Shown here piece after piece: positions 1 through 64,000 of a stretch of 64,000 bases of DNA; the first letter of the stretch is position 1; each line of letters begins with the position of its first letter. The DNA comes from Sphingomonas sp. LY29 (lineage in GTDB: Bacteria > Pseudomonadota > Alphaproteobacteria > Sphingomonadales > Sphingomonadaceae): the NCBI RefSeq assembly GCF_035593985.1, contig NZ_CP141587.1, positions 744,001 through 808,000 of the forward strand, in the 5' to 3' direction. Below the pieces are notes generated by a model. It searched no databases and was not told the DNA's origin. It saw nothing but the letters and a program-made list of their open reading frames with translations. Made by a program: the position numbers and the translations under genes.

Positions 1-381
1 TACAAGGGCGCGTCGCCGCTCATCACAAACAAGACGTTCCTCGAAGCGGCCGCAGGCATTCTGGCGGCCGAGGCCTATCATGCGGGTCTGGTTCGAACGG
101 TGCTTTACGCGAAGGGCGTGCAGATGCCGGCACTTCGCTCGTCGACCGAATCCATCTCGAATGCACGCGACTCGCTCGACAGCACGACCGACGTCGATCA
201 GGGCGTCCAGCAGATGGGCAACATGTCGAATATCGTCCCGACCGACGCCAACGGCCTAGCCTACAGCAGGACACCGGGCGACGTGTTGAACATCGTGTAC
301 CTGACGAACGCCGCGGCATCGCAAGGCGGGTTCTTCCCTGCCGGCGTCAACGGCAACATCCGATTGAGCAGCGCGGAATAG
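1..381 (+). CDS. Ferritin-like domain protein, C-terminal part (5' truncated by window edge)
   Basis: The reading frame is open from base 1 to the TAG at 379-381, giving 126 residues with the start outside the window. An E-x-x-H pair (AEAYHAG, residues 23-29) sits in a predicted helix, as in the four-helix ferritin-like fold (PF13668 type, found in desiccation-related proteins). The Gly/Asn-rich tail ([12 protein letters not shown]) is typical of that family, which is often exported. No metal ligand set can be judged from this half. A strong hairpin follows at 407-450. Family assignment is by resemblance and the function is unknown. Confidence 0.75.
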
Positions 382-406
382 CCTCTACGCCGCTTCGATT
401 AATGGT

Positions 407-450
407 CCGGCCGGTTCGCAATGCCCCTGCGGACCGGCCGGTTCGTTTCT
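407..450 (+). terminator. Terminator-like hairpin after the ferritin-like gene
   Basis: CCGGCCGGTTCGCA (407-420) pairs with TGCGGACCGGCCGG (428-441) with one G-T wobble and a 7-nt loop, followed by TTCGTTTC. The stem is strong but the T tract is weak. Confidence 0.55.
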
Positions 451-490
451 GTCCCTTGCGCGTCGCCGCCCGTTTGCGCAGGAGGATGGC

Positions 491-1843
491 ATGACACCGC
501 CGCCGTCCCTCTCGACCCCGATCGATGAAGCGAACGTCGGCATGCGCACGCCCGTCAGTTCTCCAAGCCTGCCCGAATCCTTCCGCTCGATTCCCGTAAC
601 GGGAAGTGCATGGCGGCGCTTCGGCGCCTTCATGGGCCCGGGATATCTGGTCGCCGTCGGCTATATGGACCCGGGCAATTGGGCGACCGATCTCGCCGGT
701 GGATCGCAGTTCGGCTACACCCTGCTGTCGGTCATCCTGCTGTCGAACATCTTCGCGATGATCCTGCAGTCGCTCAGCGCGAAGCTTGGCATCGTCTCCG
801 GCCTCGACCTCGCTCAGGCGTGCCGAGCCCACTACAGCCCGCCGGTCCGCTGGTTCCTGTGGGTGATGTGCGAACTGGCGATCGTCGCTTGCGACTTGGC
901 GGAGGTGATCGGGACCGCGATCGCGCTGCAGTTGCTGTTCGGGATTCCGCTCGTCTGGGGCGTGGTGCTGACCGCGCTCGACGTCCTGCTGATCCTCGCG
1001 CTTCAGCAATATGGCTTCCGAAAGCTCGAGGCGTTCATCATTGCTCTGCTGCTCATCATTGCCGGATGCTTTGCGGTCGAGCTTGCGTTGGCGCAGCCGA
1101 GCATCGCGGCGATCGCCGATGGGCTGATCCCGCGAGTTGAGGTCGTGACCAATCCGGCGATGCTCTACATCGCGATCGGGATCATCGGCGCCACCGTGAT
1201 GCCGCACAACCTCTACCTTCATTCCTCGATCGTGCAGACCCGTCAGTTCGACCGCGACGAGAAGGGCAAGCGCCAGGCGATCAAGTTCGCAACGATCGAC
1301 AGCAGCGTCGCGCTCAGTTTCGCATTGTTTATCAACGCGTCGATCCTGATCCTTGCCGCCGCAACCTTCCACGCCGCCGGCCGCACCGACGTCGCCGAGA
1401 TTCAGGACGCCTACGAGTTGCTGACGCCGATGCTCGGCGTCGGTTTTGCCAGCACCCTGTTCGCGGTGGCACTGCTGGCGTCGGGCCAGAATTCGACGAT
1501 CACTGCGACGCTTGCGGGCCAGATCGTGATGGAAGGCTTCCTCAACATTCGCTTGCCGCCATGGCTTCGGCGGATGGTGACCCGGCTGCTCGCGATCGTA
1601 CCCGCCGTCACAGTGGCAGCCCTCTACGGCTCGAGCGGTACTGCCAGCCTGCTGGTTCTGAGCCAGGTCATTCTGAGCCTCCAGCTCCCGTTCGCGGTGG
1701 TCCCGCTGGTCCAGTTCACCAGCGACCGCACCAAGATGGGCAAGTTCGTCAATCCTGTCTGGCTAAAGCTGGTGGCGTGGACCATTTCGGCGATCATCAT
1801 CTCGCTCAACCTGAAATTGCTCTACGACTTCTTCCTCGGCTGA
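491..1843 (+). CDS. mntH: Nramp-family Mn2+/Fe2+ proton symporter
   Basis: A 450-residue integral inner-membrane protein that imports divalent metal ions with protons. The two signature metal-binding motifs are intact: DPGN in the first helix (residues 60-63) and MPHN in the sixth (237-240). About eleven hydrophobic segments are visible and the length fits bacterial MntH, with a roughly 40-residue cytoplasmic N-terminal extension. The start ATG follows an AGGAGG ribosome-binding site (479-484). It stands alone between a terminator-like hairpin and the next gene 60 bp downstream. No Fur, MntR or Mur box was recognised upstream. Confidence 0.93.
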
Positions 1844-1903
1844 CCCCTTCCGTCGGGTCAATCGCTGCACCATGTTGACCGCCACGGCGCGGGAGGCCGA
1901 ACC

Positions 1904-3526
1904 ATGGAAACATTCGCCGACGACCTGACGATCATGCAGCGAACGCCGTTGCAGGATGATCACGTCGAGGCGCTGCGGCGCGTCGGCATCAAGGTCCGGT
2001 ACGCCAAGGGCGATACGATCGCCGAGGCGGGCGATCCAATGGACCGCTTCATCTACGTCGAGCAGGGCGAGATCGAATTGGTCGATCCGATCACGCGTGA
2101 GCGCTACGCCCCGTCGTCGCTTGGCCCCACGCAATTTGCCGGCGAACTCGCCTTCCTGTCCGGCGGGGCGTTCACCCTTCCCTTCCGAGCCGCCGTGGAC
2201 ACGGACGTCATCGAAGTGCCGCGCGAAGAGATGATGCGGCTAATGTTGGACATTCCCGAGATGTCGGACATCATCCTGACCGTCTTCGCGGCACGCAGAC
2301 GGCGGCAATATGAAAGCGGCGACACCTCGCTGATGCTGTTCGGCGCCGAGCGCGACCCTCGCATTCAGGAAGTGGCGAGCTTCGCCGCCCGGAACCGAAT
2401 TCCCTTCCAGTCCTATGAACTGGGCAAGGACGACGCGCGTGCCGCGGCCGAGGAATGCTCGATCGCGCCCGACGAACCGGCGGTCGTGTTCGGCAAGGGT
2501 GAGCGGCTGGAAGACCCCAGCCCCCGCGCCCTCGCCCGGCTCCTCGGCCTCGATCTTGACGTGCGCGAATGCCATGCGGTCGACCTCCTGATCGTCGGCG
2601 GTGGTCCGGCGGGCGTTGCGGCGGCGGTCTATGCCGGCGCGGAGGGAATCGACGCGCTGGTGGTTGAAGACCTTGCGATCGGCGGACAGGCGGGGACGTC
2701 GAGCCGGATCGAAAATTACATGGGCTTCCCGACTGGTATCTCCGGTGCCGACCTGACGTTACGCGGACAGATTCAGGCGATGAAGTTCGGGACGCGCTTC
2801 GCCATGCCACGCCGCGTGACCAGCCTTCGAGAGCGCGACGGCCGCGTTCTGGCGATGATCGATGACGGGGTCGGCATCGCGGCGTCCGCGGTGTTGGTGG
2901 CGACCGGCGTGCAGTATCGCCGACTACCGATCGACGGCCTCGAAGCGCTCGAAGGCCGAGGCATTTACTACGCCGCGACCGAAATGGAGGCTCGCTTCTG
3001 CAGCGGCAGCGATGCGGTCATCGTCGGGGGAGGCAATTCGGCCGGCCAGGCCGCGATGTACCTGTCGCGACACGCGGCGCACGTCCACCTCGTCGTACGG
3101 GGGCCGTCACTTGCGGAATCGATGTCGTCCTATCTGCGCACCCGGCTTGATGCCGACCGACGCATCACGATCCACTATCGCAGCGAAGTCACCGAGCTTT
3201 CGGGCGAGGACCATCTCGAAGCTGTTTCGATCCGAACGCCCGACGGTGATCGAAAAATCGATACGCGTGCGCTGTTCATCATGGCGGGCGCGGCGCCCAA
3301 CACGGCCTGGCTATCGGGGCTTGTCGATCTCGACCATCGCGGGTTCGTCAAGACTGGCGAGGAAGCGGGCGCTGCTGCGCCATATGCGACGTCGCACCCG
3401 CGGATCTTCGCGGTCGGCGACGTTCGGGCGGGATCGGTCAAGCGTGTCGCCTCGGCCGTCGGCGAAGGGTCGGTGGTGGTTTCCTCGATCTGGGCGATCC
3501 TCGACGAAGCCGCGCGAGAGGGTTGA
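1904..3526 (+). CDS. Cyclic-nucleotide-binding domain fused to thioredoxin-reductase-like FAD oxidoreductase
   Basis: The protein has 540 residues. Residues about 10-135 look like a cAMP/cGMP-binding beta-roll, 145-215 like a thioredoxin-fold linker, and 222-540 like a low-molecular-weight thioredoxin reductase. The FAD-binding GGGPAG (about 230) and NADPH-binding GGGNSAG (about 375) motifs are present, as is the C-terminal GD motif of the FAD domain (FAVGDVRAG). The usual redox-active CxxC of thioredoxin reductase, expected near residue 355, is absent: the segment reads YYAATEMEA. It probably transfers electrons from NAD(P)H to an unknown acceptor, with activity gated by a nucleotide or another ligand. 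This three-part family is known in bacteria, but its substrate is not clear to me. Confidence 0.85.
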   Translation: METFADDLTIMQRTPLQDDHVEALRRVGIKVRYAKGDTIAEAGDPMDRFIYVEQGEIELVDPITRERYAPSSLGPTQFAGELAFLSGGAFTLPFRAAVDTDVIEVPREEMMRLMLDIPEMSDIILTVFAARRRRQYESGDTSLMLFGAERDPRIQEVASFAARNRIPFQSYELGKDDARAAAEECSIAPDEPAVVFGKGERLEDPSPRALARLLGLDLDVRECHAVDLLIVGGGPAGVAAAVYAGAEGIDALVVEDLAIGGQAGTSSRIENYMGFPTGISGADLTLRGQIQAMKFGTRFAMPRRVTSLRERDGRVLAMIDDGVGIAASAVLVATGVQYRRLPIDGLEALEGRGIYYAATEMEARFCSGSDAVIVGGGNSAGQAAMYLSRHAAHVHLVVRGPSLAESMSSYLRTRLDADRRITIHYRSEVTELSGEDHLEAVSIRTPDGDRKIDTRALFIMAGAAPNTAWLSGLVDLDHRGFVKTGEEAGAAAPYATSHPRIFAVGDVRAGSVKRVASAVGEGSVVVSSIWAILDEAAREG

Positions 3527-3550
3527 TCGTTCGCTCTAATCCGCTATAGG
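3523..3550 (+). promoter_or_regulatory. Predicted promoter of rplJL
   Basis: TTGATC (3523-3528), 16-nt spacer, TATAGG (3545-3550). The -35 overlaps the stop codon region of the preceding gene. The sequence around the -10 (CCGCTATAGGCCCG) recurs exactly upstream of purF. It predicts an rplJ leader of about 240 nt. Confidence 0.5.
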
Positions 3551-3794
3551 CCCGCTCGTCTTCTCGATGAGAAGGCAACCGTCCGAGACAGTCGCTGCTT
3601 CCAACCGGAAGCTTAATCTGCGGCCTAGACGGGGACAGGAATTCATCACGGATTGCGCTACGGCGCCCGTGTCGTGTGCCGGAATACCGGCGCCCATGAA
3701 CCCATTCCCCCGGACAGCTTGCCCCGACGCATGTCGCGCCGGGGTCGTTTGAACCTCGGCCCGGGCTCACGCCTTGGCCGAACAGGAGAATGGC
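3551..3794 (+). promoter_or_regulatory. Untranslated leader of rplJL, probable L10 autoregulatory region
   Basis: About 240 nt without a convincing gene precede rplJ. A hairpin is visible at 3722-3744 (CCCCGACGC / GCGCCGGGG with one mismatch), followed by TCGTTT. In many bacteria the L10-L12 complex binds such a leader and represses translation. The position and length fit, but I cannot demonstrate the conserved L10-binding kink-turn by eye. Confidence 0.4.
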
Positions 3795-4307
3795 ATGGAT
3801 CGTAGCCAAAAAGCCGATCTGGTAGCCGAGCTGAAGAATGTCTTCACCGAGACCAGCGTGGTGGTGATCACCCGCAATCTCGGCCTGTCGGTCGCGCAAT
3901 CGACCGACCTGCGCCTGAAGATGCGCGACGCCGGAGCCCAGTTCAAGGTCGCGAAGAACCGCCTTGCCCTGATCGCGCTCGAGGGCACGAAGTACGGACC
4001 AATCGGCGACATGCTGACCGGCCCGACCGCTTTGGCCACCTCGATCGATCCCGTCGCGGCCGCCAAGGTCGCGGTGGAGTTCGCCAAGACCAACGATCGC
4101 CTCGAGATCGTTGGCGGGGCGATGGGCGACACGCTGCTCGACGTGAACGGCATCAAGGCGCTGGCCGAGCTTCCGTCGCTCGATCAGCTTCGCGGTACTC
4201 TGGTGGGCCTCATTCAGGCGCCTGCCACGAAGATTGCGCGCGTGGTTTCGGAACCGGGGGCGATGATCGCTCGCGTGACCGGCGCATACGCCGCCAAGGC
4301 CGCTTAA
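3795..4307 (+). CDS. rplJ: 50S ribosomal protein L10
   Basis: 170 residues, the base of the ribosomal stalk that anchors L7/L12 dimers and the GTPase centre. The sequence begins MDRSQKADLV and shows the conserved KNRL segment and the C-terminal L12-binding helix. I chose ATG 3795 because AGGAG (3784-3788) lies 6 nt upstream; the in-frame codon at 3774 would add seven non-conserved residues. rplL follows after 51 nt. rplK and rplA, usual upstream neighbours, are not here. Confidence 0.97.
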   Translation: MDRSQKADLVAELKNVFTETSVVVITRNLGLSVAQSTDLRLKMRDAGAQFKVAKNRLALIALEGTKYGPIGDMLTGPTALATSIDPVAAAKVAVEFAKTNDRLEIVGGAMGDTLLDVNGIKALAELPSLDQLRGTLVGLIQAPATKIARVVSEPGAMIARVTGAYAAKAA

Positions 4308-4358
4308 CTTTCAACGACACGACAATCCGGGGCGAATGCCCCACCAAGGAGATATACA

Positions 4359-4730
4359 ATGGCTGACATTCAGAAGCTGGTTGACGACCTTTCGACCCTG
4401 ACCGTTCTCGAAGCGGCAGAACTCGCCAAGGCGCTCGAAGAGAAGTGGGGCGTTTCGGCCTCGGCCGCCGTTGCAGTCGCCGGTCCGGCCGCTGCCGCTG
4501 GCCCCGCTGCTGAAGAGCAGAGCGAATTCGACGTGATCCTCACCGGCGACGGTGGCAAGAAGATCAACGTCATCAAGGAAGTCCGCGCGATCACCGGTCT
4601 CGGCCTGGGCGAAGCCAAGGCGCTCGTCGAAGGCGCGCCGAAGGCCGTCAAGGAAGGCGTCAACAAGGACGAAGCCGAGAAGATCAAGAAGCAGATCGAA
4701 GAAGCCGGCGGCACCGTCGAGCTTAAGTAA
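4359..4730 (+). CDS. rplL: 50S ribosomal protein L7/L12
   Basis: 123 residues, normal for the family. The N-terminal dimerisation domain (residues 1-35), an Ala-rich hinge (about 36-52) and the C-terminal factor-binding domain with the conserved GLGLGEAK and KEGVNK segments are all visible. It starts after a strong AAGGAGATATACA ribosome-binding region. A good Rho-independent terminator at 4775-4806 ends the rplJL unit, so rpoBC is not cotranscribed by simple read-through. Confidence 0.98.
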
Positions 4731-4774
4731 GCTTCATACAGTTTCGCAGGTGTCTTGAAGCGCCTGTGATTGGG

Positions 4775-4806
4775 AAGGGCGGCTCCGCAAGGGGTCGCCC
4801 TTTTCG
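4775..4806 (+). terminator. Rho-independent terminator of rplJL
   Basis: AAGGGCGGCTCC, loop GCAA, GGGGTCGCCCTTTT: a GC-rich stem directly followed by a T run. Confidence 0.8.
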
Positions 4807-4834
4807 TTAACGGCCACATTCCTAGAATGTCGGA

Positions 4835-5587
4835 ATGACCCACGAATTCCTTGCCCACCCCACGCTCGAAGCGGCGTTGGTCCACAAGTATCGGGGCCAC
4901 GATATTCGCGACTGGGACGAGTGGCGGGCGCACCATTTCTACGACAGCGCCGACGCCATCCCGGCCCAGGCCACCAAAGCCCAGATTGCACGGATCGCCG
5001 ATCCGGCTGCTCTGGCCACGAAGCAGGCGCTCCGCCACCTCATCGTGTCGAATTGTACTCAAGCGACGCTGGCCGCCATTGGCGAACTCAAGAGGCTGGA
5101 ACGGCTGGAGCTGGAATGGCCGACCCTCGCCAGTGACCTTTCGCCTTTGTCGAACCTGTCGCACCTGAAGTTCCTGAGCATCGACAGCCCGCGCAAGGTG
5201 ACGGACTTCGCGCCGCTGGCTCGTCTGCCGCGTTTGACGACGCTGATCATTGCCAATGCCAAGCATCTGTCCGATGTCGAATGGCTACGCAGTGCGCATC
5301 ACCTCCAGGTGATCGGTCTGGAAGGAGCGATGGACACGAAGCAGACGATCGATTCCCTTATGCCGCTATCCGGTCTCCAAGGGCTCGAGGCCTTTCTCGG
5401 CACCTCGCTTCGCCTTCTCGATCAGGATCTGACTCCCCTCGCCACCTGCCCACGGCTAAGGCTGGTCAGCATCGCGCGCGTAGCCAAAAAGCCCGCATTT
5501 GACGCCTTGCGCTATCAACGGCCCGATATCGTCTGTGGCTGGTTCGCCGATCACCTCTGGGGCGGGGCGAAACTCCGGCAAATCTAG
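4835..5587 (+). CDS. Hypothetical leucine-rich-repeat-like protein
   Basis: 250 residues, not matched to a named family. From about residue 67 the sequence has regular Leu/Ile patterning with 22-25-residue spacing (LRHLIVSN, LERLELEW, LKFLSIDS, LTTLIIAN, LQVIGLEG, LRLVSIAR), as in leucine-rich-repeat solenoids. No signal peptide or membrane segment is seen, so it is probably a cytoplasmic binding protein. It lies just after the rplJL terminator, between two loci that are contiguous in many bacteria (rplJL and rpoBC). Its end approaches a minus-strand gene (5637-5960). Partner and role are unknown. Confidence 0.75.
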   Translation: MTHEFLAHPTLEAALVHKYRGHDIRDWDEWRAHHFYDSADAIPAQATKAQIARIADPAALATKQALRHLIVSNCTQATLAAIGELKRLERLELEWPTLASDLSPLSNLSHLKFLSIDSPRKVTDFAPLARLPRLTTLIIANAKHLSDVEWLRSAHHLQVIGLEGAMDTKQTIDSLMPLSGLQGLEAFLGTSLRLLDQDLTPLATCPRLRLVSIARVAKKPAFDALRYQRPDIVCGWFADHLWGGAKLRQI

Positions 5588-5636
5588 GCTTTGGCCAGAA
5601 CCCGGAGAACGCTGGCGCGCGAGATCGCTAGAAGGG

Positions 5637-5960
5637 TCAGCCAAAGATCGACAAGTCGAGTGGCTCGCTCGGCCCGAACCAGATGACGTTGCGGCTGTGA
5701 TCGGTCCGATCGTCGCCCGTCGACGCGTGCGCGAATATCGTGAGGCCAGACCGATTGACCGACAGCCAGGTCGCAACCTCGCCAAAGCGATCGGTCGGCA
5801 CGGTCAATTGCACGCTCCCGCGCGGGTGCGGGCCGACTGGGCGAAGGTGGAAGTGCCCAACCGGAAGTTCGAAGCGCTTCGCTATCTCGGCGGCCAGCGC
5901 CTTGGCCTCGTCGACCTGCGACGGATCGTAATAGAGATGAACGTGGAAATCGTGGATCAT
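5637..5960 (-). CDS. DOPA 4,5-dioxygenase family protein
   Basis: 107 residues, resembling the small bacterial homologues of the DOPA 4,5-dioxygenase family (PF08883). Conserved features are the N-terminal [11 protein letters not shown] and the later HPRGS and HAST segments, whose histidines could bind iron. I chose ATG 5960 because GGAGG lies 6 nt upstream; the earlier ATG at 5981 has no such site. True catecholic substrate and activity are unproven for bacterial members. It is transcribed against rpoB and lies between rplL and rpoB. Confidence 0.8.
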
Positions 5961-6261
5961 TTCGGGCCTCCGTGCTTTCATCTCGAGATGGCGGCCTCAC
6001 CGCGCCAATCAAGCAGGCACAGCGATGTGTCCTGCCCTTCCCTCTTGCGCGCTGTTGGATTCGCGCTATATCCAACTTCATCCAATACATAACGGCTCCG
6101 CCGCACCCTTGTCGTGCGCCCGGGGCCTTTCCTGTCCTCACCGGGACACGGGCCGACAACGCGCAGCGGTTCGAACAAATGGTGAGGAGATAACGGGAGC
6201 CGCGCCGAACCTCTTACGTGGGCCGCGTGCATCGTCGCGCGCCCGGAGCGCAGGGAATAGA
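5961..6261. promoter_or_regulatory. Divergent intergenic region upstream of rpoB
   Basis: 301 bp between the dioxygenase-family gene (-) and rpoB (+). A candidate rpoB promoter is TTGCGC (6045-6050), 16-nt spacer, TATATC (6067-6072), which would give a leader of about 180 nt. No other gene is supported; the open frame upstream of rpoB from 6025 has no ribosome-binding site or conserved residues. Confidence 0.35.
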
Positions 6262-10431
<4,170 letters not shown>

Positions 10432-10444
10432 ATCATTCCCTCAG

Positions 10445-10466
10445 CCCCCCGCCTTCGCGCGGGGGG
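10445..10466 (+). other. Perfect hairpin in the rpoB-rpoC intercistronic gap
   Basis: CCCCCCGC, loop CTTCGC, GCGGGGGG: an 8-bp perfect GC stem between rpoB and rpoC, with no T run after it. It could affect mRNA processing or translation of rpoC. Confidence 0.7.
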
Positions 10467-10483
10467 ATTGGAGACTGTAGAAT

Positions 10484-14758
<4,275 letters not shown>

Positions 14759-14783
14759 TCGTCGCTCGGGACTGAATGAAATC

Positions 14784-14814
14784 GGCCGTCGCTCTTCGGA
14801 GCGGCGGCCTTTTT
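14784..14814 (+). terminator. Rho-independent terminator of rpoBC
   Basis: GGCCGTCGCTC, loop TTCG, GAGCGGCGGCC then TTTTT: an 11-bp stem with one mismatch. Confidence 0.88.
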
Positions 14815-14843
14815 CATGGGTCACGCCCTAAGTCACCATGCAC

Positions 14844-14885
14844 AAAAAGAAACCCCGCCGGCGAAAGCCGACGGGGCTGCTTTTT
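14844..14885 (-). terminator. Bidirectional terminator between rpoC and the entericidin-like genes
   Basis: CCCCGCCGGC GAAA GCCGACGGGG (14853-14876) is flanked by A-rich sequence on the left and TTTTT on the right. It can stop minus-strand transcription from the lipoprotein genes and plus-strand read-through. Confidence 0.75.
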
Positions 14886-14904
14886 CAGAAGTTCAATCGC
14901 TGGT

Positions 14905-15045
14905 TTAGCAGCGACCGCCATTGATGGTGTTCTCGGTGCAATTCGCGGCAGAGCCGAGATCGGCGCCTGCACCGCGCACCGTGTTGCACGCGGCGAGCGC
15001 CATCGCACCCGAAATTACCAGAACGGTCGTGATCTTACGAAACAT
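14905..15045 (-). CDS. Entericidin-like small lipoprotein, copy 1
   Basis: 46 residues. A short charged N-terminus (MFRK), a hydrophobic stretch and a lipobox ALAAC place the lipidated cysteine at residue 20, giving a 27-residue mature envelope lipoprotein. NTVRGAGADLG after the cysteine matches the entericidin A/B pattern. Two further cysteines (residues 36 and 46) are unusual for entericidins and might pair. A GGGAGGA ribosome-binding site precedes the ATG by 6 nt. Its neighbour at 15087-15212 is a second copy. Entericidins are linked to stationary-phase lysis and envelope stress; the role here is inferred. Confidence 0.85.
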   Translation of the reverse strand: MFRKITTVLVISGAMALAACNTVRGAGADLGSAANCTENTINGGRC

Positions 15046-15086
15046 GGTCATTCCTCCCTTGGTTCAGGCGGACGACCATGCCCAAA

Positions 15087-15212
15087 TCAGATCGCGTTGT
15101 CAGCCGCGTTAGCAACCGAATTCACGTCCGAAGCGGCACCGCGAACGGTGTTGCAAGCGGCGATCGAGAAGCTGCCCGCGATAAGGGCCATGGTCATCAA
15201 CTTGCGCATCAT
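15087..15212 (-). CDS. Entericidin-like small lipoprotein, copy 2
   Basis: 41 residues: MMRKLM, hydrophobic segment, lipobox SIAAC with cysteine at residue 20, then CNTVRGAASDV and an Ala/Asn-rich tail. AGGAG (complement of 15221-15225) lies 8 nt before the first ATG; the second ATG (15209) is also possible. It lacks the extra cysteines of copy 1. The two genes are 41 bp apart and co-oriented, probably one transcript from the 15213-15286 gap downstream of thyA. Confidence 0.85.
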   Translation of the reverse strand: MMRKLMTMALIAGSFSIAACNTVRGAASDVNSVANAADNAI

Positions 15213-15286
15213 GATAAATTCTCCTGTCATTGCGATGAACGAACGCCAAACCATGCATTCGGGTCCATCACGCAGGCGAAATGTTT

Positions 15287-16081
15287 TCAAATCGCGACCG
15301 GCGCAGCGATGTGCGCGTGCGGATCGTAGTCTTCGAAGGTGAAATCCTCGAACTCATAACCTTCGATCGACTGTCCACGATCCTTGATGACCAAGCGTGG
15401 AAGGGTCCGCGGTTCGCGTCCCAATTGCTCACGCGCCTGATCGAGGTGGTTCGAGTAAAGGTGCACGTCTCCTCCCGTCCACACGAAGGTGCCAGGCTTC
15501 AGGCCGCATTCGCGAGCGAGGAGATGTGTCAGCAAAGCATAGGAGGCGATGTTGAAGGGAACGCCCAAGAAGAAGTCGGCGCTGCGCTGATAAAGCTGCA
15601 GATTCAGGCGGCCGCCCGCGACCTGCGTCTGAAATAGGCAATGACAGGGCGCCAAGGCCATGCGCTCAAGTTCGCCCGGGTTCCAGGCCGTGACGATCTG
15701 CCGGCGCGACCCGGGGTCGCGTTTGATCAGGTCGATCAGGCCCGCAATCTGGTCGATGTGGCGACCATCTGGGGCTTCCCAGTCACGCCATTGTTTGCCG
15801 TAGACCGGACCAAGGTCACCATTCTCGTCCGCCCATTCGTTCCAGATGCTGACCCGGCGCTCCTGAAGCCAGCGGACGTTGGTGTCGCCGCGCAGGAACC
15901 ACAGCAACTCTATGATGATCGACCGAAGGTGCAGCTTCTTCGTCGTCAGCAGCGGGAAGCCTTTCGCAAGGTCGAAGCGCATTTGCGCCCCGAACAGCGA
16001 GCGCGTGCCCGTCCCTGTCCGGTCCATTTGTTTGACGCCGTCGTCGAGGATCTGCTGCATCAGGTCGAGGTAGGACTGCAT
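15287..16081 (-). CDS. thyA: Thymidylate synthase
   Basis: 264 residues, the same length as the E. coli enzyme. It converts dUMP and methylene-tetrahydrofolate to dTMP and dihydrofolate in the cytoplasm. The catalytic cysteine is in APCHC (Cys146), and [17 protein letters not shown] and the C-terminal APVAI are conserved. No folA lies next to it here. The gene precedes the entericidin pair on the same strand. Confidence 0.98.
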
Positions 16082-16206
16082 CCCCCTACCCTAGCCAAGC
16101 TCAGGCCAAGGTCCAGCGCGAACGGCGCTTTATCCCACCGTTTTGGACACGCTTCCAATAGGTCGGAAGAGACAGGTCCGCTAATCCATCGGCATGCGGT
16201 TACAGC

Positions 16207-16594
16207 GTGCCGAATCACCTGCTCTGCTCCAATGGCCACGATGTGGCCAGCCGGTTCTTTGCGGCCTGCTTCGCGACGGAGGGACCCTCGCAAGAACGAC
16301 TTTGGGTGGCCCATGTCGATCGATCGGCACAATGCCTGCACCTCGCTTCGTACGAGGGCCGTGAATACTCGGTTGCCATGCCGGTCCGCGCGATCGTTGC
16401 CGACGCGATGCGACTTGGCAGCGCGGGTGTCGTCCTTGTCACAATCACCCGAGTGGGGAGAGCCAGCCAAGCCGGGCCAACTGCCTTCGACCCGCCGGCT
16501 TGCCCAGTTGGGCGAGGCCATCGACCTCTCCGTGCTCGATCACCTGATCTTCGCTGCCGGCGGCAGCAGCATGCGCCGGATGGGGTTGCTTTAG
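16207..16594 (+). pseudogene. RadC-like JAB-domain protein, interrupted by two frameshifts
   Basis: Three frames must be joined to recover a RadC-like protein of about 130 residues. Frame 1 from ATG 16207 covers the N-terminus to AGVVLV (about 16439). HNHPSGESQPSRAN is read from 16440 in frame 3. TRRLAQLGEA ... DHLIFAAGGSSMRRMGLL is read from 16490 in frame 2 to the TAG at 16592. Each step is a one-base loss. HNHPSG is the metal-binding JAMM motif of the family. The cause is either real decay or two sequencing or assembly errors. Members of this group are nuclease- or peptidase-like, and their link to DNA repair is uncertain. Confidence 0.82.
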
Positions 16595-16642
16595 CACGCG
16601 CGAAAATTCGCGTTTCATGCTTAAGCGGCAAGCACCGCTATC

Positions 16643-17341
16643 TCACGCCTTCGACGGGCAGGGACGGATGTCGCGAGGTTCGGGTCGCGGCCCGGCCACG
16701 GTGAAAGCGGCAAAATAACTGTCGCCGTCGGGAAGCCGCGCACTCTTTGCCGGCTTCAGACCGAGCGCCGCAAATTCACACAGCAATTGCGCAGGCGGCA
16801 TGCCGTGACGCCGCACCGGACGCATCGCGTCGACCACCACGATCATTCCGCCAGTCTTCAGACCCGCGCGCAGATGCCACAGGAACTCATAGGGCGCCTC
16901 GACCTCATGATACATGTGGACAAGGAAGATGCGGTCGAACGAGTTCGGCGGGAGCATCGGGTTCGATGGTTGCCCCAGCAAAACCGAGACGTTTTCCAAA
17001 TTCTCGCGCTGCACGCGCTGGGCGAGCAGGTCGCGAGTGGCCGGAACGATGTCCTGCGCGAGTACTCGCCCGCGGCGGCCGACGATCGGCGACAGGCGAA
17101 CCGTGTAATAGCCCTCGCCCGCGCCGATATCGGCGACCGACATTCCCGGGGCGACGCCGGCAAGGCGCATGACCTCTTCCGCCTCCCCGACCCGATCGCG
17201 GGCGTCCTCAGTAGAGAAGCGAGACGAGACGATCGGCGCCACGTCCCGGCGAGCGTCGGGAAAGGTGTTGGGCCGCGTCGGCGCGTTACAGCCGGCGAGC
17301 ACGAACGGCAGGGCCACGGCGCAGCGCAGCCGATACCCCAT
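16643..17341 (-). CDS. Predicted lipoprotein with SAM-dependent methyltransferase fold
   Basis: 232 residues from ATG 17341. A lipobox (VLAGC, cysteine at about residue 18) follows a short hydrophobic signal, so the protein should be an envelope lipoprotein. The rest is a class I methyltransferase fold with motif I VADIGAGEGYY (about residue 73), a later acidic-loop region and FLVHMYHEV. The same combination occurs in other proteobacterial proteins annotated as methyltransferases, but how SAM would reach the periplasm is unclear. It follows prfB by 25 bp and is probably in its operon. An upstream in-frame start at 17386 would hide the signal and is less likely. Confidence 0.8.
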   Translation of the reverse strand: MGYRLRCAVALPFVLAGCNAPTRPNTFPDARRDVAPIVSSRFSTEDARDRVGEAEEVMRLAGVAPGMSVADIGAGEGYYTVRLSPIVGRRGRVLAQDIVPATRDLLAQRVQRENLENVSVLLGQPSNPMLPPNSFDRIFLVHMYHEVEAPYEFLWHLRAGLKTGGMIVVVDAMRPVRRHGMPPAQLLCEFAALGLKPAKSARLPDGDSYFAAFTVAGPRPEPRDIRPCPSKA

Positions 17342-17366
17342 CTTGATGGAGCCTGGCTTCGTCGGC

Positions 17367-18494
17367 CTACTCCACATCCTCAACATCCACCTTCTCGCCC
17401 GTGACCCGCTGCGACAGGGCGGCCGCCATGAAGCGGTCGAGGTCGCCGTCGAGCACGTCTCCTGGAGCCGTCGACGTGGCGCCGGTGCGAAGATCCTTCA
17501 CCAACTGATACGGCTGCAACACGTAGCTGCGGATCTGGTGGCCCCAGCCGATATCGGTCTTGGCGGCGGCGGTCGCATTGGCCTCTGCCTCGCGCTTCTG
17601 AAGCTCGGCCTCGTACAGGCGGGCCTTCAGCTGCTTCATCGCCTCGGCCTTGTTCTTGTGCTGCGAACGCTGGTTCTGGCACTGGACGACGATGTTGGTC
17701 GGGATGTGGGTGATGCGAACCGCGCTGTCGGTGGTGTTGATATGCTGCCCGCCCGCGCCGGACGCGCGATAGGTATCGATGCGAAGGTCGCTTTCATTGA
17801 CCTCAATATCGATGTCGTCGTCGACCTCGGGGTAGACCCAGACCGAGGCGAAGCTGGTGTGGCGTCGCGCCGAGCTGTCGTACGGACTGATCCGGACGAG
17901 GCGGTGGACGCCGCCCTCGACCTTAAGATTTCCATAGGCATTCTCGCCTTTGATCAGAAGCGTCGCCGACTTGATCCCGGCCTGCTCGCCCGCATGATAA
18001 TCGACCAGTTCGACCTTCATTCCGTGGCGCTCGCCCCAGCGCGAATACATCCGCTGAAGCATCCCCGCCCAGTCGTTGCTTTCGGTCCCGCCCGCGCCGG
18101 AATTGATCTCGACGTAGCTGTTGTTGGCGTCAGCCTCGCCCGCCAGCAGCGCAGCAACCTTGTCGCGCTCCGCCCGCTCGGCAAGCTCGGCCAGTGCCGA
18201 CACGCCATCGTCGACCAACCCGTTGTCGCCCTCGGCCTCGGCCATTTCGATGAGTTCGACCGTGTCCTTCAACTCGGTTTCGATCTTCTTGGTCGCCCCG
18301 ATCGCTTCCTCCAGCCGGCGCCGCTCACGCATGACCTCCTGCGCTGCCTTGGGATCGTCCCAAAGCGTCGGATCCTCGACCCTGCCGTTGAGCTCTTCGA
18401 GGCGGCGTTGCGCCTTGTCCCAATCGAGAAAGCGGCGCAGCAGCTGCGTCGCGGCCTTGATCTGGTCGATATGAGATTGCGCTTCGGCGCGCAT
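17367..18494 (-). CDS. prfB: Peptide chain release factor 2
   Basis: 375 residues, recognising UGA and UAA stop codons on the ribosome. GGQ (in [13 protein letters not shown]) is the peptidyl-hydrolysis motif. The stop-recognition tripeptide region reads SPYDSS where E. coli RF2 has SPFDS. The gene is one continuous frame: the programmed +1 frameshift at an early UGA used by many prfB genes is absent. It lies 85 bp after PBP1A in an amidase-PBP1A-prfB run common in alphaproteobacteria. Confidence 0.96.
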
Positions 18495-18579
18495 GACGTT
18501 CGGTTCCCTGTTCCAACATCGCTCGCGGCCAGGACGCCCGGTGAGGTCGGGCGGACCGAACGATCAATCCGTCACGCGC

Positions 18580-21165
18580 CTAGTAGATACCGCCCTGCCT
18601 TTGCAAGAATTCGGCGCTGTCGGCCGGCGGCGTTGCGCGCGCCGTCTGCGTCCGCCGCGGAGGCGCTTGCCGACGGGCCGGGGCGCGAGCCGCTTCGCTC
18701 TGGCTGTCCTGCGCACGGGCGAGTTCGACACTTCGGCGGAAGCTTCGACGCGGCTCGGTTTCCGGCTGGAACGCCTCCCAAATCACCGAGGACTTGGGAT
18801 CGACCGTCGTCGGGAAGCTGCCGTAGACGCGCTTGCCGGTCACGCGGTCGATGCGAACCAATCGAATGCCCGGCGGCGCGACGAAGGGAAGCTTGGGCAT
18901 GTCCTTGAAAGCGACTTGCGCGAATTGCTTGAACACCGGGGCCGCGATGCGCCCGCCCTGGGCATAACCGCCCATCGAGCGCGGCTGGTCGTAACCTAGG
19001 TAGACGCCGGCAACGACTTCTGGAGTTCCGCCGACGAACCAGACGTTGGTGGGGCCGGACGTGGTCCCCGTCTTCCCGAACATCGGACGATCCAAGTCGC
19101 GCAGGGTCGTAGCGGTGCCGCGTTCGACTACGCCTTCGAGGATATGGACCATCTGATAAGCGGCCTGCGCATCAAGCAGCTGCTTCGATCGCGACGGCGG
19201 TCGTGGCATCGCTTTGCCGTCCCAGTCGGGCGCGTTGCACGCACCGCCACTGTCACGCTCCATGATCTGGCAGCGATTGTCGGTGCGATAGATGACCTTG
19301 CCGCGACGATCCTGGACATAGTCGATCAGCGTAGGCGAGACCGAACGGCCGTTGTTGGCAAGGATTGCGTAGGCATTTGTCAGCTTCATGACGGTCGTGT
19401 CGCCCGCCCCCAGCGCGATCGAGAGATATTGTTCGTAATTGCCGACGCCCAGCTTCGCGGCGGTCGCGGTGACCTTCGCCATGCCCGCTTGGTTCGCGGC
19501 ACGGATGGTCATCAGGTTGCGCGATTGCTCGACACCCCAGCGCATCGTCTTGGGTCCCGCATAGCCACCGTCGAAGTTTCGGAAGCACTTGTTGCCAAGA
19601 CCCGCCCCCTGCCAAACGCAGAATGGCGCATCGACGAGGATCGATGCCGGCGTCAGGCCGTTTTCCAGCGCGGTGACGTAGACAATCGGCTTGAACGACG
19701 AGCCGGGCTGGCGCTGCGCCTGGGTCGCGCGATTGTAGGATGAGCCGACGACGTCGAACCCGCCCTGCATTGCCAGCACGCGGCCGGTTCGCACTTCCTC
19801 CGCGACGAAGCCGCCGCCAATCTCAGGGATCGAACGGAGCGCCCAACTGTCGCCGGCGACGTTTTTCACGATGATGACCATGCCGGGCTTCAGATTGCTG
19901 AACGCCGTCCCGCCGCCGCCGCGCTTCTGCTGCTGTGCCGCGGACGCCGCGACGGTCCCGGTCGACCCGTCGGGGAAGCCGATCCGCGCCGAGCTACCGC
20001 TTTTCGACAGGACGACCGCCTTCTTCCAATCGGGGAAGCCAGTGCCCAGCGCAGCGACGCGAAGCTGATTCTGCCAGTCGTCATTGATGTCGACGCTAAG
20101 CCCGGTGTCGCGCCAGCCGCGTCCGCCGTCGAACTTGGCAAGGCCCTCGCGCAATGCTTCGGCCGCGGCGTCCTGCATCACCGGGTTCATCGACGTTCGG
20201 ACCCAGAGCCCGCCCGAATAGACGCTGTTGCGCCCATTGTCGGCGTCCTCGCCGAACCGGCGCATCAGGTCGCGGCGCACTTCCTCCATGAAGTAGCCGC
20301 CCTGTTCACGGAACTTGGCGCTGGCCCCGTAGCGGATCGTGCCGAGGGGCATGGCCGCAGCGTCGGCACGCTGGGCCTCGGTGATCTGGCCGTTGTTCGC
20401 CATTTCGCGGAGGACATAGTTGCGCCGTGCGGTCGCGCGAGCAGTGGCACGGAGCGGATCGTAATTGCTCGGCGCCTTGGGAAGAACCGCCAGATAGGCG
20501 GCTTCGTGAAGCAGAAGCTGATCGACATCCTTGTCGAAATAGGCGCGGCTCGCGGCCTGCACGCCGTAGGAGTTCCGGCCGAGGAAGATCGAGTTAAGAT
20601 AGAGCTCGAGGATCTCTTCCTTGCTCAGCGTATCCTCTAGCCGGAAGGCGAGGATTGCTTCGCGGATCTTGCGGCTGATCGCATATTGGTCGTCCTGCAG
20701 CAGATATTTCGCGACCTGCTGCGTAATGGTCGAGCCGCCGCGTGCACGCCCGCCCGTGACGGCCTTGGTGCTATAATCGACGACGGCGCCCGCGAGCCCT
20801 GGAATGTCGATCCCGCTATGACTGAAAAAGGTCTTGTCCTCCGCCGACAGGAAGGCGTTGACGACCAGCGGCGGATATTCGTCAAACGACAACTCGACGC
20901 GCCGTTCGCGGGCAAAGGTCTGGACCGGATTGCCGTCATAGCCGCGCACGTTCGTCGGCAGCGGCGGCTCGTAGGCAAGCAGCTTGTCCGAGCTCGGAAC
21001 GCTCATCGCAAAATAGACGTAGGTCAGGCTGCCGATAACAAAGGCTGCCACCGCGGCCCACGACAGGCGGCGGACCCACCGCCGCTGGAACCACGGGTCC
21101 AGACGGTTGTGGACGCGCTGGTTGAAGGCGACGAGATCGGGAAGCGGGAACGCGCGGGAAGCCAT
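18580..21165 (-). CDS. mrcA: Penicillin-binding protein 1A, bifunctional transglycosylase/transpeptidase
   Basis: 861 residues. One N-terminal membrane helix (about 35-55) anchors it in the inner membrane. The glycosyltransferase domain (about 75-270) has the catalytic segment SAEDKTFFSHSGID. An OB-like insert follows. The transpeptidase domain has the active-site SSFK (about 489-492) and KTGT (about 697-700). A basic, Arg/Pro/Ala-rich C-terminal tail follows the catalytic domain. It polymerises and cross-links peptidoglycan. It lies 47 bp after the amidase gene, on the same strand. Confidence 0.96.
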   Translation of the reverse strand: MASRAFPLPDLVAFNQRVHNRLDPWFQRRWVRRLSWAAVAAFVIGSLTYVYFAMSVPSSDKLLAYEPPLPTNVRGYDGNPVQTFARERRVELSFDEYPPLVVNAFLSAEDKTFFSHSGIDIPGLAGAVVDYSTKAVTGGRARGGSTITQQVAKYLLQDDQYAISRKIREAILAFRLEDTLSKEEILELYLNSIFLGRNSYGVQAASRAYFDKDVDQLLLHEAAYLAVLPKAPSNYDPLRATARATARRNYVLREMANNGQITEAQRADAAAMPLGTIRYGASAKFREQGGYFMEEVRRDLMRRFGEDADNGRNSVYSGGLWVRTSMNPVMQDAAAEALREGLAKFDGGRGWRDTGLSVDINDDWQNQLRVAALGTGFPDWKKAVVLSKSGSSARIGFPDGSTGTVAASAAQQQKRGGGGTAFSNLKPGMVIIVKNVAGDSWALRSIPEIGGGFVAEEVRTGRVLAMQGGFDVVGSSYNRATQAQRQPGSSFKPIVYVTALENGLTPASILVDAPFCVWQGAGLGNKCFRNFDGGYAGPKTMRWGVEQSRNLMTIRAANQAGMAKVTATAAKLGVGNYEQYLSIALGAGDTTVMKLTNAYAILANNGRSVSPTLIDYVQDRRGKVIYRTDNRCQIMERDSGGACNAPDWDGKAMPRPPSRSKQLLDAQAAYQMVHILEGVVERGTATTLRDLDRPMFGKTGTTSGPTNVWFVGGTPEVVAGVYLGYDQPRSMGGYAQGGRIAAPVFKQFAQVAFKDMPKLPFVAPPGIRLVRIDRVTGKRVYGSFPTTVDPKSSVIWEAFQPETEPRRSFRRSVELARAQDSQSEAARAPARRQAPPRRTQTARATPPADSAEFLQRQGGIY

Positions 21166-21212
21166 GTCGATCAGCGTCTAGCCGCTTCGCCGCGCCTGTG
21201 AAAGCCGATGTT

Positions 21213-22097
21213 TCACCGCGCGTTGCGAGCGGCGACGTCGGCTTCGATGGCCTGTGCAAGCGCAAGGACGAGCGGTGCTCGACCCTCGGCCGTCATCAGG
21301 CGCGTCTCGTCTTCGGCGTTGCTGATATAGCCCGCTTCGATCAGCACGGCCGGCGTTTCGGCGCGCCGCAGAACGTGAAATCCCGCGAACTGGTGCGGGC
21401 GCGGCCTGAGCGTCAGGCGCCCCGACGCACGGCGGACGAGGCGCTCAGCCAGCCCGGCGGACTCGACCATCTGCTCGCGAAGCGCGACATCTGACAGAAG
21501 CGCCCGGACCGACCCGTCTACCTCGCTCGACAGTGCCCCGCCGGCTTCATTCTCCGCCGCCGCAAACTGCGCCGCTTCGGCGCTCGATGCGACATCGGAC
21601 AGCGAATAGACCGTCGCGCCTTCAGCCAGTGGGTTGGGCGCTGAGTCCATGTGGATCGAGAGGAACAGTCCGGCACCAAGCTGCCGGGCGATGGCGGCTC
21701 GCTGCTCCAGCGAAAGATAGCGGTCGTCTTCGCGGGTCAGCGCCACGCGCACCCTCCCCCGCTTTTCCAGCAGATCGGCAAGCTCGATCGCCGTGGCGAG
21801 GGCAAGTGCCTTTTCGACGCCTTGTCCCGACACGCCGGTCGCTCCCGGATCCTGCCCGCCATGGCCCGGATCGATGAGCACGATCGGGCGTCCGGGCACG
21901 CGCGCCTCTCGAACGCGCACGTCGGCCACCGCCTTGCCCAACTCGGTCGTCAATTGCCCGCGACGCGCTTCGCCGGCCAGGGCAATACCCTCCGGCTCCG
22001 CATCGGTGCGCTCGCCTACGAGTGTGAACGCAAGCGCCGCGACCGCAATCAACGCCGCGCCGCCTACCCCCAATCCGATTGCCTGCCGCCGCTTCAT
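21213..22097 (-). CDS. N-acetylmuramoyl-L-alanine amidase
   Basis: 294 residues. An N-terminal hydrophobic segment (about 8-25) exports or anchors it in the periplasm. The amidase_3 catalytic domain begins VLIDPGHGGQDPGA, giving the zinc histidine, with the catalytic-core Glu in EKALALA, SIHMDSAPN and the C-terminal VLIEAGYISN. It cleaves the peptide from MurNAc during cell separation or wall turnover. ATG 22097 was chosen; an in-frame TTG at 22133 would add 12 residues. It heads the amidase-PBP1A-prfB operon and is divergent from rne. Confidence 0.92.
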   Translation of the reverse strand: MKRRQAIGLGVGGAALIAVAALAFTLVGERTDAEPEGIALAGEARRGQLTTELGKAVADVRVREARVPGRPIVLIDPGHGGQDPGATGVSGQGVEKALALATAIELADLLEKRGRVRVALTREDDRYLSLEQRAAIARQLGAGLFLSIHMDSAPNPLAEGATVYSLSDVASSAEAAQFAAAENEAGGALSSEVDGSVRALLSDVALREQMVESAGLAERLVRRASGRLTLRPRPHQFAGFHVLRRAETPAVLIEAGYISNAEDETRLMTAEGRAPLVLALAQAIEADVAARNAR

Positions 22098-22489
22098 CGC
22101 AGGGAGCCTAGAGGAGGGTCTCGGCTTCGCCAAGGCGCCCGAAAATCCGCCGAAAGCGCAGGTTGCGGGCCTGCGGCAGCGGTGCTAACCCAAACCGTCC
22201 CGGCTCGTGCCGGGAGACTAGCCGCGACCGACGGCAGGGTGGGCCGCCCAACCGCAGCCCCCAAGTCGGCGGACTCGCGGCGTTCAAGGTTGACGCTGCA
22301 TGATGCCACAAGACGCCCAGACCACGCTCTTTGCAGAGCGCGTCTCCGCGTCGTTCGCGAACGATATCGCGATGGCCACAGCAGCAGAGGCATTTCACGC
22401 ACATCGCGCCGTCGTCCGTTCGATGACGGCCTTTTATATCGCGCGCCGAGGCTCAACAGGGGCCGCCCGGCGCGCCCGGAGAATTACCA
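22098..22489. promoter_or_regulatory. Divergent intergenic region with the rne leader
   Basis: 392 bp without a supported gene between the amidase operon (-) and rne (+). RNase E commonly autoregulates through a long 5' untranslated leader, and most of this region could serve that role. GC-rich pairing segments are present (for example 22195-22217, CGTCCCGGC / GCCGGGAGAC, imperfect). A TTGACG at 22290-22295 could be a -35 element, but no good -10 follows. Open frames here lack start signals and conserved residues. Confidence 0.4.
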
Positions 22490-25054
22490 ATGTCCATGCG
22501 CATGCTGATCGACGCGCGCCATCTCGAGGAAACTCGGGTCGCCGTCGCCAAGGGAAACCGGATCGAAGAGTTTGACTTCGAATCCTCAGAGCACAAGCAG
22601 CTCAAGGGAAACATCTATCTAGCCAAGGTCACCCGTGTCGAACCGTCGCTTCAGGCGGCATTCGTCGATTACGGCGGAAACCGGCATGGTTTCCTCGCTT
22701 TCTCGGAAATTCACCCCGACTATTACCAGATCCCGAAGGCCGATCGCGACGCGCTGCTTCGCGAAGAGGCCGAGCATGCCGCCGAGGAAGAGCGTCTGCG
22801 CTCGGGCGACTATGACGATGACGATCGTGACGAAGGCCATGACGACGAAGGCGTCGATCAGGCCGAAGCCGGCGAAGCCACCGACGGCGAGGAATCGAAC
22901 GAGGTAGGAACCGGTTCGTCGCGTTCGCCCGTCGATGAAAGCGCTGCCGAGGAACTTCGCAAGAAGCGCCAGGCGCTTCGCCGCCGCTACAAGATTCAGG
23001 ACGTGATTCAACGCCGCCAGGTGCTGCTCGTCCAGGTCGTCAAGGAAGAGCGCGGCAACAAGGGCGCGGCGCTCACCAGCTACCTCAGCCTCGCCGGTCG
23101 TTACTGCGTCCTGATGCCCAACACGTCGCATGGCGGCGGCATCAGCCGGAAGATTTCGAACGGGACCGACCGCAAGCGCCTGAAGTCGATCATCGGCGAC
23201 CTCAACCTGCCGTCGACGATGGGCCTGATCGTCCGCACCGCGGGCCTTTCGCGCACCAAGGTCGAGATCAAGCGCGACTTCGATTACCTTGCCCGCCTGT
23301 GGGACGAGATTCGCGAGAAGACGCTGGCCAGTGCCGCGCCGGCCCTGATCTATCGCGACAGCGACCTGATCAAGCGCGCGATCCGCGATCTTTATCATCG
23401 CGAAATCGACGAGGTCATCGTCGAGGGCGACGAGGGCTACAAGGCGGCGCGCGGCTTTATGAAGCTGCTGATGCCCAGCCATGTTCGCCGGGTGCAGGCC
23501 TATGTCGATCCGACGCCGGTCTTCCAGCGCTATGGCATCGAAGACCAGCTTACCGCGATGTACCAGCCGCTCGTGCAGCTGAAATCGGGTGGCTATCTGG
23601 TCATCAACCCGACCGAGGCACTGGTCAGCATCGACATCAACTCGGGCCGCTCCACGCGCGAGCATAATATTGAGCAGACCGCGTTCGCCACCAACCTTGA
23701 AGCGGCGGCGGAAATCGCACGCCAGCTTCGCCTTCGCGACATGGCCGGCCTCGTCGTGATCGACTTCATCGACATGGAGCAGTCGAGCCACGTCCGCAAA
23801 GTCGAAAAGGCGATGAAGGACGCGCTCAAAAACGACCGCGCCCGCATCCAGGTTGGGCGCATCAGCTCGTTCGGCCTGATGGAAATGAGCCGCCAGCGTC
23901 TTCGCACCGGCGTGCTCGAAGCGTCGACCCGCCCGTGCGCGCATTGCGAGGGCACTGGACTGATGCGGACCGCATCGTCGTCGGGCCTCAGCGCGCTACG
24001 CATCATCGAGGATGAGGCAGCCCGGGGCCGCGGCGAGCAGATCATGCTGCGCGCCGGTCGCGAAGCCGCGATCTTCGTGCTCAACAAGAAGCGCGCCGAA
24101 CTGGCGGAAATCGAGGATCGCTTCGGCGTGATGGTCGACGTCCAGATCGACGAGGCGTTCGAGGGCGCCCGCATGACGGTCGAGAGCGCCGGGCCGCGCC
24201 CGGTCGCCAAGGATCGCCCCGCCCCGCTTCCGCCGATCGAAGATGAAGACGACTTCGTGTTCGAGGACGAAGCCGACGAGGTCCAGGACGAAGAGGTCGA
24301 GGAGACGTCGAGCGATCGCCCGCGCCGCGCCGAGAATCGCGACGAGGACGAAGGTGATCGCAAGGGTCGCCGCCGTCGTCGCCGCCGTGGCGGTCGCGGA
24401 CGCAACCGTCGCGACGAGGAAGGTCAGAACGGCGAAAGCGGCGAGAATGCCGAGGCCGACGAGCGTGACGACGACCAAGATGCCGAAAGCTCGACCGAAA
24501 CTCGCGACGAAGAGCCTCAGGGCGTCGGTGGCGAAACCGATGTCGAACTGGAAGAGCGTCCGCGCTCGCGTCGCGGTCGCCGCGGCGGTCGCTCGCGCCG
24601 TGGCGCGGGAGACTCCGCTTCGACCGAGGTAGAGACGGACATCTCGCCGATGGTGGAAACGCCCTTGGCCGAGGAAGCACTGCTCGATCAGGCCGGTGAG
24701 CAAGTCGCGGCTGAAGAGCCGGCGATTGCCGAGGATGGGCCGAAGACCCGTCGTCGTCCCCGCGCCCGCAAGGCTGCTCCGGCTACCGCTCCGACCGTCG
24801 CCGCCGAGGCTTCGGACGTGGCTCCTGCCGCTGAAACGGCCGAACCGGTCGCGGAGGAAGCACCCGCCAAGCCGAAGCGTCGTTCACGCGCGAAGAAGCC
24901 GGTGGCAGAGGTCGAAAGCCCCGTTCCGGCCGAAGTCGTCGAAACGCCGAAGGCTGAAGTGGCGGAGAGCTCGGCGGTCAGTGCCGACACGGCCACCGAG
25001 ACTGCGGACAACGCGTCGCCCCGTCGTGGCTGGTGGCAGCGGACGTTCGGCTGA
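22490..25054 (+). CDS. rne: Ribonuclease E
   Basis: 854 residues. The N-terminal half holds the S1 domain interrupted by an acidic insert (about residues 90-155), typical of alphaproteobacteria, then the RNase H-like and DNase I-like catalytic parts with DINSGRSTREHNIEQTA and IDFIDME. The zinc-link CAHCEGTG is at about 483-490. The C-terminal half (from about 580) is disordered with alternating acidic and Arg-rich blocks (RRRRRRGGRGRNRRD), the expected scaffold for RNA and degradosome partners. It ends with an aromatic motif (RGWWQRTFG). The start follows GGAGAATTACC. Confidence 0.95.
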   Translation: MSMRMLIDARHLEETRVAVAKGNRIEEFDFESSEHKQLKGNIYLAKVTRVEPSLQAAFVDYGGNRHGFLAFSEIHPDYYQIPKADRDALLREEAEHAAEEERLRSGDYDDDDRDEGHDDEGVDQAEAGEATDGEESNEVGTGSSRSPVDESAAEELRKKRQALRRRYKIQDVIQRRQVLLVQVVKEERGNKGAALTSYLSLAGRYCVLMPNTSHGGGISRKISNGTDRKRLKSIIGDLNLPSTMGLIVRTAGLSRTKVEIKRDFDYLARLWDEIREKTLASAAPALIYRDSDLIKRAIRDLYHREIDEVIVEGDEGYKAARGFMKLLMPSHVRRVQAYVDPTPVFQRYGIEDQLTAMYQPLVQLKSGGYLVINPTEALVSIDINSGRSTREHNIEQTAFATNLEAAAEIARQLRLRDMAGLVVIDFIDMEQSSHVRKVEKAMKDALKNDRARIQVGRISSFGLMEMSRQRLRTGVLEASTRPCAHCEGTGLMRTASSSGLSALRIIEDEAARGRGEQIMLRAGREAAIFVLNKKRAELAEIEDRFGVMVDVQIDEAFEGARMTVESAGPRPVAKDRPAPLPPIEDEDDFVFEDEADEVQDEEVEETSSDRPRRAENRDEDEGDRKGRRRRRRRGGRGRNRRDEEGQNGESGENAEADERDDDQDAESSTETRDEEPQGVGGETDVELEERPRSRRGRRGGRSRRGAGDSASTEVETDISPMVETPLAEEALLDQAGEQVAAEEPAIAEDGPKTRRRPRARKAAPATAPTVAAEASDVAPAAETAEPVAEEAPAKPKRRSRAKKPVAEVESPVPAEVVETPKAEVAESSAVSADTATETADNASPRRGWWQRTFG

Positions 25055-25080
25055 TCCCGGCGGCATCCTGTCCTGAATGG

Positions 25081-25113
25081 CGGCCCGTGCGCTTCTGCGC
25101 CGGGCCGTTTTTC
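25081..25113 (+). terminator. Rho-independent terminator of rne
   Basis: CGGCCCGTGCGC, loop TTCT, GCGCCGGGCCG then TTTTT. Confidence 0.85.
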
Positions 25114-25148
25114 ATCGGGCGTTCATCGACCCGGTGAGACAGCGGGGC

Positions 25149-26510
25149 ATGATCCAGCGGTCCATCCGCCTCGTCCGGGCCGTCATGCTCGGGCTGGTGT
25201 TGTTCTTCGCCGCCGCGCAGCCGGTCGCGGCCCAATCACTTTTGCGCGACAGCGAAACCGAGCTTCTTTTCAAGCAGATCAGCGATCCGTTGATCGTCGC
25301 CGCGGGTCTCGATCCGAAAAGCGTTCGCGTCGTGCTGATCAACGATCCGGAGATCAACGCCTTCGTCGCGCAGGGCCAGATCGTCTACATCCACAGCGGG
25401 CTGCTGACTTCGTCCGACAACGTCAACCAACTGCAGGGCGTGATCGCCCACGAACTTGGCCACGTCGCCGGCGGCCACGTTATTCGCAACAGCGAAGGGG
25501 CTGGCAAGGCGAGCGGCATCTCGATCCTAAGTCTTGTGCTTGGCGCCGCCGCGATGGCGGCCGGCGCCGGTGAAGCCGGCATGGGAATCATGGCGCTTGG
25601 CCAGCAGGCAGCGATGGGCAGCTTCCTGTCCTTCAGCCGCTCGCAGGAGTCGAGCGCCGACCTTGCTGGCGCCGCCTATCTGTCGCGCGCGGGCGTGACC
25701 GGAAAGGGCAGCCTCGCCTTCTTCAAGAAGCTGCAAAATCAGGAGTATCGTCTCGCCGTCTACGCCAAGGACAGCTACGATCGCACCCACCCACTTTCGG
25801 GCGAGCGTATCGCGACGCTTGAGGGTCTCTACAAAAAGGACGCGGCGTGGAATAAGCCGGTCGACGCCGCGCTCGAGGCCCGTTTCCAGCGGGTAAAGGC
25901 CAAGTTGGTCGGCTATGTCTCGCCCAAGCAGGCGGTCAATCTCTATCCGGAGTCGAACCAGACCGTTCCCGGCCATTATGCCCGCGCTTATGCTTACCAT
26001 CTCGGTGCCTATCCGGACAAAGCGGCGTCGGAGGCCGATGCCCTGCTCAAGACCGCGCCCAACGATCCTTTCTTTCTTGAACTGAAAGGCCAGATTCTTC
26101 TGGAGGGCGGACAGCCCAAGGCGGCGATCGCTCCCCTTCGTCAGGCAGTTGCGGCGGCGCCCGACATGCCGATGATATCCGTGATGCTTGGCCACGCCCT
26201 GATCGCATCGGAGGATCGCCAGAATTTTGCGGAGGCGAAGCAGGTCCTGAAAAGCGCGGTCAATCGCGACAATGACAACCCATTCGCCTGGTATCAGCTA
26301 GGCATCGTCTACGACCGGGAGGGCGACACCGCCCGCGCCGCGCTGGCCACCGCCGAACGCAACAATCTGGAAGGCAAGGACAAGCTGGCGCTGGTCAGCG
26401 CGAAGACGGCGATGGCAGGCTTGCCGCGCGGGTCGCCCGACTATCTTCGTGCGCAAGATATCGCCATGGTGTCCGAGGAAGCGGTCAAGAAGGACAAGAA
26501 AAAGCGGTGA
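25149..26510 (+). CDS. Periplasmic M48-family metalloprotease with TPR region (BepA-like)
   Basis: 453 residues. A signal peptide (ends near VAAQS) sends it to the periplasm. The zinc motif HELGH is at about residues 101-105, with the third ligand in the following ESSAD-type helix (SQESSADLAG). The C-terminal 200 residues have TPR-like helical repeats. BepA-type enzymes assist or degrade outer-membrane proteins. ATG 25149 was chosen because upstream in-frame codons run through the rne terminator. The stop overlaps the next gene's GTG by 4 nt, so the two are cotranscribed. Confidence 0.9.
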   Translation: MIQRSIRLVRAVMLGLVLFFAAAQPVAAQSLLRDSETELLFKQISDPLIVAAGLDPKSVRVVLINDPEINAFVAQGQIVYIHSGLLTSSDNVNQLQGVIAHELGHVAGGHVIRNSEGAGKASGISILSLVLGAAAMAAGAGEAGMGIMALGQQAAMGSFLSFSRSQESSADLAGAAYLSRAGVTGKGSLAFFKKLQNQEYRLAVYAKDSYDRTHPLSGERIATLEGLYKKDAAWNKPVDAALEARFQRVKAKLVGYVSPKQAVNLYPESNQTVPGHYARAYAYHLGAYPDKAASEADALLKTAPNDPFFLELKGQILLEGGQPKAAIAPLRQAVAAAPDMPMISVMLGHALIASEDRQNFAEAKQVLKSAVNRDNDNPFAWYQLGIVYDREGDTARAALATAERNNLEGKDKLALVSAKTAMAGLPRGSPDYLRAQDIAMVSEEAVKKDKKKR

Positions 26511-27214
26511 GCGACGATAAGGGGGGACGCTGGATTGCTGCGGTCGGCGGCGGACTGATCGGGTCGGTGGCGACGGCGGCAGTGCTGTTCCTCGCGGGAC
26601 CGCAATTGGTCGGCGATCGAATGGTCCGCGAAGCACTGACGACCAATCCGCAAATCCTCATCGATGCCGGCGAAGCGCTTCGCTCACAGCAATATGCGTC
26701 GACGCTGACCCCGATCCGCGCCAGCCTGGAAGCGCCGTTCCACTCAAGCTGGAAGGGCGCGGCCAAGCCTGACGTCACCATGACCTACTTCTTCGATTAT
26801 GCCTGCGGCTATTGCCGCTCCAGCAACCCGGACATCGAGCGGCTGCTTGCCGAGGACAAGGGTCTCCGCGTGGTCTTCAAGGAGCTTCCGATCCTGGGGC
26901 CGGACAGCGTCGCCGCAGCACGCGTCTCGCTGGCGGCATCGAAGGCGGGTCGCTTCGGCCAGTATCACGACGCCCTCTACGCTGCGGGGCGTCCCGGACC
27001 GCAGACGATTGCCGCTGCGGCAGCCGTCGCCGGCGTCTCGCCGCAACCCGTCGAGGATGCAGCGCAAGAAGCGGAGTTGAAGGCGAACATGGACCTCGCC
27101 AGCCGTCTCGGCGCTACGGGCACGCCACTGTTCGTGATTGGCGATCAGGTGATCAACAGCGCGGCCGGGTACGACGCGCTCAAGCAAGCCGTCGCCGCGG
27201 CTCGAAAGAGCTAG
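26507..27214 (+). CDS. DsbA-like thioredoxin-fold oxidoreductase
   Basis: 235 residues starting at GTG 26507, inside the stop of the M48 gene. A membrane segment (about 9-30) tethers or exports it. The thioredoxin fold has the redox pair CGYC (about 100-103) and the cis-proline in TGTPLF (about 203-208), as in DsbA/DsbG-type disulfide catalysts such as Com1/ScsC. It probably oxidises or isomerises envelope disulfides. Coupling to the M48 protease suggests joint work in envelope protein quality control. Its stop shares bases with the stop of convergent rlmE. Confidence 0.9.
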
Positions 27215-27918
27215 TCTTCTTCCTCGTCGCGCGGCGTCATCGCCTCGCCCTTGAATCCCTGCGCGATCACGTACCACTCGCTCGAATCCTTGCGGCTCGC
27301 GGGCGGCTTGGCGTGCTTCACCGTTGTGAAGTGGCGCTTGAGCGCGGCGACGAGACCATGATCAGCCCCGCCCGCCAGCACCTTGGCGACATAGGTCCCG
27401 CCGGGCCGGAGCACCTCACAGGCGAATTCCATCCCCGCCTCGACCAGCGCCATCGTGCGCAGATGGTCGGTTTGCGGATGGCCGACGGTGTTCGCGGCCA
27501 TGTCCGACATGACCAGGTCGGCATGCGGCAGGCCGAGCGCGGCGCGAAGCTGGTCGGGAGCGCTTTCGTCCATGAAATCGAGTTGGAGGATGTCGACCCC
27601 ATCGATCGGGTCGGTCGGCAGCAGGTCGATGCCGGCGATCCGTGCCGCGGGCACGCGACGGCGCACAACCTGGCTCCAGCCGCCTGGCGCAATGCCGAGA
27701 TCGACGACACCCTTCACCCCGCGAAGGAAATTGAAGCGCTCGTCGAGTTCGATCAGCTTGAACGCCGCGCGACTGCGATAGCCCTCCGCCTTCGCTTTCT
27801 TGACATAAGGGTCGTTCAACTGCCGCTCGAGCCAGCGGGTCGAACTCGTCTTGCGGCCCTTGGCCGTGCGCAGCCGCTCCTTCAGGCCGCCGCTACGGCC
27901 CCCTGCCCCGCCGCTCAC
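27211..27918 (-). CDS. rlmE: 23S rRNA (uridine2552-2'-O)-methyltransferase
   Basis: 235 residues from GTG 27918. The RrmJ/FtsJ fold is shown by the SAM motif [12 protein letters not shown] and the K-D-K-E tetrad in [26 protein letters not shown] and SSEWYVIA. It methylates U2552 in the 23S A-loop during late 50S assembly. The GTG overlaps the stop of the upstream phosphatase by 4 nt (GTGA), which decides the start over the long open frame further upstream. Confidence 0.94.
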
Positions 27919-28973
27919 AAGACATATCCGTCGCGCGCCATCAGCGAGCGGAGGATGCCTTCGCGAATGCCGCGATCGGCGATACCCAGCGTCTCGGCCG
28001 GCCAGATGTCCAAGATTGCCTCCAGAATCGCGCAGCCGGCGACTACCATGTCGGCGCGTTCGGCGCCGATGCACGGCAGCCCGCTCCGCTCGGTGAAATC
28101 CATTTCCGCGATCATCGTCGAAATGCGCCGCATGTCGCCTACGGGCACGTGCAAACCATCCACCTGCCTGCGGTCGTAACTCGGTAGTGCGAGATGCACG
28201 CTCGCCAGCGTCGTGACCGTTCCGCTGGTCCCTAGCAGGCGGACATTCTCGCGCTTCTCCGGGAGCATCTCCATGAAGCGGGTGAAGCTGCGGTAGACGC
28301 GTTCGCGCATGCGGGCATAGGCCGCGACGCGGTCCTTTCCCTCGATCGCCTCGCGCCCTTCGCTTTCGGTCAGCGAAACGACGCCCCAAGGCGCCGACCA
28401 CCAGGCACGGATGCGCGGGCTCGTCGTTCCTTGCTCGACCAAAACCAGTTCGGTCGATCCGCCGCCGATATCGAAGATCAGCGCGGGTCCGTCACCGGGC
28501 TCGAGCAGCTTGTGACAGCCCAGCACGGCGAGCCGCGCTTCTTCCTGCGGCGGGATGATTTCGAGCGCGATACCGGTCTCGCGCTTCACTCGCTCGGCGA
28601 AGTCACGGCCGTTCACTGCGCGCCGGCACGCCTCGGTCGCCACCGAACGCGACAGGGTGACATGCCGCCGCTTGAGCTTCTCGGCGCAGACGCCTAGCGC
28701 CTCGACGGCCCGGTCCATCGATCCCTGGCTTAGCTTGCCGCTCATCGACAGACCTTCGCCAAGCCGGACGATCCGCGAAAAGGCATCGAGAACGGTAAAA
28801 CCACCCTCGTCCGGACGCGCGATCAAAAGGCGGCAATTGTTGGTCCCAAGGTCAAGGGCACCGTAGATGTCGCGCGCATGGCTGCGCCGCGACGGGGTCC
28901 TTGCCCCTGCCAATTCCGACGACCGCGGAACCGGCACACTGGCGGCTTGATACGCCATCCCAGCCTGATCCAT
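27915..28973 (-). CDS. Ppx/GppA-family phosphatase
   Basis: 352 residues. The actin-like ATPase fold is shown by [12 protein letters not shown] (phosphate 1), [13 protein letters not shown] (phosphate 2) and [12 protein letters not shown]. The family hydrolyses polyphosphate or pppGpp; this shorter form without the C-terminal HD domain is usual in alphaproteobacteria, and the substrate cannot be told from sequence. ATG 28973 was chosen, with AAGGAT 4 nt upstream; ATG 28958 is an alternative. It is translationally coupled to rlmE. Confidence 0.9.
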
Positions 28974-29080
28974 TCTATCCTTGGCCGTCCGGACATACCG
29001 GTCGGCTGACTTGTTGCCCGAATACCGCAATTGATGGGCACGGCGCAACCTTTGGCCGGCAAGATGCTGCCTTGGCGACG

Positions 29081-29109
29081 TTGACAGACGTGGGCGGGCT
29101 TTCTATCGA
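29081..29109 (+). promoter_or_regulatory. Promoter of tRNA-Gln
   Basis: TTGACA (29081-29086), 17-nt spacer, TATCGA (29104-29109), with the mature tRNA starting 15 nt later. Confidence 0.7.
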
Positions 29110-29123
29110 CCCGGCGGCACGAT

Positions 29124-29197
29124 TGCCCGATCGTCTAATGGTAAGACTACGGACTCTGACTCCGTCAATCGAGGTTCGAATCCTCGTCGGGCATCCA
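29124..29197 (+). tRNA. tRNA-Gln (anticodon CTG)
   Basis: The acceptor stem TGCCCGA pairs with TCGGGCA, the anticodon arm is ACGGA-CTCTGAC-TCCGT giving CTG, and the T arm is GAGG-TTCGAAT-CCTC. The 3' CCA is encoded (29195-29197). It reads the CAG codon. Confidence 0.97.
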
Positions 29198-29291
29198 GCA
29201 CTTCCTTCGGCTTTTCGCTTTGCAGTGGCGACAGGGAGCCGAAACGGCGGCCTGGCGTTCATACCCATTACAGCTGAGTGAAAGTGCCGCC

Positions 29292-30320
29292 TTGCCGAAT
29301 AGTGTCGATCCCAACATCGCCATCCCTCACGCCTTGCTGAAGAGCGATGCGGGGTTTCGGGTTCTCGCGGACACGATGCCGCAGATGGTCTGGTCGACAC
29401 TCCCCAACGGCGACCACGATTATTACAATCAGCGCTGGTACGATTTCACCGGGGTCCCTCAGGGTTCGACCGACGGTGAGGGATGGAACGGCATGTTCCA
29501 TCCAGACGATCAGGAACGCGCCCGCAAGCGGTGGCAGCATAGCCTGGACACGGGCGAGCCATATGAAATCGAGTATCGACTGCGCGATCGTGAGGGGCGT
29601 TACCGCTGGACGATCGGCCGCGCGCTCCCCCTGCGCGACGACGATGGCAAGATCGTTCGCTGGATCGGGACCTGTACCGACATCGACGACGCGAAGCGCC
29701 AAGCCGAGCAGACCGAGATCCTAAGCCGAGAACTAAGCCATCGCATCAAGAACATCTTCGCGGTGATCAATGGACTGGTCGCGCTGTCGGCGCGCAATCA
29801 TCCCGAAGCGAAGGAATTTGCCGAACAGCTTCGCCGTCGGATCGCGGCATTGGGTCGCGCCCACGAATTCGCGCGTCCGCACAGTGATGAATCCGCGCTG
29901 ACTATTGGCGAGAGCACCCTCCAAGGCATTCTTCGCGACTTGCTCAGTCCTTACCCGGCGATGGAGCAAGGGCGCATTTCTATTGTCGGGGACGACACGC
30001 CGATCGATGACCGTGGGGCGACGCCGATGGCGCTGATCTTCCACGAACTGGCGACCAATGCCGCGAAATATGGAGCTCTTTCGAGCGCTGACGGCGAAGT
30101 GGCGATCGACACGCGGATCAGTGACGGAAAGCTGTCGTTGACCTGGGTGGAAAGACGCGGTCCCACGTTGGATGCTCCCCCGACGCGAATGGGATTTGGC
30201 ACGCGGCTGATCGATCTAGGAATCGTTCAGCAGCTGAATGGTCATGTTGCGCGCGAATGGTCGCCGACGGGACTGATCGTGAAGCTGTCGGTTCCGGCCG
30301 GCGCGCTCTCGCGCCAGTAA
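29292..30320 (+). CDS. PAS-domain sensor histidine kinase of the HWE family
   Basis: About 342 residues if TTG 29292 is the start; the start is uncertain, since no ATG precedes the conserved part. Residues 10-130 form a PAS domain (WYDFTGVPQGS, FHPDDQ, GRYRWTIGRA). The kinase core has the phospho-acceptor ELSHRIKN (His at about 150), the N-box HELATNAAKYGAL and the W-x-E motif (TWVERRGP) that names the HWE family. No membrane segment is present, so it senses a cytoplasmic signal. HWE kinases often feed the alphaproteobacterial general stress response or light sensing. Two receiver genes follow on the opposite strand. Confidence 0.9.
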   Translation: MPNSVDPNIAIPHALLKSDAGFRVLADTMPQMVWSTLPNGDHDYYNQRWYDFTGVPQGSTDGEGWNGMFHPDDQERARKRWQHSLDTGEPYEIEYRLRDREGRYRWTIGRALPLRDDDGKIVRWIGTCTDIDDAKRQAEQTEILSRELSHRIKNIFAVINGLVALSARNHPEAKEFAEQLRRRIAALGRAHEFARPHSDESALTIGESTLQGILRDLLSPYPAMEQGRISIVGDDTPIDDRGATPMALIFHELATNAAKYGALSSADGEVAIDTRISDGKLSLTWVERRGPTLDAPPTRMGFGTRLIDLGIVQQLNGHVAREWSPTGLIVKLSVPAGALSRQ

Positions 30321-30330
30321 TCGCCGCCGT

Positions 30331-30717
30331 TTAACCGAAGAGGCGGAGAGCGGCCGGCGGCTTCTCGACGGTGCCTAAGGCATAATCAACCGCCTGGCGA
30401 AGCGTGTCCTCATCGGTCGGCTTGGTGATGACGCCGACCGCTCCCGCGATACCGTCGCCGAGCAGGCGAGGATTGGCGGTGACGAACACGACCTTCGTGC
30501 CCTTGTCGCAAAGCATTCGGCCAATCTGCGGACCGGTCAGTCCATCGCGAAGGTTGAGATCGACGAGCGCGAGATCGATCTGTTCGCCGGCATAGGTTTC
30601 GGCCGCGGCGAGGTCCGCCGCGATACCGATCGGACGATGCCCGAGGTCCTCGAGGATGGCTTCCATCTCGATCGCGACAAGCATTTCATCTTCGACAATC
30701 AGGATATTGGCAGGCAT
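30331..30717 (-). CDS. Single-domain response regulator (receiver only)
   Basis: 128 residues, a CheY-like receiver with the acidic pair in IVEDE, the phospho-acceptor Asp in LVDLNLRDG (about 53), the Thr in FVTANP and Lys in ITKP. No output domain is present. It converges on the HWE kinase gene with a 10-bp gap, suggesting a functional pair in which it acts as phosphate sink or protein-interaction regulator. Confidence 0.9.
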   Translation of the reverse strand: MPANILIVEDEMLVAIEMEAILEDLGHRPIGIAADLAAAETYAGEQIDLALVDLNLRDGLTGPQIGRMLCDKGTKVVFVTANPRLLGDGIAGAVGVITKPTDEDTLRQAVDYALGTVEKPPAALRLFG

Positions 30718-30812
30718 CGGTCAAAATTCTCGCTGGGCGTTGAAGAAGCGGGACCAACGCAACTCGTCCACGGCAGCATCAACCAATTCTGCTGCCAGCG
30801 GTTCCACCGATT

Positions 30813-31322
30813 TTAACCCTGAGTGCCCGCAATCCAATGCTCCAGCCGGGTCTTCAGCGACCGCCGCGACGGGATGAAACCCTGCTGCACTTCGTCGGCA
30901 TTTGCCTCGTCGATCTGGTCGTAGAGCTTCAGATTGACCGGCATCTTGGGCCGCAACGCCTCGCGGCCCCGCATCATGTCTTCCGCCGCTGCGAGGCTGC
31001 GGTGGATGTCCTCGGCGGTGAAGGGCTTCATAAGGCATCCCAGGGCCAGATCGGGCATCGGGAAATCGGGCGCCTTGCCGGTGATGAAGAAGCATGGGAT
31101 GTTGAAGTCGCCCATGCGGACCGCAACAGAGAAACCGGTGCTGCCATGCGCGAGGCGGAGATCTACCAACGCGAGATCAGGCGAATATTCTTCGGCGGCC
31201 GACACCGCGCTGTCGAGGTCGTCGGCGGTCGCGACGACGCGATATCGCGGATTGTCTTCGACCAGATATTTGAGCGTCGTCGCCAACTGCGCGTCGTCTT
31301 CGACGATCAGGATCTTCAACAC
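30813..31322 (-). CDS. Response regulator with receiver domain and short C-terminal extension
   Basis: 169 residues from GTG 31322, chosen because GGAGG lies 7 nt upstream. The receiver (1-120) has IVEDD, LVDLRLAHG, FITGKA and LMKP. The C-terminal 45 residues are helical and basic with no known DNA-binding motif (PSRRSLKTRLEHWIAG). It is co-oriented with and 95 bp upstream of the other receiver. Partner kinase unknown; the HWE kinase nearby is a candidate. Confidence 0.85.
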   Translation of the reverse strand: MLKILIVEDDAQLATTLKYLVEDNPRYRVVATADDLDSAVSAAEEYSPDLALVDLRLAHGSTGFSVAVRMGDFNIPCFFITGKAPDFPMPDLALGCLMKPFTAEDIHRSLAAAEDMMRGREALRPKMPVNLKLYDQIDEANADEVQQGFIPSRRSLKTRLEHWIAGTQG

Positions 31323-31456
31323 GAAAACGCCTCCCCCATCCCCACAGGACCAACGCAACCCCTTGAATTGCAACGCTGCGCCAAGATGAGGGAGACGCGA
31401 ATCCCCCTCAGCTATGGTTAACGCTGGATGGAGGCCGGGATGCGGCCAGCCGAAGC

Positions 31457-32164
31457 CTAGCTTCGGTAAAAGATGTGTGCGCCGATCTTGTCGATCCGCG
31501 TCAGTCGACGGCCCCAGCCGGGCGCCACATAATCGGCGTGGTACCACAGCACGTCCGACGGCAGCGCCTGCGCCAGATTTTGCGACGCGATGCGAGCGAT
31601 GGCCTGCGCCTTCGCCCATGCCTGACAGGCCGGGTCGATGCGCGGGAAACGGCCGGCGCGGACGAAGCTGAACTGGGCCTTCTGCTTCACGACTGCACAA
31701 AAAGAGCTCGGATAACGGCCCGAACGGGCGCGGTTGATGACCACGTTCGCAACGGCAAGCTGGCCTTGCAGGGGCTCGCCCATGCTCTCGAAATAGACGG
31801 CGGTGGCAAGGCACTTGCCTTCCTCGTCGAGGGGCGCACCGGCGATTTGCGCACTCACCAGCGACGATAGCGACGGAGCGACGGCGGCGGCTGGCGCGGC
31901 GCCCTGAAAGATTGAGGGAAGCTGGCGCGACATGATCGGCGGCGCGATCTGGCTCAGCGGCGCGGCGACGCGCGGAGCGACCGTGGCAATCGCCGGGACC
32001 GCAGGCAGGCTGGCATTGGTGGCCGTCACGGCGGCCTTGACCAAGGGAATGTTGCTGGCAGCAGTCGTAATCTGCTGCGCGAATGCCTGACCGGATCCGC
32101 CAAGGGCGAGCAACGCGGTAGCCATGATCGCCGACGCACCGCCGGCACCCAAAAACTTCGTCAA
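31457..32164 (-). CDS. SleB-like cell wall hydrolase
   Basis: 235 residues. An N-terminal signal peptide (cleavage near GQAFAQQ), an Ala/Pro-rich linker of about 80 residues, then a hydrolase_2 domain (about 115-235) with CLATAVYFESMGE, the probable catalytic Glu, and VANVVINRARSGRYP. Family members cut peptidoglycan glycan strands in spores or during envelope remodelling. The start is TTG 32164, favoured because it supplies the basic residue of the signal peptide; ATG 32125 is the alternative. Confidence 0.82.
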   Translation of the reverse strand: MTKFLGAGGASAIMATALLALGGSGQAFAQQITTAASNIPLVKAAVTATNASLPAVPAIATVAPRVAAPLSQIAPPIMSRQLPSIFQGAAPAAAVAPSLSSLVSAQIAGAPLDEEGKCLATAVYFESMGEPLQGQLAVANVVINRARSGRYPSSFCAVVKQKAQFSFVRAGRFPRIDPACQAWAKAQAIARIASQNLAQALPSDVLWYHADYVAPGWGRRLTRIDKIGAHIFYRS

Positions 32165-32470
32165 TCTTATCTCTAAACCATGCGGCCGACCGTCCTTCGT
32201 CGCGGAGCGAAAAATCGCTCTGGCGGCGGGGAGAGTGCGTCCGACTTGCTCTGGGATCCTGCCGTCAGCGTGGTCGCGACGAAGAGCGGATCCGCTCGCT
32301 CATTCAAATTCGATAGCGGTCAAATAGCGACAATGCTGCGTTGCACAAGAAATCGTCGATGAGTCGAGCCCGGACCGGGACAGGTGACCGGAACATTAGG
32401 CAATTTGGCTGATTTCCAAGCCGATGCTGGCGTAAACTCGCGGACGAATCGCGCTTAATTGGAGCCTATG
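32165..32470. promoter_or_regulatory. Divergent intergenic region, SleB-like hydrolase / EVE gene
   Basis: 306 bp between divergent genes. I see no gene, RNA fold or clear promoter in it; both promoters must lie here. Confidence 0.35.
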
Positions 32471-32887
32471 GTGGCAAGATGGCTGCTGAAATCGGAGCCT
32501 GGCACTTACAGCTGGGACGACCTCGTCGGCGACGGCCGGACCGATTGGGACGGCGTACGCAACAACGCGGCCCGCCTGCATCTTCGTGCCATGCAAACCG
32601 GGGACGAGGCGTTTTTCTACCATAGCGGCGCCGACCGGGCCATTGTCGGCATCGCCCGCATCGCTGGACCGGGAGAGGCCGATGGCGACGATGGAAGCTG
32701 GGTCAAGGTGCCGGTAGAGCCGCACAGGCCGCTGGAGCGTCCTGTCACCCTCGCTGAGATGAAGAAGGAATCGTCGCTGTCGGCCATGGCTCTTCTGCGC
32801 CAGTCGCGACTGTCGGTATCGCCCGTCACCGACGAAGAGTGGTCGACGATCCTCGCCATGGCGTCGCGCGACGAACTGGGTTCGTAA
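32471..32887 (+). CDS. EVE-domain protein
   Basis: 138 residues, a PUA-like EVE fold beginning (M)ARWLLKSEP and TYSWDDL and containing [31 protein letters not shown] domains are thought to bind modified bases in DNA or RNA (family of thymocyte nuclear protein 1). GTG 32471 was chosen because GGAG lies 6 nt upstream and the homologous start is M-A-x-W-L; ATG 32468 is equally possible. It stands alone next to an oxidoreductase gene. Confidence 0.88.
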
Positions 32888-32906
32888 TCGCAACCTGACG
32901 CCCCAT

Positions 32907-33902
32907 ATGGCGATCATGGTTCCTTTTTCCGTTCTCGATCTCGCCCCCATCGCCGAAGGCAGCGATGCTGGCATCGCTCTCAACAACGCGCGCGATCTCG
33001 CCCGGCATGCCGAGCGCTTGGGATACCAGCGCTTCTGGATGGCCGAGCATCACTCGATGCCCGGGATCGCAAGCGCCGCTACCGCCGTGGCGTTGTGCCA
33101 TGTCGCTGGCGGCACCACGACCATTCGCATCGGCGCCGGCGGGATCATGCTCCCCAACCATTCACCGCTTCAGGTGGCCGAGCAATTCGGCACGCTCGAC
33201 GCGCTGTTTCCCGGTCGCGTCGACCTTGGGCTTGGCCGAGCCCCAGGCACCGACCAGGCCGCGGCGATGGCGATGCGCCGATCAATGACCTCCGATGCGG
33301 GCCAGTTCCCGCGCGACGTCGTCGAATTGCTTGATTACCTCGGTCCCGTCGACCCCACCCGCCGGGTCCGCGCGGTTCCGGGCGAAGGATCGAACGTCCC
33401 GGTATGGATCCTTGGGTCGAGCCTGTTCGGCGCCGAGCTCGCCGCGCACCTTGGCCTGCCCTACGCCTTCGCGTCGCACTTCGCGCCGCAGCAAATGATC
33501 GAGGCGCTCGCCGTCTATCGCGCTCGATTCCAGCCATCGCCCTATCTCGACAAGCCCTATGCGATGCTCGGCTTCAACGTATTCGCGGCGGACACTGACG
33601 AGGAAGCACAACTGCTCGCGACGTCGCTTCAGCAGGCGTTCGTCGCGCTCCGCACCGGCAACCCCGGTAAGCTGAAGCCCCCCCTCGCCGGCTTTGCCGA
33701 GACGCTTCCGCTCGACATCCGTGCGATGCTCGACGGGTTACTCCGATGCTCGGCGATCGGGTCGAAGGAGACCGTCCGCGCGGCAACCGAGGAATTCGTC
33801 GCTCGCACCGGCGCCGACGAACTGATGATCACCTCTCAAATTTTCGATCACTCGGCGCGCGTGCGCTCCTATGAAATCCTCGCCCAGGCATTCGCGGCCT
33901 GA
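32907..33902 (+). CDS. LLM-class flavin-dependent oxidoreductase
   Basis: 331 residues of the bacterial luciferase-like (alpha/beta barrel) family, here the subgroup beginning [13 protein letters not shown], with [27 protein letters not shown] and GLGRAPGTD. These enzymes use reduced FMN or F420 and oxygen; the substrate is unknown. It starts 19 bp after the EVE gene and could be cotranscribed. Confidence 0.9.
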
Positions 33903-33939
33903 TCCGGTTGCCGCCGCCTAAGGGGGCCGCTAGGCGCGA

Positions 33940-35208
33940 ATGATGGTCCCGGCCCCGCTGAAGATCCCCGCCTTCCGGGCCTACTGGCTCGCTCGCCTGT
34001 CTGCGACCATCGCGCAGATGGCGATGGTCATCGTCATCGGCTGGCAAGTGTACGACATCGCCCGCGAAACGATGGACATGAAGGACGCCGCGCTCCGCTT
34101 GGGGCTGATCGGCGTGGTCCAATTCGTCCCGCTGTTCGCGCTCAGCCTGGTGGCCGGATGGGTCGCCGACCACGTCGACCGACGCGTCGTCGCGCGATGC
34201 GCGGTCGGCCTGGAGCTTTTGTGCGCCGCCACGCTGGCCATCGTCACGTGGCAGGACGCGATGTCGCTTTACTGGCTCTATGGCATCGCGGCGCTGCTCG
34301 GCGTCGCGCGTGCTTTCGCCGGGCCCGCGCTCGGCGCGCTTGCGCCCAATCTCGTGCCGCGCGCAATTCTGCCCAACGCCATCGCGCTGTCGTCGATCGC
34401 GTGGCAGAGCGGCGCCATCGCCGGTCCGGCGATCGGTGGCTATCTTTACGCCTACAGCCCCGCCGCGCCCTACGAAGCCAGCGCCATCCTGTTCGGGGTC
34501 GCCCTGCTCGGCCTGTTCCGCATTCCGCCGATCGAGCGGCCAGTGCGCGGCGCCGCGTCGCCGTGGAGCCAAGTCGTCGACGGCCTTCGTTACGTGCGTG
34601 AGAATAAGCTGGTGCTCGGCGCGATCAGCCTCGACCTGTTCGCGGTACTGCTCGGCGGTGCGACCGCGATGCTGCCGATCTTCGCGCGCGACATCCTCCA
34701 CACCGGGCCCGAAGGGCTCGGCCACCTTCGCGCCGCGCCTGCGATCGGGGCGACACTGACCGCCGCTTGGTTCGCCTTCCGCCCGCTCAAGACCAATGTC
34801 GGGGTGAAGATGCTGCTCGCTGTCGCCGTCTTCGGTTTTGCGACGATCGTCTTCGGCTTTTCGCGCAACATGGCGGTCAGTATCGGCTGTCTCGCCATTC
34901 TCGGCGCCGCCGACATGTTCTCGGTCTACGTCCGCCAATCGCTGATCCAGCTCTACACGCCCGACGCGATGCGCGGCCGCGTGGGCGCGGTCTCGACGCT
35001 GTTCATCTCCGCCTCGAATGAGCTTGGCGAGGCGGAGAGCGGTTTCCTCGCCGCGCTCGTCGGTCCCGTCGTCGCAGTCGTCGGCGGCGGCATCGGTGCG
35101 ATTGCCGTCGTCGCCATCTGGGCATGGAAATTCCCGGAGATCAGGCTTGCAACCAGCTTCGACGCTCCCGATGTTGACGCTGCGACCCGACAGGAGAAAC
35201 CACGATGA
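33940..35208 (+). CDS. MFS transporter, enterobactin-exporter-like
   Basis: 422 residues with about twelve membrane segments, typical of the EntS-like MFS_3 group ([28 protein letters not shown] between helices 2 and 3). The substrate is unknown, likely export of a small organic compound. Its stop overlaps the cysK start by 4 nt (ATGA), so the two genes are coexpressed, which suggests a thiol- or amino-acid-derived substrate, though that is only inference. Confidence 0.9.
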
Positions 35209-36134
35209 AGGCTTCGACGATCCTCGAGACAATCGGCAATACGCCGCATGTTCGCGTCAACCGCTTGTTTGGCGACAACGCCGAAGTCTGGATCAAGTCC
35301 GAACGCTCAAACCCGGGTGCATCGATCAAGGACCGCATTGCGCTCGCGATGGTCGAGGAAGCTGAACGGTCGGGCAAGCTCAAGCCGGGCGGCACGATCG
35401 TCGAGCCGACCAGCGGCAACACCGGCGTCGGGCTGGCGATGGTTGCCGCAGTCAAGGGCTACAAGCTAATCCTGGTCATGCCGGATTCGATGTCGGTCGA
35501 ACGCCGCCGCCTGATGCTCGCCTATGGCGCGACATTTGATCTCACGCCGCGCGCAGAAGGCATGAAGCGCGCCATCGCCCGTGCCGAAGAAATCCTTGCG
35601 GAGACACCGGGCGCGTGGATGCCGCAGCAATTCGATAACCCCGCCAACATCGACGTCCACATCAAGACGACGGCCGACGAGATCCTCGCCGATTTCCGCG
35701 ATGCGCCATTCGACGCGCTGATAACCGGGGTTGGCACCGGCGGCCACATCACCGGCTGTGCCCGCGTGCTGAAAAAGGCGTGGCCGAACCTGAAAGTATT
35801 TGCGGTCGAGCCTACCCTGTCGCCGGTCATCAGCGGCGGCGATCCCGCCCCTCACCCGATCCAGGGCATTGGTGCGGGCTTCATTCCGGTAAACCTCGAT
35901 ACGTCGCTCCTCGACGGCGTCATTCAGGTCGATCCCGAAGACGCGCGCGAAATGGCGCGGCGCTCGGCGCGTGAGGAAGGTGTCCTCGTCGGCATTTCGT
36001 CCGGCGCGACCCTCTCGGCCATTGCGCAGAAGCTGCCGGAGCTTGGCGACAAGCCCCGCGTGCTCGGCTTCAATTACGACACGGGCGAGCGCTATCTGTC
36101 GGTGCCGGACTTCCTTCCGCAGGAAGATGCTTAA
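35205..36134 (+). CDS. cysK: Cysteine synthase (O-acetylserine sulfhydrylase)
   Basis: 309 residues of the PLP fold-type II family. The Schiff-base lysine is in [11 protein letters not shown] (about residue 43), the substrate loop is PTSGNTGVG and the phosphate-binding loop GTGGH. It makes L-cysteine from O-acetylserine and sulfide. GISSGAT near the C-terminus fits CysK. It overlaps the MFS gene by 4 nt. Confidence 0.95.
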
Positions 36135-36213
36135 TTCGCACCTTACCGCGACCGTTTGACTAAGTGTTAATCGTTGGGTGGTTAATCCCTTGCCTGAAGG
36201 AGTTTCAGGCAGG

Positions 36214-38889
36214 ATGCGTAGGTCGCGGTTTGCGGTCGCCGGTGGCGACGCCATTAATGCGAAGGCCTCGATTTCGGACGCGTTGACGTTCGACCTGCGG
36301 ACACCCGAGACTATCGACGACGAGCAGCTTGCCGACCAGCGCATTGCGATGTTCGACCTGGCGCCGATCCTTCTCGGCGCTGCCCATCTCGTGTGGGGCC
36401 TCGCCTGCGTTTTTTTCCATCCCAGCATGCAGATGGGCAATGCCGCCATCCCATTGCTTGTCCCGGTCGTCGCGGTCCTGGTTCTTGACGCCGTTGCATG
36501 GGCGGCGCTCCGCTTCCGGGAGAAACTGAAGCTCGGTGCCAAGACGATATCGCTCGGGCTTTGCGCCTATGTCGGAGTCAGCAGCGCGCTCTGGGTTGGC
36601 TATGGTTTTCTCCTGGCCGCCGGACATCATCCGACCGACTTCAGCTTCCTAGCCCTCGCTTTTGGCGCCGGAATTGGCGCCGCGATGATCGTGTCGATTT
36701 CCTCACCTCCGGTCGCGATCGTGAACGCCACGGTCGCCCTTGCCGGTTCGTTGCTGCTTTCGCCGTCGGTCGAAGTGTTCGTCGGCGTCGGCTTCCTTGC
36801 GCTCATCAACGTCGCTTACAGCATGACGAGCGCTCGCACCGTCATTGCCGCCGCTCGCGAGCGCCTCCGGCTCGAAGCGCAGGCGCGCAAGGCGCTGCAG
36901 TTCGTCGACGAATTCGAAAATAGCGGTCGCGGCTGGTTCTGGGAGACGAATTCGCAGGGCACCTTGTCCTACGTGTCGCAGCAGCTGGCTGACGATTTCA
37001 ACGTCCCCGCCCGCGACCTGCTCGGCCGTCAATTCACCGACTTGCTTTCGGTCGACAACACACCCTCGGACGGGCTTCGGGAAGAACGCACGCTGGGCTT
37101 CCACCTGTCGGCTCGCTTCCCTTTCAGCGACGTCGTGGTGCGTGCCGCGAGCGACGAGGACATTCACTGGTCGCTGTCTGGCAATCCGCTGTTCGACGCC
37201 CACGGTCGCTTCCTCGGCTTCCGCGGCATCGGCACCGACCTCACCGAACAACGTCGGTCGGAGCAAGAAATCAGCCGCCTCGCCCGCTTCGATTCGCTGA
37301 CCGGCCTGCCCAACCGAGCCTTGATGCGCCAGACGTTGGACGAAGCGCTTCGCAACGCCGCCCGCCGCCAGAAGGGCTGCACGCTGTTCCTGATCGATCT
37401 CGACCGCTTCAAAAACGTCAACGACACTCTTGGCCACCCGGTAGGCGATGCGCTGCTACGGCAAGTCGGTCAGCGCCTCATCGCGGTGATGGGCGACCAC
37501 GGCCAAGTCGGTCGATTGGGCGGCGACGAATTCAAGGCAGTCTTGCCGGGCACCGTCGAAACCGGCCTGCTCGAAAGCCTTGCACGCACGCTTATCGAAC
37601 AGGTCTCGCGTCCGTACATGATCGAAGGTCACCGCGTGACGATCGGTGCGTCGGTCGGTATCACCATCGGCGACCCTGGACGAAGCTGCGCCGACAGCAT
37701 GATCCGGAACGCCGACCTTGCGCTCTACGCTGCCAAGGCCGCTGGCAGGGGCAAGCACTGCTTCTACGAATCCTCAATGCACAGCGAAGCCGCCAACCGC
37801 CAGGTTCTCGAAAACGACCTTCGTCAGGCGCTCGATCGCGGCGAATTGTGGGTGGCGTATCAGCCGATCGTCCTCGCCGCCAATGAAGAGATCAGCGGGT
37901 TCGAGGCGCTGGTTCGTTGGAATCATCCCACGCGCGGGCCTATCTCGCCCGACAAATTCATCCCGCTGGCTGAAGAATGCGGAATGATCGGAAAAATCGG
38001 GTCGTTCGTTTTAAAAACCGCGCTCGGAGAGGCGAAACGTTGGCCCGAGCAGGTCCGGATCGCCGTCAACCTGTCGCCGATCCAGTTCAACGATCCGCAC
38101 ATCGTCGAGACGGTGGCGGCGGCGCTTCGCGAATCCGAAGTCGCTCCCGCTCGTCTCGAACTGGAAATAACCGAGGGGGTTTTCCTCGCCGACAGCGACG
38201 CGACTGAAAGCACCTTCTCACGCCTCAAGGCGCTCGGTGTCCGCCTGGCGCTCGACGACTTCGGCACCGGCTATTCGTCGCTTGGCTATCTGAAAAAGGC
38301 GCCATTCGACAAGATCAAGATCGACCAGAGCTTTGTCCGCGGCGCCGCGTCGATGATGAAGCGCAATGCCGCGATTATCCGCGCGATCGTGACGCTGGCC
38401 GAGAGCCTCGACATGGATACGACCGCCGAGGGCGTCGAAACTCACGACGATTTGGAGCTGATCCGCGAACTGGGCGTCAGCCAGGTTCAGGGTTACATCT
38501 TCGGCAAGCCGGGAACGGCCGATGTCGCATTGGAAATGACCAGCCGCATCACGGTCGAAGCCGATGGCTTCCAATGCGTTCGCGAACCGCGCCAACGGCT
38601 GATGCGTCGCGCGATCGCCGCGATCGATGGCGAGACGGTCGAAATCCGCCTCCGCAACATCTCCGCGATGGGCGCGCTGGTGGAATGCCCGCGCAACGTC
38701 GCACCCGGCGACTATATGACCATCGACATCGTCGGCGTCGGCCCGGTCGTCGGCGTCGTGCGCTGGGCGCAGGCGAACAAGTTCGGGGTCAAATTCAACG
38801 AGAAGTTCGACATGGCCCGCCTCGCCCCCCGCCCGGTCATGAGCGGGGCGACGATGCTTCAGCCCTGGTACGTCACCAAGGCTAGCTAG
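36214..38889 (+). CDS. Membrane GGDEF-EAL-PilZ cyclic-di-GMP protein
   Basis: 891 residues from ATG 36214 (AGGAG 10 nt upstream; GTG 36178 is the alternative). Domains in order: about five membrane helices (50-200), a PAS-like domain (230-340), a GGDEF domain with intact GGDEF (about 435-439), an EAL domain with intact EAL (about 564) and DDFGTGYSSL, and a C-terminal PilZ domain (about 788-880; RQRLMRR and NISAMGALVE). It may make or degrade cyclic-di-GMP, and PilZ could sense the product. The PilZ motif has Asn in place of the usual Asp of D-x-S-x-x-G. Confidence 0.92.
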   Translation: MRRSRFAVAGGDAINAKASISDALTFDLRTPETIDDEQLADQRIAMFDLAPILLGAAHLVWGLACVFFHPSMQMGNAAIPLLVPVVAVLVLDAVAWAALRFREKLKLGAKTISLGLCAYVGVSSALWVGYGFLLAAGHHPTDFSFLALAFGAGIGAAMIVSISSPPVAIVNATVALAGSLLLSPSVEVFVGVGFLALINVAYSMTSARTVIAAARERLRLEAQARKALQFVDEFENSGRGWFWETNSQGTLSYVSQQLADDFNVPARDLLGRQFTDLLSVDNTPSDGLREERTLGFHLSARFPFSDVVVRAASDEDIHWSLSGNPLFDAHGRFLGFRGIGTDLTEQRRSEQEISRLARFDSLTGLPNRALMRQTLDEALRNAARRQKGCTLFLIDLDRFKNVNDTLGHPVGDALLRQVGQRLIAVMGDHGQVGRLGGDEFKAVLPGTVETGLLESLARTLIEQVSRPYMIEGHRVTIGASVGITIGDPGRSCADSMIRNADLALYAAKAAGRGKHCFYESSMHSEAANRQVLENDLRQALDRGELWVAYQPIVLAANEEISGFEALVRWNHPTRGPISPDKFIPLAEECGMIGKIGSFVLKTALGEAKRWPEQVRIAVNLSPIQFNDPHIVETVAAALRESEVAPARLELEITEGVFLADSDATESTFSRLKALGVRLALDDFGTGYSSLGYLKKAPFDKIKIDQSFVRGAASMMKRNAAIIRAIVTLAESLDMDTTAEGVETHDDLELIRELGVSQVQGYIFGKPGTADVALEMTSRITVEADGFQCVREPRQRLMRRAIAAIDGETVEIRLRNISAMGALVECPRNVAPGDYMTIDIVGVGPVVGVVRWAQANKFGVKFNEKFDMARLAPRPVMSGATMLQPWYVTKAS

Positions 38890-38896
38890 ACTTCGA

Positions 38897-40693
38897 TCAG
38901 AACGCCTCGACCGGAAGCGCCATGACGCTGTCGGCGCCGGCCTCGACCTTGCGCCGCAACGTTCCCGACGCCACCAGTTCGCGTTGTGCGAAGTAGCGCG
39001 CGGTCGTTAGCTTCGCCTCGTGGAAGCCGGCATCCTCGCCGTTCACGGTACGCAGCCGATCCGACGCGGCGGCCATCTTCAGCCACATCCAGCCAAGGCT
39101 GACGAGCCCCATCAGCTGCATATAGGCATAGGCGCCTGCGCCCGCGTGATTGGGATCGGCCATCCCGTTCTGCGCTAGCCACATGGTCGCAGCCTGGAGA
39201 TCGCCGACCGCCTTTTCCAGCGGAGCGGCAAGCTCTGCGGGATCGCCTGCCGCGCGCGCCTCGGCAATGTCCTTGCCGACCAGCTCGAAGAAAGCCCGAA
39301 CTGCGCGGCCGCCGTCCTTGCCCAGCTTGCGCCCGACCAGGTCCATCGCCTGCACACCGTTGGTGCCTTCGTAGATCTGGGCGATGCGCGCGTCGCGGAC
39401 GAACTGCTCCATCCCCCACTCGCGGATGTAGCCATGCCCGCCGAACACTTGCTGAGCGTTGACCGCGACTTCGAACCCGCGGTCAGTGAGGTAACCCTTG
39501 ATGACGGGGGTCAGCAGCGAGATCAGGTCGTCGGCAGTCTGCCGCTCTTCTTCCGTCTGCGACTGGCGCGACAGGTCGACCTGAAGCGCGCCCCACAGCA
39601 CCAGCGCACGCGCCGCCTCGTTGAACGCGCGGCCTTCCATCAGCATGCGGCGAACGTCGGGGTGGACGAAAAGATTGTCGGCCTTTGCGTCGGGATCGCG
39701 GTTCTCGGCCTTGAGCGCGCGGCCCTGGCGACGGTCCTTCGCGTAGGCGACGGCGTTCTGGTAGGCGACTTCGCCCTGCGCCAGGCCCTGAAGCCCAACG
39801 CCCAGACGCGCCGCGTTCATCATGATGAACATCGCGGCGAGGCCCTTTTCGGCCTCGCCGACCAACCAGCCCTTGGCGCCGTCATAATTCATGACGCAGG
39901 TCGAATTGCCGTGAATGCCCATCTTGTGCTCGATCGACCCGCACGAAACCGCGTTACGCTCACCCAGCGATCCGTCGTCGTTGACCATGAACTTGGGCAC
40001 CACGAACAGCGAGATGCCCTTCACATTGTCCGGCGCGCCCGCGATCTTGGCGAGGACGAGGTGGATGATGTTTTCCGCCATGTCGTGCTCGCCCGACGAG
40101 ATGAAAATCTTCGTGCCGGAGATCGAGTAGCTTCCGTCTTCGTTGGGGTCGGCCTTGGTCTTGATGAGGCCGAGGTCGGTCCCGCAATGCGGCTCGGTCA
40201 GGTTCATCGTGCCGGTCCACGTTCCCGCAACCATCTTGGGCACATAAGTCGCCTTCTGCTCGTCCGATCCCTTGACCAGCAGCGACGCGATCGCGCCGGC
40301 GGTCAGGCCGTGATACATTTCGAACGACTGGTTGGCCGACAGCACATATTCGCTGACCGCGGTGGCGAGCACCTGCGGCAGACCCTGCCCGCCATATTCC
40401 TCGGGCGCCGACAGCGTCGTCCAGCCGCCTTCGCAGAACTGCCGATAGGCGTCCTTGAACCCGGTCGGCGTCGTCACCGACCCGTCGTCGTGGCGGGTGC
40501 AGCCCTCCTCGTCGCCGATGCGGTTGAGCGGCGCCAGCACTTCGCCGGCGAAACGGCCGCCCTCTTCCAGAATCGCTTCGACGATGTCCGCCGACGCGTT
40601 GGCAAAGGCCGGAAGGTTATCGTAGCGGCCGAGCTCGACGATATGGTCGAGAACGAACTTCGTATCGCGGACCGGCGCATTGTAGACGGGCAT
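38897..40693 (-). CDS. Acyl-CoA dehydrogenase (DmdC/FadE-like)
   Basis: 598 residues, longer than the classical 380-residue enzymes and like the C-terminally extended FAD acyl-CoA dehydrogenases. Conserved parts include [25 protein letters not shown], and the C-terminal [17 protein letters not shown] ... [12 protein letters not shown] with the catalytic-region glutamate in YEGT. It oxidises an acyl-CoA thioester. It starts 2 bp after the MerR-type gene, so the two form an operon. Substrate chain length is unknown. Confidence 0.93.
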
Positions 40694-40695
40694 GA

Positions 40696-41085
40696 CTATT
40701 CGCTTTCCTGGCTGCGTTCGCCGCCCAACAGGGCGATGAATTCATTGAGTTCGGTGATGGTGGCATCGATATCGACCCGCTGCCGCTCCAGCGCATCGAC
40801 CTGCTGCTGGCAGCGTTCAATCGTCTTCAGGCGCTGGGTCTGGCGGCCGTCGCCAAGGTCGTAGAGGTCGAGCAGTTCCTTAATGTCGGCCAGGCTCAGG
40901 CCGACGCGCTTGCCGCGCAAAATCCAAGCCAGTCGCGCTCGGTCACGGTCGGAGTAGAGACGCTGAGTTCCCCGCCGCTCGGGCGCGATCAGCGCTTCAT
41001 CCTCATAGAAACGCAGCGCCCGTGCGGTGACGGAAAACTCATCGCAAAGGTCGCCGATCGAATAGTGGCTCTTGGTGGCAAGCAT
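40696..41085 (-). CDS. MerR-family transcriptional regulator
   Basis: 129 residues. The N-terminal winged helix-turn-helix reads [23 protein letters not shown], the MerR signature, followed by a coiled-coil dimer helix ([19 protein letters not shown]). No metal-binding cysteines are seen at the C-terminus, so it is not a metal-sensing type. It resembles LiuR/PksR regulators of branched-chain and fatty acid degradation, consistent with the acyl-CoA dehydrogenase 2 bp downstream. A palindrome at 41100-41115 lies in front of it. Confidence 0.9.
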
Positions 41086-41099
41086 AGAGAATTTAGTAG

Positions 41100-41115
41100 T
41101 TTACGTTTCCGTAAA
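41100..41115. promoter_or_regulatory. Palindromic operator, probably of the MerR-family regulator
   Basis: TTTACG TTTC CGTAAA is a perfect 6+4+6 inverted repeat, 15 bp upstream of the regulator start and in the divergent gap with purF. LiuR-type operators have the same TTTACG/CGTAAA half-sites. Confidence 0.6.
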
Positions 41116-41139
41116 GGTCAATCGCCTCCGACGCTAAGC

Positions 41140-41168
41140 AAGACAACGGTGTGACACCCCGCTATAGG
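41140..41168 (+). promoter_or_regulatory. Predicted purF promoter
   Basis: AAGACA (41140-41145), 17-nt spacer, TATAGG (41163-41168). The -10 is embedded in CCGCTATAGGCCCG, identical to that of rplJ. Confidence 0.4.
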
Positions 41169-41202
41169 CCCGTCATCCCTGCCCCCGAAGGATTCGCGGC
41201 CG

Positions 41203-42651
41203 ATGCTTACGACCGACCCGTTCGACGACGACAAGCTTCGCGAGGAGTGCGGCATCTTTGGCATCTGGGGTGCAGACAATGCCTCTGGGTTTGTCGCGCT
41301 AGGCCTTCATGCGCTTCAGCACCGCGGCCAGGAAGCGGCCGGCATCACCACCTATGACGGGCGCAACTTCCATTCGCACCGCGCGATGGGGCATGTCGCG
41401 GGAAGCTTCGATCGCGACGACATCATCCGCAAGCTGTCGGGTGCCGCCGGTATCGGCCACGTCCGCTACTCGACCAGCGGCGAGACCGCGCTCCGCAACG
41501 TTCAACCGCTCTTCGCCGAACTCGCGCAGGGCGGCTTCGCCGTTGCGCACAACGGCAATCTTTCGAACGCGATGACTCTTCGCGGTGCGCTCAACCGCCG
41601 CGGCTCGATCTTCCAGTCGACCAGCGACACTGAAGTCATCATCCATCTGGTCGCGACGTCGAGCTTCTCCGCACCGCTCGACCGGCTGACCGACGCGCTC
41701 GGTCAGGTCGAGGGTGCCTACTCGCTGCTGTGCCTGACGCCCGAAGGCCTCGTCGCCTGCCGCGATCCGCTTGGCATCCGGCCGCTGGTGATGGGCAAGC
41801 TTGGCGAAGCGACGATCTTCGCATCGGAAACCGTCGCGCTCGACGTGATCGGCGCGACCTATCTGCGCGATATCGAACCGGGCGAACTGGTCATCGTCAA
41901 CGAAGCGGGCGTCCGCTCCTTCCGTCCATTCGCGAAGGCCAATCCGCGGCCGTGCATCTTCGAGCATGTCTATTTCTCGCGTCCCGACAGCGTCGCCGAG
42001 GGAAAGAGCGTCTACGAAGTGCGCAAGAACATCGGCGCGGTCCTATCCGAGGAAGCGCCGGTCGAGGCCGACTACGTCGTGCCGGTTCCCGATTCCGGCG
42101 TCCCCGCCGCGATCGGGTTCAGCCAGGCGTCGGGCATTCCGTTCGAACTCGGCATCATCCGCTCGCACTATGTCGGCCGCACCTTCATCCAGCCCAGCCA
42201 GGAAGTGCGCCATCTCGGCGTCAAGCTGAAGCACAACGCCAACTCGGCGCTGATCAATGGCAAGCGCATCGTCCTGATCGACGATTCGATCGTTCGGGGC
42301 ACGACCTCGGTCAAGATCGTCCAGATGATGCGCGATGCCGGCGCAAAGGAAGTCCACCTGCGCATCGCCTCGCCGCCGACCAAGCACAGCTGCTTCTACG
42401 GAGTGGACACGCCCGAGCGCGCGAAACTCCTCGGCGCGCAGATGAGCGTCGAGAAAATGGCGAAGTATATCAATGCCGACAGCCTCGCCTTCATCTCGAT
42501 CGACGGGCTGTATCGCGCGATGGGCGACACGCGTAACTCGACGACGCCGCAGCGCTGCGATGCCTGCTTCACCGGCGACTACCCCACCACGCTCACCGAC
42601 TGCGACGTCGACGGCAAGCCGCGCGTCCTGTCGCTGGTCGCCAGCCGCTAA
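41203..42651 (+). CDS. purF: Amidophosphoribosyltransferase
   Basis: 482 residues, first committed step of purine synthesis (PRPP plus glutamine to phosphoribosylamine). A short propeptide ends before Cys16 (EECGIFGIWG), the N-terminal nucleophile of the glutaminase domain. HRGQEAAG, RYSTSGE and the PRPP loop IVLIDDSIVRGTTS are intact. Cysteines in the C-terminal part (CDACFTGDYP) fit the [4Fe-4S] form. It is followed by an SDR gene after 12 bp. Confidence 0.96.
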   Translation: MLTTDPFDDDKLREECGIFGIWGADNASGFVALGLHALQHRGQEAAGITTYDGRNFHSHRAMGHVAGSFDRDDIIRKLSGAAGIGHVRYSTSGETALRNVQPLFAELAQGGFAVAHNGNLSNAMTLRGALNRRGSIFQSTSDTEVIIHLVATSSFSAPLDRLTDALGQVEGAYSLLCLTPEGLVACRDPLGIRPLVMGKLGEATIFASETVALDVIGATYLRDIEPGELVIVNEAGVRSFRPFAKANPRPCIFEHVYFSRPDSVAEGKSVYEVRKNIGAVLSEEAPVEADYVVPVPDSGVPAAIGFSQASGIPFELGIIRSHYVGRTFIQPSQEVRHLGVKLKHNANSALINGKRIVLIDDSIVRGTTSVKIVQMMRDAGAKEVHLRIASPPTKHSCFYGVDTPERAKLLGAQMSVEKMAKYINADSLAFISIDGLYRAMGDTRNSTTPQRCDACFTGDYPTTLTDCDVDGKPRVLSLVASR

Positions 42652-42663
42652 CACGAGGATTTT

Positions 42664-43392
42664 ATGACCGACACGAAGCCGTACGAAGGCAAACTTGCGC
42701 TCGTGACGGGAGCAAGCCGCGGCATCGGTGCCGCTACCGCCGAAGCGCTCGCCGCCGCCGGTGCGCACGTCATCCTGACCGCTCGCGGGACCGCCGCGCT
42801 CGAACAGGTAGAGGAACGGATCCACGCCGCGGGCGGCAAGGCGACCATCGCGCCGATGGACCTCAACGACGGGGACAGCATCTCCAAGCTCGCGCAGGCC
42901 GTCGCCGATCGCTGGAGCAGCCTCGACCTGCTCGTGCTCAACGCGGCGATGCTTGGCAGCCTGTCGCCGGTCGAACATCTGGACCAGAAAGAATTGGAGC
43001 GGGTCTTCAAGCTCAACGTCCTCGCGAACCAGGCCCTGATCGCGGCGTTCGATCCCATGCTGCGCCGGGCCGAGCGCGCCGATGTCGTCGGAATCAGTTC
43101 GTCGGTCGGCGAAACACCGCGCGCGTTCTGGGGTGGTTACGGCGCGTCCAAGGCAGCGTTCGACACGATGCTGGGCGCTTATGCCGACGAGACGGCCCAT
43201 GCCGGAAAGCTGCGCGTCCTGATCGTCGATCCAGGCGCAACGCGGACGCGCATGCGGCAATTGGCCTTCCCGGGAGAAGAACCGAGCACGCTGAAAGCGC
43301 CTGAGGAAGTGGCGACTTCGATCCTGACGATGCTGGCAAGCGGCTTGCCGACGGGAGCCCGTCACCAAGTCAGTGAAGCTGTTTCGAATTAA
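42664..43392 (+). CDS. SDR-family NAD(P)-dependent oxidoreductase
   Basis: 242 residues. The Rossmann motif TGASRGIG (about 16-23), NAAM loop, catalytic Ser in ISSSVG and YGASK (Tyr-x-x-x-Lys) are present, with TRTRMR after the active site. The substrate is unknown. It follows purF by 12 bp and probably shares its transcript. Confidence 0.93.
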   Translation: MTDTKPYEGKLALVTGASRGIGAATAEALAAAGAHVILTARGTAALEQVEERIHAAGGKATIAPMDLNDGDSISKLAQAVADRWSSLDLLVLNAAMLGSLSPVEHLDQKELERVFKLNVLANQALIAAFDPMLRRAERADVVGISSSVGETPRAFWGGYGASKAAFDTMLGAYADETAHAGKLRVLIVDPGATRTRMRQLAFPGEEPSTLKAPEEVATSILTMLASGLPTGARHQVSEAVSN

Positions 43393-43532
43393 CTTGAATC
43401 AATAACGGTTGAGCGTTTCGGCGGCATCCGCAACGATCTACCCGCGTTTGAGCCTCTTCGCGAAACCCGCATACTCCGCCCGGAGACGTCCTCCGGACGC
43501 GGCATGCGCTTTCGACTGTAAGGAGTAGGCTT

Positions 43533-43871
43533 ATGCGTAGATATATGATCGCCGGCGCCCTCGCGCTTGGAACCGTCGCTCTCACCCCGGCGGCCGCACA
43601 GGTTCAGGTCCCGAGCGGACTCGTCAATGTCACGGTTGGCGACGTGATCCTGAAGGACATCCTGACCGACGTCGAAGTGAAGGCACTCAACGACCTCGAC
43701 GTGCTCAACAACAACCAGATTCAGGCGCAGGTGCCGATCGGCGTCGCAGCCAACGTCTGCGGCGTCAGCGCGGCCGTCCTCGGCAAGGCCGGCACGGCTG
43801 CGGCGTGCGACGCCAAGAGCGGCAGCCAGGCGCTCGCTCAGCAGGTGCGCAAACAGTATCTGAAGAAGTAA
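43533..43871 (+). CDS. Small exported protein of unknown function
   Basis: 112 residues. A signal peptide (cleavage near TPAAAQ) is followed by an 85-residue mature protein with two cysteines (about 76 and 93) in VPIGVAANVCGVSAAVLGKAG ... AAACDAK. The VPIGVAANVCG segment looks like the short Val/Ala/Cys motif of chaplin-type surface proteins, without proven relation. It stands alone with its own strong terminator. Confidence 0.75.
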   Translation: MRRYMIAGALALGTVALTPAAAQVQVPSGLVNVTVGDVILKDILTDVEVKALNDLDVLNNNQIQAQVPIGVAANVCGVSAAVLGKAGTAAACDAKSGSQALAQQVRKQYLKK

Positions 43872-43894
43872 CGCGACATAAATCGCGAAAGAAT

Positions 43895-43927
43895 GGCGCG
43901 GCCCGGTCGATCCGGGTCGCGCCTTTT
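43895..43927 (+). terminator. Rho-independent terminator of the small exported protein
   Basis: GGCGCGGCCCGG, loop TCGAT, CCGGGTCGCGCC then TTTT. It is also close to the end of the convergent cfa-like gene. Confidence 0.85.
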
Positions 43928-45173
43928 ACGTTCGAATCATCGTCACCTGCGCGACATCGATGCCGCGCCCGCGGAAGCCGCCTTCGCAATACATCAGATA
44001 ATAGCGCCAGAGATTGTGAAATGCCTCGTCGAATTCTTCGAGCTGACCCGCCGCGACCGCGGCGTCATAGCGACGGCGCCATTCGAGCAGGGTTTCGGCA
44101 TAGTCGCTCCCGAAGCCGTTGCGATCGTCCCATGAAAGGTCCCGACCGCGCGCGAGCGCTTCGAAACGGGGCTCGTCGATCAGCATTCCGCCCGGGAAGA
44201 TGTACGCCTGAATGAAGTCCGCGCTCTTGGCATAATCGTCGAACAGGCGGTGGTCGATGCTGATGAACTGAAGTGCGGCGTGCCCACCCGGCCTGAGGTT
44301 CCTCGCGATGCAATCGAGATAGTCGGGCCAATAACGCTGGCCCACCGCCTCGACCATTTCGACCGAGGCGACAGCGTCGAACCGTTCGTCGATCGCGCGA
44401 TAGTCCTGCAGGCGAATGTCGATCCGGTCGGACAGCCCTGCCTCGGCAATCCGCTCGTCCGCCCAGGCCTTTTGTTCGGTCGACAGGGTCAGCCCGACGA
44501 CGGTTGCGCCGCGCCTCGCCGCCTCGATCGCCAGCGTCCCCCATCCACAACCGATCTCCAGCAGCCGGTCGCCGGATTTCAGATTGAGCCGGTCGAGCAG
44601 CGCGCCGATCTTGGCTTGCTGGGCGATTTGCAGATCCTGCCCCGGCACTCCGAAGCGGGCGCTTGAGTAGGTCATCGTCGGATCGAGCCAGGCCGCGTAA
44701 AAATCATTGCCGAGGTCATAGTGCGCGGCGATGTTCTGCCGCGCCTTGACCGGCGCATTGTCGCGGAGGCGGTGAGCGATCGCATTCACTATCCGCATCG
44801 GCCCCTTGGCACGGGCAAGGTCACCGAGCGCGACCGCGTTCGCCATGAACAGCTCGAATAGTGGCACCGGATCGGGCGAGGTCCATTCGCCCGCCGCCCA
44901 CGCCTTGTACCAGCCGACCGACCCCGAGGTCGCGAGACGGACGAGGCCCATCCAGCTTCGCAGGTGGACGACCGCAACAGGGCCCGGGGCATGGAAGCCG
45001 ACGCGGCGCTTCGATCCGTCGGGCAAGGTGGAGTCGATCCCGCCGATCGCGAGCCGATCGTGCAACTGGTCGACCAGTCGCGCGAACAGCGGTGCGACCA
45101 GCCAGCCGACGATCCCCGGCCCGGTCGCGAACGCGCGATCGGCGCGGACCAGATGTTGCCCCCTCGATGCCAT
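43926..45173 (-). CDS. Cyclopropane-fatty-acyl-phospholipid synthase family methyltransferase
   Basis: 415 residues from ATG 45173. The SAM motif LEIGCGWGTLAIEAA, the cyclopropane-synthase signature HYDLGNDFYAAWLDPTMTYSSARF, and VASVEMVEAVG, FIQAYIFPGG and WRRYLMYCEGGF are present. It methylates membrane phospholipid acyl chains at double bonds, protecting against stress. It is the last gene of the seven-gene operon, 19 bp after photolyase. Confidence 0.92.
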   Translation of the reverse strand: MASRGQHLVRADRAFATGPGIVGWLVAPLFARLVDQLHDRLAIGGIDSTLPDGSKRRVGFHAPGPVAVVHLRSWMGLVRLATSGSVGWYKAWAAGEWTSPDPVPLFELFMANAVALGDLARAKGPMRIVNAIAHRLRDNAPVKARQNIAAHYDLGNDFYAAWLDPTMTYSSARFGVPGQDLQIAQQAKIGALLDRLNLKSGDRLLEIGCGWGTLAIEAARRGATVVGLTLSTEQKAWADERIAEAGLSDRIDIRLQDYRAIDERFDAVASVEMVEAVGQRYWPDYLDCIARNLRPGGHAALQFISIDHRLFDDYAKSADFIQAYIFPGGMLIDEPRFEALARGRDLSWDDRNGFGSDYAETLLEWRRRYDAAVAAGQLEEFDEAFHNLWRYYLMYCEGGFRGRGIDVAQVTMIRT

Positions 45174-45192
45174 GCCGCGACCTATTCCCGCC

Positions 45193-46551
45193 TCACCGAG
45201 TCTTGGCAAGCGCCGCCAGCGCCCGTTCTCGCGCCTCGCGGTGGCCGACGATCTTGACCGGATAGTCGCCGCGGCGGTCGTCGGGCGGATCGTGGATGTG
45301 CTCGTCATCCAATCGCGCAAGTTCCGGCACCCACTCCCGGACATAGTCCGCCGCGTCGAACTTCTCCGACTGGGTGAGCGGGGCCATGATCCGGCTGAAC
45401 AGGCTGGCGTCGACGCCGGTGCCGGCGACCCACTGCCAGTTGGTGCTGTTGTTGCCGTAGTCGGCGTCGATCAGGCAGTCCCAAAACCAGCGCTCGCCCT
45501 CGCGCCAATCGATCAGCAAATGCTTCACGAGGAAGCTCGCGGTGATCATCCGCACGCGGTTGTGCATCCAGCCGCTCGTCCAGAGCTGCCGCATCCCCGC
45601 ATCGACGATCGGGTAGCCCGTCCGCCCCTGCTGCCACGCGCGCAACTCGGCGGGGGCCTTTCGCCAAGGCAGCGCATCATATTTGTCGCGCCCGTTGGTC
45701 CGACCATATTCAGGGAATTGCAGAATCAAATTCTGCGCGAAGTCGCGCCAGCCGATCTCGCTGAGGAAAGTGCCGACCGTGCCGCGCCGACCGGACACCG
45801 CGTGCCACACCGTTGCCGGCGAAATCTCGCCAAAGTGGAGGTGCGGCGACAGGCGCGACGTGCCTTCGACCGAAGGCAAATTGCGTTGGCCGTCGTAATG
45901 CGACGCCTCCTCGCCAAAATCTTTGAGACGCTCAGCGGCGCCCGCTTCGCCCGGGGTCCAGTCGGATCCGAAGCCCTTCGCCCAGTCGGGCTTGGTCGGC
46001 AGCAGCGACCAGTCGGAAATGCGGTCGCTTTCGGCCCATTTTTCGGGAGACGCTAATTTACCCGGTGCGGGCTGGGCCTCCGGAGGCGGCATCTGCTGCG
46101 ACAGGGCGCGCCAGAACGGCGTGTAGATCTTGTACAGCCCGCCGCTGCCGGTCGTCACGGTGCCGGGCGGGGCGAGGTAGTTGCCATCGTGAAGCTGCAG
46201 GTCGAGCGTCTCGGCCACCGCGCGCTCGGCATTGAGCCACCACGGCTCATAATGGTGGAGCCCGTGCACGCGCGTGGCACCGACGTCCTTTGCCACTTCC
46301 GAAAGTTCGGCCGCTGCCTTGCCCCGCCGGAGGATCAACCGCGAGCCGAGCTCCCGCAGGTCGGCGTCGAGCGCCTCCAGGCTGTGATGCAGCCACCAGC
46401 GCGACGCGGCGCCCATTGCGCGATGTTTGGGGGTGTCGTCGTCGAGCACATAAACGGGAATCACGGGTCCTTCGGCAGCCGCGGCGACGAAGGCAGCCTG
46501 ATCGGCGAGCCTCAAGTCGCGACGCAACCAGACGATCGTCGGCGCGCTCAT
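45193..46551 (-). CDS. phrB: Deoxyribodipyrimidine photolyase
   Basis: 452 residues. The N-terminal antenna-chromophore domain (TIVWLRRDLRLADQAAF) and the C-terminal FAD domain with EGTSRLSPHLHFGEIS, WMHNRVRMITASFLVK and NWQWVAGTGVDAS (FAD and lesion contacts) are intact. It repairs UV cyclobutane pyrimidine dimers using blue light. It overlaps the upstream hydrolase by 4 nt (ATGA) in the same operon as the cfa-like gene, fitting a UV/membrane-stress unit. Confidence 0.95.
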   Translation of the reverse strand: MSAPTIVWLRRDLRLADQAAFVAAAAEGPVIPVYVLDDDTPKHRAMGAASRWWLHHSLEALDADLRELGSRLILRRGKAAAELSEVAKDVGATRVHGLHHYEPWWLNAERAVAETLDLQLHDGNYLAPPGTVTTGSGGLYKIYTPFWRALSQQMPPPEAQPAPGKLASPEKWAESDRISDWSLLPTKPDWAKGFGSDWTPGEAGAAERLKDFGEEASHYDGQRNLPSVEGTSRLSPHLHFGEISPATVWHAVSGRRGTVGTFLSEIGWRDFAQNLILQFPEYGRTNGRDKYDALPWRKAPAELRAWQQGRTGYPIVDAGMRQLWTSGWMHNRVRMITASFLVKHLLIDWREGERWFWDCLIDADYGNNSTNWQWVAGTGVDASLFSRIMAPLTQSEKFDAADYVREWVPELARLDDEHIHDPPDDRRGDYPVKIVGHREARERALAALAKTR

Positions 46552-47516
46552 TTCGCAGGGCAGCCGGGGCCGCTAAGCGGGACGGTTGAGGTGCGCCCGA
46601 GCCGATTGTTCGCCGCCGTGTCGCCGTAGCGCGCATCGCCGACCTCGATCGTGGCCTTGCAACGTGAGCGGACGACACTGGCGATCGGCAGAACCGACCA
46701 GCGGAAGAAGGTTTGAAGCTCTCGATCGCCGCCCGCCGCCAGCCGAACCAACGGGTCGTCGATCCCCGGATCCTGGCAGGCACCGACGGCACTCATCCCG
46801 CCGCCCAGCGGATCGTAAGCGCTACGACGGTAGCAGCGGCCCTCGCGCCACACGAGGTCGCGCCGCCATGACAGGGCCGGCTGCGGCGAGGCGAAAAAGG
46901 CGTCGACCTCCCGGCCCCCCGCCCAGCGAACCGTTGCAGCTTCGGCCCGATCGCTGACGACGAGCTGAAGCGCGACATAGCCGAGCGCGATGGCGATCGC
47001 CGCCTGAACCGGACGGCGCCATGCCTTGTCACGCTTCTCGCGCCAACGTGACCAGGCGATCGATCCGGCGAGCAAGGTCCACAGCCACACGTCGATGATG
47101 AACAGCCCGTCGGCATGATACCAAGCGTTCGAAAGCGGCGACATCAGCTGGACCGAATAGGTGGTAAGCATGTCGAGCAGCGGGTGGGTCAGCGCACCGA
47201 GATAGCAAAGCGCAACCAGCCAGCCTGGGTGCATCGCCAGGCCGCTCTTGAACGGGGCGCCGCGCGAGACCTGCCATCGATCGAGCAGGATCAAGAGACC
47301 TGCGAGCAACGGCGGCATCAGCAGCACGCCGCCGACTAGCCCGTGCGTGAAACCGCGATGGGTCGCGAGCGGAAGCCACGGAACCCAGCCGAAGAAGACG
47401 TCGATGTCGGGCATGTTCGCACCGAGAATCAGCGCGGCCAGCCCCTTGCGCGTCTTGGTTTTGAGGCCCGCCTGTCCAAGCGCCCAGCCGGCGAGCGAAT
47501 GCGTGAAATTATCCAT
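46548..47516 (-). CDS. Membrane metal-dependent hydrolase (YdjM-like)
   Basis: 322 residues. The N-terminus MDNFTHSLAGWALGQAG and repeated His/Asp pairs (NMPDIDVFFG, THRGFTHGL, THPLLDMLTTYS) match the LexA-regulated YdjM family, with about four membrane helices; a C-terminal soluble domain of about 130 residues follows. The family is named hydrolase by similarity, and its substrate is unproven. It starts 2 bp after the spermidine-synthase-like gene and overlaps phrB. Confidence 0.88.
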   Translation of the reverse strand: MDNFTHSLAGWALGQAGLKTKTRKGLAALILGANMPDIDVFFGWVPWLPLATHRGFTHGLVGGVLLMPPLLAGLLILLDRWQVSRGAPFKSGLAMHPGWLVALCYLGALTHPLLDMLTTYSVQLMSPLSNAWYHADGLFIIDVWLWTLLAGSIAWSRWREKRDKAWRRPVQAAIAIALGYVALQLVVSDRAEAATVRWAGGREVDAFFASPQPALSWRRDLVWREGRCYRRSAYDPLGGGMSAVGACQDPGIDDPLVRLAAGGDRELQTFFRWSVLPIASVVRSRCKATIEVGDARYGDTAANNRLGRTSTVPLSGPGCPAK

Positions 47517-47518
47517 CG

Positions 47519-48184
47519 CTAGATCCCGGCGAACCACAGATGATGGCGCGGCCCCTTGCCGTTCTGGCGCGCACGAACGACCTGCTCCTCTACCCGGAAA
47601 CCGGCCTCGCGAAGGCGGCGGGTGAAGGACGGGTCCTCTCCTGCCGACCAGATCGTCATGATCCCGCCGGGCCGAAGTGCAGCCCGAGCGGTGGCCAGGC
47701 CCAATGGCGAATAGAGGCGGTTGTTGGCGGTACGGACGAGGCCGTCCGGACCATTGTCGACGTCGAGCAGGATCGCGTCGTAGGCACCCTGCACTTCCGC
47801 AATCGCCTCGACGACATCGCCGATGCGGATCGTCACGCGCGGATCGTCGAGGCAGTCGCCGGTCATCGCTGCCATCGGCCCGCGCGCCCAGTCGAGGATG
47901 TCGGGTACAAGTTCGGCGACGGTCACTCTCCCTTTTGACGGGAGCATGGCGAGCGCGGCACGGAGGGTGAATCCCATGCCATATCCGCCGATCAGCAGGT
48001 TCGGCTCCGGCGCGCCGAGCCGATCGATCGTCATGGTTGCAAGCGCTTCTTCCGACCCGCTCATGCGCGTCGACATCAGCTCCTCGCGATCGACGAGAAT
48101 CATGTGATCGCCGCCGCGGCGGTAGAGCCTCATCGTCTCGCCGCCGGGAATGTACGCCGTGCCGACGAGCTCGCGCGGGATCAC
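47519..48184 (-). CDS. Spermidine synthase-like protein (Rossmann methyltransferase fold)
   Basis: 221 residues from GTG 48184, which overlaps the stop of the ferredoxin oxidoreductase beta gene by 4 nt. NLLIGGYGMGFTLRAAL (nucleotide-binding loop), ELVPDILDWARG and DAILLDVDNGPDG resemble spermidine synthase. It lacks the complete polyamine-site residues seen in genuine SpeE, so its acceptor is uncertain. Confidence 0.8.
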   Translation of the reverse strand: MIPRELVGTAYIPGGETMRLYRRGGDHMILVDREELMSTRMSGSEEALATMTIDRLGAPEPNLLIGGYGMGFTLRAALAMLPSKGRVTVAELVPDILDWARGPMAAMTGDCLDDPRVTIRIGDVVEAIAEVQGAYDAILLDVDNGPDGLVRTANNRLYSPLGLATARAALRPGGIMTIWSAGEDPSFTRRLREAGFRVEEQVVRARQNGKGPRHHLWFAGI

Positions 48185-49194
48185 TCGGCCCTCGGCTCCT
48201 TCTCGACCTGCCAGGTCTGACCCTGGCTGACGAGTTTCTGCAGGTCGGGGGTCTTGCCGGCAGCGATGGCGGCATTCTGCTCGATCACCGCACAGTCGAA
48301 GGTCGGCTTGGGATCGTCGTAAAGAACGCCGAGCGCGACCGGGAAGACGTCACCCGGCATTTCGACCAGCATGTGCGCGATCCCGCGATTTTTCGGATCG
48401 TGGACAATCACCTCATCGCTGTCGCCGTTGACGACTTTCAGCGTCAGCCGCTCGACGTCGAGCGCGATTCCCTTCGTGCCTCCCGCGAACAGCATCTTCT
48501 CGCCGGGCTTGAGCCATAGCTGCTTCTCGGCGGCGACGCCCTTGTCGGTGAACGGCGCGAACACGTTGTCATTATAGACGACGCAATTTTGGAAGATCTC
48601 GACGAAGCTGGCGCCGCGATGGGCGTGCGCTGCCTTGAGCACGTCGGGGAGGTTCTTGTGCACGTCGATCCCGCGCGCCACGAACCGCGCACCCGAGCCG
48701 AGCGCGAAGGCGCAAGGGTTGGCGGGACTGTCGACCGACCCGAACGGCGTCGAGGGCGACCGCGTCCCGATGCGCGAGGTCGGGGAGTACTGACCCTTGG
48801 TCAGGCCGTAAATCTCGTTGTTGAACAGCAGTAGCTGGCAATCGAGGTTGCGGCGCAGCAGGTGCATCGTGTGATTGCCACCGATGCTGAGCGCGTCTCC
48901 GTCGCCGGTGATGATCCACACGTCGAGTTCGGGATTGGCGAGCTTCACTCCGGTCGCGACCGCGCAGGCGCGGCCGTGGATCGTGTGGAAGCCGTAACTT
49001 GCCATGTAATAGGGAAAACGACTGGAGCAGCCGATCCCGCTGACGAACACCGTCTTCTCGCGCGCGGTGCCGAGGTCGGGCATCGTGCGCTGTACTGCCT
49101 TGAGGACCGCATAGTCGCCGCAGCCGGGGCACCAGCGGACTTCCTGGTCCGACGCCCAATCCTTGGCGGTGGTGATCTTGGTCACCTCATTCAT
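48181..49194 (-). CDS. korB: 2-oxoacid:ferredoxin oxidoreductase, beta subunit
   Basis: 337 residues from ATG 49194. The thiamine diphosphate motif GDGDALSIGGNH (with NNEIYGLT), the iron-sulfur cysteines in WCPGCGDY and GIGCSSRFPYY, and NPCAFAL show the beta subunit of a two-subunit enzyme (2-oxoglutarate or pyruvate type). It decarboxylates a 2-oxoacid and reduces ferredoxin. Stop and start overlaps (4 nt) link it to the small membrane gene before and the spermidine-synthase-like gene after. Confidence 0.92.
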   Translation of the reverse strand: MNEVTKITTAKDWASDQEVRWCPGCGDYAVLKAVQRTMPDLGTAREKTVFVSGIGCSSRFPYYMASYGFHTIHGRACAVATGVKLANPELDVWIITGDGDALSIGGNHTMHLLRRNLDCQLLLFNNEIYGLTKGQYSPTSRIGTRSPSTPFGSVDSPANPCAFALGSGARFVARGIDVHKNLPDVLKAAHAHRGASFVEIFQNCVVYNDNVFAPFTDKGVAAEKQLWLKPGEKMLFAGGTKGIALDVERLTLKVVNGDSDEVIVHDPKNRGIAHMLVEMPGDVFPVALGVLYDDPKPTFDCAVIEQNAAIAAGKTPDLQKLVSQGQTWQVEKEPRAE

Positions 49195-49325
49195 ACCAAA
49201 TATCCGTTGAACCAGAGGTAGAGGAAAACGACGACGACGAGCATCGCGATCAGGGGCCAGGCGTTGATTGGCTTGAGCGGAGGCTGCTCTTTGCGCGTGC
49301 CCGGATTTCGCGGCGTGTAGGCCAT
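49191..49325 (-). CDS. 44-residue single-pass membrane protein within the 2-oxoacid oxidoreductase operon
   Basis: MAYTPRNPGTRKEQ, Pro-rich linker, WPLIAMLVVVVFLYLW (about residues 23-38) and short tail. One membrane helix, N-terminus basic. ATG 49325 starts 2 bp after the alpha-subunit stop; the TGA at 49191-49193 overlaps the ATG of the beta gene by 4 nt (ATGA), so translation is coupled. It was not in any gene list of 60 residues or more and I know no named family. It may tether the enzyme, or a partner, to the membrane, by inference only. Confidence 0.8.
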   Translation of the reverse strand: MAYTPRNPGTRKEQPPLKPINAWPLIAMLVVVVFLYLWFNGYLV

Positions 49326-49327
49326 GG

Positions 49328-51208
49328 CTATGCCAATGCCTCGGCGATCGCCGCGTCGATCTCGGCGATGGTGAAGGGCTGGCCGCTGACCTTGTTGACC
49401 GGGCGAGCGTCGACAAGAAATGCATCGCGAAGCATCGTCTTCAGCTGCCCCGTATTCATCTCGGGAACGATGACCCGCTCATAGCCGCGCAGCAGGTCGC
49501 CAAGATTGGCCGGGAACGGCGCGATGTGGCGAATGTGGATGTGGGCAACGTCGAGCCCGCGCATACGGGCGCGCCGCACGGCCTGGTGAATGGGGCCATA
49601 TGTTGAGCCCCAACCGACAACCGCAAGCTTGCCCGACGAATTGCCGAGGCAGACCTCCTGTTCGCCGATCGAATTGGCGATGCCCGCGACCTTCGCCGCG
49701 CGGACGCGGGTCATTTCGGCGTGGGCTTCGGGCGAATAGTCGATGTTGCCGCTGCCAGGCGCCTTCTCGATCCCGCCGATGCGATGCTCAAGCCCGACGG
49801 TGCCGGGCTTGATCCAGGGCCGCGCCAGTTCCTCGTTGCGCGCGAACGGCAGGACGGGCGTGCCCGGCTCCTGCTCCGGCGCGAAGCTGACCGGGAATGG
49901 TGCGTATCCCGACATGTCGGGCACCTTCCACGGCTCGGCCGCATTGGCGATGTAGCCGTCGGTCAAAAGCAGCACGGGCGTCATGTAGCGAACCGCGATA
50001 CGGCACGCCTCGATTGCGCAATCGAAAGCGTCGGCGGGCGAACGCGCCGCGATCACTGGGATCGGCGCATCCCCGTTGCGGCCATAGACGGCCTGATAAA
50101 GATCGGACTGCTCGGTCTTGGTCGGAAGCCCGGTCGATGGCCCGCCACGCTGCGAGTTGACGATGACCAGCGGCATTTCGGTCATCACCGCAAGGCCCAT
50201 CGCCTCGCCCTTGAGCGCGATCCCCGGACCGGAAGACGAGGTGACGCCCAGCTGTCCGGCGTAGCTCGCGCCGATCGCGGCGCAGATCGCTGCGATCTCG
50301 TCCTCCGCCTGAAACGTGGTGATCCCATATTCCTTAAGACGGCTGAGGTGATGCAGGATCGCCGACGCCGGCGTGATCGGATAGCCGCCGAAGAACATCG
50401 GCAGGCCCGCCAGTTGCGCGCCCGCGACCAGCCCGACCGACAGCGACTCGGCACCGGTCACCGTGCGATAAAGCCCCGGTTCGGCCGGCGCGGCGGCGAT
50501 GTGATGCTGGCTGATATGCGCGCCGATCTCGACCGTCTCGCCATAGGCGTGACCGGCGTTGAGCGCGGCGATGTTGGCTTCGGCAAGCTCGGGCTTCTTA
50601 GCGAACTTGGAATTGAGCCAGTCGACGATCGGCTGGCGGTCGCGGTCGAACATCCACAGCGCAAGGCCGAGCGTCCACATATTCTTGCAGCGAAGCGCTT
50701 CCTTGTTGCCAAGCCCAAACGGCTTGACCGCATCGAGCGTCAGCTGACTGATGTTGAAGCGCACCAAGTTCCAGCGGGCGAGGCTGCCATCGTCGAGCGG
50801 GCTTTGGTCGTAGCCCGCCTTGGCAAGGTTGCGCGCGGTGAATTCGCCCTCGTCAGCGATGATCAGGCCGCCGTCGCGAAGCGCCTTCACGTTCACCTTC
50901 AGCGCGGCCGGGTTCATCGCCACGAGCACGTCAGGCTGGTCGCCCGCAGTCTCGATCGCGGTCGACCCGAAATTGATCTGGAAGGCCGAGACGCCGAACG
51001 TCGTCCCCTGCGGGGCACGGATTTCGGCGGGGAAGTCGGGGAAGGTGGCAAGGTCGTTGCCCGCCAGAGCGGTGGACAGCGTGAACTGCCCCCCGGTTAG
51101 CTGCATCCCGTCGCCACTGTCGCCGGCGAAACGGACGACCATCGCCTCCATCGGTGGGTGCGCGTTGGCTTCTTCGGGGGTCAGCAGGTGGGTCGCCGAC
51201 TGGGTCAT
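49328..51208 (-). CDS. korA: 2-oxoacid:acceptor oxidoreductase, alpha subunit (fused gamma-alpha)
   Basis: 626 residues. The N-terminal 200 form the gamma domain (MVVRFAGDSGDGMQLTGGQ), and the rest the alpha domain with GGYPITPAS, SSGPGIALKGEAMG, RGGPSTGLPTKTEQSDL. Together with korB it forms the two-gene alphaproteobacterial form of 2-oxoglutarate:ferredoxin oxidoreductase (or 2-oxoacid type). It heads the operon. Substrate specificity cannot be read directly from sequence. Confidence 0.92.
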   Translation of the reverse strand: MTQSATHLLTPEEANAHPPMEAMVVRFAGDSGDGMQLTGGQFTLSTALAGNDLATFPDFPAEIRAPQGTTFGVSAFQINFGSTAIETAGDQPDVLVAMNPAALKVNVKALRDGGLIIADEGEFTARNLAKAGYDQSPLDDGSLARWNLVRFNISQLTLDAVKPFGLGNKEALRCKNMWTLGLALWMFDRDRQPIVDWLNSKFAKKPELAEANIAALNAGHAYGETVEIGAHISQHHIAAAPAEPGLYRTVTGAESLSVGLVAGAQLAGLPMFFGGYPITPASAILHHLSRLKEYGITTFQAEDEIAAICAAIGASYAGQLGVTSSSGPGIALKGEAMGLAVMTEMPLVIVNSQRGGPSTGLPTKTEQSDLYQAVYGRNGDAPIPVIAARSPADAFDCAIEACRIAVRYMTPVLLLTDGYIANAAEPWKVPDMSGYAPFPVSFAPEQEPGTPVLPFARNEELARPWIKPGTVGLEHRIGGIEKAPGSGNIDYSPEAHAEMTRVRAAKVAGIANSIGEQEVCLGNSSGKLAVVGWGSTYGPIHQAVRRARMRGLDVAHIHIRHIAPFPANLGDLLRGYERVIVPEMNTGQLKTMLRDAFLVDARPVNKVSGQPFTIAEIDAAIAEALA

Positions 51209-51297
51209 GCGGGTCCTTAATTCATCGAGAAACTGTGGTTGACCTCCCCCTTACGACTGTGGGCAAACCGATGCCAGTGCCGATGCGCAACCGATCG

Positions 51298-52314
51298 TCA
51301 CGGATCGATTGGCCGACGGAGGCCGACGGGGCGCCAATGCTGGACCATGACCTTTCGAGCCGACAGCCAGTCGACCGCCCGGCCGAGCCATTCTGCTCGT
51401 CGGAAGGCGATGGGGCCCAAGGAAAGGAGGTCGAAGCCGGTCCAGGGAAGGAAGGGCGTGCGGCGACAATAGGCCCATAGTTCGACGCGGGTGGTCGGAC
51501 GGGTGGAGTCGGCGCGGGCGTGAAAACCGCTGGTGTCGATGGCAACCAGCGTATTGGCCGGGACGGCGAAATGGGTCGGCGCCGGAAGGCCAAGGTCGGC
51601 CAGTTCCTCGGGCGCAATTCGAAACGATCCGCGACGCGACAGATGGTTGGCATCGTCGTGGATCGCCACGCTCTTCGCATGCTCCCATGCCGCTCTTGCC
51701 TCGGTAAAGCGATGCGACCCCGCGACGTAGGTCAGCGGTCGGTCTTCTTCTCCGACGTCGGTCAGGAAAAGCCACGCCTTGAGCGAGGGATGGAAGGTAT
51801 CGGCGTGGAGTTGCAATTGGGGATCGGGAGGCCCCTGCTCGATCCCACCGAAGACGGACTGGATGTAGTAGAGCGGCTTGGATCGGGTGCTTGCCACATA
51901 AGCCATGATACCGGTCCAGCGCGGGCTTTCGATCAATTCCCGCAAGACGGGAAAGCGCTGCAGGAATTCCGGTCCCACGGGAATGCGCCGAGTGATCGTG
52001 TCGCCTTGCTGATGCGCTCGCGACGGCAAGCGACTTCCGAACAGGTCGGACTGGAGACGCGTGAACTCGTCCGGAGCAAGCACGTCGCGGACGACGATAA
52101 AGCCATTGCGGTCGAACTCGGCACGCAAATGATCCGGCACCAAACTTGCCAGCTTCGCCCTTCGACGATCCGCCATGACATGGGCCAGCCGCTTGCGCCG
52201 CTGATGCAGTCCCGCCGCGTTAAGCCGGGACGATCCAAGGATGGGGTTGTCCGCGAAGCTCTTAGCACCGGTAAGCAGCGCCAATAGCCACCAGGGCGAA
52301 CGCCACCATTTCAT
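51298..52314 (-). CDS. Phytanoyl-CoA dioxygenase (PhyH) family protein
   Basis: 338 residues, iron(II)/2-oxoglutarate-dependent fold. The iron ligands are in LHADTFHPS (H-x-D) and SGFHARADSTRPTTR (distal His and the 2-oxoglutarate-binding Arg). The N-terminus is unusual: MKWWRSPWWLLALL is strongly hydrophobic and could be a membrane anchor. The substrate is unknown. ATG 52314 was used; ATG 52332 is a possible earlier start. Its start is divergent from the next gene. Confidence 0.82.
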   Translation of the reverse strand: MKWWRSPWWLLALLTGAKSFADNPILGSSRLNAAGLHQRRKRLAHVMADRRRAKLASLVPDHLRAEFDRNGFIVVRDVLAPDEFTRLQSDLFGSRLPSRAHQQGDTITRRIPVGPEFLQRFPVLRELIESPRWTGIMAYVASTRSKPLYYIQSVFGGIEQGPPDPQLQLHADTFHPSLKAWLFLTDVGEEDRPLTYVAGSHRFTEARAAWEHAKSVAIHDDANHLSRRGSFRIAPEELADLGLPAPTHFAVPANTLVAIDTSGFHARADSTRPTTRVELWAYCRRTPFLPWTGFDLLSLGPIAFRRAEWLGRAVDWLSARKVMVQHWRPVGLRRPIDP

Positions 52315-52435
52315 GACTCCGCCACGGTCCATGGCCTCGAAGTAAGCGCGGGATGATGCCGTCGCAATCGAAACTCGCGTCGATTTGCGTCGAATAAGTA
52401 CTTCAGTGGTTGAGCGGATGAAGGGGACGACGTTC

Positions 52436-53104
52436 ATGCGGGGAATGGATTTTTCAAGCTGGCAGGGCATCCTGTCGACCGTCCTCGGCCTCGCGCTCAT
52501 CACGCTGATCGGCGTCGGTGTGCGCTTGCTGGCGATGTACACGATCCAGCAACGCCGCGAGCGGGAGAACCGCCAGATCAACGAGCGGCTGAAGACGCTG
52601 ATCGCCGCCTATAAAGTGCTTGGCGGGTCGTTCACCGGCGATTTGGCCGTCGATCCGACGCATCTTAGGCAACTGCGCGAGCGCGGCGATGATGTCGAAG
52701 CGACCGGCAGCGACCGGGCACGGCGGACCCGCGATGCGGTTGAAGCCGCGCTCTCCGACGTCATTCTGCTCGGCACCGACGAACAGGTGCGGCTGGCGGC
52801 CTCCGCAGCGCGTGAATTGGCGGAAGGCCGGCCGGTGCACACCGCCGAACTGGTGGTGTCGCTTCGTGACTTCGTCCGCAAGGCGCTGACCCTCGACCCC
52901 ATCCCCACGAGCCTCGAGATCCCGAGACAGGGCCCGACCCGCCCCGCCTCGAGCGGCCGTGGCGGTGGCGGTCGCGAAGGCGGTGGTGGGGGTCGCGGCG
53001 GTGGTGGCGGCGGCGGCATGGCTGGAGGCGCCGGGATGGGCATGGGTATGGGACTCGGCCTCGGCGCGACCACGACCGACACGGCCGAGGACAAGACCGC
53101 CTGA
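52436..53104 (+). CDS. Membrane-anchored protein with glycine-rich tail
   Basis: 222 residues. One N-terminal helix (WQGILSTVLGLALITLIGVGVRLLAM, about 8-35) then a basic/coiled region (QQRRERENRQINERLK), a helical middle domain, and a Gly/Arg/Met-rich low-complexity tail from about residue 175 (RGGGGREGGGGGRGGGGGGG). The start is ATG 52436 because AGGGGA lies 8 nt upstream; an earlier ATG at 52418 has only a weak ribosome-binding site. No family was recognised. rppH follows 48 bp later. Confidence 0.7.
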   Translation: MRGMDFSSWQGILSTVLGLALITLIGVGVRLLAMYTIQQRRERENRQINERLKTLIAAYKVLGGSFTGDLAVDPTHLRQLRERGDDVEATGSDRARRTRDAVEAALSDVILLGTDEQVRLAASAARELAEGRPVHTAELVVSLRDFVRKALTLDPIPTSLEIPRQGPTRPASSGRGGGGREGGGGGRGGGGGGGMAGGAGMGMGMGLGLGATTTDTAEDKTA

Positions 53105-53152
53105 GCCACCGATCGCTTTTCGGCCCCGACCGATTGCGCTAGTCCGGCGACC

Positions 53153-53623
53153 ATGAACGACATTGCCAAGTACCGCCGCGGGGTCGGCATGATGCTGATC
53201 AACGCCGACAATCTGGTCTGGGTTGGCCGTCGCATCGATAACAAGGACGAGGCGTGGCAGATGCCGCAAGGTGGGCTCGACGCCGGCGAGGAAAGCTGGG
53301 CGGGCGCGTTGCGCGAGCTGGAGGAAGAGACTGGCGTTGCCCCAGCCCTGGTCGAGCAGATCGCCTGCCATCCTCAGCAACTGAAGTACGACATCCCCGA
53401 CGCGATCGCCGCCAGATTGTGGAAGGGAAAGTGGAAGGGTCAGATCCAGGACTGGTACCTCGCCCGCTTCATCGGAACCGACGACGATATCGATATTGCC
53501 ACCGATCATCCCGAGTTCAGCCACTGGCAATGGGTCGAGCCGCGGCTCCTTCCGGAGCTGATCGTTCCCTTCAAGCGCGACATGTACCGCGCTATTCTCG
53601 ACGGGTTCGGGGAGTGGCTTTGA
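53153..53623 (+). CDS. rppH: RNA pyrophosphohydrolase
   Basis: 156 residues of the Nudix fold. The Nudix box GLDAGEESWAGALRELEEET (from about residue 41) is complete. The N-terminal YRRGVGMMLI and PQGG fit RppH rather than other Nudix enzymes. It removes pyrophosphate from the 5' end of triphosphorylated mRNA and starts RNase E-dependent decay. Confidence 0.93.
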   Translation: MNDIAKYRRGVGMMLINADNLVWVGRRIDNKDEAWQMPQGGLDAGEESWAGALRELEEETGVAPALVEQIACHPQQLKYDIPDAIAARLWKGKWKGQIQDWYLARFIGTDDDIDIATDHPEFSHWQWVEPRLLPELIVPFKRDMYRAILDGFGEWL

Positions 53624-53651
53624 TCCCGATCCCGCGCTAGGCAGCACCGCC

Positions 53652-54863
53652 ATGGGGGAACTGACCAGCATCGAACGCGACTGTGTCGAGCAGGCGATGG
53701 CCGCCGACATGCTTCACCATGTCGAGAATTGGTCGGCGGTGAACAGCGGATCACGCAATCTGGACGGGTTGGCGACGATCGCGGCGCGCCTCGCCGGGGC
53801 CTTTTCCGACTTGCCGGGCGACCCGACGCTGGTCGCGCCGACGCCGGTCGACGCGGTGGATGCCGCCGGCAAGCGCTTCGAGGTTCGCCATGGGCGCAAC
53901 CTGCATCACATCGTTCGGCCCAATGCGCCGGTGCAACTTTTGTTCACCGGGCACATGGACACGGTTTATGGCGTGGACCACCCTTTCCAAGATCTTCACT
54001 GGATCGAACGCGGCAAGGTCCTCGGCGGACCCGGGGTCGCCGACATGAAGGGCGGGCTGGCCGTGATGTTGGCCGCCTTGAAGGCGGTCGAGGCAAGCCC
54101 GCGGCGCGACGCGATCGGCTATGAAATCGTCATCAACAGCGACGAGGAAGTCGGGAGCCTTGGCTCCGCCGCGCTGATCGCGCAGGCGGCCCGCGGCAAG
54201 CGCGCCGCGCTGACTTACGAACCGTCGGCTCTCCCCGACGGAACACTGGCGGGCGCTCGTCCCGGCAGCGGCAATTTCGATTTTACGATCCGCGGCAAGT
54301 CGGCTCATGCCGGGCGCAACCCCGCAGACGGGCGGAACGCGTTGGTCGCCGCATCCGACCTCGCGCTTCGACTGTCGAAGGGCGTCCGCGCCGGCCTGTC
54401 GATCAACCCAGCGAAGATCGATGGCGGCGGGCCAAACAATGTCGTCCCCGACCTGGCGGTGCTGCGCGTGAACATGCGTCCCGCGACGCTTGACGATCAG
54501 GCGCGCGCACAAGCCCTCATCGACGAAGCGGTCGCGGCGATCATCGCCGAGCATGACGTCGCAGTCGATGTTCACGGACATTTCGCCCGCCCGCCCAAAC
54601 CAATAACGCCGCCGCTGGAGAACCTGTTCGGGATCGTCCGCCAGGCTGGCGCCGACCTAGGTCAGTCGATCGACTGGAAGCCCACCGGCGGCGTCTGCGA
54701 CGGCAACAACATCGCCGCGCAGAATGTGCCGGTGATCGACACAATGGGGGTCCGCGGCGGCGCGATCCATTCGAGGGAGGAATATCTGATCGTCGAAAGC
54801 CTTGCGGAGCGCGCCGCGCTGTCCGCGCTGACCATTTTGCGGCTTGCCGGGGAAGCGGCATGA
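53652..54863 (+). CDS. M20-family metallopeptidase/hydrolase
   Basis: 403 residues. Zinc-ligand motifs are visible: GHMDTVYG (His and Asp), GPGVADMKGG, NSDEEVGS and a C-terminal His in GAIHSREE, with a dimerisation insert (NFDFTIRGKSAHAGRNP). Glutamate carboxypeptidase-like. It overlaps astA by 4 nt, so it belongs to the arginine succinyltransferase operon and may act as the desuccinylase, a role usually filled by AstE of the M14 family; this is inference. Confidence 0.9.
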   Translation: MGELTSIERDCVEQAMAADMLHHVENWSAVNSGSRNLDGLATIAARLAGAFSDLPGDPTLVAPTPVDAVDAAGKRFEVRHGRNLHHIVRPNAPVQLLFTGHMDTVYGVDHPFQDLHWIERGKVLGGPGVADMKGGLAVMLAALKAVEASPRRDAIGYEIVINSDEEVGSLGSAALIAQAARGKRAALTYEPSALPDGTLAGARPGSGNFDFTIRGKSAHAGRNPADGRNALVAASDLALRLSKGVRAGLSINPAKIDGGGPNNVVPDLAVLRVNMRPATLDDQARAQALIDEAVAAIIAEHDVAVDVHGHFARPPKPITPPLENLFGIVRQAGADLGQSIDWKPTGGVCDGNNIAAQNVPVIDTMGVRGGAIHSREEYLIVESLAERAALSALTILRLAGEAA

Positions 54864-55876
54864 GCTTTCGCATTCGCGCCGCCCGGCCCGACGATTTTCG
54901 AGCGCTCTACGACCTTGCCAAGCTGACCGGTGGCGGGTTCACCAACCTGCCCGCCGAGAAGGCGACGCTCGAAGCAAAGCTCGCACGATCCGAGGAAGGC
55001 TTTTCGCGCGACGGGCAGATGCCGGCCGACGACCTCTACATGTTCATGCTGGAAGATACCCGCAGCGGCGCGATCCGCGGGACGTGCCAGGTGTTCGGCC
55101 AGGTCGGCAACGATCGCCCCTTCTACAGCTATTTGATCTCGACCCTGACGCAGAAGAGCGCCGAACTCGGACGCATCTTCCGCAATCAGGCGCTGACGCT
55201 GACCACCGACCTCGAAGGGTCGAGCGAGGTGGGCGGCCTGTTCCTCCATCCGCAGGAGCGCGCCGGCGGGCTGGGCATGTTGCTCGCGCGGTCGCGCTAT
55301 TTGTTCATCAAGCAGCACCGTCCCCGTTTCGGCGAAACCGTGCTGGCCGAGCTTCGCGGGGTGATGGATCAGGCCGGTCACTCCCCATTTTGGGATGCGC
55401 TGGGCGGACGCTTCTTTGGCATGACGTTCCCGGAAGCCGACGAATTCAACGCGGTCCACGGTACTCAGTTCATCGCCGACCTCTTCCCGAAGACGCCGAT
55501 CTACATCGCCATGCTTCCCGAAAGCGCCCGCGCGGTCATCGGCCAGCCGCATCCCACGGGGCGAGCAGCGCTCAAGATGCTCGAGCATGAAGGCTTCATC
55601 TGGGACAGCTACGTCGACATCTTCGACGGCGGGCCCACGGTCACTGCCCGCACCGATCGGATCAAGACGGTGATGGAGGCCGAGTGGCTTCGGGTCGGCG
55701 GCGAAGTCCGCGGCGAGGCTTCGACGATGATGCTGGCGACCGGTACCGGCCGCGATTTCGTCGCTTGCTACGGCCAGGCCCGACGCAACGACCACGGCGA
55801 TCTCGACATCGACGCCAAGGCGATGGACAATTTGGGTGTAGGACCGGGCGACCGGGTCCTCGCGGTGCCGCGCTGA
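54860..55876 (+). CDS. astA: Arginine N-succinyltransferase
   Basis: 338 residues, first step of the AST pathway (arginine plus succinyl-CoA). GGGFTNLPA near the N-terminus, SRYLFIKQHRPRFG, GMTFPEADEFNAVHGTQFIADLFPK and HPTGRAALKMLEHEGF are conserved. It overlaps the M20 gene by 4 nt and astB by 1 nt. Confidence 0.95.
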   Translation: MSFRIRAARPDDFRALYDLAKLTGGGFTNLPAEKATLEAKLARSEEGFSRDGQMPADDLYMFMLEDTRSGAIRGTCQVFGQVGNDRPFYSYLISTLTQKSAELGRIFRNQALTLTTDLEGSSEVGGLFLHPQERAGGLGMLLARSRYLFIKQHRPRFGETVLAELRGVMDQAGHSPFWDALGGRFFGMTFPEADEFNAVHGTQFIADLFPKTPIYIAMLPESARAVIGQPHPTGRAALKMLEHEGFIWDSYVDIFDGGPTVTARTDRIKTVMEAEWLRVGGEVRGEASTMMLATGTGRDFVACYGQARRNDHGDLDIDAKAMDNLGVGPGDRVLAVPR

Positions 55877-57132
55877 TGGCCATCGAAGAAATCAACTTCG
55901 ACGGGTTGGTCGGGCCGAGCCACAATTATGCGGGTCTCAGCCTCGGCAACCTCGCCTCCGCGCGCAACGCCGGCGAAGTTTCCTATCCGAAGGCCGCGGC
56001 GCTTCAGGGCATCGACAAGATGCGCGCCAACCTTGCCCTCGGGCTGAAGCAGGGCGTGTTCGTCCCACCGCCTCGTCCGTCGCGAGGATGGCTCGACGCA
56101 CTGGGCACGACGATCGAGACTGCCGAACCCGTGATCGCCGCCAATGCGATGAGCGCATCGTCGATGTGGGCGGCCAATGCGGCCACGATCAGCCCCGCCC
56201 CCGACACCGCCGACGGCCGATGTCACCTGACCGTCGCCAATCTGAAATCGATGCCGCACCGCAGCCACGAATGGCCGGCGACGCTGGCGCAGCTGCGCCT
56301 CGCCTTTGCGAACGACGCTTTTGCTGTTCACGGCCCCGTCCCGACCGCGTTCGGTGACGAGGGCGCGGCCAACCATATGCGACTGACTGCGTCCCACGGA
56401 GAGCCGGGACTTGAGGTCTTCGTCTATGGCGTGACTGGCGGTCCCTTCCCCGCTCGCCAGCATCTCGAGGCGAGCCGCGCTGTTGCCCGGCTACATCGCC
56501 TTGACCGCGATCGGACGCTGTTCGCTGCGCAGAGCGAGGAGGCGATCGCTGCCGGTGCTTTCCACAACGATGTCGTCGCGGTGGCGAATGGCCCGGTTCT
56601 CTTTGCCCACGAGCAGGCATTTGTTGACCGCGATGGGCTGGTCGCGGAACTCGCCGCCAAGGTCGATGGATTCGAGCTGGTCGAAGTCGCGTCATCGGAC
56701 GTGCCGCTCGCCGACGCGATCCGGTCGTACCTGTTCAATTCGCAGCTCCTTACGCTGCCCGACGGCACGATGACTCTGGTCGCGCCCACCGAGTGCCGGG
56801 ACACGCCGAGCGTTGCTGCGTGGATCGAGCGGCACTTGGCCTCCAATGGCGCGATCCGCCGGGTCGAGTTCGTAGACGTTCGCCAATCGATGGCGAATGG
56901 CGGCGGACCTGCCTGCCTTCGCCTGAGAGTGGCGTGCGACCCGTCCACGGTCGATCCGCGATTCCTGGTCGATCCCGCTTCGCTCGACCGGCTGTCCAAG
57001 CTGATCGACCGGCTTTGGCCAGCTGAGATTGCGATTGCGGATATTCAGTCGCCCACCCTCGTTCGCGAGATCGAGCAGGCCCGCAACTGCCTGCTCGAAT
57101 TGTTGACATTGAACGAACTAACGTCGGGTTAA
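55876..57132 (+). CDS. astB: N-succinylarginine dihydrolase
   Basis: 418 residues from ATG 55876, sharing one base with the astA stop. It belongs to the arginine deiminase superfamily: FDGLVGPSHNYAGLS, AFHNDVVAVAN (catalytic His) and NGGGPACLRLRV (catalytic Cys) are intact. It hydrolyses succinylarginine to succinylornithine, releasing ammonia and CO2. Neither astC nor astD is in the window, so the later steps must be encoded elsewhere. Confidence 0.96.
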   Translation: MAIEEINFDGLVGPSHNYAGLSLGNLASARNAGEVSYPKAAALQGIDKMRANLALGLKQGVFVPPPRPSRGWLDALGTTIETAEPVIAANAMSASSMWAANAATISPAPDTADGRCHLTVANLKSMPHRSHEWPATLAQLRLAFANDAFAVHGPVPTAFGDEGAANHMRLTASHGEPGLEVFVYGVTGGPFPARQHLEASRAVARLHRLDRDRTLFAAQSEEAIAAGAFHNDVVAVANGPVLFAHEQAFVDRDGLVAELAAKVDGFELVEVASSDVPLADAIRSYLFNSQLLTLPDGTMTLVAPTECRDTPSVAAWIERHLASNGAIRRVEFVDVRQSMANGGGPACLRLRVACDPSTVDPRFLVDPASLDRLSKLIDRLWPAEIAIADIQSPTLVREIEQARNCLLELLTLNELTSG

Positions 57133-57143
57133 TTGACAATTAA
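57129..57143. promoter_or_regulatory. CtrA-type box upstream of the small membrane gene
   Basis: TTAA-TTGACAA-TTAA fits the full CtrA consensus TTAA-N7-TTAA and overlaps the astB stop codon. It lies 61-75 bp upstream of the gene at 57204. Confidence 0.5.
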
Positions 57144-57203
57144 CTGCTCTGGTTAAGACCAATTTGGCGGAACGCCGCGGTTGGCACGGCGTTTGCTTAA
57201 CCA

Positions 57204-57524
57204 ATGTCGATGCGTTCAAAGATTGCCCGGCTCTTCACGATCAAGACCCGCTTCGAGGCGTTCCTTGTCACATATGCGATTGCCGTCGGCGCGATCGAAC
57301 GCGGCATCCACTATCAGCAAAGCTACCCGGGCTACGGCGGGGTCATTCTGGCGCTCGCCTGCCTCGGCGTTCCGTTCATTGCGGGTGCCAAATTGATCGA
57401 CAGCGTAAAGCCGACGGTTGAGGCCAAGCCGATAGTCCGAGCTCCACTCCGCTCGGTGAGATATCGGGCGTCACGAGCCTTTAGTCGTAATCGACCCAAA
57501 GACCGCCGGACCGGTTGCGGTTAA
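57204..57524 (+). CDS. Small membrane protein of unknown function
   Basis: 106 residues. One long hydrophobic region (about residues 18-66) forms one or two helices (FLVTYAIAVGAIERG; YGGVILALACLGVPFIAGA), then a basic tail. No family was recognised. Its last 44 bp overlap the end of a convergent gene. A CtrA-type box lies upstream, so it may be cell-cycle regulated. Confidence 0.65.
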   Translation: MSMRSKIARLFTIKTRFEAFLVTYAIAVGAIERGIHYQQSYPGYGGVILALACLGVPFIAGAKLIDSVKPTVEAKPIVRAPLRSVRYRASRAFSRNRPKDRRTGCG

Positions 57525-57825
57525 GCGTTACCGTCGTCACCTCGCACAGATTGACGCCAGGGAAGGTTACCGCTTCCCCGCCAACCAAGGTTGCACGGAT
57601 GTCGAAGGCGCAGTCCGGGTTGGCGAAGGCCACTGCCGTCCGCGAACCGTCGGCCGGATTGCCGCCGAGTGGCTGCCATGCACTCGTCCCGACACGCCGG
57701 ACCGAAAGGGCACGGATGTCGCTTCCGGTTCGGTTGACCAATGTAAAATTGCCGGCATCGGCAAAGGCGGCCGTCGGGATCATCATCGCCACAAGCGCAG
57801 CGACGGCGAGGCTGAAGCGTCTCAT
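57481..57825 (-). CDS. Small periplasmic protein of unknown function
   Basis: 114 residues. Signal peptide (cleavage near AAFADAG), then a beta-rich domain FTLVNRTGSDIRALSVRR ... VNLCEVTTVTLNRN with two cysteines. ATG 57825 was chosen because it gives the signal peptide; the open frame reaches further upstream without conserved sequence. Confidence 0.78.
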   Translation of the reverse strand: MRRFSLAVAALVAMMIPTAAFADAGNFTLVNRTGSDIRALSVRRVGTSAWQPLGGNPADGSRTAVAFANPDCAFDIRATLVGGEAVTFPGVNLCEVTTVTLNRNRSGGLWVDYD

Positions 57826-57928
57826 CCCGCCAAGATAATGAAAGCCGCGCCCCGCTTCAAACCCACTTGTCGCGAAAGCGGCGCGCGCCCTCCCCGCTCT
57901 TTCAGGCGCGCGCCACCCGCTGCGCGAC

Positions 57929-58168
57929 TTACGCCGCGAAGGCAGAATGGGATGGAGTCTTTGCACGGCGGTGAATGATCGCCGTCGCGGTCTGGCGATA
58001 GCTTTCCGACAGGGGCAAGGCGGTCGCGCAGAATCCGCATTCGGCCATCGACCGACCGACATACCAATGGGTGCGGCCGCAGCCCGGGCAATGGTTGACC
58101 TGATTGTCGCGATAGACGGCGTGATAGCCGCGGCGCGCCGGATCAAATTGGGTACCCACACTCAGCAT
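57929..58168 (-). CDS. Small zinc-ribbon protein
   Basis: 79 residues. Two C-x-x-C pairs (CPGCGRTHWY ... CGFC, about 27-46) form a zinc ribbon. The start ATG 58168 follows a strong GGAGGACGAT site, which decides it over the longer frame. Cytoplasmic. Function unknown; a nucleic-acid-binding role is possible. Confidence 0.78.
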   Translation of the reverse strand: MLSVGTQFDPARRGYHAVYRDNQVNHCPGCGRTHWYVGRSMAECGFCATALPLSESYRQTATAIIHRRAKTPSHSAFAA

Positions 58169-58294
58169 ATCGTCCTCCAATAGAGCGCGAACGAGCGACG
58201 AGTCGTTAGGTTTCGTCGATAAACCGTTTTCGAACATTTGTCACTTGCCGGCCACATGATCGTCCCAAGGCGGCACGGAAGGAGCCCTTCCCGC

Positions 58295-58309
58295 TTAACC
58301 ATCCCTTTA
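58295..58309. promoter_or_regulatory. Degenerate CtrA-type box
   Basis: TTAA-CCATCCC-TTTA, one mismatch from TTAA-N7-TTAA, 58 bp upstream of the gene at 58367. Confidence 0.3.
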
Positions 58310-58366
58310 CCTTTGGATGTCAGATTTCCCGCCGTCGACGAGGGGGTCGATGGGGAGGACCGCGTC

Positions 58367-58525
58367 ATGGAATCGAACCAGCGCTTCTACATGCGTCGCG
58401 CCGCCGAGGAGCGGACCGCCGCTCTTCGCTCGATGACCCCGCAGGCGCGCGACTGGCATCAAAAGCTTGCCCAGGATTTCGCTCGTCGCGCCACCGAGGG
58501 CGCCCCCATGGCGATGACCGCATAG
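58367..58525 (+). CDS. Small cytoplasmic protein of unknown function
   Basis: 52 residues, MESNQRFYMRRAAEERTAALRS and RDWHQKLAQDFARRA, rich in charged helices. GGAGG lies 8 nt upstream. It is too short for a family call. Confidence 0.65.
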   Translation: MESNQRFYMRRAAEERTAALRSMTPQARDWHQKLAQDFARRATEGAPMAMTA

Positions 58526-58564
58526 GCGTCGATTCTCAGGGGCCAGAGGCTGCCCCACCGCGGC

Positions 58565-58593
58565 TTGGTAATTTTCCGTTAAATCTGTTATGC
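58565..58593 (+). promoter_or_regulatory. Predicted promoter of the outer-membrane protein gene
   Basis: TTGGTA (58565-58570), 17-nt spacer, TTATGC (58588-58593), ending 40 bp before the ATG. Confidence 0.4.
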
Positions 58594-58633
58594 CCCCCGG
58601 CGATCATCTGATCGATCACAAGGGGGATAACCT

Positions 58634-59473
58634 ATGACGAAGCGCTTGGGCTTGCTGCTGCTCGCCGGCACGATGATGGCGACGCCCGCCGTCGCACGCG
58701 ATCGTTCGCTCTATGTCGGTATCGAAGGGGGCCTGATGGCCGCCAAGGATACGAAGTTCGATTATGAGGACGCAACCGTCGCCCTCGATAACGTGCTCGT
58801 CGTCGACCATAAGCTTGGTTACGACGTCGACGTCCTGTTCGGATATGACGCCGGCTACGCTCGCGCGGAACTGGAGCTCGGCTTCAAGCGCGCGTCACAC
58901 AAGGATTACACGGCTCGTCTTCCCGATGGGGATGGCGGCATCGACGCCTTCACCGCAAGCGGCGACGGTCGCACGCGCTACGTCTCCATCATGACCAACC
59001 TGCTGCTCGACGTCGGAGACGAGAACGGCCTCAGCTTCTATGCGGGCCCGGGCGCCGGTTTCGCCTGGGGCAAGTATCGCTTCGACCTTGGCGATGGGTC
59101 GGGCACGACCAACCTGCGCGACGGCGGCGTCGCATGGCAGGCGATCGCGGGCGTTCGGTATGCGGTTTCGCCCAACATCGATATCGGGGCCAAGTATCGC
59201 TACTTCCGGCCGAGCACGGTGCGTGAGCGCGACGATGGCGCGGATATCGAGGGCAAGTTCAAGTCGCACTCGATCCTTGCCAGCCTGATCTACAATTTCG
59301 CGGATGCGGCCCCGCCGCCTCCCCCGCCACCGCCGCCGCTTCCGCCGGCGCCGCCGGTCCCGGCAACGCAGACCTGCCCGGACGGGTCGGTGATCCTGGC
59401 GTCGGACGTCTGTCCCCCGCCGCCCCCACCCCCGCCGCCGCCGCCGCCCGAGCCGGCACCCGAACGCGGCTGA
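58634..59473 (+). CDS. Outer-membrane beta-barrel protein with polyproline tail
   Basis: 279 residues. Signal peptide (cleavage near AVARDRS), then an eight-stranded-barrel-like domain (about 25-220; SLYVGIEGG, YDVDVLFGYD, YVSIMTNLLLD, FYAGPGAGFAWG, AKYRYFRP). The C-terminus is proline-rich (two P-tracts around CPDGSVILASDVC) and ends without the OmpA peptidoglycan-binding domain normally found after such a linker. It may be truncated or a natural short form. Confidence 0.85.
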   Translation: MTKRLGLLLLAGTMMATPAVARDRSLYVGIEGGLMAAKDTKFDYEDATVALDNVLVVDHKLGYDVDVLFGYDAGYARAELELGFKRASHKDYTARLPDGDGGIDAFTASGDGRTRYVSIMTNLLLDVGDENGLSFYAGPGAGFAWGKYRFDLGDGSGTTNLRDGGVAWQAIAGVRYAVSPNIDIGAKYRYFRPSTVRERDDGADIEGKFKSHSILASLIYNFADAAPPPPPPPPPLPPAPPVPATQTCPDGSVILASDVCPPPPPPPPPPPPEPAPERG

Positions 59474-59494
59474 TCCCTGGCGACAGCAGAAAAG

Positions 59495-59525
59495 ACGGCC
59501 CGAGGTGAAGACCTCGGGCCGTTTT
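59495..59525 (+). terminator. Rho-independent terminator of the outer-membrane protein gene
   Basis: ACGGCCCGAGGT, loop GAAG, ACCTCGGGCCGT then TTTC: a perfect 12-bp stem. Confidence 0.9.
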
Positions 59526-59590
59526 CTTTGGAGATGGTCACGCATTGGCGAACACCCTGTGTCGCCGACTGCTAGATCAAAATGGAAAAA

Positions 59591-59636
59591 TGGCGCGCCC
59601 GGAACGATTCGAACGTCCGACCCTCAGATTCGTAGT
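59591..59636 (-). other. Attachment site (attL): 3' half of tRNA-Arg(ACG)
   Basis: On the minus strand this reads from the anticodon loop CTACGAA through the T arm (GGACG-TTCGAAT-CGTTC) to the acceptor CGGGCGC, then GCCA. The 5' half is missing: the five bases before the loop (CCACA) no longer pair with TCTGA. Such 3' fragments are left when a tyrosine integrase uses the tRNA as attB. The intact tRNA should be at the other end. Confidence 0.85.
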
Positions 59637-59695
59637 GTGGCGTTGCGCCCTAGAAAACCGCCAATAACGGATGCCGTGTTGCATCCATGTTGCGT

Positions 59696-60793
59696 CTAGC
59701 CGAGCAACTCGCGCTGCGCCGCCGCCGCCAATGCCGCGTCCCGGTCATCGTCTTTCAGCAAATGCCCGTAGCGGTCGATCGTCAGTTGGATCGAGCCATG
59801 TCCCATCCACGTCTGGAGGCGCTTCAGGTCGATGCCCTGATGAATCCAGGCGCTGGCCGCAGCGTGACGCAAGGCGTGGAGCCCGTACCGCTTAAGCTCG
59901 GCTTTCACGAGCATCGGAAGGAATTGCCGGGTCATGAAGTTCTTATAGTTCAGGACACCGCCACCAGCGGCGGGGAACACCAGATCCAGCTTGGAGATCG
60001 GACACCGCAGCTTCCACGCCTTCAACTCGGACACCAGCGCCGGCGGCAGGGGAACCGACCGATGCGCGGCCTCACTCTTGGGCAGGCCAATCTGGTCGAA
60101 GCGATCGGCGCGCTGGGTGACGGTGACGATCCCCTTCTTTAGATCGAGGTTGCGCCACACCAACCCGCGTAGTTCGGACGCGCGAAGCCCGGTGAAGATC
60201 GCTGTCATGACGAACGGGCGCAGTTCCGGCCCGCTGGCGTCCAGCATCGCCTTAAGCTCCACCTTGCTCGGGATCTCCACCTTGGACTTCTCGCGGGCGG
60301 CCTTTGGAAGCCTGACGCCCAAGGCGACGTTCTGCGCGACCAGCCCCCGGCCCTGCGCCTCTTTCAGTATCATCCGCAGATGATGGAGCGCTCGCGCCGC
60401 CGTGGGCCTAGAACGGCTCTCCAGCAGCTTGTCGGCGAATATCCGCACCGCTGGCATCGTTAGGCGACTAAGCCGCTCAGCGCCGATTAGCGGGGCGATA
60501 TGGCGATCGAGGATGGCCCGATAATTGTCGACCGTGGCGCGCTCGCGATCATCGGCTTCCACACGGGCAATCCAAATGTCGCCGGCCTGCTTCACGGTGA
60601 CGCTTTGACTATCGGCTGTGTGGACGCCCTGGCTCACTTGCCAAGCGGCTTGAGTCGACCACGCTTCGGCATCCTTTTTACGAGCGAACTGCTTGGCCCG
60701 CCGTTTCCCGCCGCTGTCGCGATAGTCGACGAGCCACGCCTGGCGCTCCTCGCCCTTACCGTCTGTCCAGACCCGCTTACGGATTGCGGTCAC
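59696..60793 (-). CDS. Tyrosine recombinase/integrase
   Basis: 365 residues from GTG 60793, which overlaps the stop of the upstream regulator by 4 nt. SAM-like core-binding domain (about 70-165) and catalytic domain with Arg in TGLRASELRG, H-x-x-R in HALRHAAAS, His in WMGHGS and the nucleophile Tyr in DRYGH. It recombines the element into the tRNA-Arg fragment 60 bp away. Start choice replaces a longer upstream frame that lacks conserved residues. Confidence 0.93.
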   Translation of the reverse strand: MTAIRKRVWTDGKGEERQAWLVDYRDSGGKRRAKQFARKKDAEAWSTQAAWQVSQGVHTADSQSVTVKQAGDIWIARVEADDRERATVDNYRAILDRHIAPLIGAERLSRLTMPAVRIFADKLLESRSRPTAARALHHLRMILKEAQGRGLVAQNVALGVRLPKAAREKSKVEIPSKVELKAMLDASGPELRPFVMTAIFTGLRASELRGLVWRNLDLKKGIVTVTQRADRFDQIGLPKSEAAHRSVPLPPALVSELKAWKLRCPISKLDLVFPAAGGGVLNYKNFMTRQFLPMLVKAELKRYGLHALRHAAASAWIHQGIDLKRLQTWMGHGSIQLTIDRYGHLLKDDDRDAALAAAAQRELLG

Positions 60794-61380
60794 GTGGAGA
60801 GTCCCCACTCGACATAGGCTATGCTGACTTCCTCTTGCTGCTCGTCCACGACTTCCATCGTTGCTTCCACAAGGTCCCAACACATTTGAAAGAGATCGAC
60901 GACTGCTAATCGGGGATGACCATAAACGTCGGAGAGGAAGCGCCTCTCGAGATCGGCAGGCGTTCCTATCATCACGGCAGTACGGGATTTTTCGAAGTCC
61001 CTGCCCTCGCGAAGATCAGTGAGTCCACGTGGGTCGAAGTACAGGAGAGTTTTGTTCTTCCTGAGGAGGCCGCCGCGGCCCTTGCTCGCGATGCGACGCA
61101 TTTCTGGCAAGACGGCTGGCTCTGCCGACGACAAAAGCAGCACGATGCGTTCTGGCGTCATGCCCAGCTCTAAGAACTCGAACGCCACACCTAACATGAT
61201 GACATGCTCCGGCTGATATTCGGCGGCTTTGCCCTTCCCAGTGTTCAAGCCATTCGGGAAACCGCGTCGCTGAAAGTCCTTTACGCGGGACTGAAGCGCG
61301 GAAACTTTCCCTTCCGAGACGCCATGGATCGTCGCAAGAATGGCACCGACTTGGGCGAAAGTTAGCGGAAAAACAGCCAC
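60790..61380 (-). CDS. Regulator of the element, helix-turn-helix (MerR-like N-terminus)
   Basis: 196 residues from GTG 61380, chosen because GGAG lies 5 nt upstream. The first 90 residues (LTFAQVGAILATIHGVSEGKVSALQSRVKDF ... EHVIMLGVAFEFLELGMTPERIVLLL, given here in parts) look like a MerR-type winged helix. The rest has no clear family. It overlaps the integrase start and is divergent from the excisionase-like gene, the position of a phage-type repressor. Confidence 0.7.
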   Translation of the reverse strand: MAVFPLTFAQVGAILATIHGVSEGKVSALQSRVKDFQRRGFPNGLNTGKGKAAEYQPEHVIMLGVAFEFLELGMTPERIVLLLSSAEPAVLPEMRRIASKGRGGLLRKNKTLLYFDPRGLTDLREGRDFEKSRTAVMIGTPADLERRFLSDVYGHPRLAVVDLFQMCWDLVEATMEVVDEQQEEVSIAYVEWGLST

Positions 61381-61391
61381 ATAGGCTCCGG

Positions 61392-61409
61392 AAGTGAGGA
61401 TCGTCACTT
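61392..61409. promoter_or_regulatory. Operator-like inverted repeat near the element regulator
   Basis: AAGTGA-GGATCG-TCACTT, 12 bp upstream of the regulator start. It shares CGTCACTT with the stronger palindrome at 61442-61465. Confidence 0.5.
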
Positions 61410-61441
61410 TCTTGTTGCACGAAGGAGGCGGAAAGTCTAGG

Positions 61442-61465
61442 TAGTGGAAGTCGTCACTTCCACTA
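61442..61465. promoter_or_regulatory. Perfect palindromic operator in the divergent control region
   Basis: TAGTGGAAGT-CGTC-ACTTCCACTA: 10-bp arms, perfect. It lies 18 bp before the excisionase-like gene, overlapping a possible TATAAC -10. Confidence 0.7.
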
Positions 61466-61483
61466 TAACGGAGTACTTGGAAA

Positions 61484-61657
61484 ATGCTTGCTGATGATCT
61501 TCTCGCCGGTGCCACGGCCGCCGCGGCGTACATCGGGGTGACCCCCCGCGCCGTTTATCATCTGGTCGAAGCCGGGAATCTCCCAGCGATCAAAAAGGGC
61601 CGTCGCCTCTACTTTCGCCGGTCTGAACTGGAAGCCGCGTTCCGCGCCGCCGCCTGA
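61484..61657 (+). CDS. Excisionase-like helix-turn-helix protein
   Basis: 57 residues, below the usual gene-finding length. MLADDLLAGATAAAAYIGVT followed by PRAVYHLVEAGNLPAIKKGRR and LYFRRSELEA matches the small MerR/excisionase (DNA-binding domain of the AlpA/HTH_17 type). It has the position and size of Xis next to a tyrosine integrase. A GGAG (61470-61473) precedes the ATG by 10 nt. Confidence 0.82.
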   Translation: MLADDLLAGATAAAAYIGVTPRAVYHLVEAGNLPAIKKGRRLYFRRSELEAAFRAAA

Positions 61658-61665
61658 AACGAAAC

Positions 61666-61700
61666 GACCCGCAACGAGGGGTCTAGCCTCGCTGCGGGTC
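61666..61700 (+). other. Strong hairpin downstream of the excisionase-like gene
   Basis: GACCCGCA (61666-61673) pairs with TGCGGGTC (61693-61700) and CGAGG with CCTCG across one A/C mismatch, with a 7-nt loop. It has no T run. It sits 22 bp before the next start codon. Confidence 0.65.
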
Positions 61701-61722
61701 ATGCACTGGAAAGGAAACCAAA

Positions 61723-62004
61723 ATGCATGATCGTGTTACCCAGATTTACGTTAAACCGCAACTGTCTCCTGCCCAAGTCGCCGCCTTCGCGAGCGCGTTG
61801 GGTGTGGTGGTCAATTCCTGCATTGAAGCGCTCGACATACTTGCCGGCGATGCTGACTTTGAGGCCAACGGCGACGAGCTAGACTTCAATCGGGCGGAAG
61901 ACGACCACGGCGACTTCGCGGAGTACGCCGACGGCCCTGGCTGTGAATACGGCGACCCCGGCGGCTGTGAGCATGATGGCCGGGAATTGGAGTTGGGCCA
62001 ATGA
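61723..62004 (+). CDS. Small acidic protein of the element
   Basis: 93 residues. The N-terminal half is ordinary (ALGVVVNSCIEALDILAG). The C-terminal 53 residues contain 18 Asp/Glu and few basic residues, with a Cys pair (GPGCEYGDPGGCEH). Unknown function; a DNA-mimic or metal-binding role is only a guess. Start of a chain of overlapping genes. Confidence 0.65.
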   Translation: MHDRVTQIYVKPQLSPAQVAAFASALGVVVNSCIEALDILAGDADFEANGDELDFNRAEDDHGDFAEYADGPGCEYGDPGGCEHDGRELELGQ

Positions 62005-62315
62005 GCGGCCCCGATCCCCTCGCCGCCCTCGCCCAAGTCTGGACCGAACGCTGGATAGATCGTGGCGGCTTCCTCGTCGTCGATCCCGACTGCAATCGCG
62101 TCCAGGTCGGCATGTCGATGGACGCCCCCGAACATCACAAAGCGCATAGCGAAAGCCAACGCGAGTGGGTGGACGCTTACCACACCGGGCGCTGGCGCGA
62201 GCTTCAGGACTTCGTCGAGGCGGTCCCCGACCTTCGCGCCGCGCTGATTCACCACGTCGCTCTGCACGGTCACCGGTACGCCGATGGCACCACCATGATG
62301 ACAGGAGGCCGCTAA
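62001..62315 (+). CDS. Hypothetical protein of the element
   Basis: 104 residues with His-rich segments (EHHKAHSES, HHVALHGHRYADG). It overlaps the previous gene by 4 nt (ATGA). No family recognised. Confidence 0.65.
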   Translation: MSGPDPLAALAQVWTERWIDRGGFLVVDPDCNRVQVGMSMDAPEHHKAHSESQREWVDAYHTGRWRELQDFVEAVPDLRAALIHHVALHGHRYADGTTMMTGGR

Positions 62316-62527
62316 TGGCCCTTCGCCAACGCCGCGTCGACGCCTTCGCCAAATGGCTCGCCAAGGCCCCGCATCCCTTCCACCAGCAACCGGAGTTTCG
62401 CTTCTTCAAAGACTTGTCGCCCGAAGAATTCGATGCCGCCTGCGACATTATGGAGGCCGAGGGCGATCGACTTGAAGCCGAGGCGGTAGCACTACGCGAT
62501 GCAGCCTCCAGCCGAGGTGAAGCGTGA
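62315..62527 (+). CDS. Hypothetical protein of the element
   Basis: 70 residues, MALRQRRVDAFAKWLAKAPH. ATG 62315 shares one base with the previous stop (TAATG); AGGAGG is 7 nt upstream. Helical, charged. No family recognised. Confidence 0.65.
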   Translation: MALRQRRVDAFAKWLAKAPHPFHQQPEFRFFKDLSPEEFDAACDIMEAEGDRLEAEAVALRDAASSRGEA

Positions 62528-62739
62528 TGGACGCGCCCGCTCCCAAGGTGTTGCTGGCCGAGGCTGAAGACGGCATGGGCTATGCGGTGACGGTCCTGCC
62601 CGCCCAGGACGTGGGCCACGATCGTCAATTCACCAACTATCTGCAGGCGCGGACCTACGCCCGCCTGCTTCGCTTCGGACACGGCTGGCAGCTTGTCGAT
62701 CGCTGTGACGAGCGGACGAGGAAGGCCGCTAATGGGTAG
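62527..62739 (+). CDS. Hypothetical protein of the element
   Basis: 70 residues. Start ATG 62527 (or GTG 62524) overlaps the previous stop (TGATG). It overlaps the next gene by 8 nt. No family recognised. Confidence 0.6.
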   Translation: MDAPAPKVLLAEAEDGMGYAVTVLPAQDVGHDRQFTNYLQARTYARLLRFGHGWQLVDRCDERTRKAANG

Positions 62740-63418
62740 GGCCAAGCCCCAAGCGGCACACAAGGCTGACACGCGAGCGGCGGGCTGGGTGGGCCTGCCG
62801 CAAGCGGTGGCAGACTCCGCGGCCTATCTAACGCTGTCACCGCTGGAGCGTGGTGTTCTTTTAGAAATCCTTCGCCGCTTCAACGGCTACAATAACGGCG
62901 ACATTGCCATCACCTATGAGGAGATTGGCGAGCGACTGAAGGGTGCGAACCGATGTCGCCTGAACAACGGGCGCATTGCGCTCGCGGTCGCGAAGCTGTG
63001 GGACCACGGACTAATCGATGAGCCGACCGAACAGTCGTGGGCGCAGCGTCGAGCAAGGCGCTATCGGCTCACATTTATCACGTCCGGCAAGGCCCCACCC
63101 TACCGCCAGGCGACGAACGAATATCTCAAGTGGACGCCCGCCAAAGCAAAAAACGACGGTAACACATCGTCACCAAGAGGTGCCCCAACTGGTGACGCAA
63201 CATCACCACAGGGTCAAAGCGCTGGTGACGCCCAATCACCAAGCGGTTCAGAAATTCGCAGTTTTGCGTCGGAAGGTTCAGCCGTTTCTGGTGACGCCCG
63301 ATCACTGGTTATATCTAAGCCATACCAAGGCCGGGAAGTTGGGGAAGCAGACCAACTTCAGAGCCCCTCTAAAAAATTGGCCCCCTCACCTGTCTCTGAC
63401 AACAAGGAGGCCGCATGA
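62732..63418 (+). CDS. Winged-helix replication-initiator-like protein with internal repeats
   Basis: 228 residues. Residues about 15-120 look like a winged helix (GVLLEILRRFNG, ITYEEIGERLKG, LWDHGLIDEP, ARRYRLTFI). The second half holds an imperfect 11-residue repeat (SPRGAPTGDAT, SPQGQSAGDAQ). The DNA of this part contains four 19-bp partial palindromes (63157-63307), the arrangement of phage lambda O-type initiators with the origin inside the gene. Initiator role inferred, not proven. It overlaps the previous gene by 8 nt and the next by 4 nt. Confidence 0.7.
   Translation: MGRAKPQAAHKADTRAAGWVGLPQAVADSAAYLTLSPLERGVLLEILRRFNGYNNGDIAITYEEIGERLKGANRCRLNNGRIALAVAKLWDHGLIDEPTEQSWAQRRARRYRLTFITSGKAPPYRQATNEYLKWTPAKAKNDGNTSSPRGAPTGDATSPQGQSAGDAQSPSGSEIRSFASEGSAVSGDARSLVISKPYQGREVGEADQLQSPSKKLAPSPVSDNKEAA
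63157..63307 (+). repeat. Iteron-like array (4 partial palindromes) inside the initiator-like gene
   Basis: 19-bp units start at 63157, 63190, 63223 and 63289 (spacing 33, 33, 66 bp). Copies 2 and 3 read TGGTGACGCAACATCACCA and TGGTGACGCCCAATCACCA; copy 4 has CGATCACTG at its end; copy 1 is CGGTAACACATCGTCACCA. Each has GGTGAC and GTCACC/ATCACC arms around a variable centre. At a period of 33 bp (about three helix turns) all copies face the same side. Confidence 0.8.
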
Positions 63419-63609
63419 CCCAGCCAGTAGAGGCAGGGGGCCATGATCGCCTCCCCGTGAGCGATTCTCGCGACCGACACCCAACCAAACTTCGCGCGTC
63501 CACGGTTGAGCGCCCGACCCCCCACGCATGCGAGCATTGCCTCGCCGCCTACTCATTCCAGCCGCGCAAAGGTGTCTGCCGAAATTGCAGGCACCGCTCT
63601 CCTCGTTGA
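63415..63609 (+). CDS. Small zinc-finger-like protein of the element
   Basis: 64 residues with a C-x-x-C pair twice (ACEHCLAAY, VCRNCRHR). ATG 63415 overlaps the initiator-like stop by 4 nt. Its 3' end runs into the junction with the receiver remnant at about 63587, so its natural C-terminus may be lost. Confidence 0.55.
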   Translation: MTQPVEAGGHDRLPVSDSRDRHPTKLRASTVERPTPHACEHCLAAYSFQPRKGVCRNCRHRSPR

Positions 63610-63949
63610 TGACGAGGAATTAGTGCGTAGCAGTACACGGGAAATGTTGACTGATCTCGGTTTTTCCGTTGTCGAGGCGGCTTCCGCGGAGGAGGCGCTG
63701 CACCTGGTCGGTCAAGGCCTCGAGCTGGATCTTTTGGTGACGGACCATCTGATGCCCGGCATGAGCGGAACGGAACTCGCTTGAGATTTGATTAGCCGTC
63801 AGCTGAACGTGCGAGTTCTCGTGATTTCCGGATACGCGGAGGACGAAGGCGTTGCGCCAGACTTGCCCCGGCTCGTTAAACCATTTCGACTTGCGGATTT
63901 AGCGTCGATACTGAGTGAAATGACGGGAGGTCGTGCTCCGCAGGCTTAG
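63587..63949 (+). pseudogene. Receiver-domain remnant with in-frame stop
   Basis: TALLVDDEELVRSS ... LVTDHLMPGMSGTELA, stop TGA at 63782-63784, then in the same frame DLISRQLNVRVLVISGYAEDEG ... RLVKPFRLADLASIL to TAG at 63949. The phospho-Asp (LVTDHL), Thr/Ser and Lys (KPF) sites are visible. Such receivers usually sit at the C-terminus of hybrid histidine kinases. The TGA replaces a codon, probably Arg CGA. No kinase domain or start codon precedes it, so it is a fragment. Confidence 0.8.
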
Positions 63950-64000
63950 CGAAGGGCCGTACCGCTCGAGACAAATGCGTACCAACGAGCGGAGCGTCCT

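Follow-up and report, generated by a model that had tools for sequence, protein, structure and literature searches.

The gene at positions 62732-63418 of the window, the 64,000-nucleotide stretch of the Sphingomonas sp. LY29 genome analyzed here, raised the question whether repeats within its coding sequence form a replication origin bound by the gene's own product. A preliminary description had listed four 19-bp partly palindromic units, starting 33, 33, and 66 bp apart and in frame with an 11-residue protein repeat, and had proposed lambda-O-like iterons from which this protein initiates replication of a mobile element. The results indicated that 62732-63418 very probably encodes a lambda-O/pSK41-Rep-like initiator of an integrative element, with a candidate origin in its own linker-coding DNA (Table 1).

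Table 1. Features of the initiator locus and of the surrounding element (window positions, except for the last line, which gives genome coordinates).
Feature	Position	Strand	Basis or remark
attL, 51-bp copy of 3' part of tRNA-Arg(ACG)	59586..59636		repeat to intact tRNA
Tyrosine integrase of the element	59696..60883	-	profile match, synteny
MerR-like regulator, recurrent initiator neighbor	60790..61533	-	MerR_1 below cut-off only (E 0.022)
AlpA/excisionase-like HTH protein	61484..61657	+	HTH_17; synteny
Initiator gene, 228 aa	62732..63418	+	winged-helix N-terminal domain, linker, short tail; structure model and homologues
Candidate iteron 1	63158..63174	+	GGTAACACATCGTCACC, 17-bp imperfect dyad
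Candidate iteron 2	63191..63207	+	GGTGACGCAACATCACC
Candidate iteron 3	63224..63240	+	GGTGACGCCCAATCACC
Spacer between iterons 3 and 4	63241..63289		earlier "degenerate slot"; conserved gap in close family
Candidate iteron 4	63290..63306	+	GGTGACGCCCGATCACT
A+T-rich box	63309..63326	+	TTATATCTAAGCCATACC, 2 bp past iteron 4; candidate melting/loading site
Small CxxC...CxxC protein	63415..63609	+	overlaps initiator stop codon
Intact tRNA-Arg/attR	G000:C1:837344-837420		33.8 kb from attL

A repeat search confirmed four partly palindromic units at the reported 33/33/66 spacing within one coding sequence, as a single family of 20-nt copies (starts 63156, 63189, 63222, and 63288) that were 70-85% identical to the reference copy. 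The array lies approximately 430-575 bp into the initiator gene, and all four units are in frame with it, encoding the peptides GNTSSP, GDATSP, GDAQSP, and GDARSL. The units are best described as imperfect 17-bp dyads of two 6-bp arms and a 5-bp center, in a register picked so as to favor symmetry. Exact matches to GGTGACNNNNNNTCACC occurred twice in the whole genome (2.46 Mb), both inside the array. With up to two mismatches, GGTGACNNNNNNTCACCA matched ten times in the window, eight of these matches being the four units read on either strand, against 3.49 ± 1.95 matches in 100 shuffles, of which one reached 10. Among 1000 protein-preserving synonymous recodings, two were at least as self-similar at a 33-bp offset as the window gene itself.

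Homologues were collected by a protein search, which returned 80 proteins at E ≤ 0.01 (query counted). Genomes with matches, own genome counted, amounted to 33 of 397 in the family (E ≤ 1e-3), 13 of 71 in the genus, and 33 of 396 in the order (E ≤ 1e-10); contig collections supplied 9 and 5 loci, and none of 72,556 plasmid records matched at E ≤ 1e-3. The 82 hits corresponded to 62 distinct genes, of which 29, including the window gene, were classed as close (E < 1e-30) and the remaining 33 as distant homologues.

The repeat period proved to be shared by the whole close family: each of its 29 genes had three units at 33-bp spacing, with L021 (32/34 around one shifted unit) as the exception in detail. 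In a fixed register, at least four of the six arm pairs were complementary in 81 of 87 units; two units of L013 and one each of L021 (the shifted unit, which scores 0 in this register), L026, L028, and L032 fell below this value. A fourth unit was located in 28 of the 29 genes, 57-78 bp after the third (start to start). Its distance was 57 bp in five loci, 60 bp in one, 66 bp in eleven, 68 bp in five, 69 bp in two, and 78 bp in four. Two placements, one anchored 29 or 30 bp before the CCAT of the box described below and one by best match within 17 positions, agreed in 27 loci; in L009 (78 bp) the unit was placed from the sequence before the box. Since the spacing steps lie roughly one helical turn apart, these six values suggest helical phasing. 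The slot at 63256, earlier taken for a degenerate unit, is instead part of a conserved spacer: at a threshold of 13 or more matches out of 18, none of the 29 close genes had a unit at the next 33-bp step past the third.

A repeat that is in frame, encodes similar peptides in all four window units, and has a period that is a multiple of three could also reflect selection on the protein, with an 11-residue linker motif GDAxSP as the selected feature and the DNA repeats and palindromes as by-products. Several units in other genes, however, do not encode this motif. Unit 2 of L021 lies in another frame and reads LVTNRHQ, against GDDSSP or GDNVSP in the other units. The fourth unit of L024 and of L016 likewise reads LLTTSQR, against ADHVSA and similar peptides elsewhere, and is identical in 17 of 17 bases to another unit of its own gene. 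L027 and L029 agree with this frame shift but share a clade with L024/L016, so that the frame evidence comes from two lineages. In L011 (Qipengyuania nanhaisediminis), the frame stops before iteron 4 and the box, both of which are still there, possibly through a frameshift or as a shortened protein. Units also lie beyond the stop codon in distant homologues (all listed units in L040 and L034, three of four in L042), peptide motifs vary by lineage while the dyads persist, and the encoded region, modeled at low confidence, is probably disordered.

Codon choice argued in the same direction. TCA accounted for 70 of 95 serine codons inside units versus 10 of 155 over the winged-helix domain, and GGT for 47 of 54 versus 42 of 287 glycine codons (related loci counted separately in both cases). 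In each of the 29 loci, the observed repeat score was equaled or exceeded by no more than 18 of 1000 protein-preserving synonymous shuffles. Moreover, the dyad arms covaried: 28 loci (L033, whose register is one dyad off, was excluded) gave 21 distinct arm pairs, in which 107 of 126 positions were complementary. When right arms were permuted among lineages, with relatedness not modeled, the mean was 79.8 and the maximum 97, and the observed value was reached in 0 of 20,000 permutations; the innermost arm pair was complementary in only 12 of 21. The preliminary description had held that homologues keeping the peptide repeat but losing the DNA repeat would speak against iterons; the units out of frame or past a stop, the codon skew, and the arm covariation showed the opposite. 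Selection on the peptide is thus already largely refuted and retains hardly any credence. As judged from sequence, conservation is at the DNA level rather than the peptide level, and DNA-level iterons are nearly certain.

The sequence of the dyads differed between lineages. Arm classes included GGTGAC/GTCACC, GCTGAC/GTCAGC, GGTTCC/GGAACC, GGTAAC/GTTACC, GGTGCC/GGCACC, and GCTACC/GGTAGC, and at least 11 half-site changes were needed on a 29-tip tree of the winged-helix domain, in which 7 of 26 inner branches were well supported and for which half-site labels were set by hand with three classes merged.

Directly beyond the array, a short A+T-rich box with the consensus GCTTATAAGTAAGCCATA follows the fourth dyad after approximately 2 bases (28 sites, 21 distinct). 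In 28 of 29 close loci, its CCAT starts 29-30 bp from the start of iteron 4 (27 found by script in a 17-position search and L009 by hand from sequence; L067 is without CCAT). The box was located by anchoring on CCAT, which makes the invariance of these four letters a product of the method. In the bin 20-30 bp past the iteron-4 start, A+T content was 81%, versus 35-53% elsewhere (28 loci), a rise that extends over only about 10 bp and partly depends on the CCAT anchoring. In only 4 of 33 distant homologues did the box score stand out from shuffled sequence (equaled in no more than 2 of 200 shuffles), and the claim of a box is therefore restricted to the close family.

In the distant homologues, dyads occurred at other spacings (54/57, 42/45, and 22/53/45). 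Tests covered all 33 loci with 30 codon shuffles each and 11 chosen loci with 100 mononucleotide shuffles each, and many single loci were not significant alone. Among the listed dyads, all of those in L040 and L034, three of four in L042, and two of four in L057 and L058 lie past the stop codon. Their array scores were reached in 2 (L034), 1 (L058), and 0 (L040, L042, and L057) of 100 mononucleotide shuffles. From their sequences, these five loci look as if the origin were able to sit either within or behind the gene. An order-level relative, L081, carries a very regular GGTGCTGTGAGAGCACC array of different layout, with steps of 22, 53, and 45 bp, within the initiator reading frame.

Taken together, these patterns may reflect a two-part origin, a proposal whose probability we place a little short of evenly balanced. 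Repeated rewriting would have altered the dyad sequence but spared the layout and a near-invariant CTTATAnnTAAGCCAT box, whatever the reading frame and, in some relatives, even beyond the gene. A disordered linker would provide a nearly free coding track, allowing switches of specificity and escape from incompatibility, and a host or helper factor that itself stays constant would recognize the box.

The predicted protein is compatible with a role in initiation. An AF2 model places a winged helix at residues ~24-113, a fold-level assignment to a fold common to many families, followed by a low-confidence linker; the iteron region encodes this probably disordered part. The window protein (P0001) weakly matched a DnaD-like loader profile (E 0.0085). 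Among 57 family members, replication profiles were matched at E ≤ 0.01 by 23 (phrog_270, replication initiation) and 18 (phrog_186, DnaD-like loader), and three O-like families by 13, 11, and 10; HTH_36 (pfam13730) was matched by six of 57 relatives. Phage_rep_O (PF04492) did not match P0001 at E ≤ 1 and weakly matched 2 of 57 relatives (best E 0.0049), and RepA_N (PF06970) matched neither P0001 at E ≤ 1 nor the 57 relatives at E ≤ 0.01. No profile of a P-like helicase loader was found among nine other window proteins scanned. In several homologues, a Cys-rich module forms the C-terminus of the initiator itself, and we infer that the small Cys-rich ORF behind the window gene is its equivalent. 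A crude regular-expression sorting of the C-terminal tails of the 80 proteins gave 23 zinc-finger-like, 9 WW, 2 with both, and 46 short or other, a variety that hints at module swapping.

Published systems, as described in excerpts of the papers cited here, offer two close parallels. In phage lambda, the origin is part of gene O: O dimers bind four inverted repeats of 19 bp each, and an A+T-rich region of 40 bp is also present (PMC5043065; PMC7466680). Residues encoded by extra iterons in Stx phages have been suggested not to contact DNA (PMC7466680). The window locus shares with ori-lambda the four imperfect inverted-repeat iterons within the initiator gene and may share the A+T-rich region that follows (PMC5043065). 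It differs in that its dyads are 17 bp long and follow each other at 33-bp intervals, with the fourth farther off, where lambda has 19-bp iterons, and in that the A+T-rich box of its family spans ~10 rather than 40 bp; a P-type loader gene was not detected beside it, and its protein does not match Phage_rep_O. The RepA_N initiator of the staphylococcal plasmid pSK41, as far as the same kind of excerpt goes, begins with a winged-helix domain, and four Rep boxes occupy the center of rep; the linker encoded there is dispensable, and the C-terminal domain is variable (PMC5703833). The N-terminal domain of the hybrid pPR9 Rep is pfam13730 (PMC5703833). The predicted N-terminal winged helix and four candidate boxes inside the gene resemble this arrangement, as do the HTH_36 matches of relatives in the case of pPR9. 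In contrast to pSK41, the window family belongs to alphaproteobacterial integrative elements, not plasmids, and is without a RepA_N match. The family thus looks built like both lambda O and pSK41 Rep and meets neither domain definition.

The dyads might alternatively serve as operators, or as an immunity or incompatibility locus, bound by the initiator or by the MerR-like or AlpA-like regulator. Dyads are typical of dimeric regulators, and both HTH regulators are encoded nearby. However, the sites lie several hundred base pairs inside a gene, the A+T-rich box stands at one distance past the last dyad, the family profiles include replication initiators, and the layout as a whole corresponds to that of lambda ori and pSK41 as described in the excerpts. 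A purely regulatory role is therefore improbable, and an initiator-bound origin is likely. The lambda-O-like iterons proposed in the preliminary description are supported by the initiator and O-like profiles, the DNA-level tests, and the occurrence of relatives in integrative elements with phage head genes.

For an initiator-bound origin, we infer binding, dimer formation, melting, loading, and the site's role as an origin as follows. The winged-helix domain would bind the four dyads, probably as a dimer. The 33-bp spacing (approximately three helical turns) and the more distant fourth site would yield a bent nucleoprotein complex, which would melt the A+T-rich box beside iteron 4 and so open, after excision, a loading site for replication proteins of the host or of a helper phage.

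The gene lies in a 33.8-kb tRNA-Arg island (G000:C1:803586-837392; loci L004 and L005), with the order, from left to right, tRNA-Arg 3' copy, integrase, MerR-like gene, AlpA-like gene, small ORFs, initiator, and small Cys-rich ORF. In a synteny set of 32 locus rows (29 distinct loci, some of which stop near the initiator), an integrase at least 45% identical to that of the window was found upstream of the initiator in 16 rows (13 distinct), an AlpA-like gene in 17, and a MerR-like gene in 16; the same-genus relatives L088, L089, L100, and L102 were without the window-type integrase. tRNA att repeats of 49-53 bp were found in four of five genomes tried, among them G061 (49 bp, tRNA-Gln), whose element has a neck-type protein; in G196, the flanks compared contained no att repeat longer than 12 bp.

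Behind the initiator, six distinct close relatives (L010, L012/L101, L015, L016, L017, and L018) carry terminase, capsid, and portal-type genes, the "portal" of L016 being a protein without a PHROG hit. In L012/L101, L010, L015, and L018, a stretch of ~10-11 kb includes an HNH gene along with genes for the large terminase, capsid, protease, and portal and for one or two connectors. The G432 element (L012/L101) measures 10.9 kb between 51-bp tRNA-Met repeats. Its HNH, large terminase, capsid, protease, portal, and connectors were assigned by similarity to L015/L018 proteins, most of them PHROG-identified, and its ORF list contained no tail-sized unknown, as judged by ORF size. A ~10.4-kb element of G290 (L094 2115-12524/L116), between 53-bp tRNA-Arg repeats, combines the initiator gene with genes for a major capsid protein and a tape-measure-like protein of 881 aa, gave no terminase, portal, or HNH match with L015/L016 queries, and does not fit a cf-PICI.

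The window element shares an integrase, MerR/AlpA-type regulators, and a replication gene with cf-PICIs and Gram-negative PICIs, and the head-gene sets of some relatives, among them the tRNA-bounded satellite of G432, resemble the cf-PICI definition when compared by description with an excerpt of the source (PMC10690885). Its own island, however, is without detected capsid, portal, and terminase genes; together with the tape-measure-like protein of G290 and the neck-type protein of G061, this headless island speaks against a uniform cf-PICI picture. Gram-negative PICIs, as far as described in another excerpt, have pri-rep and an origin 3' of rep, with two iteron sets flanking an A+T-rich region (PMC6092414), whereas the window candidate lies inside the initiator gene. 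The RepA of PLE satellites of Vibrio cholerae is similar as a single winged-helix-type satellite initiator with iterons, but its origin is non-coding and it belongs to the RepA_N family, again according to an excerpt (PMC7145576).

Origins inside initiator genes are, to our knowledge, known from a few models. By the literature searched, what is new to us is not this kind of origin but the family, the site switching, and the box; among the matches listed, open-licence PMC titles and abstract starts contained no description of the initiator family or of sphingomonad PICIs. In the close family, some two dozen natural pairs of initiator and iterons combine a single layout with many specificities, so that sequence comparison can trace how a winged-helix initiator co-evolves with its site, a process also open to tests in vitro. 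For a group of sphingomonad satellites, the family supplies a predicted origin, and it shows how one DNA stretch may act as origin and coding sequence together.

Activity of the element in LY29 is uncertain because no packaging gene was detected in the island: none of 11 head/packaging queries matched it at E ≤ 1e-4. An iteron origin by descent may thus have become a dead relic in a passive island that lost its right-hand genes, a reading compatible with the best explanation. The DNA after 63609, a truncated response-regulator frame with an in-frame TGA (63782-63784), points the same way. Against decay, the integrase, regulator, and initiator ORFs are open, the att repeats are identical across 51 bp, and the dyads are without visible decay, so that a relic is possible but the balance leans against it.

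The response-regulator receiver frame (63506-63949) lies right after the initiator module, and its ORF begins inside the previous gene; its sequence gives the impression of a copy cut short at a recombination junction. Judged by their first residues, further ORFs of the island are response-regulator-like, and some, ligase-D-like or YciF-like, may represent stress-related cargo.
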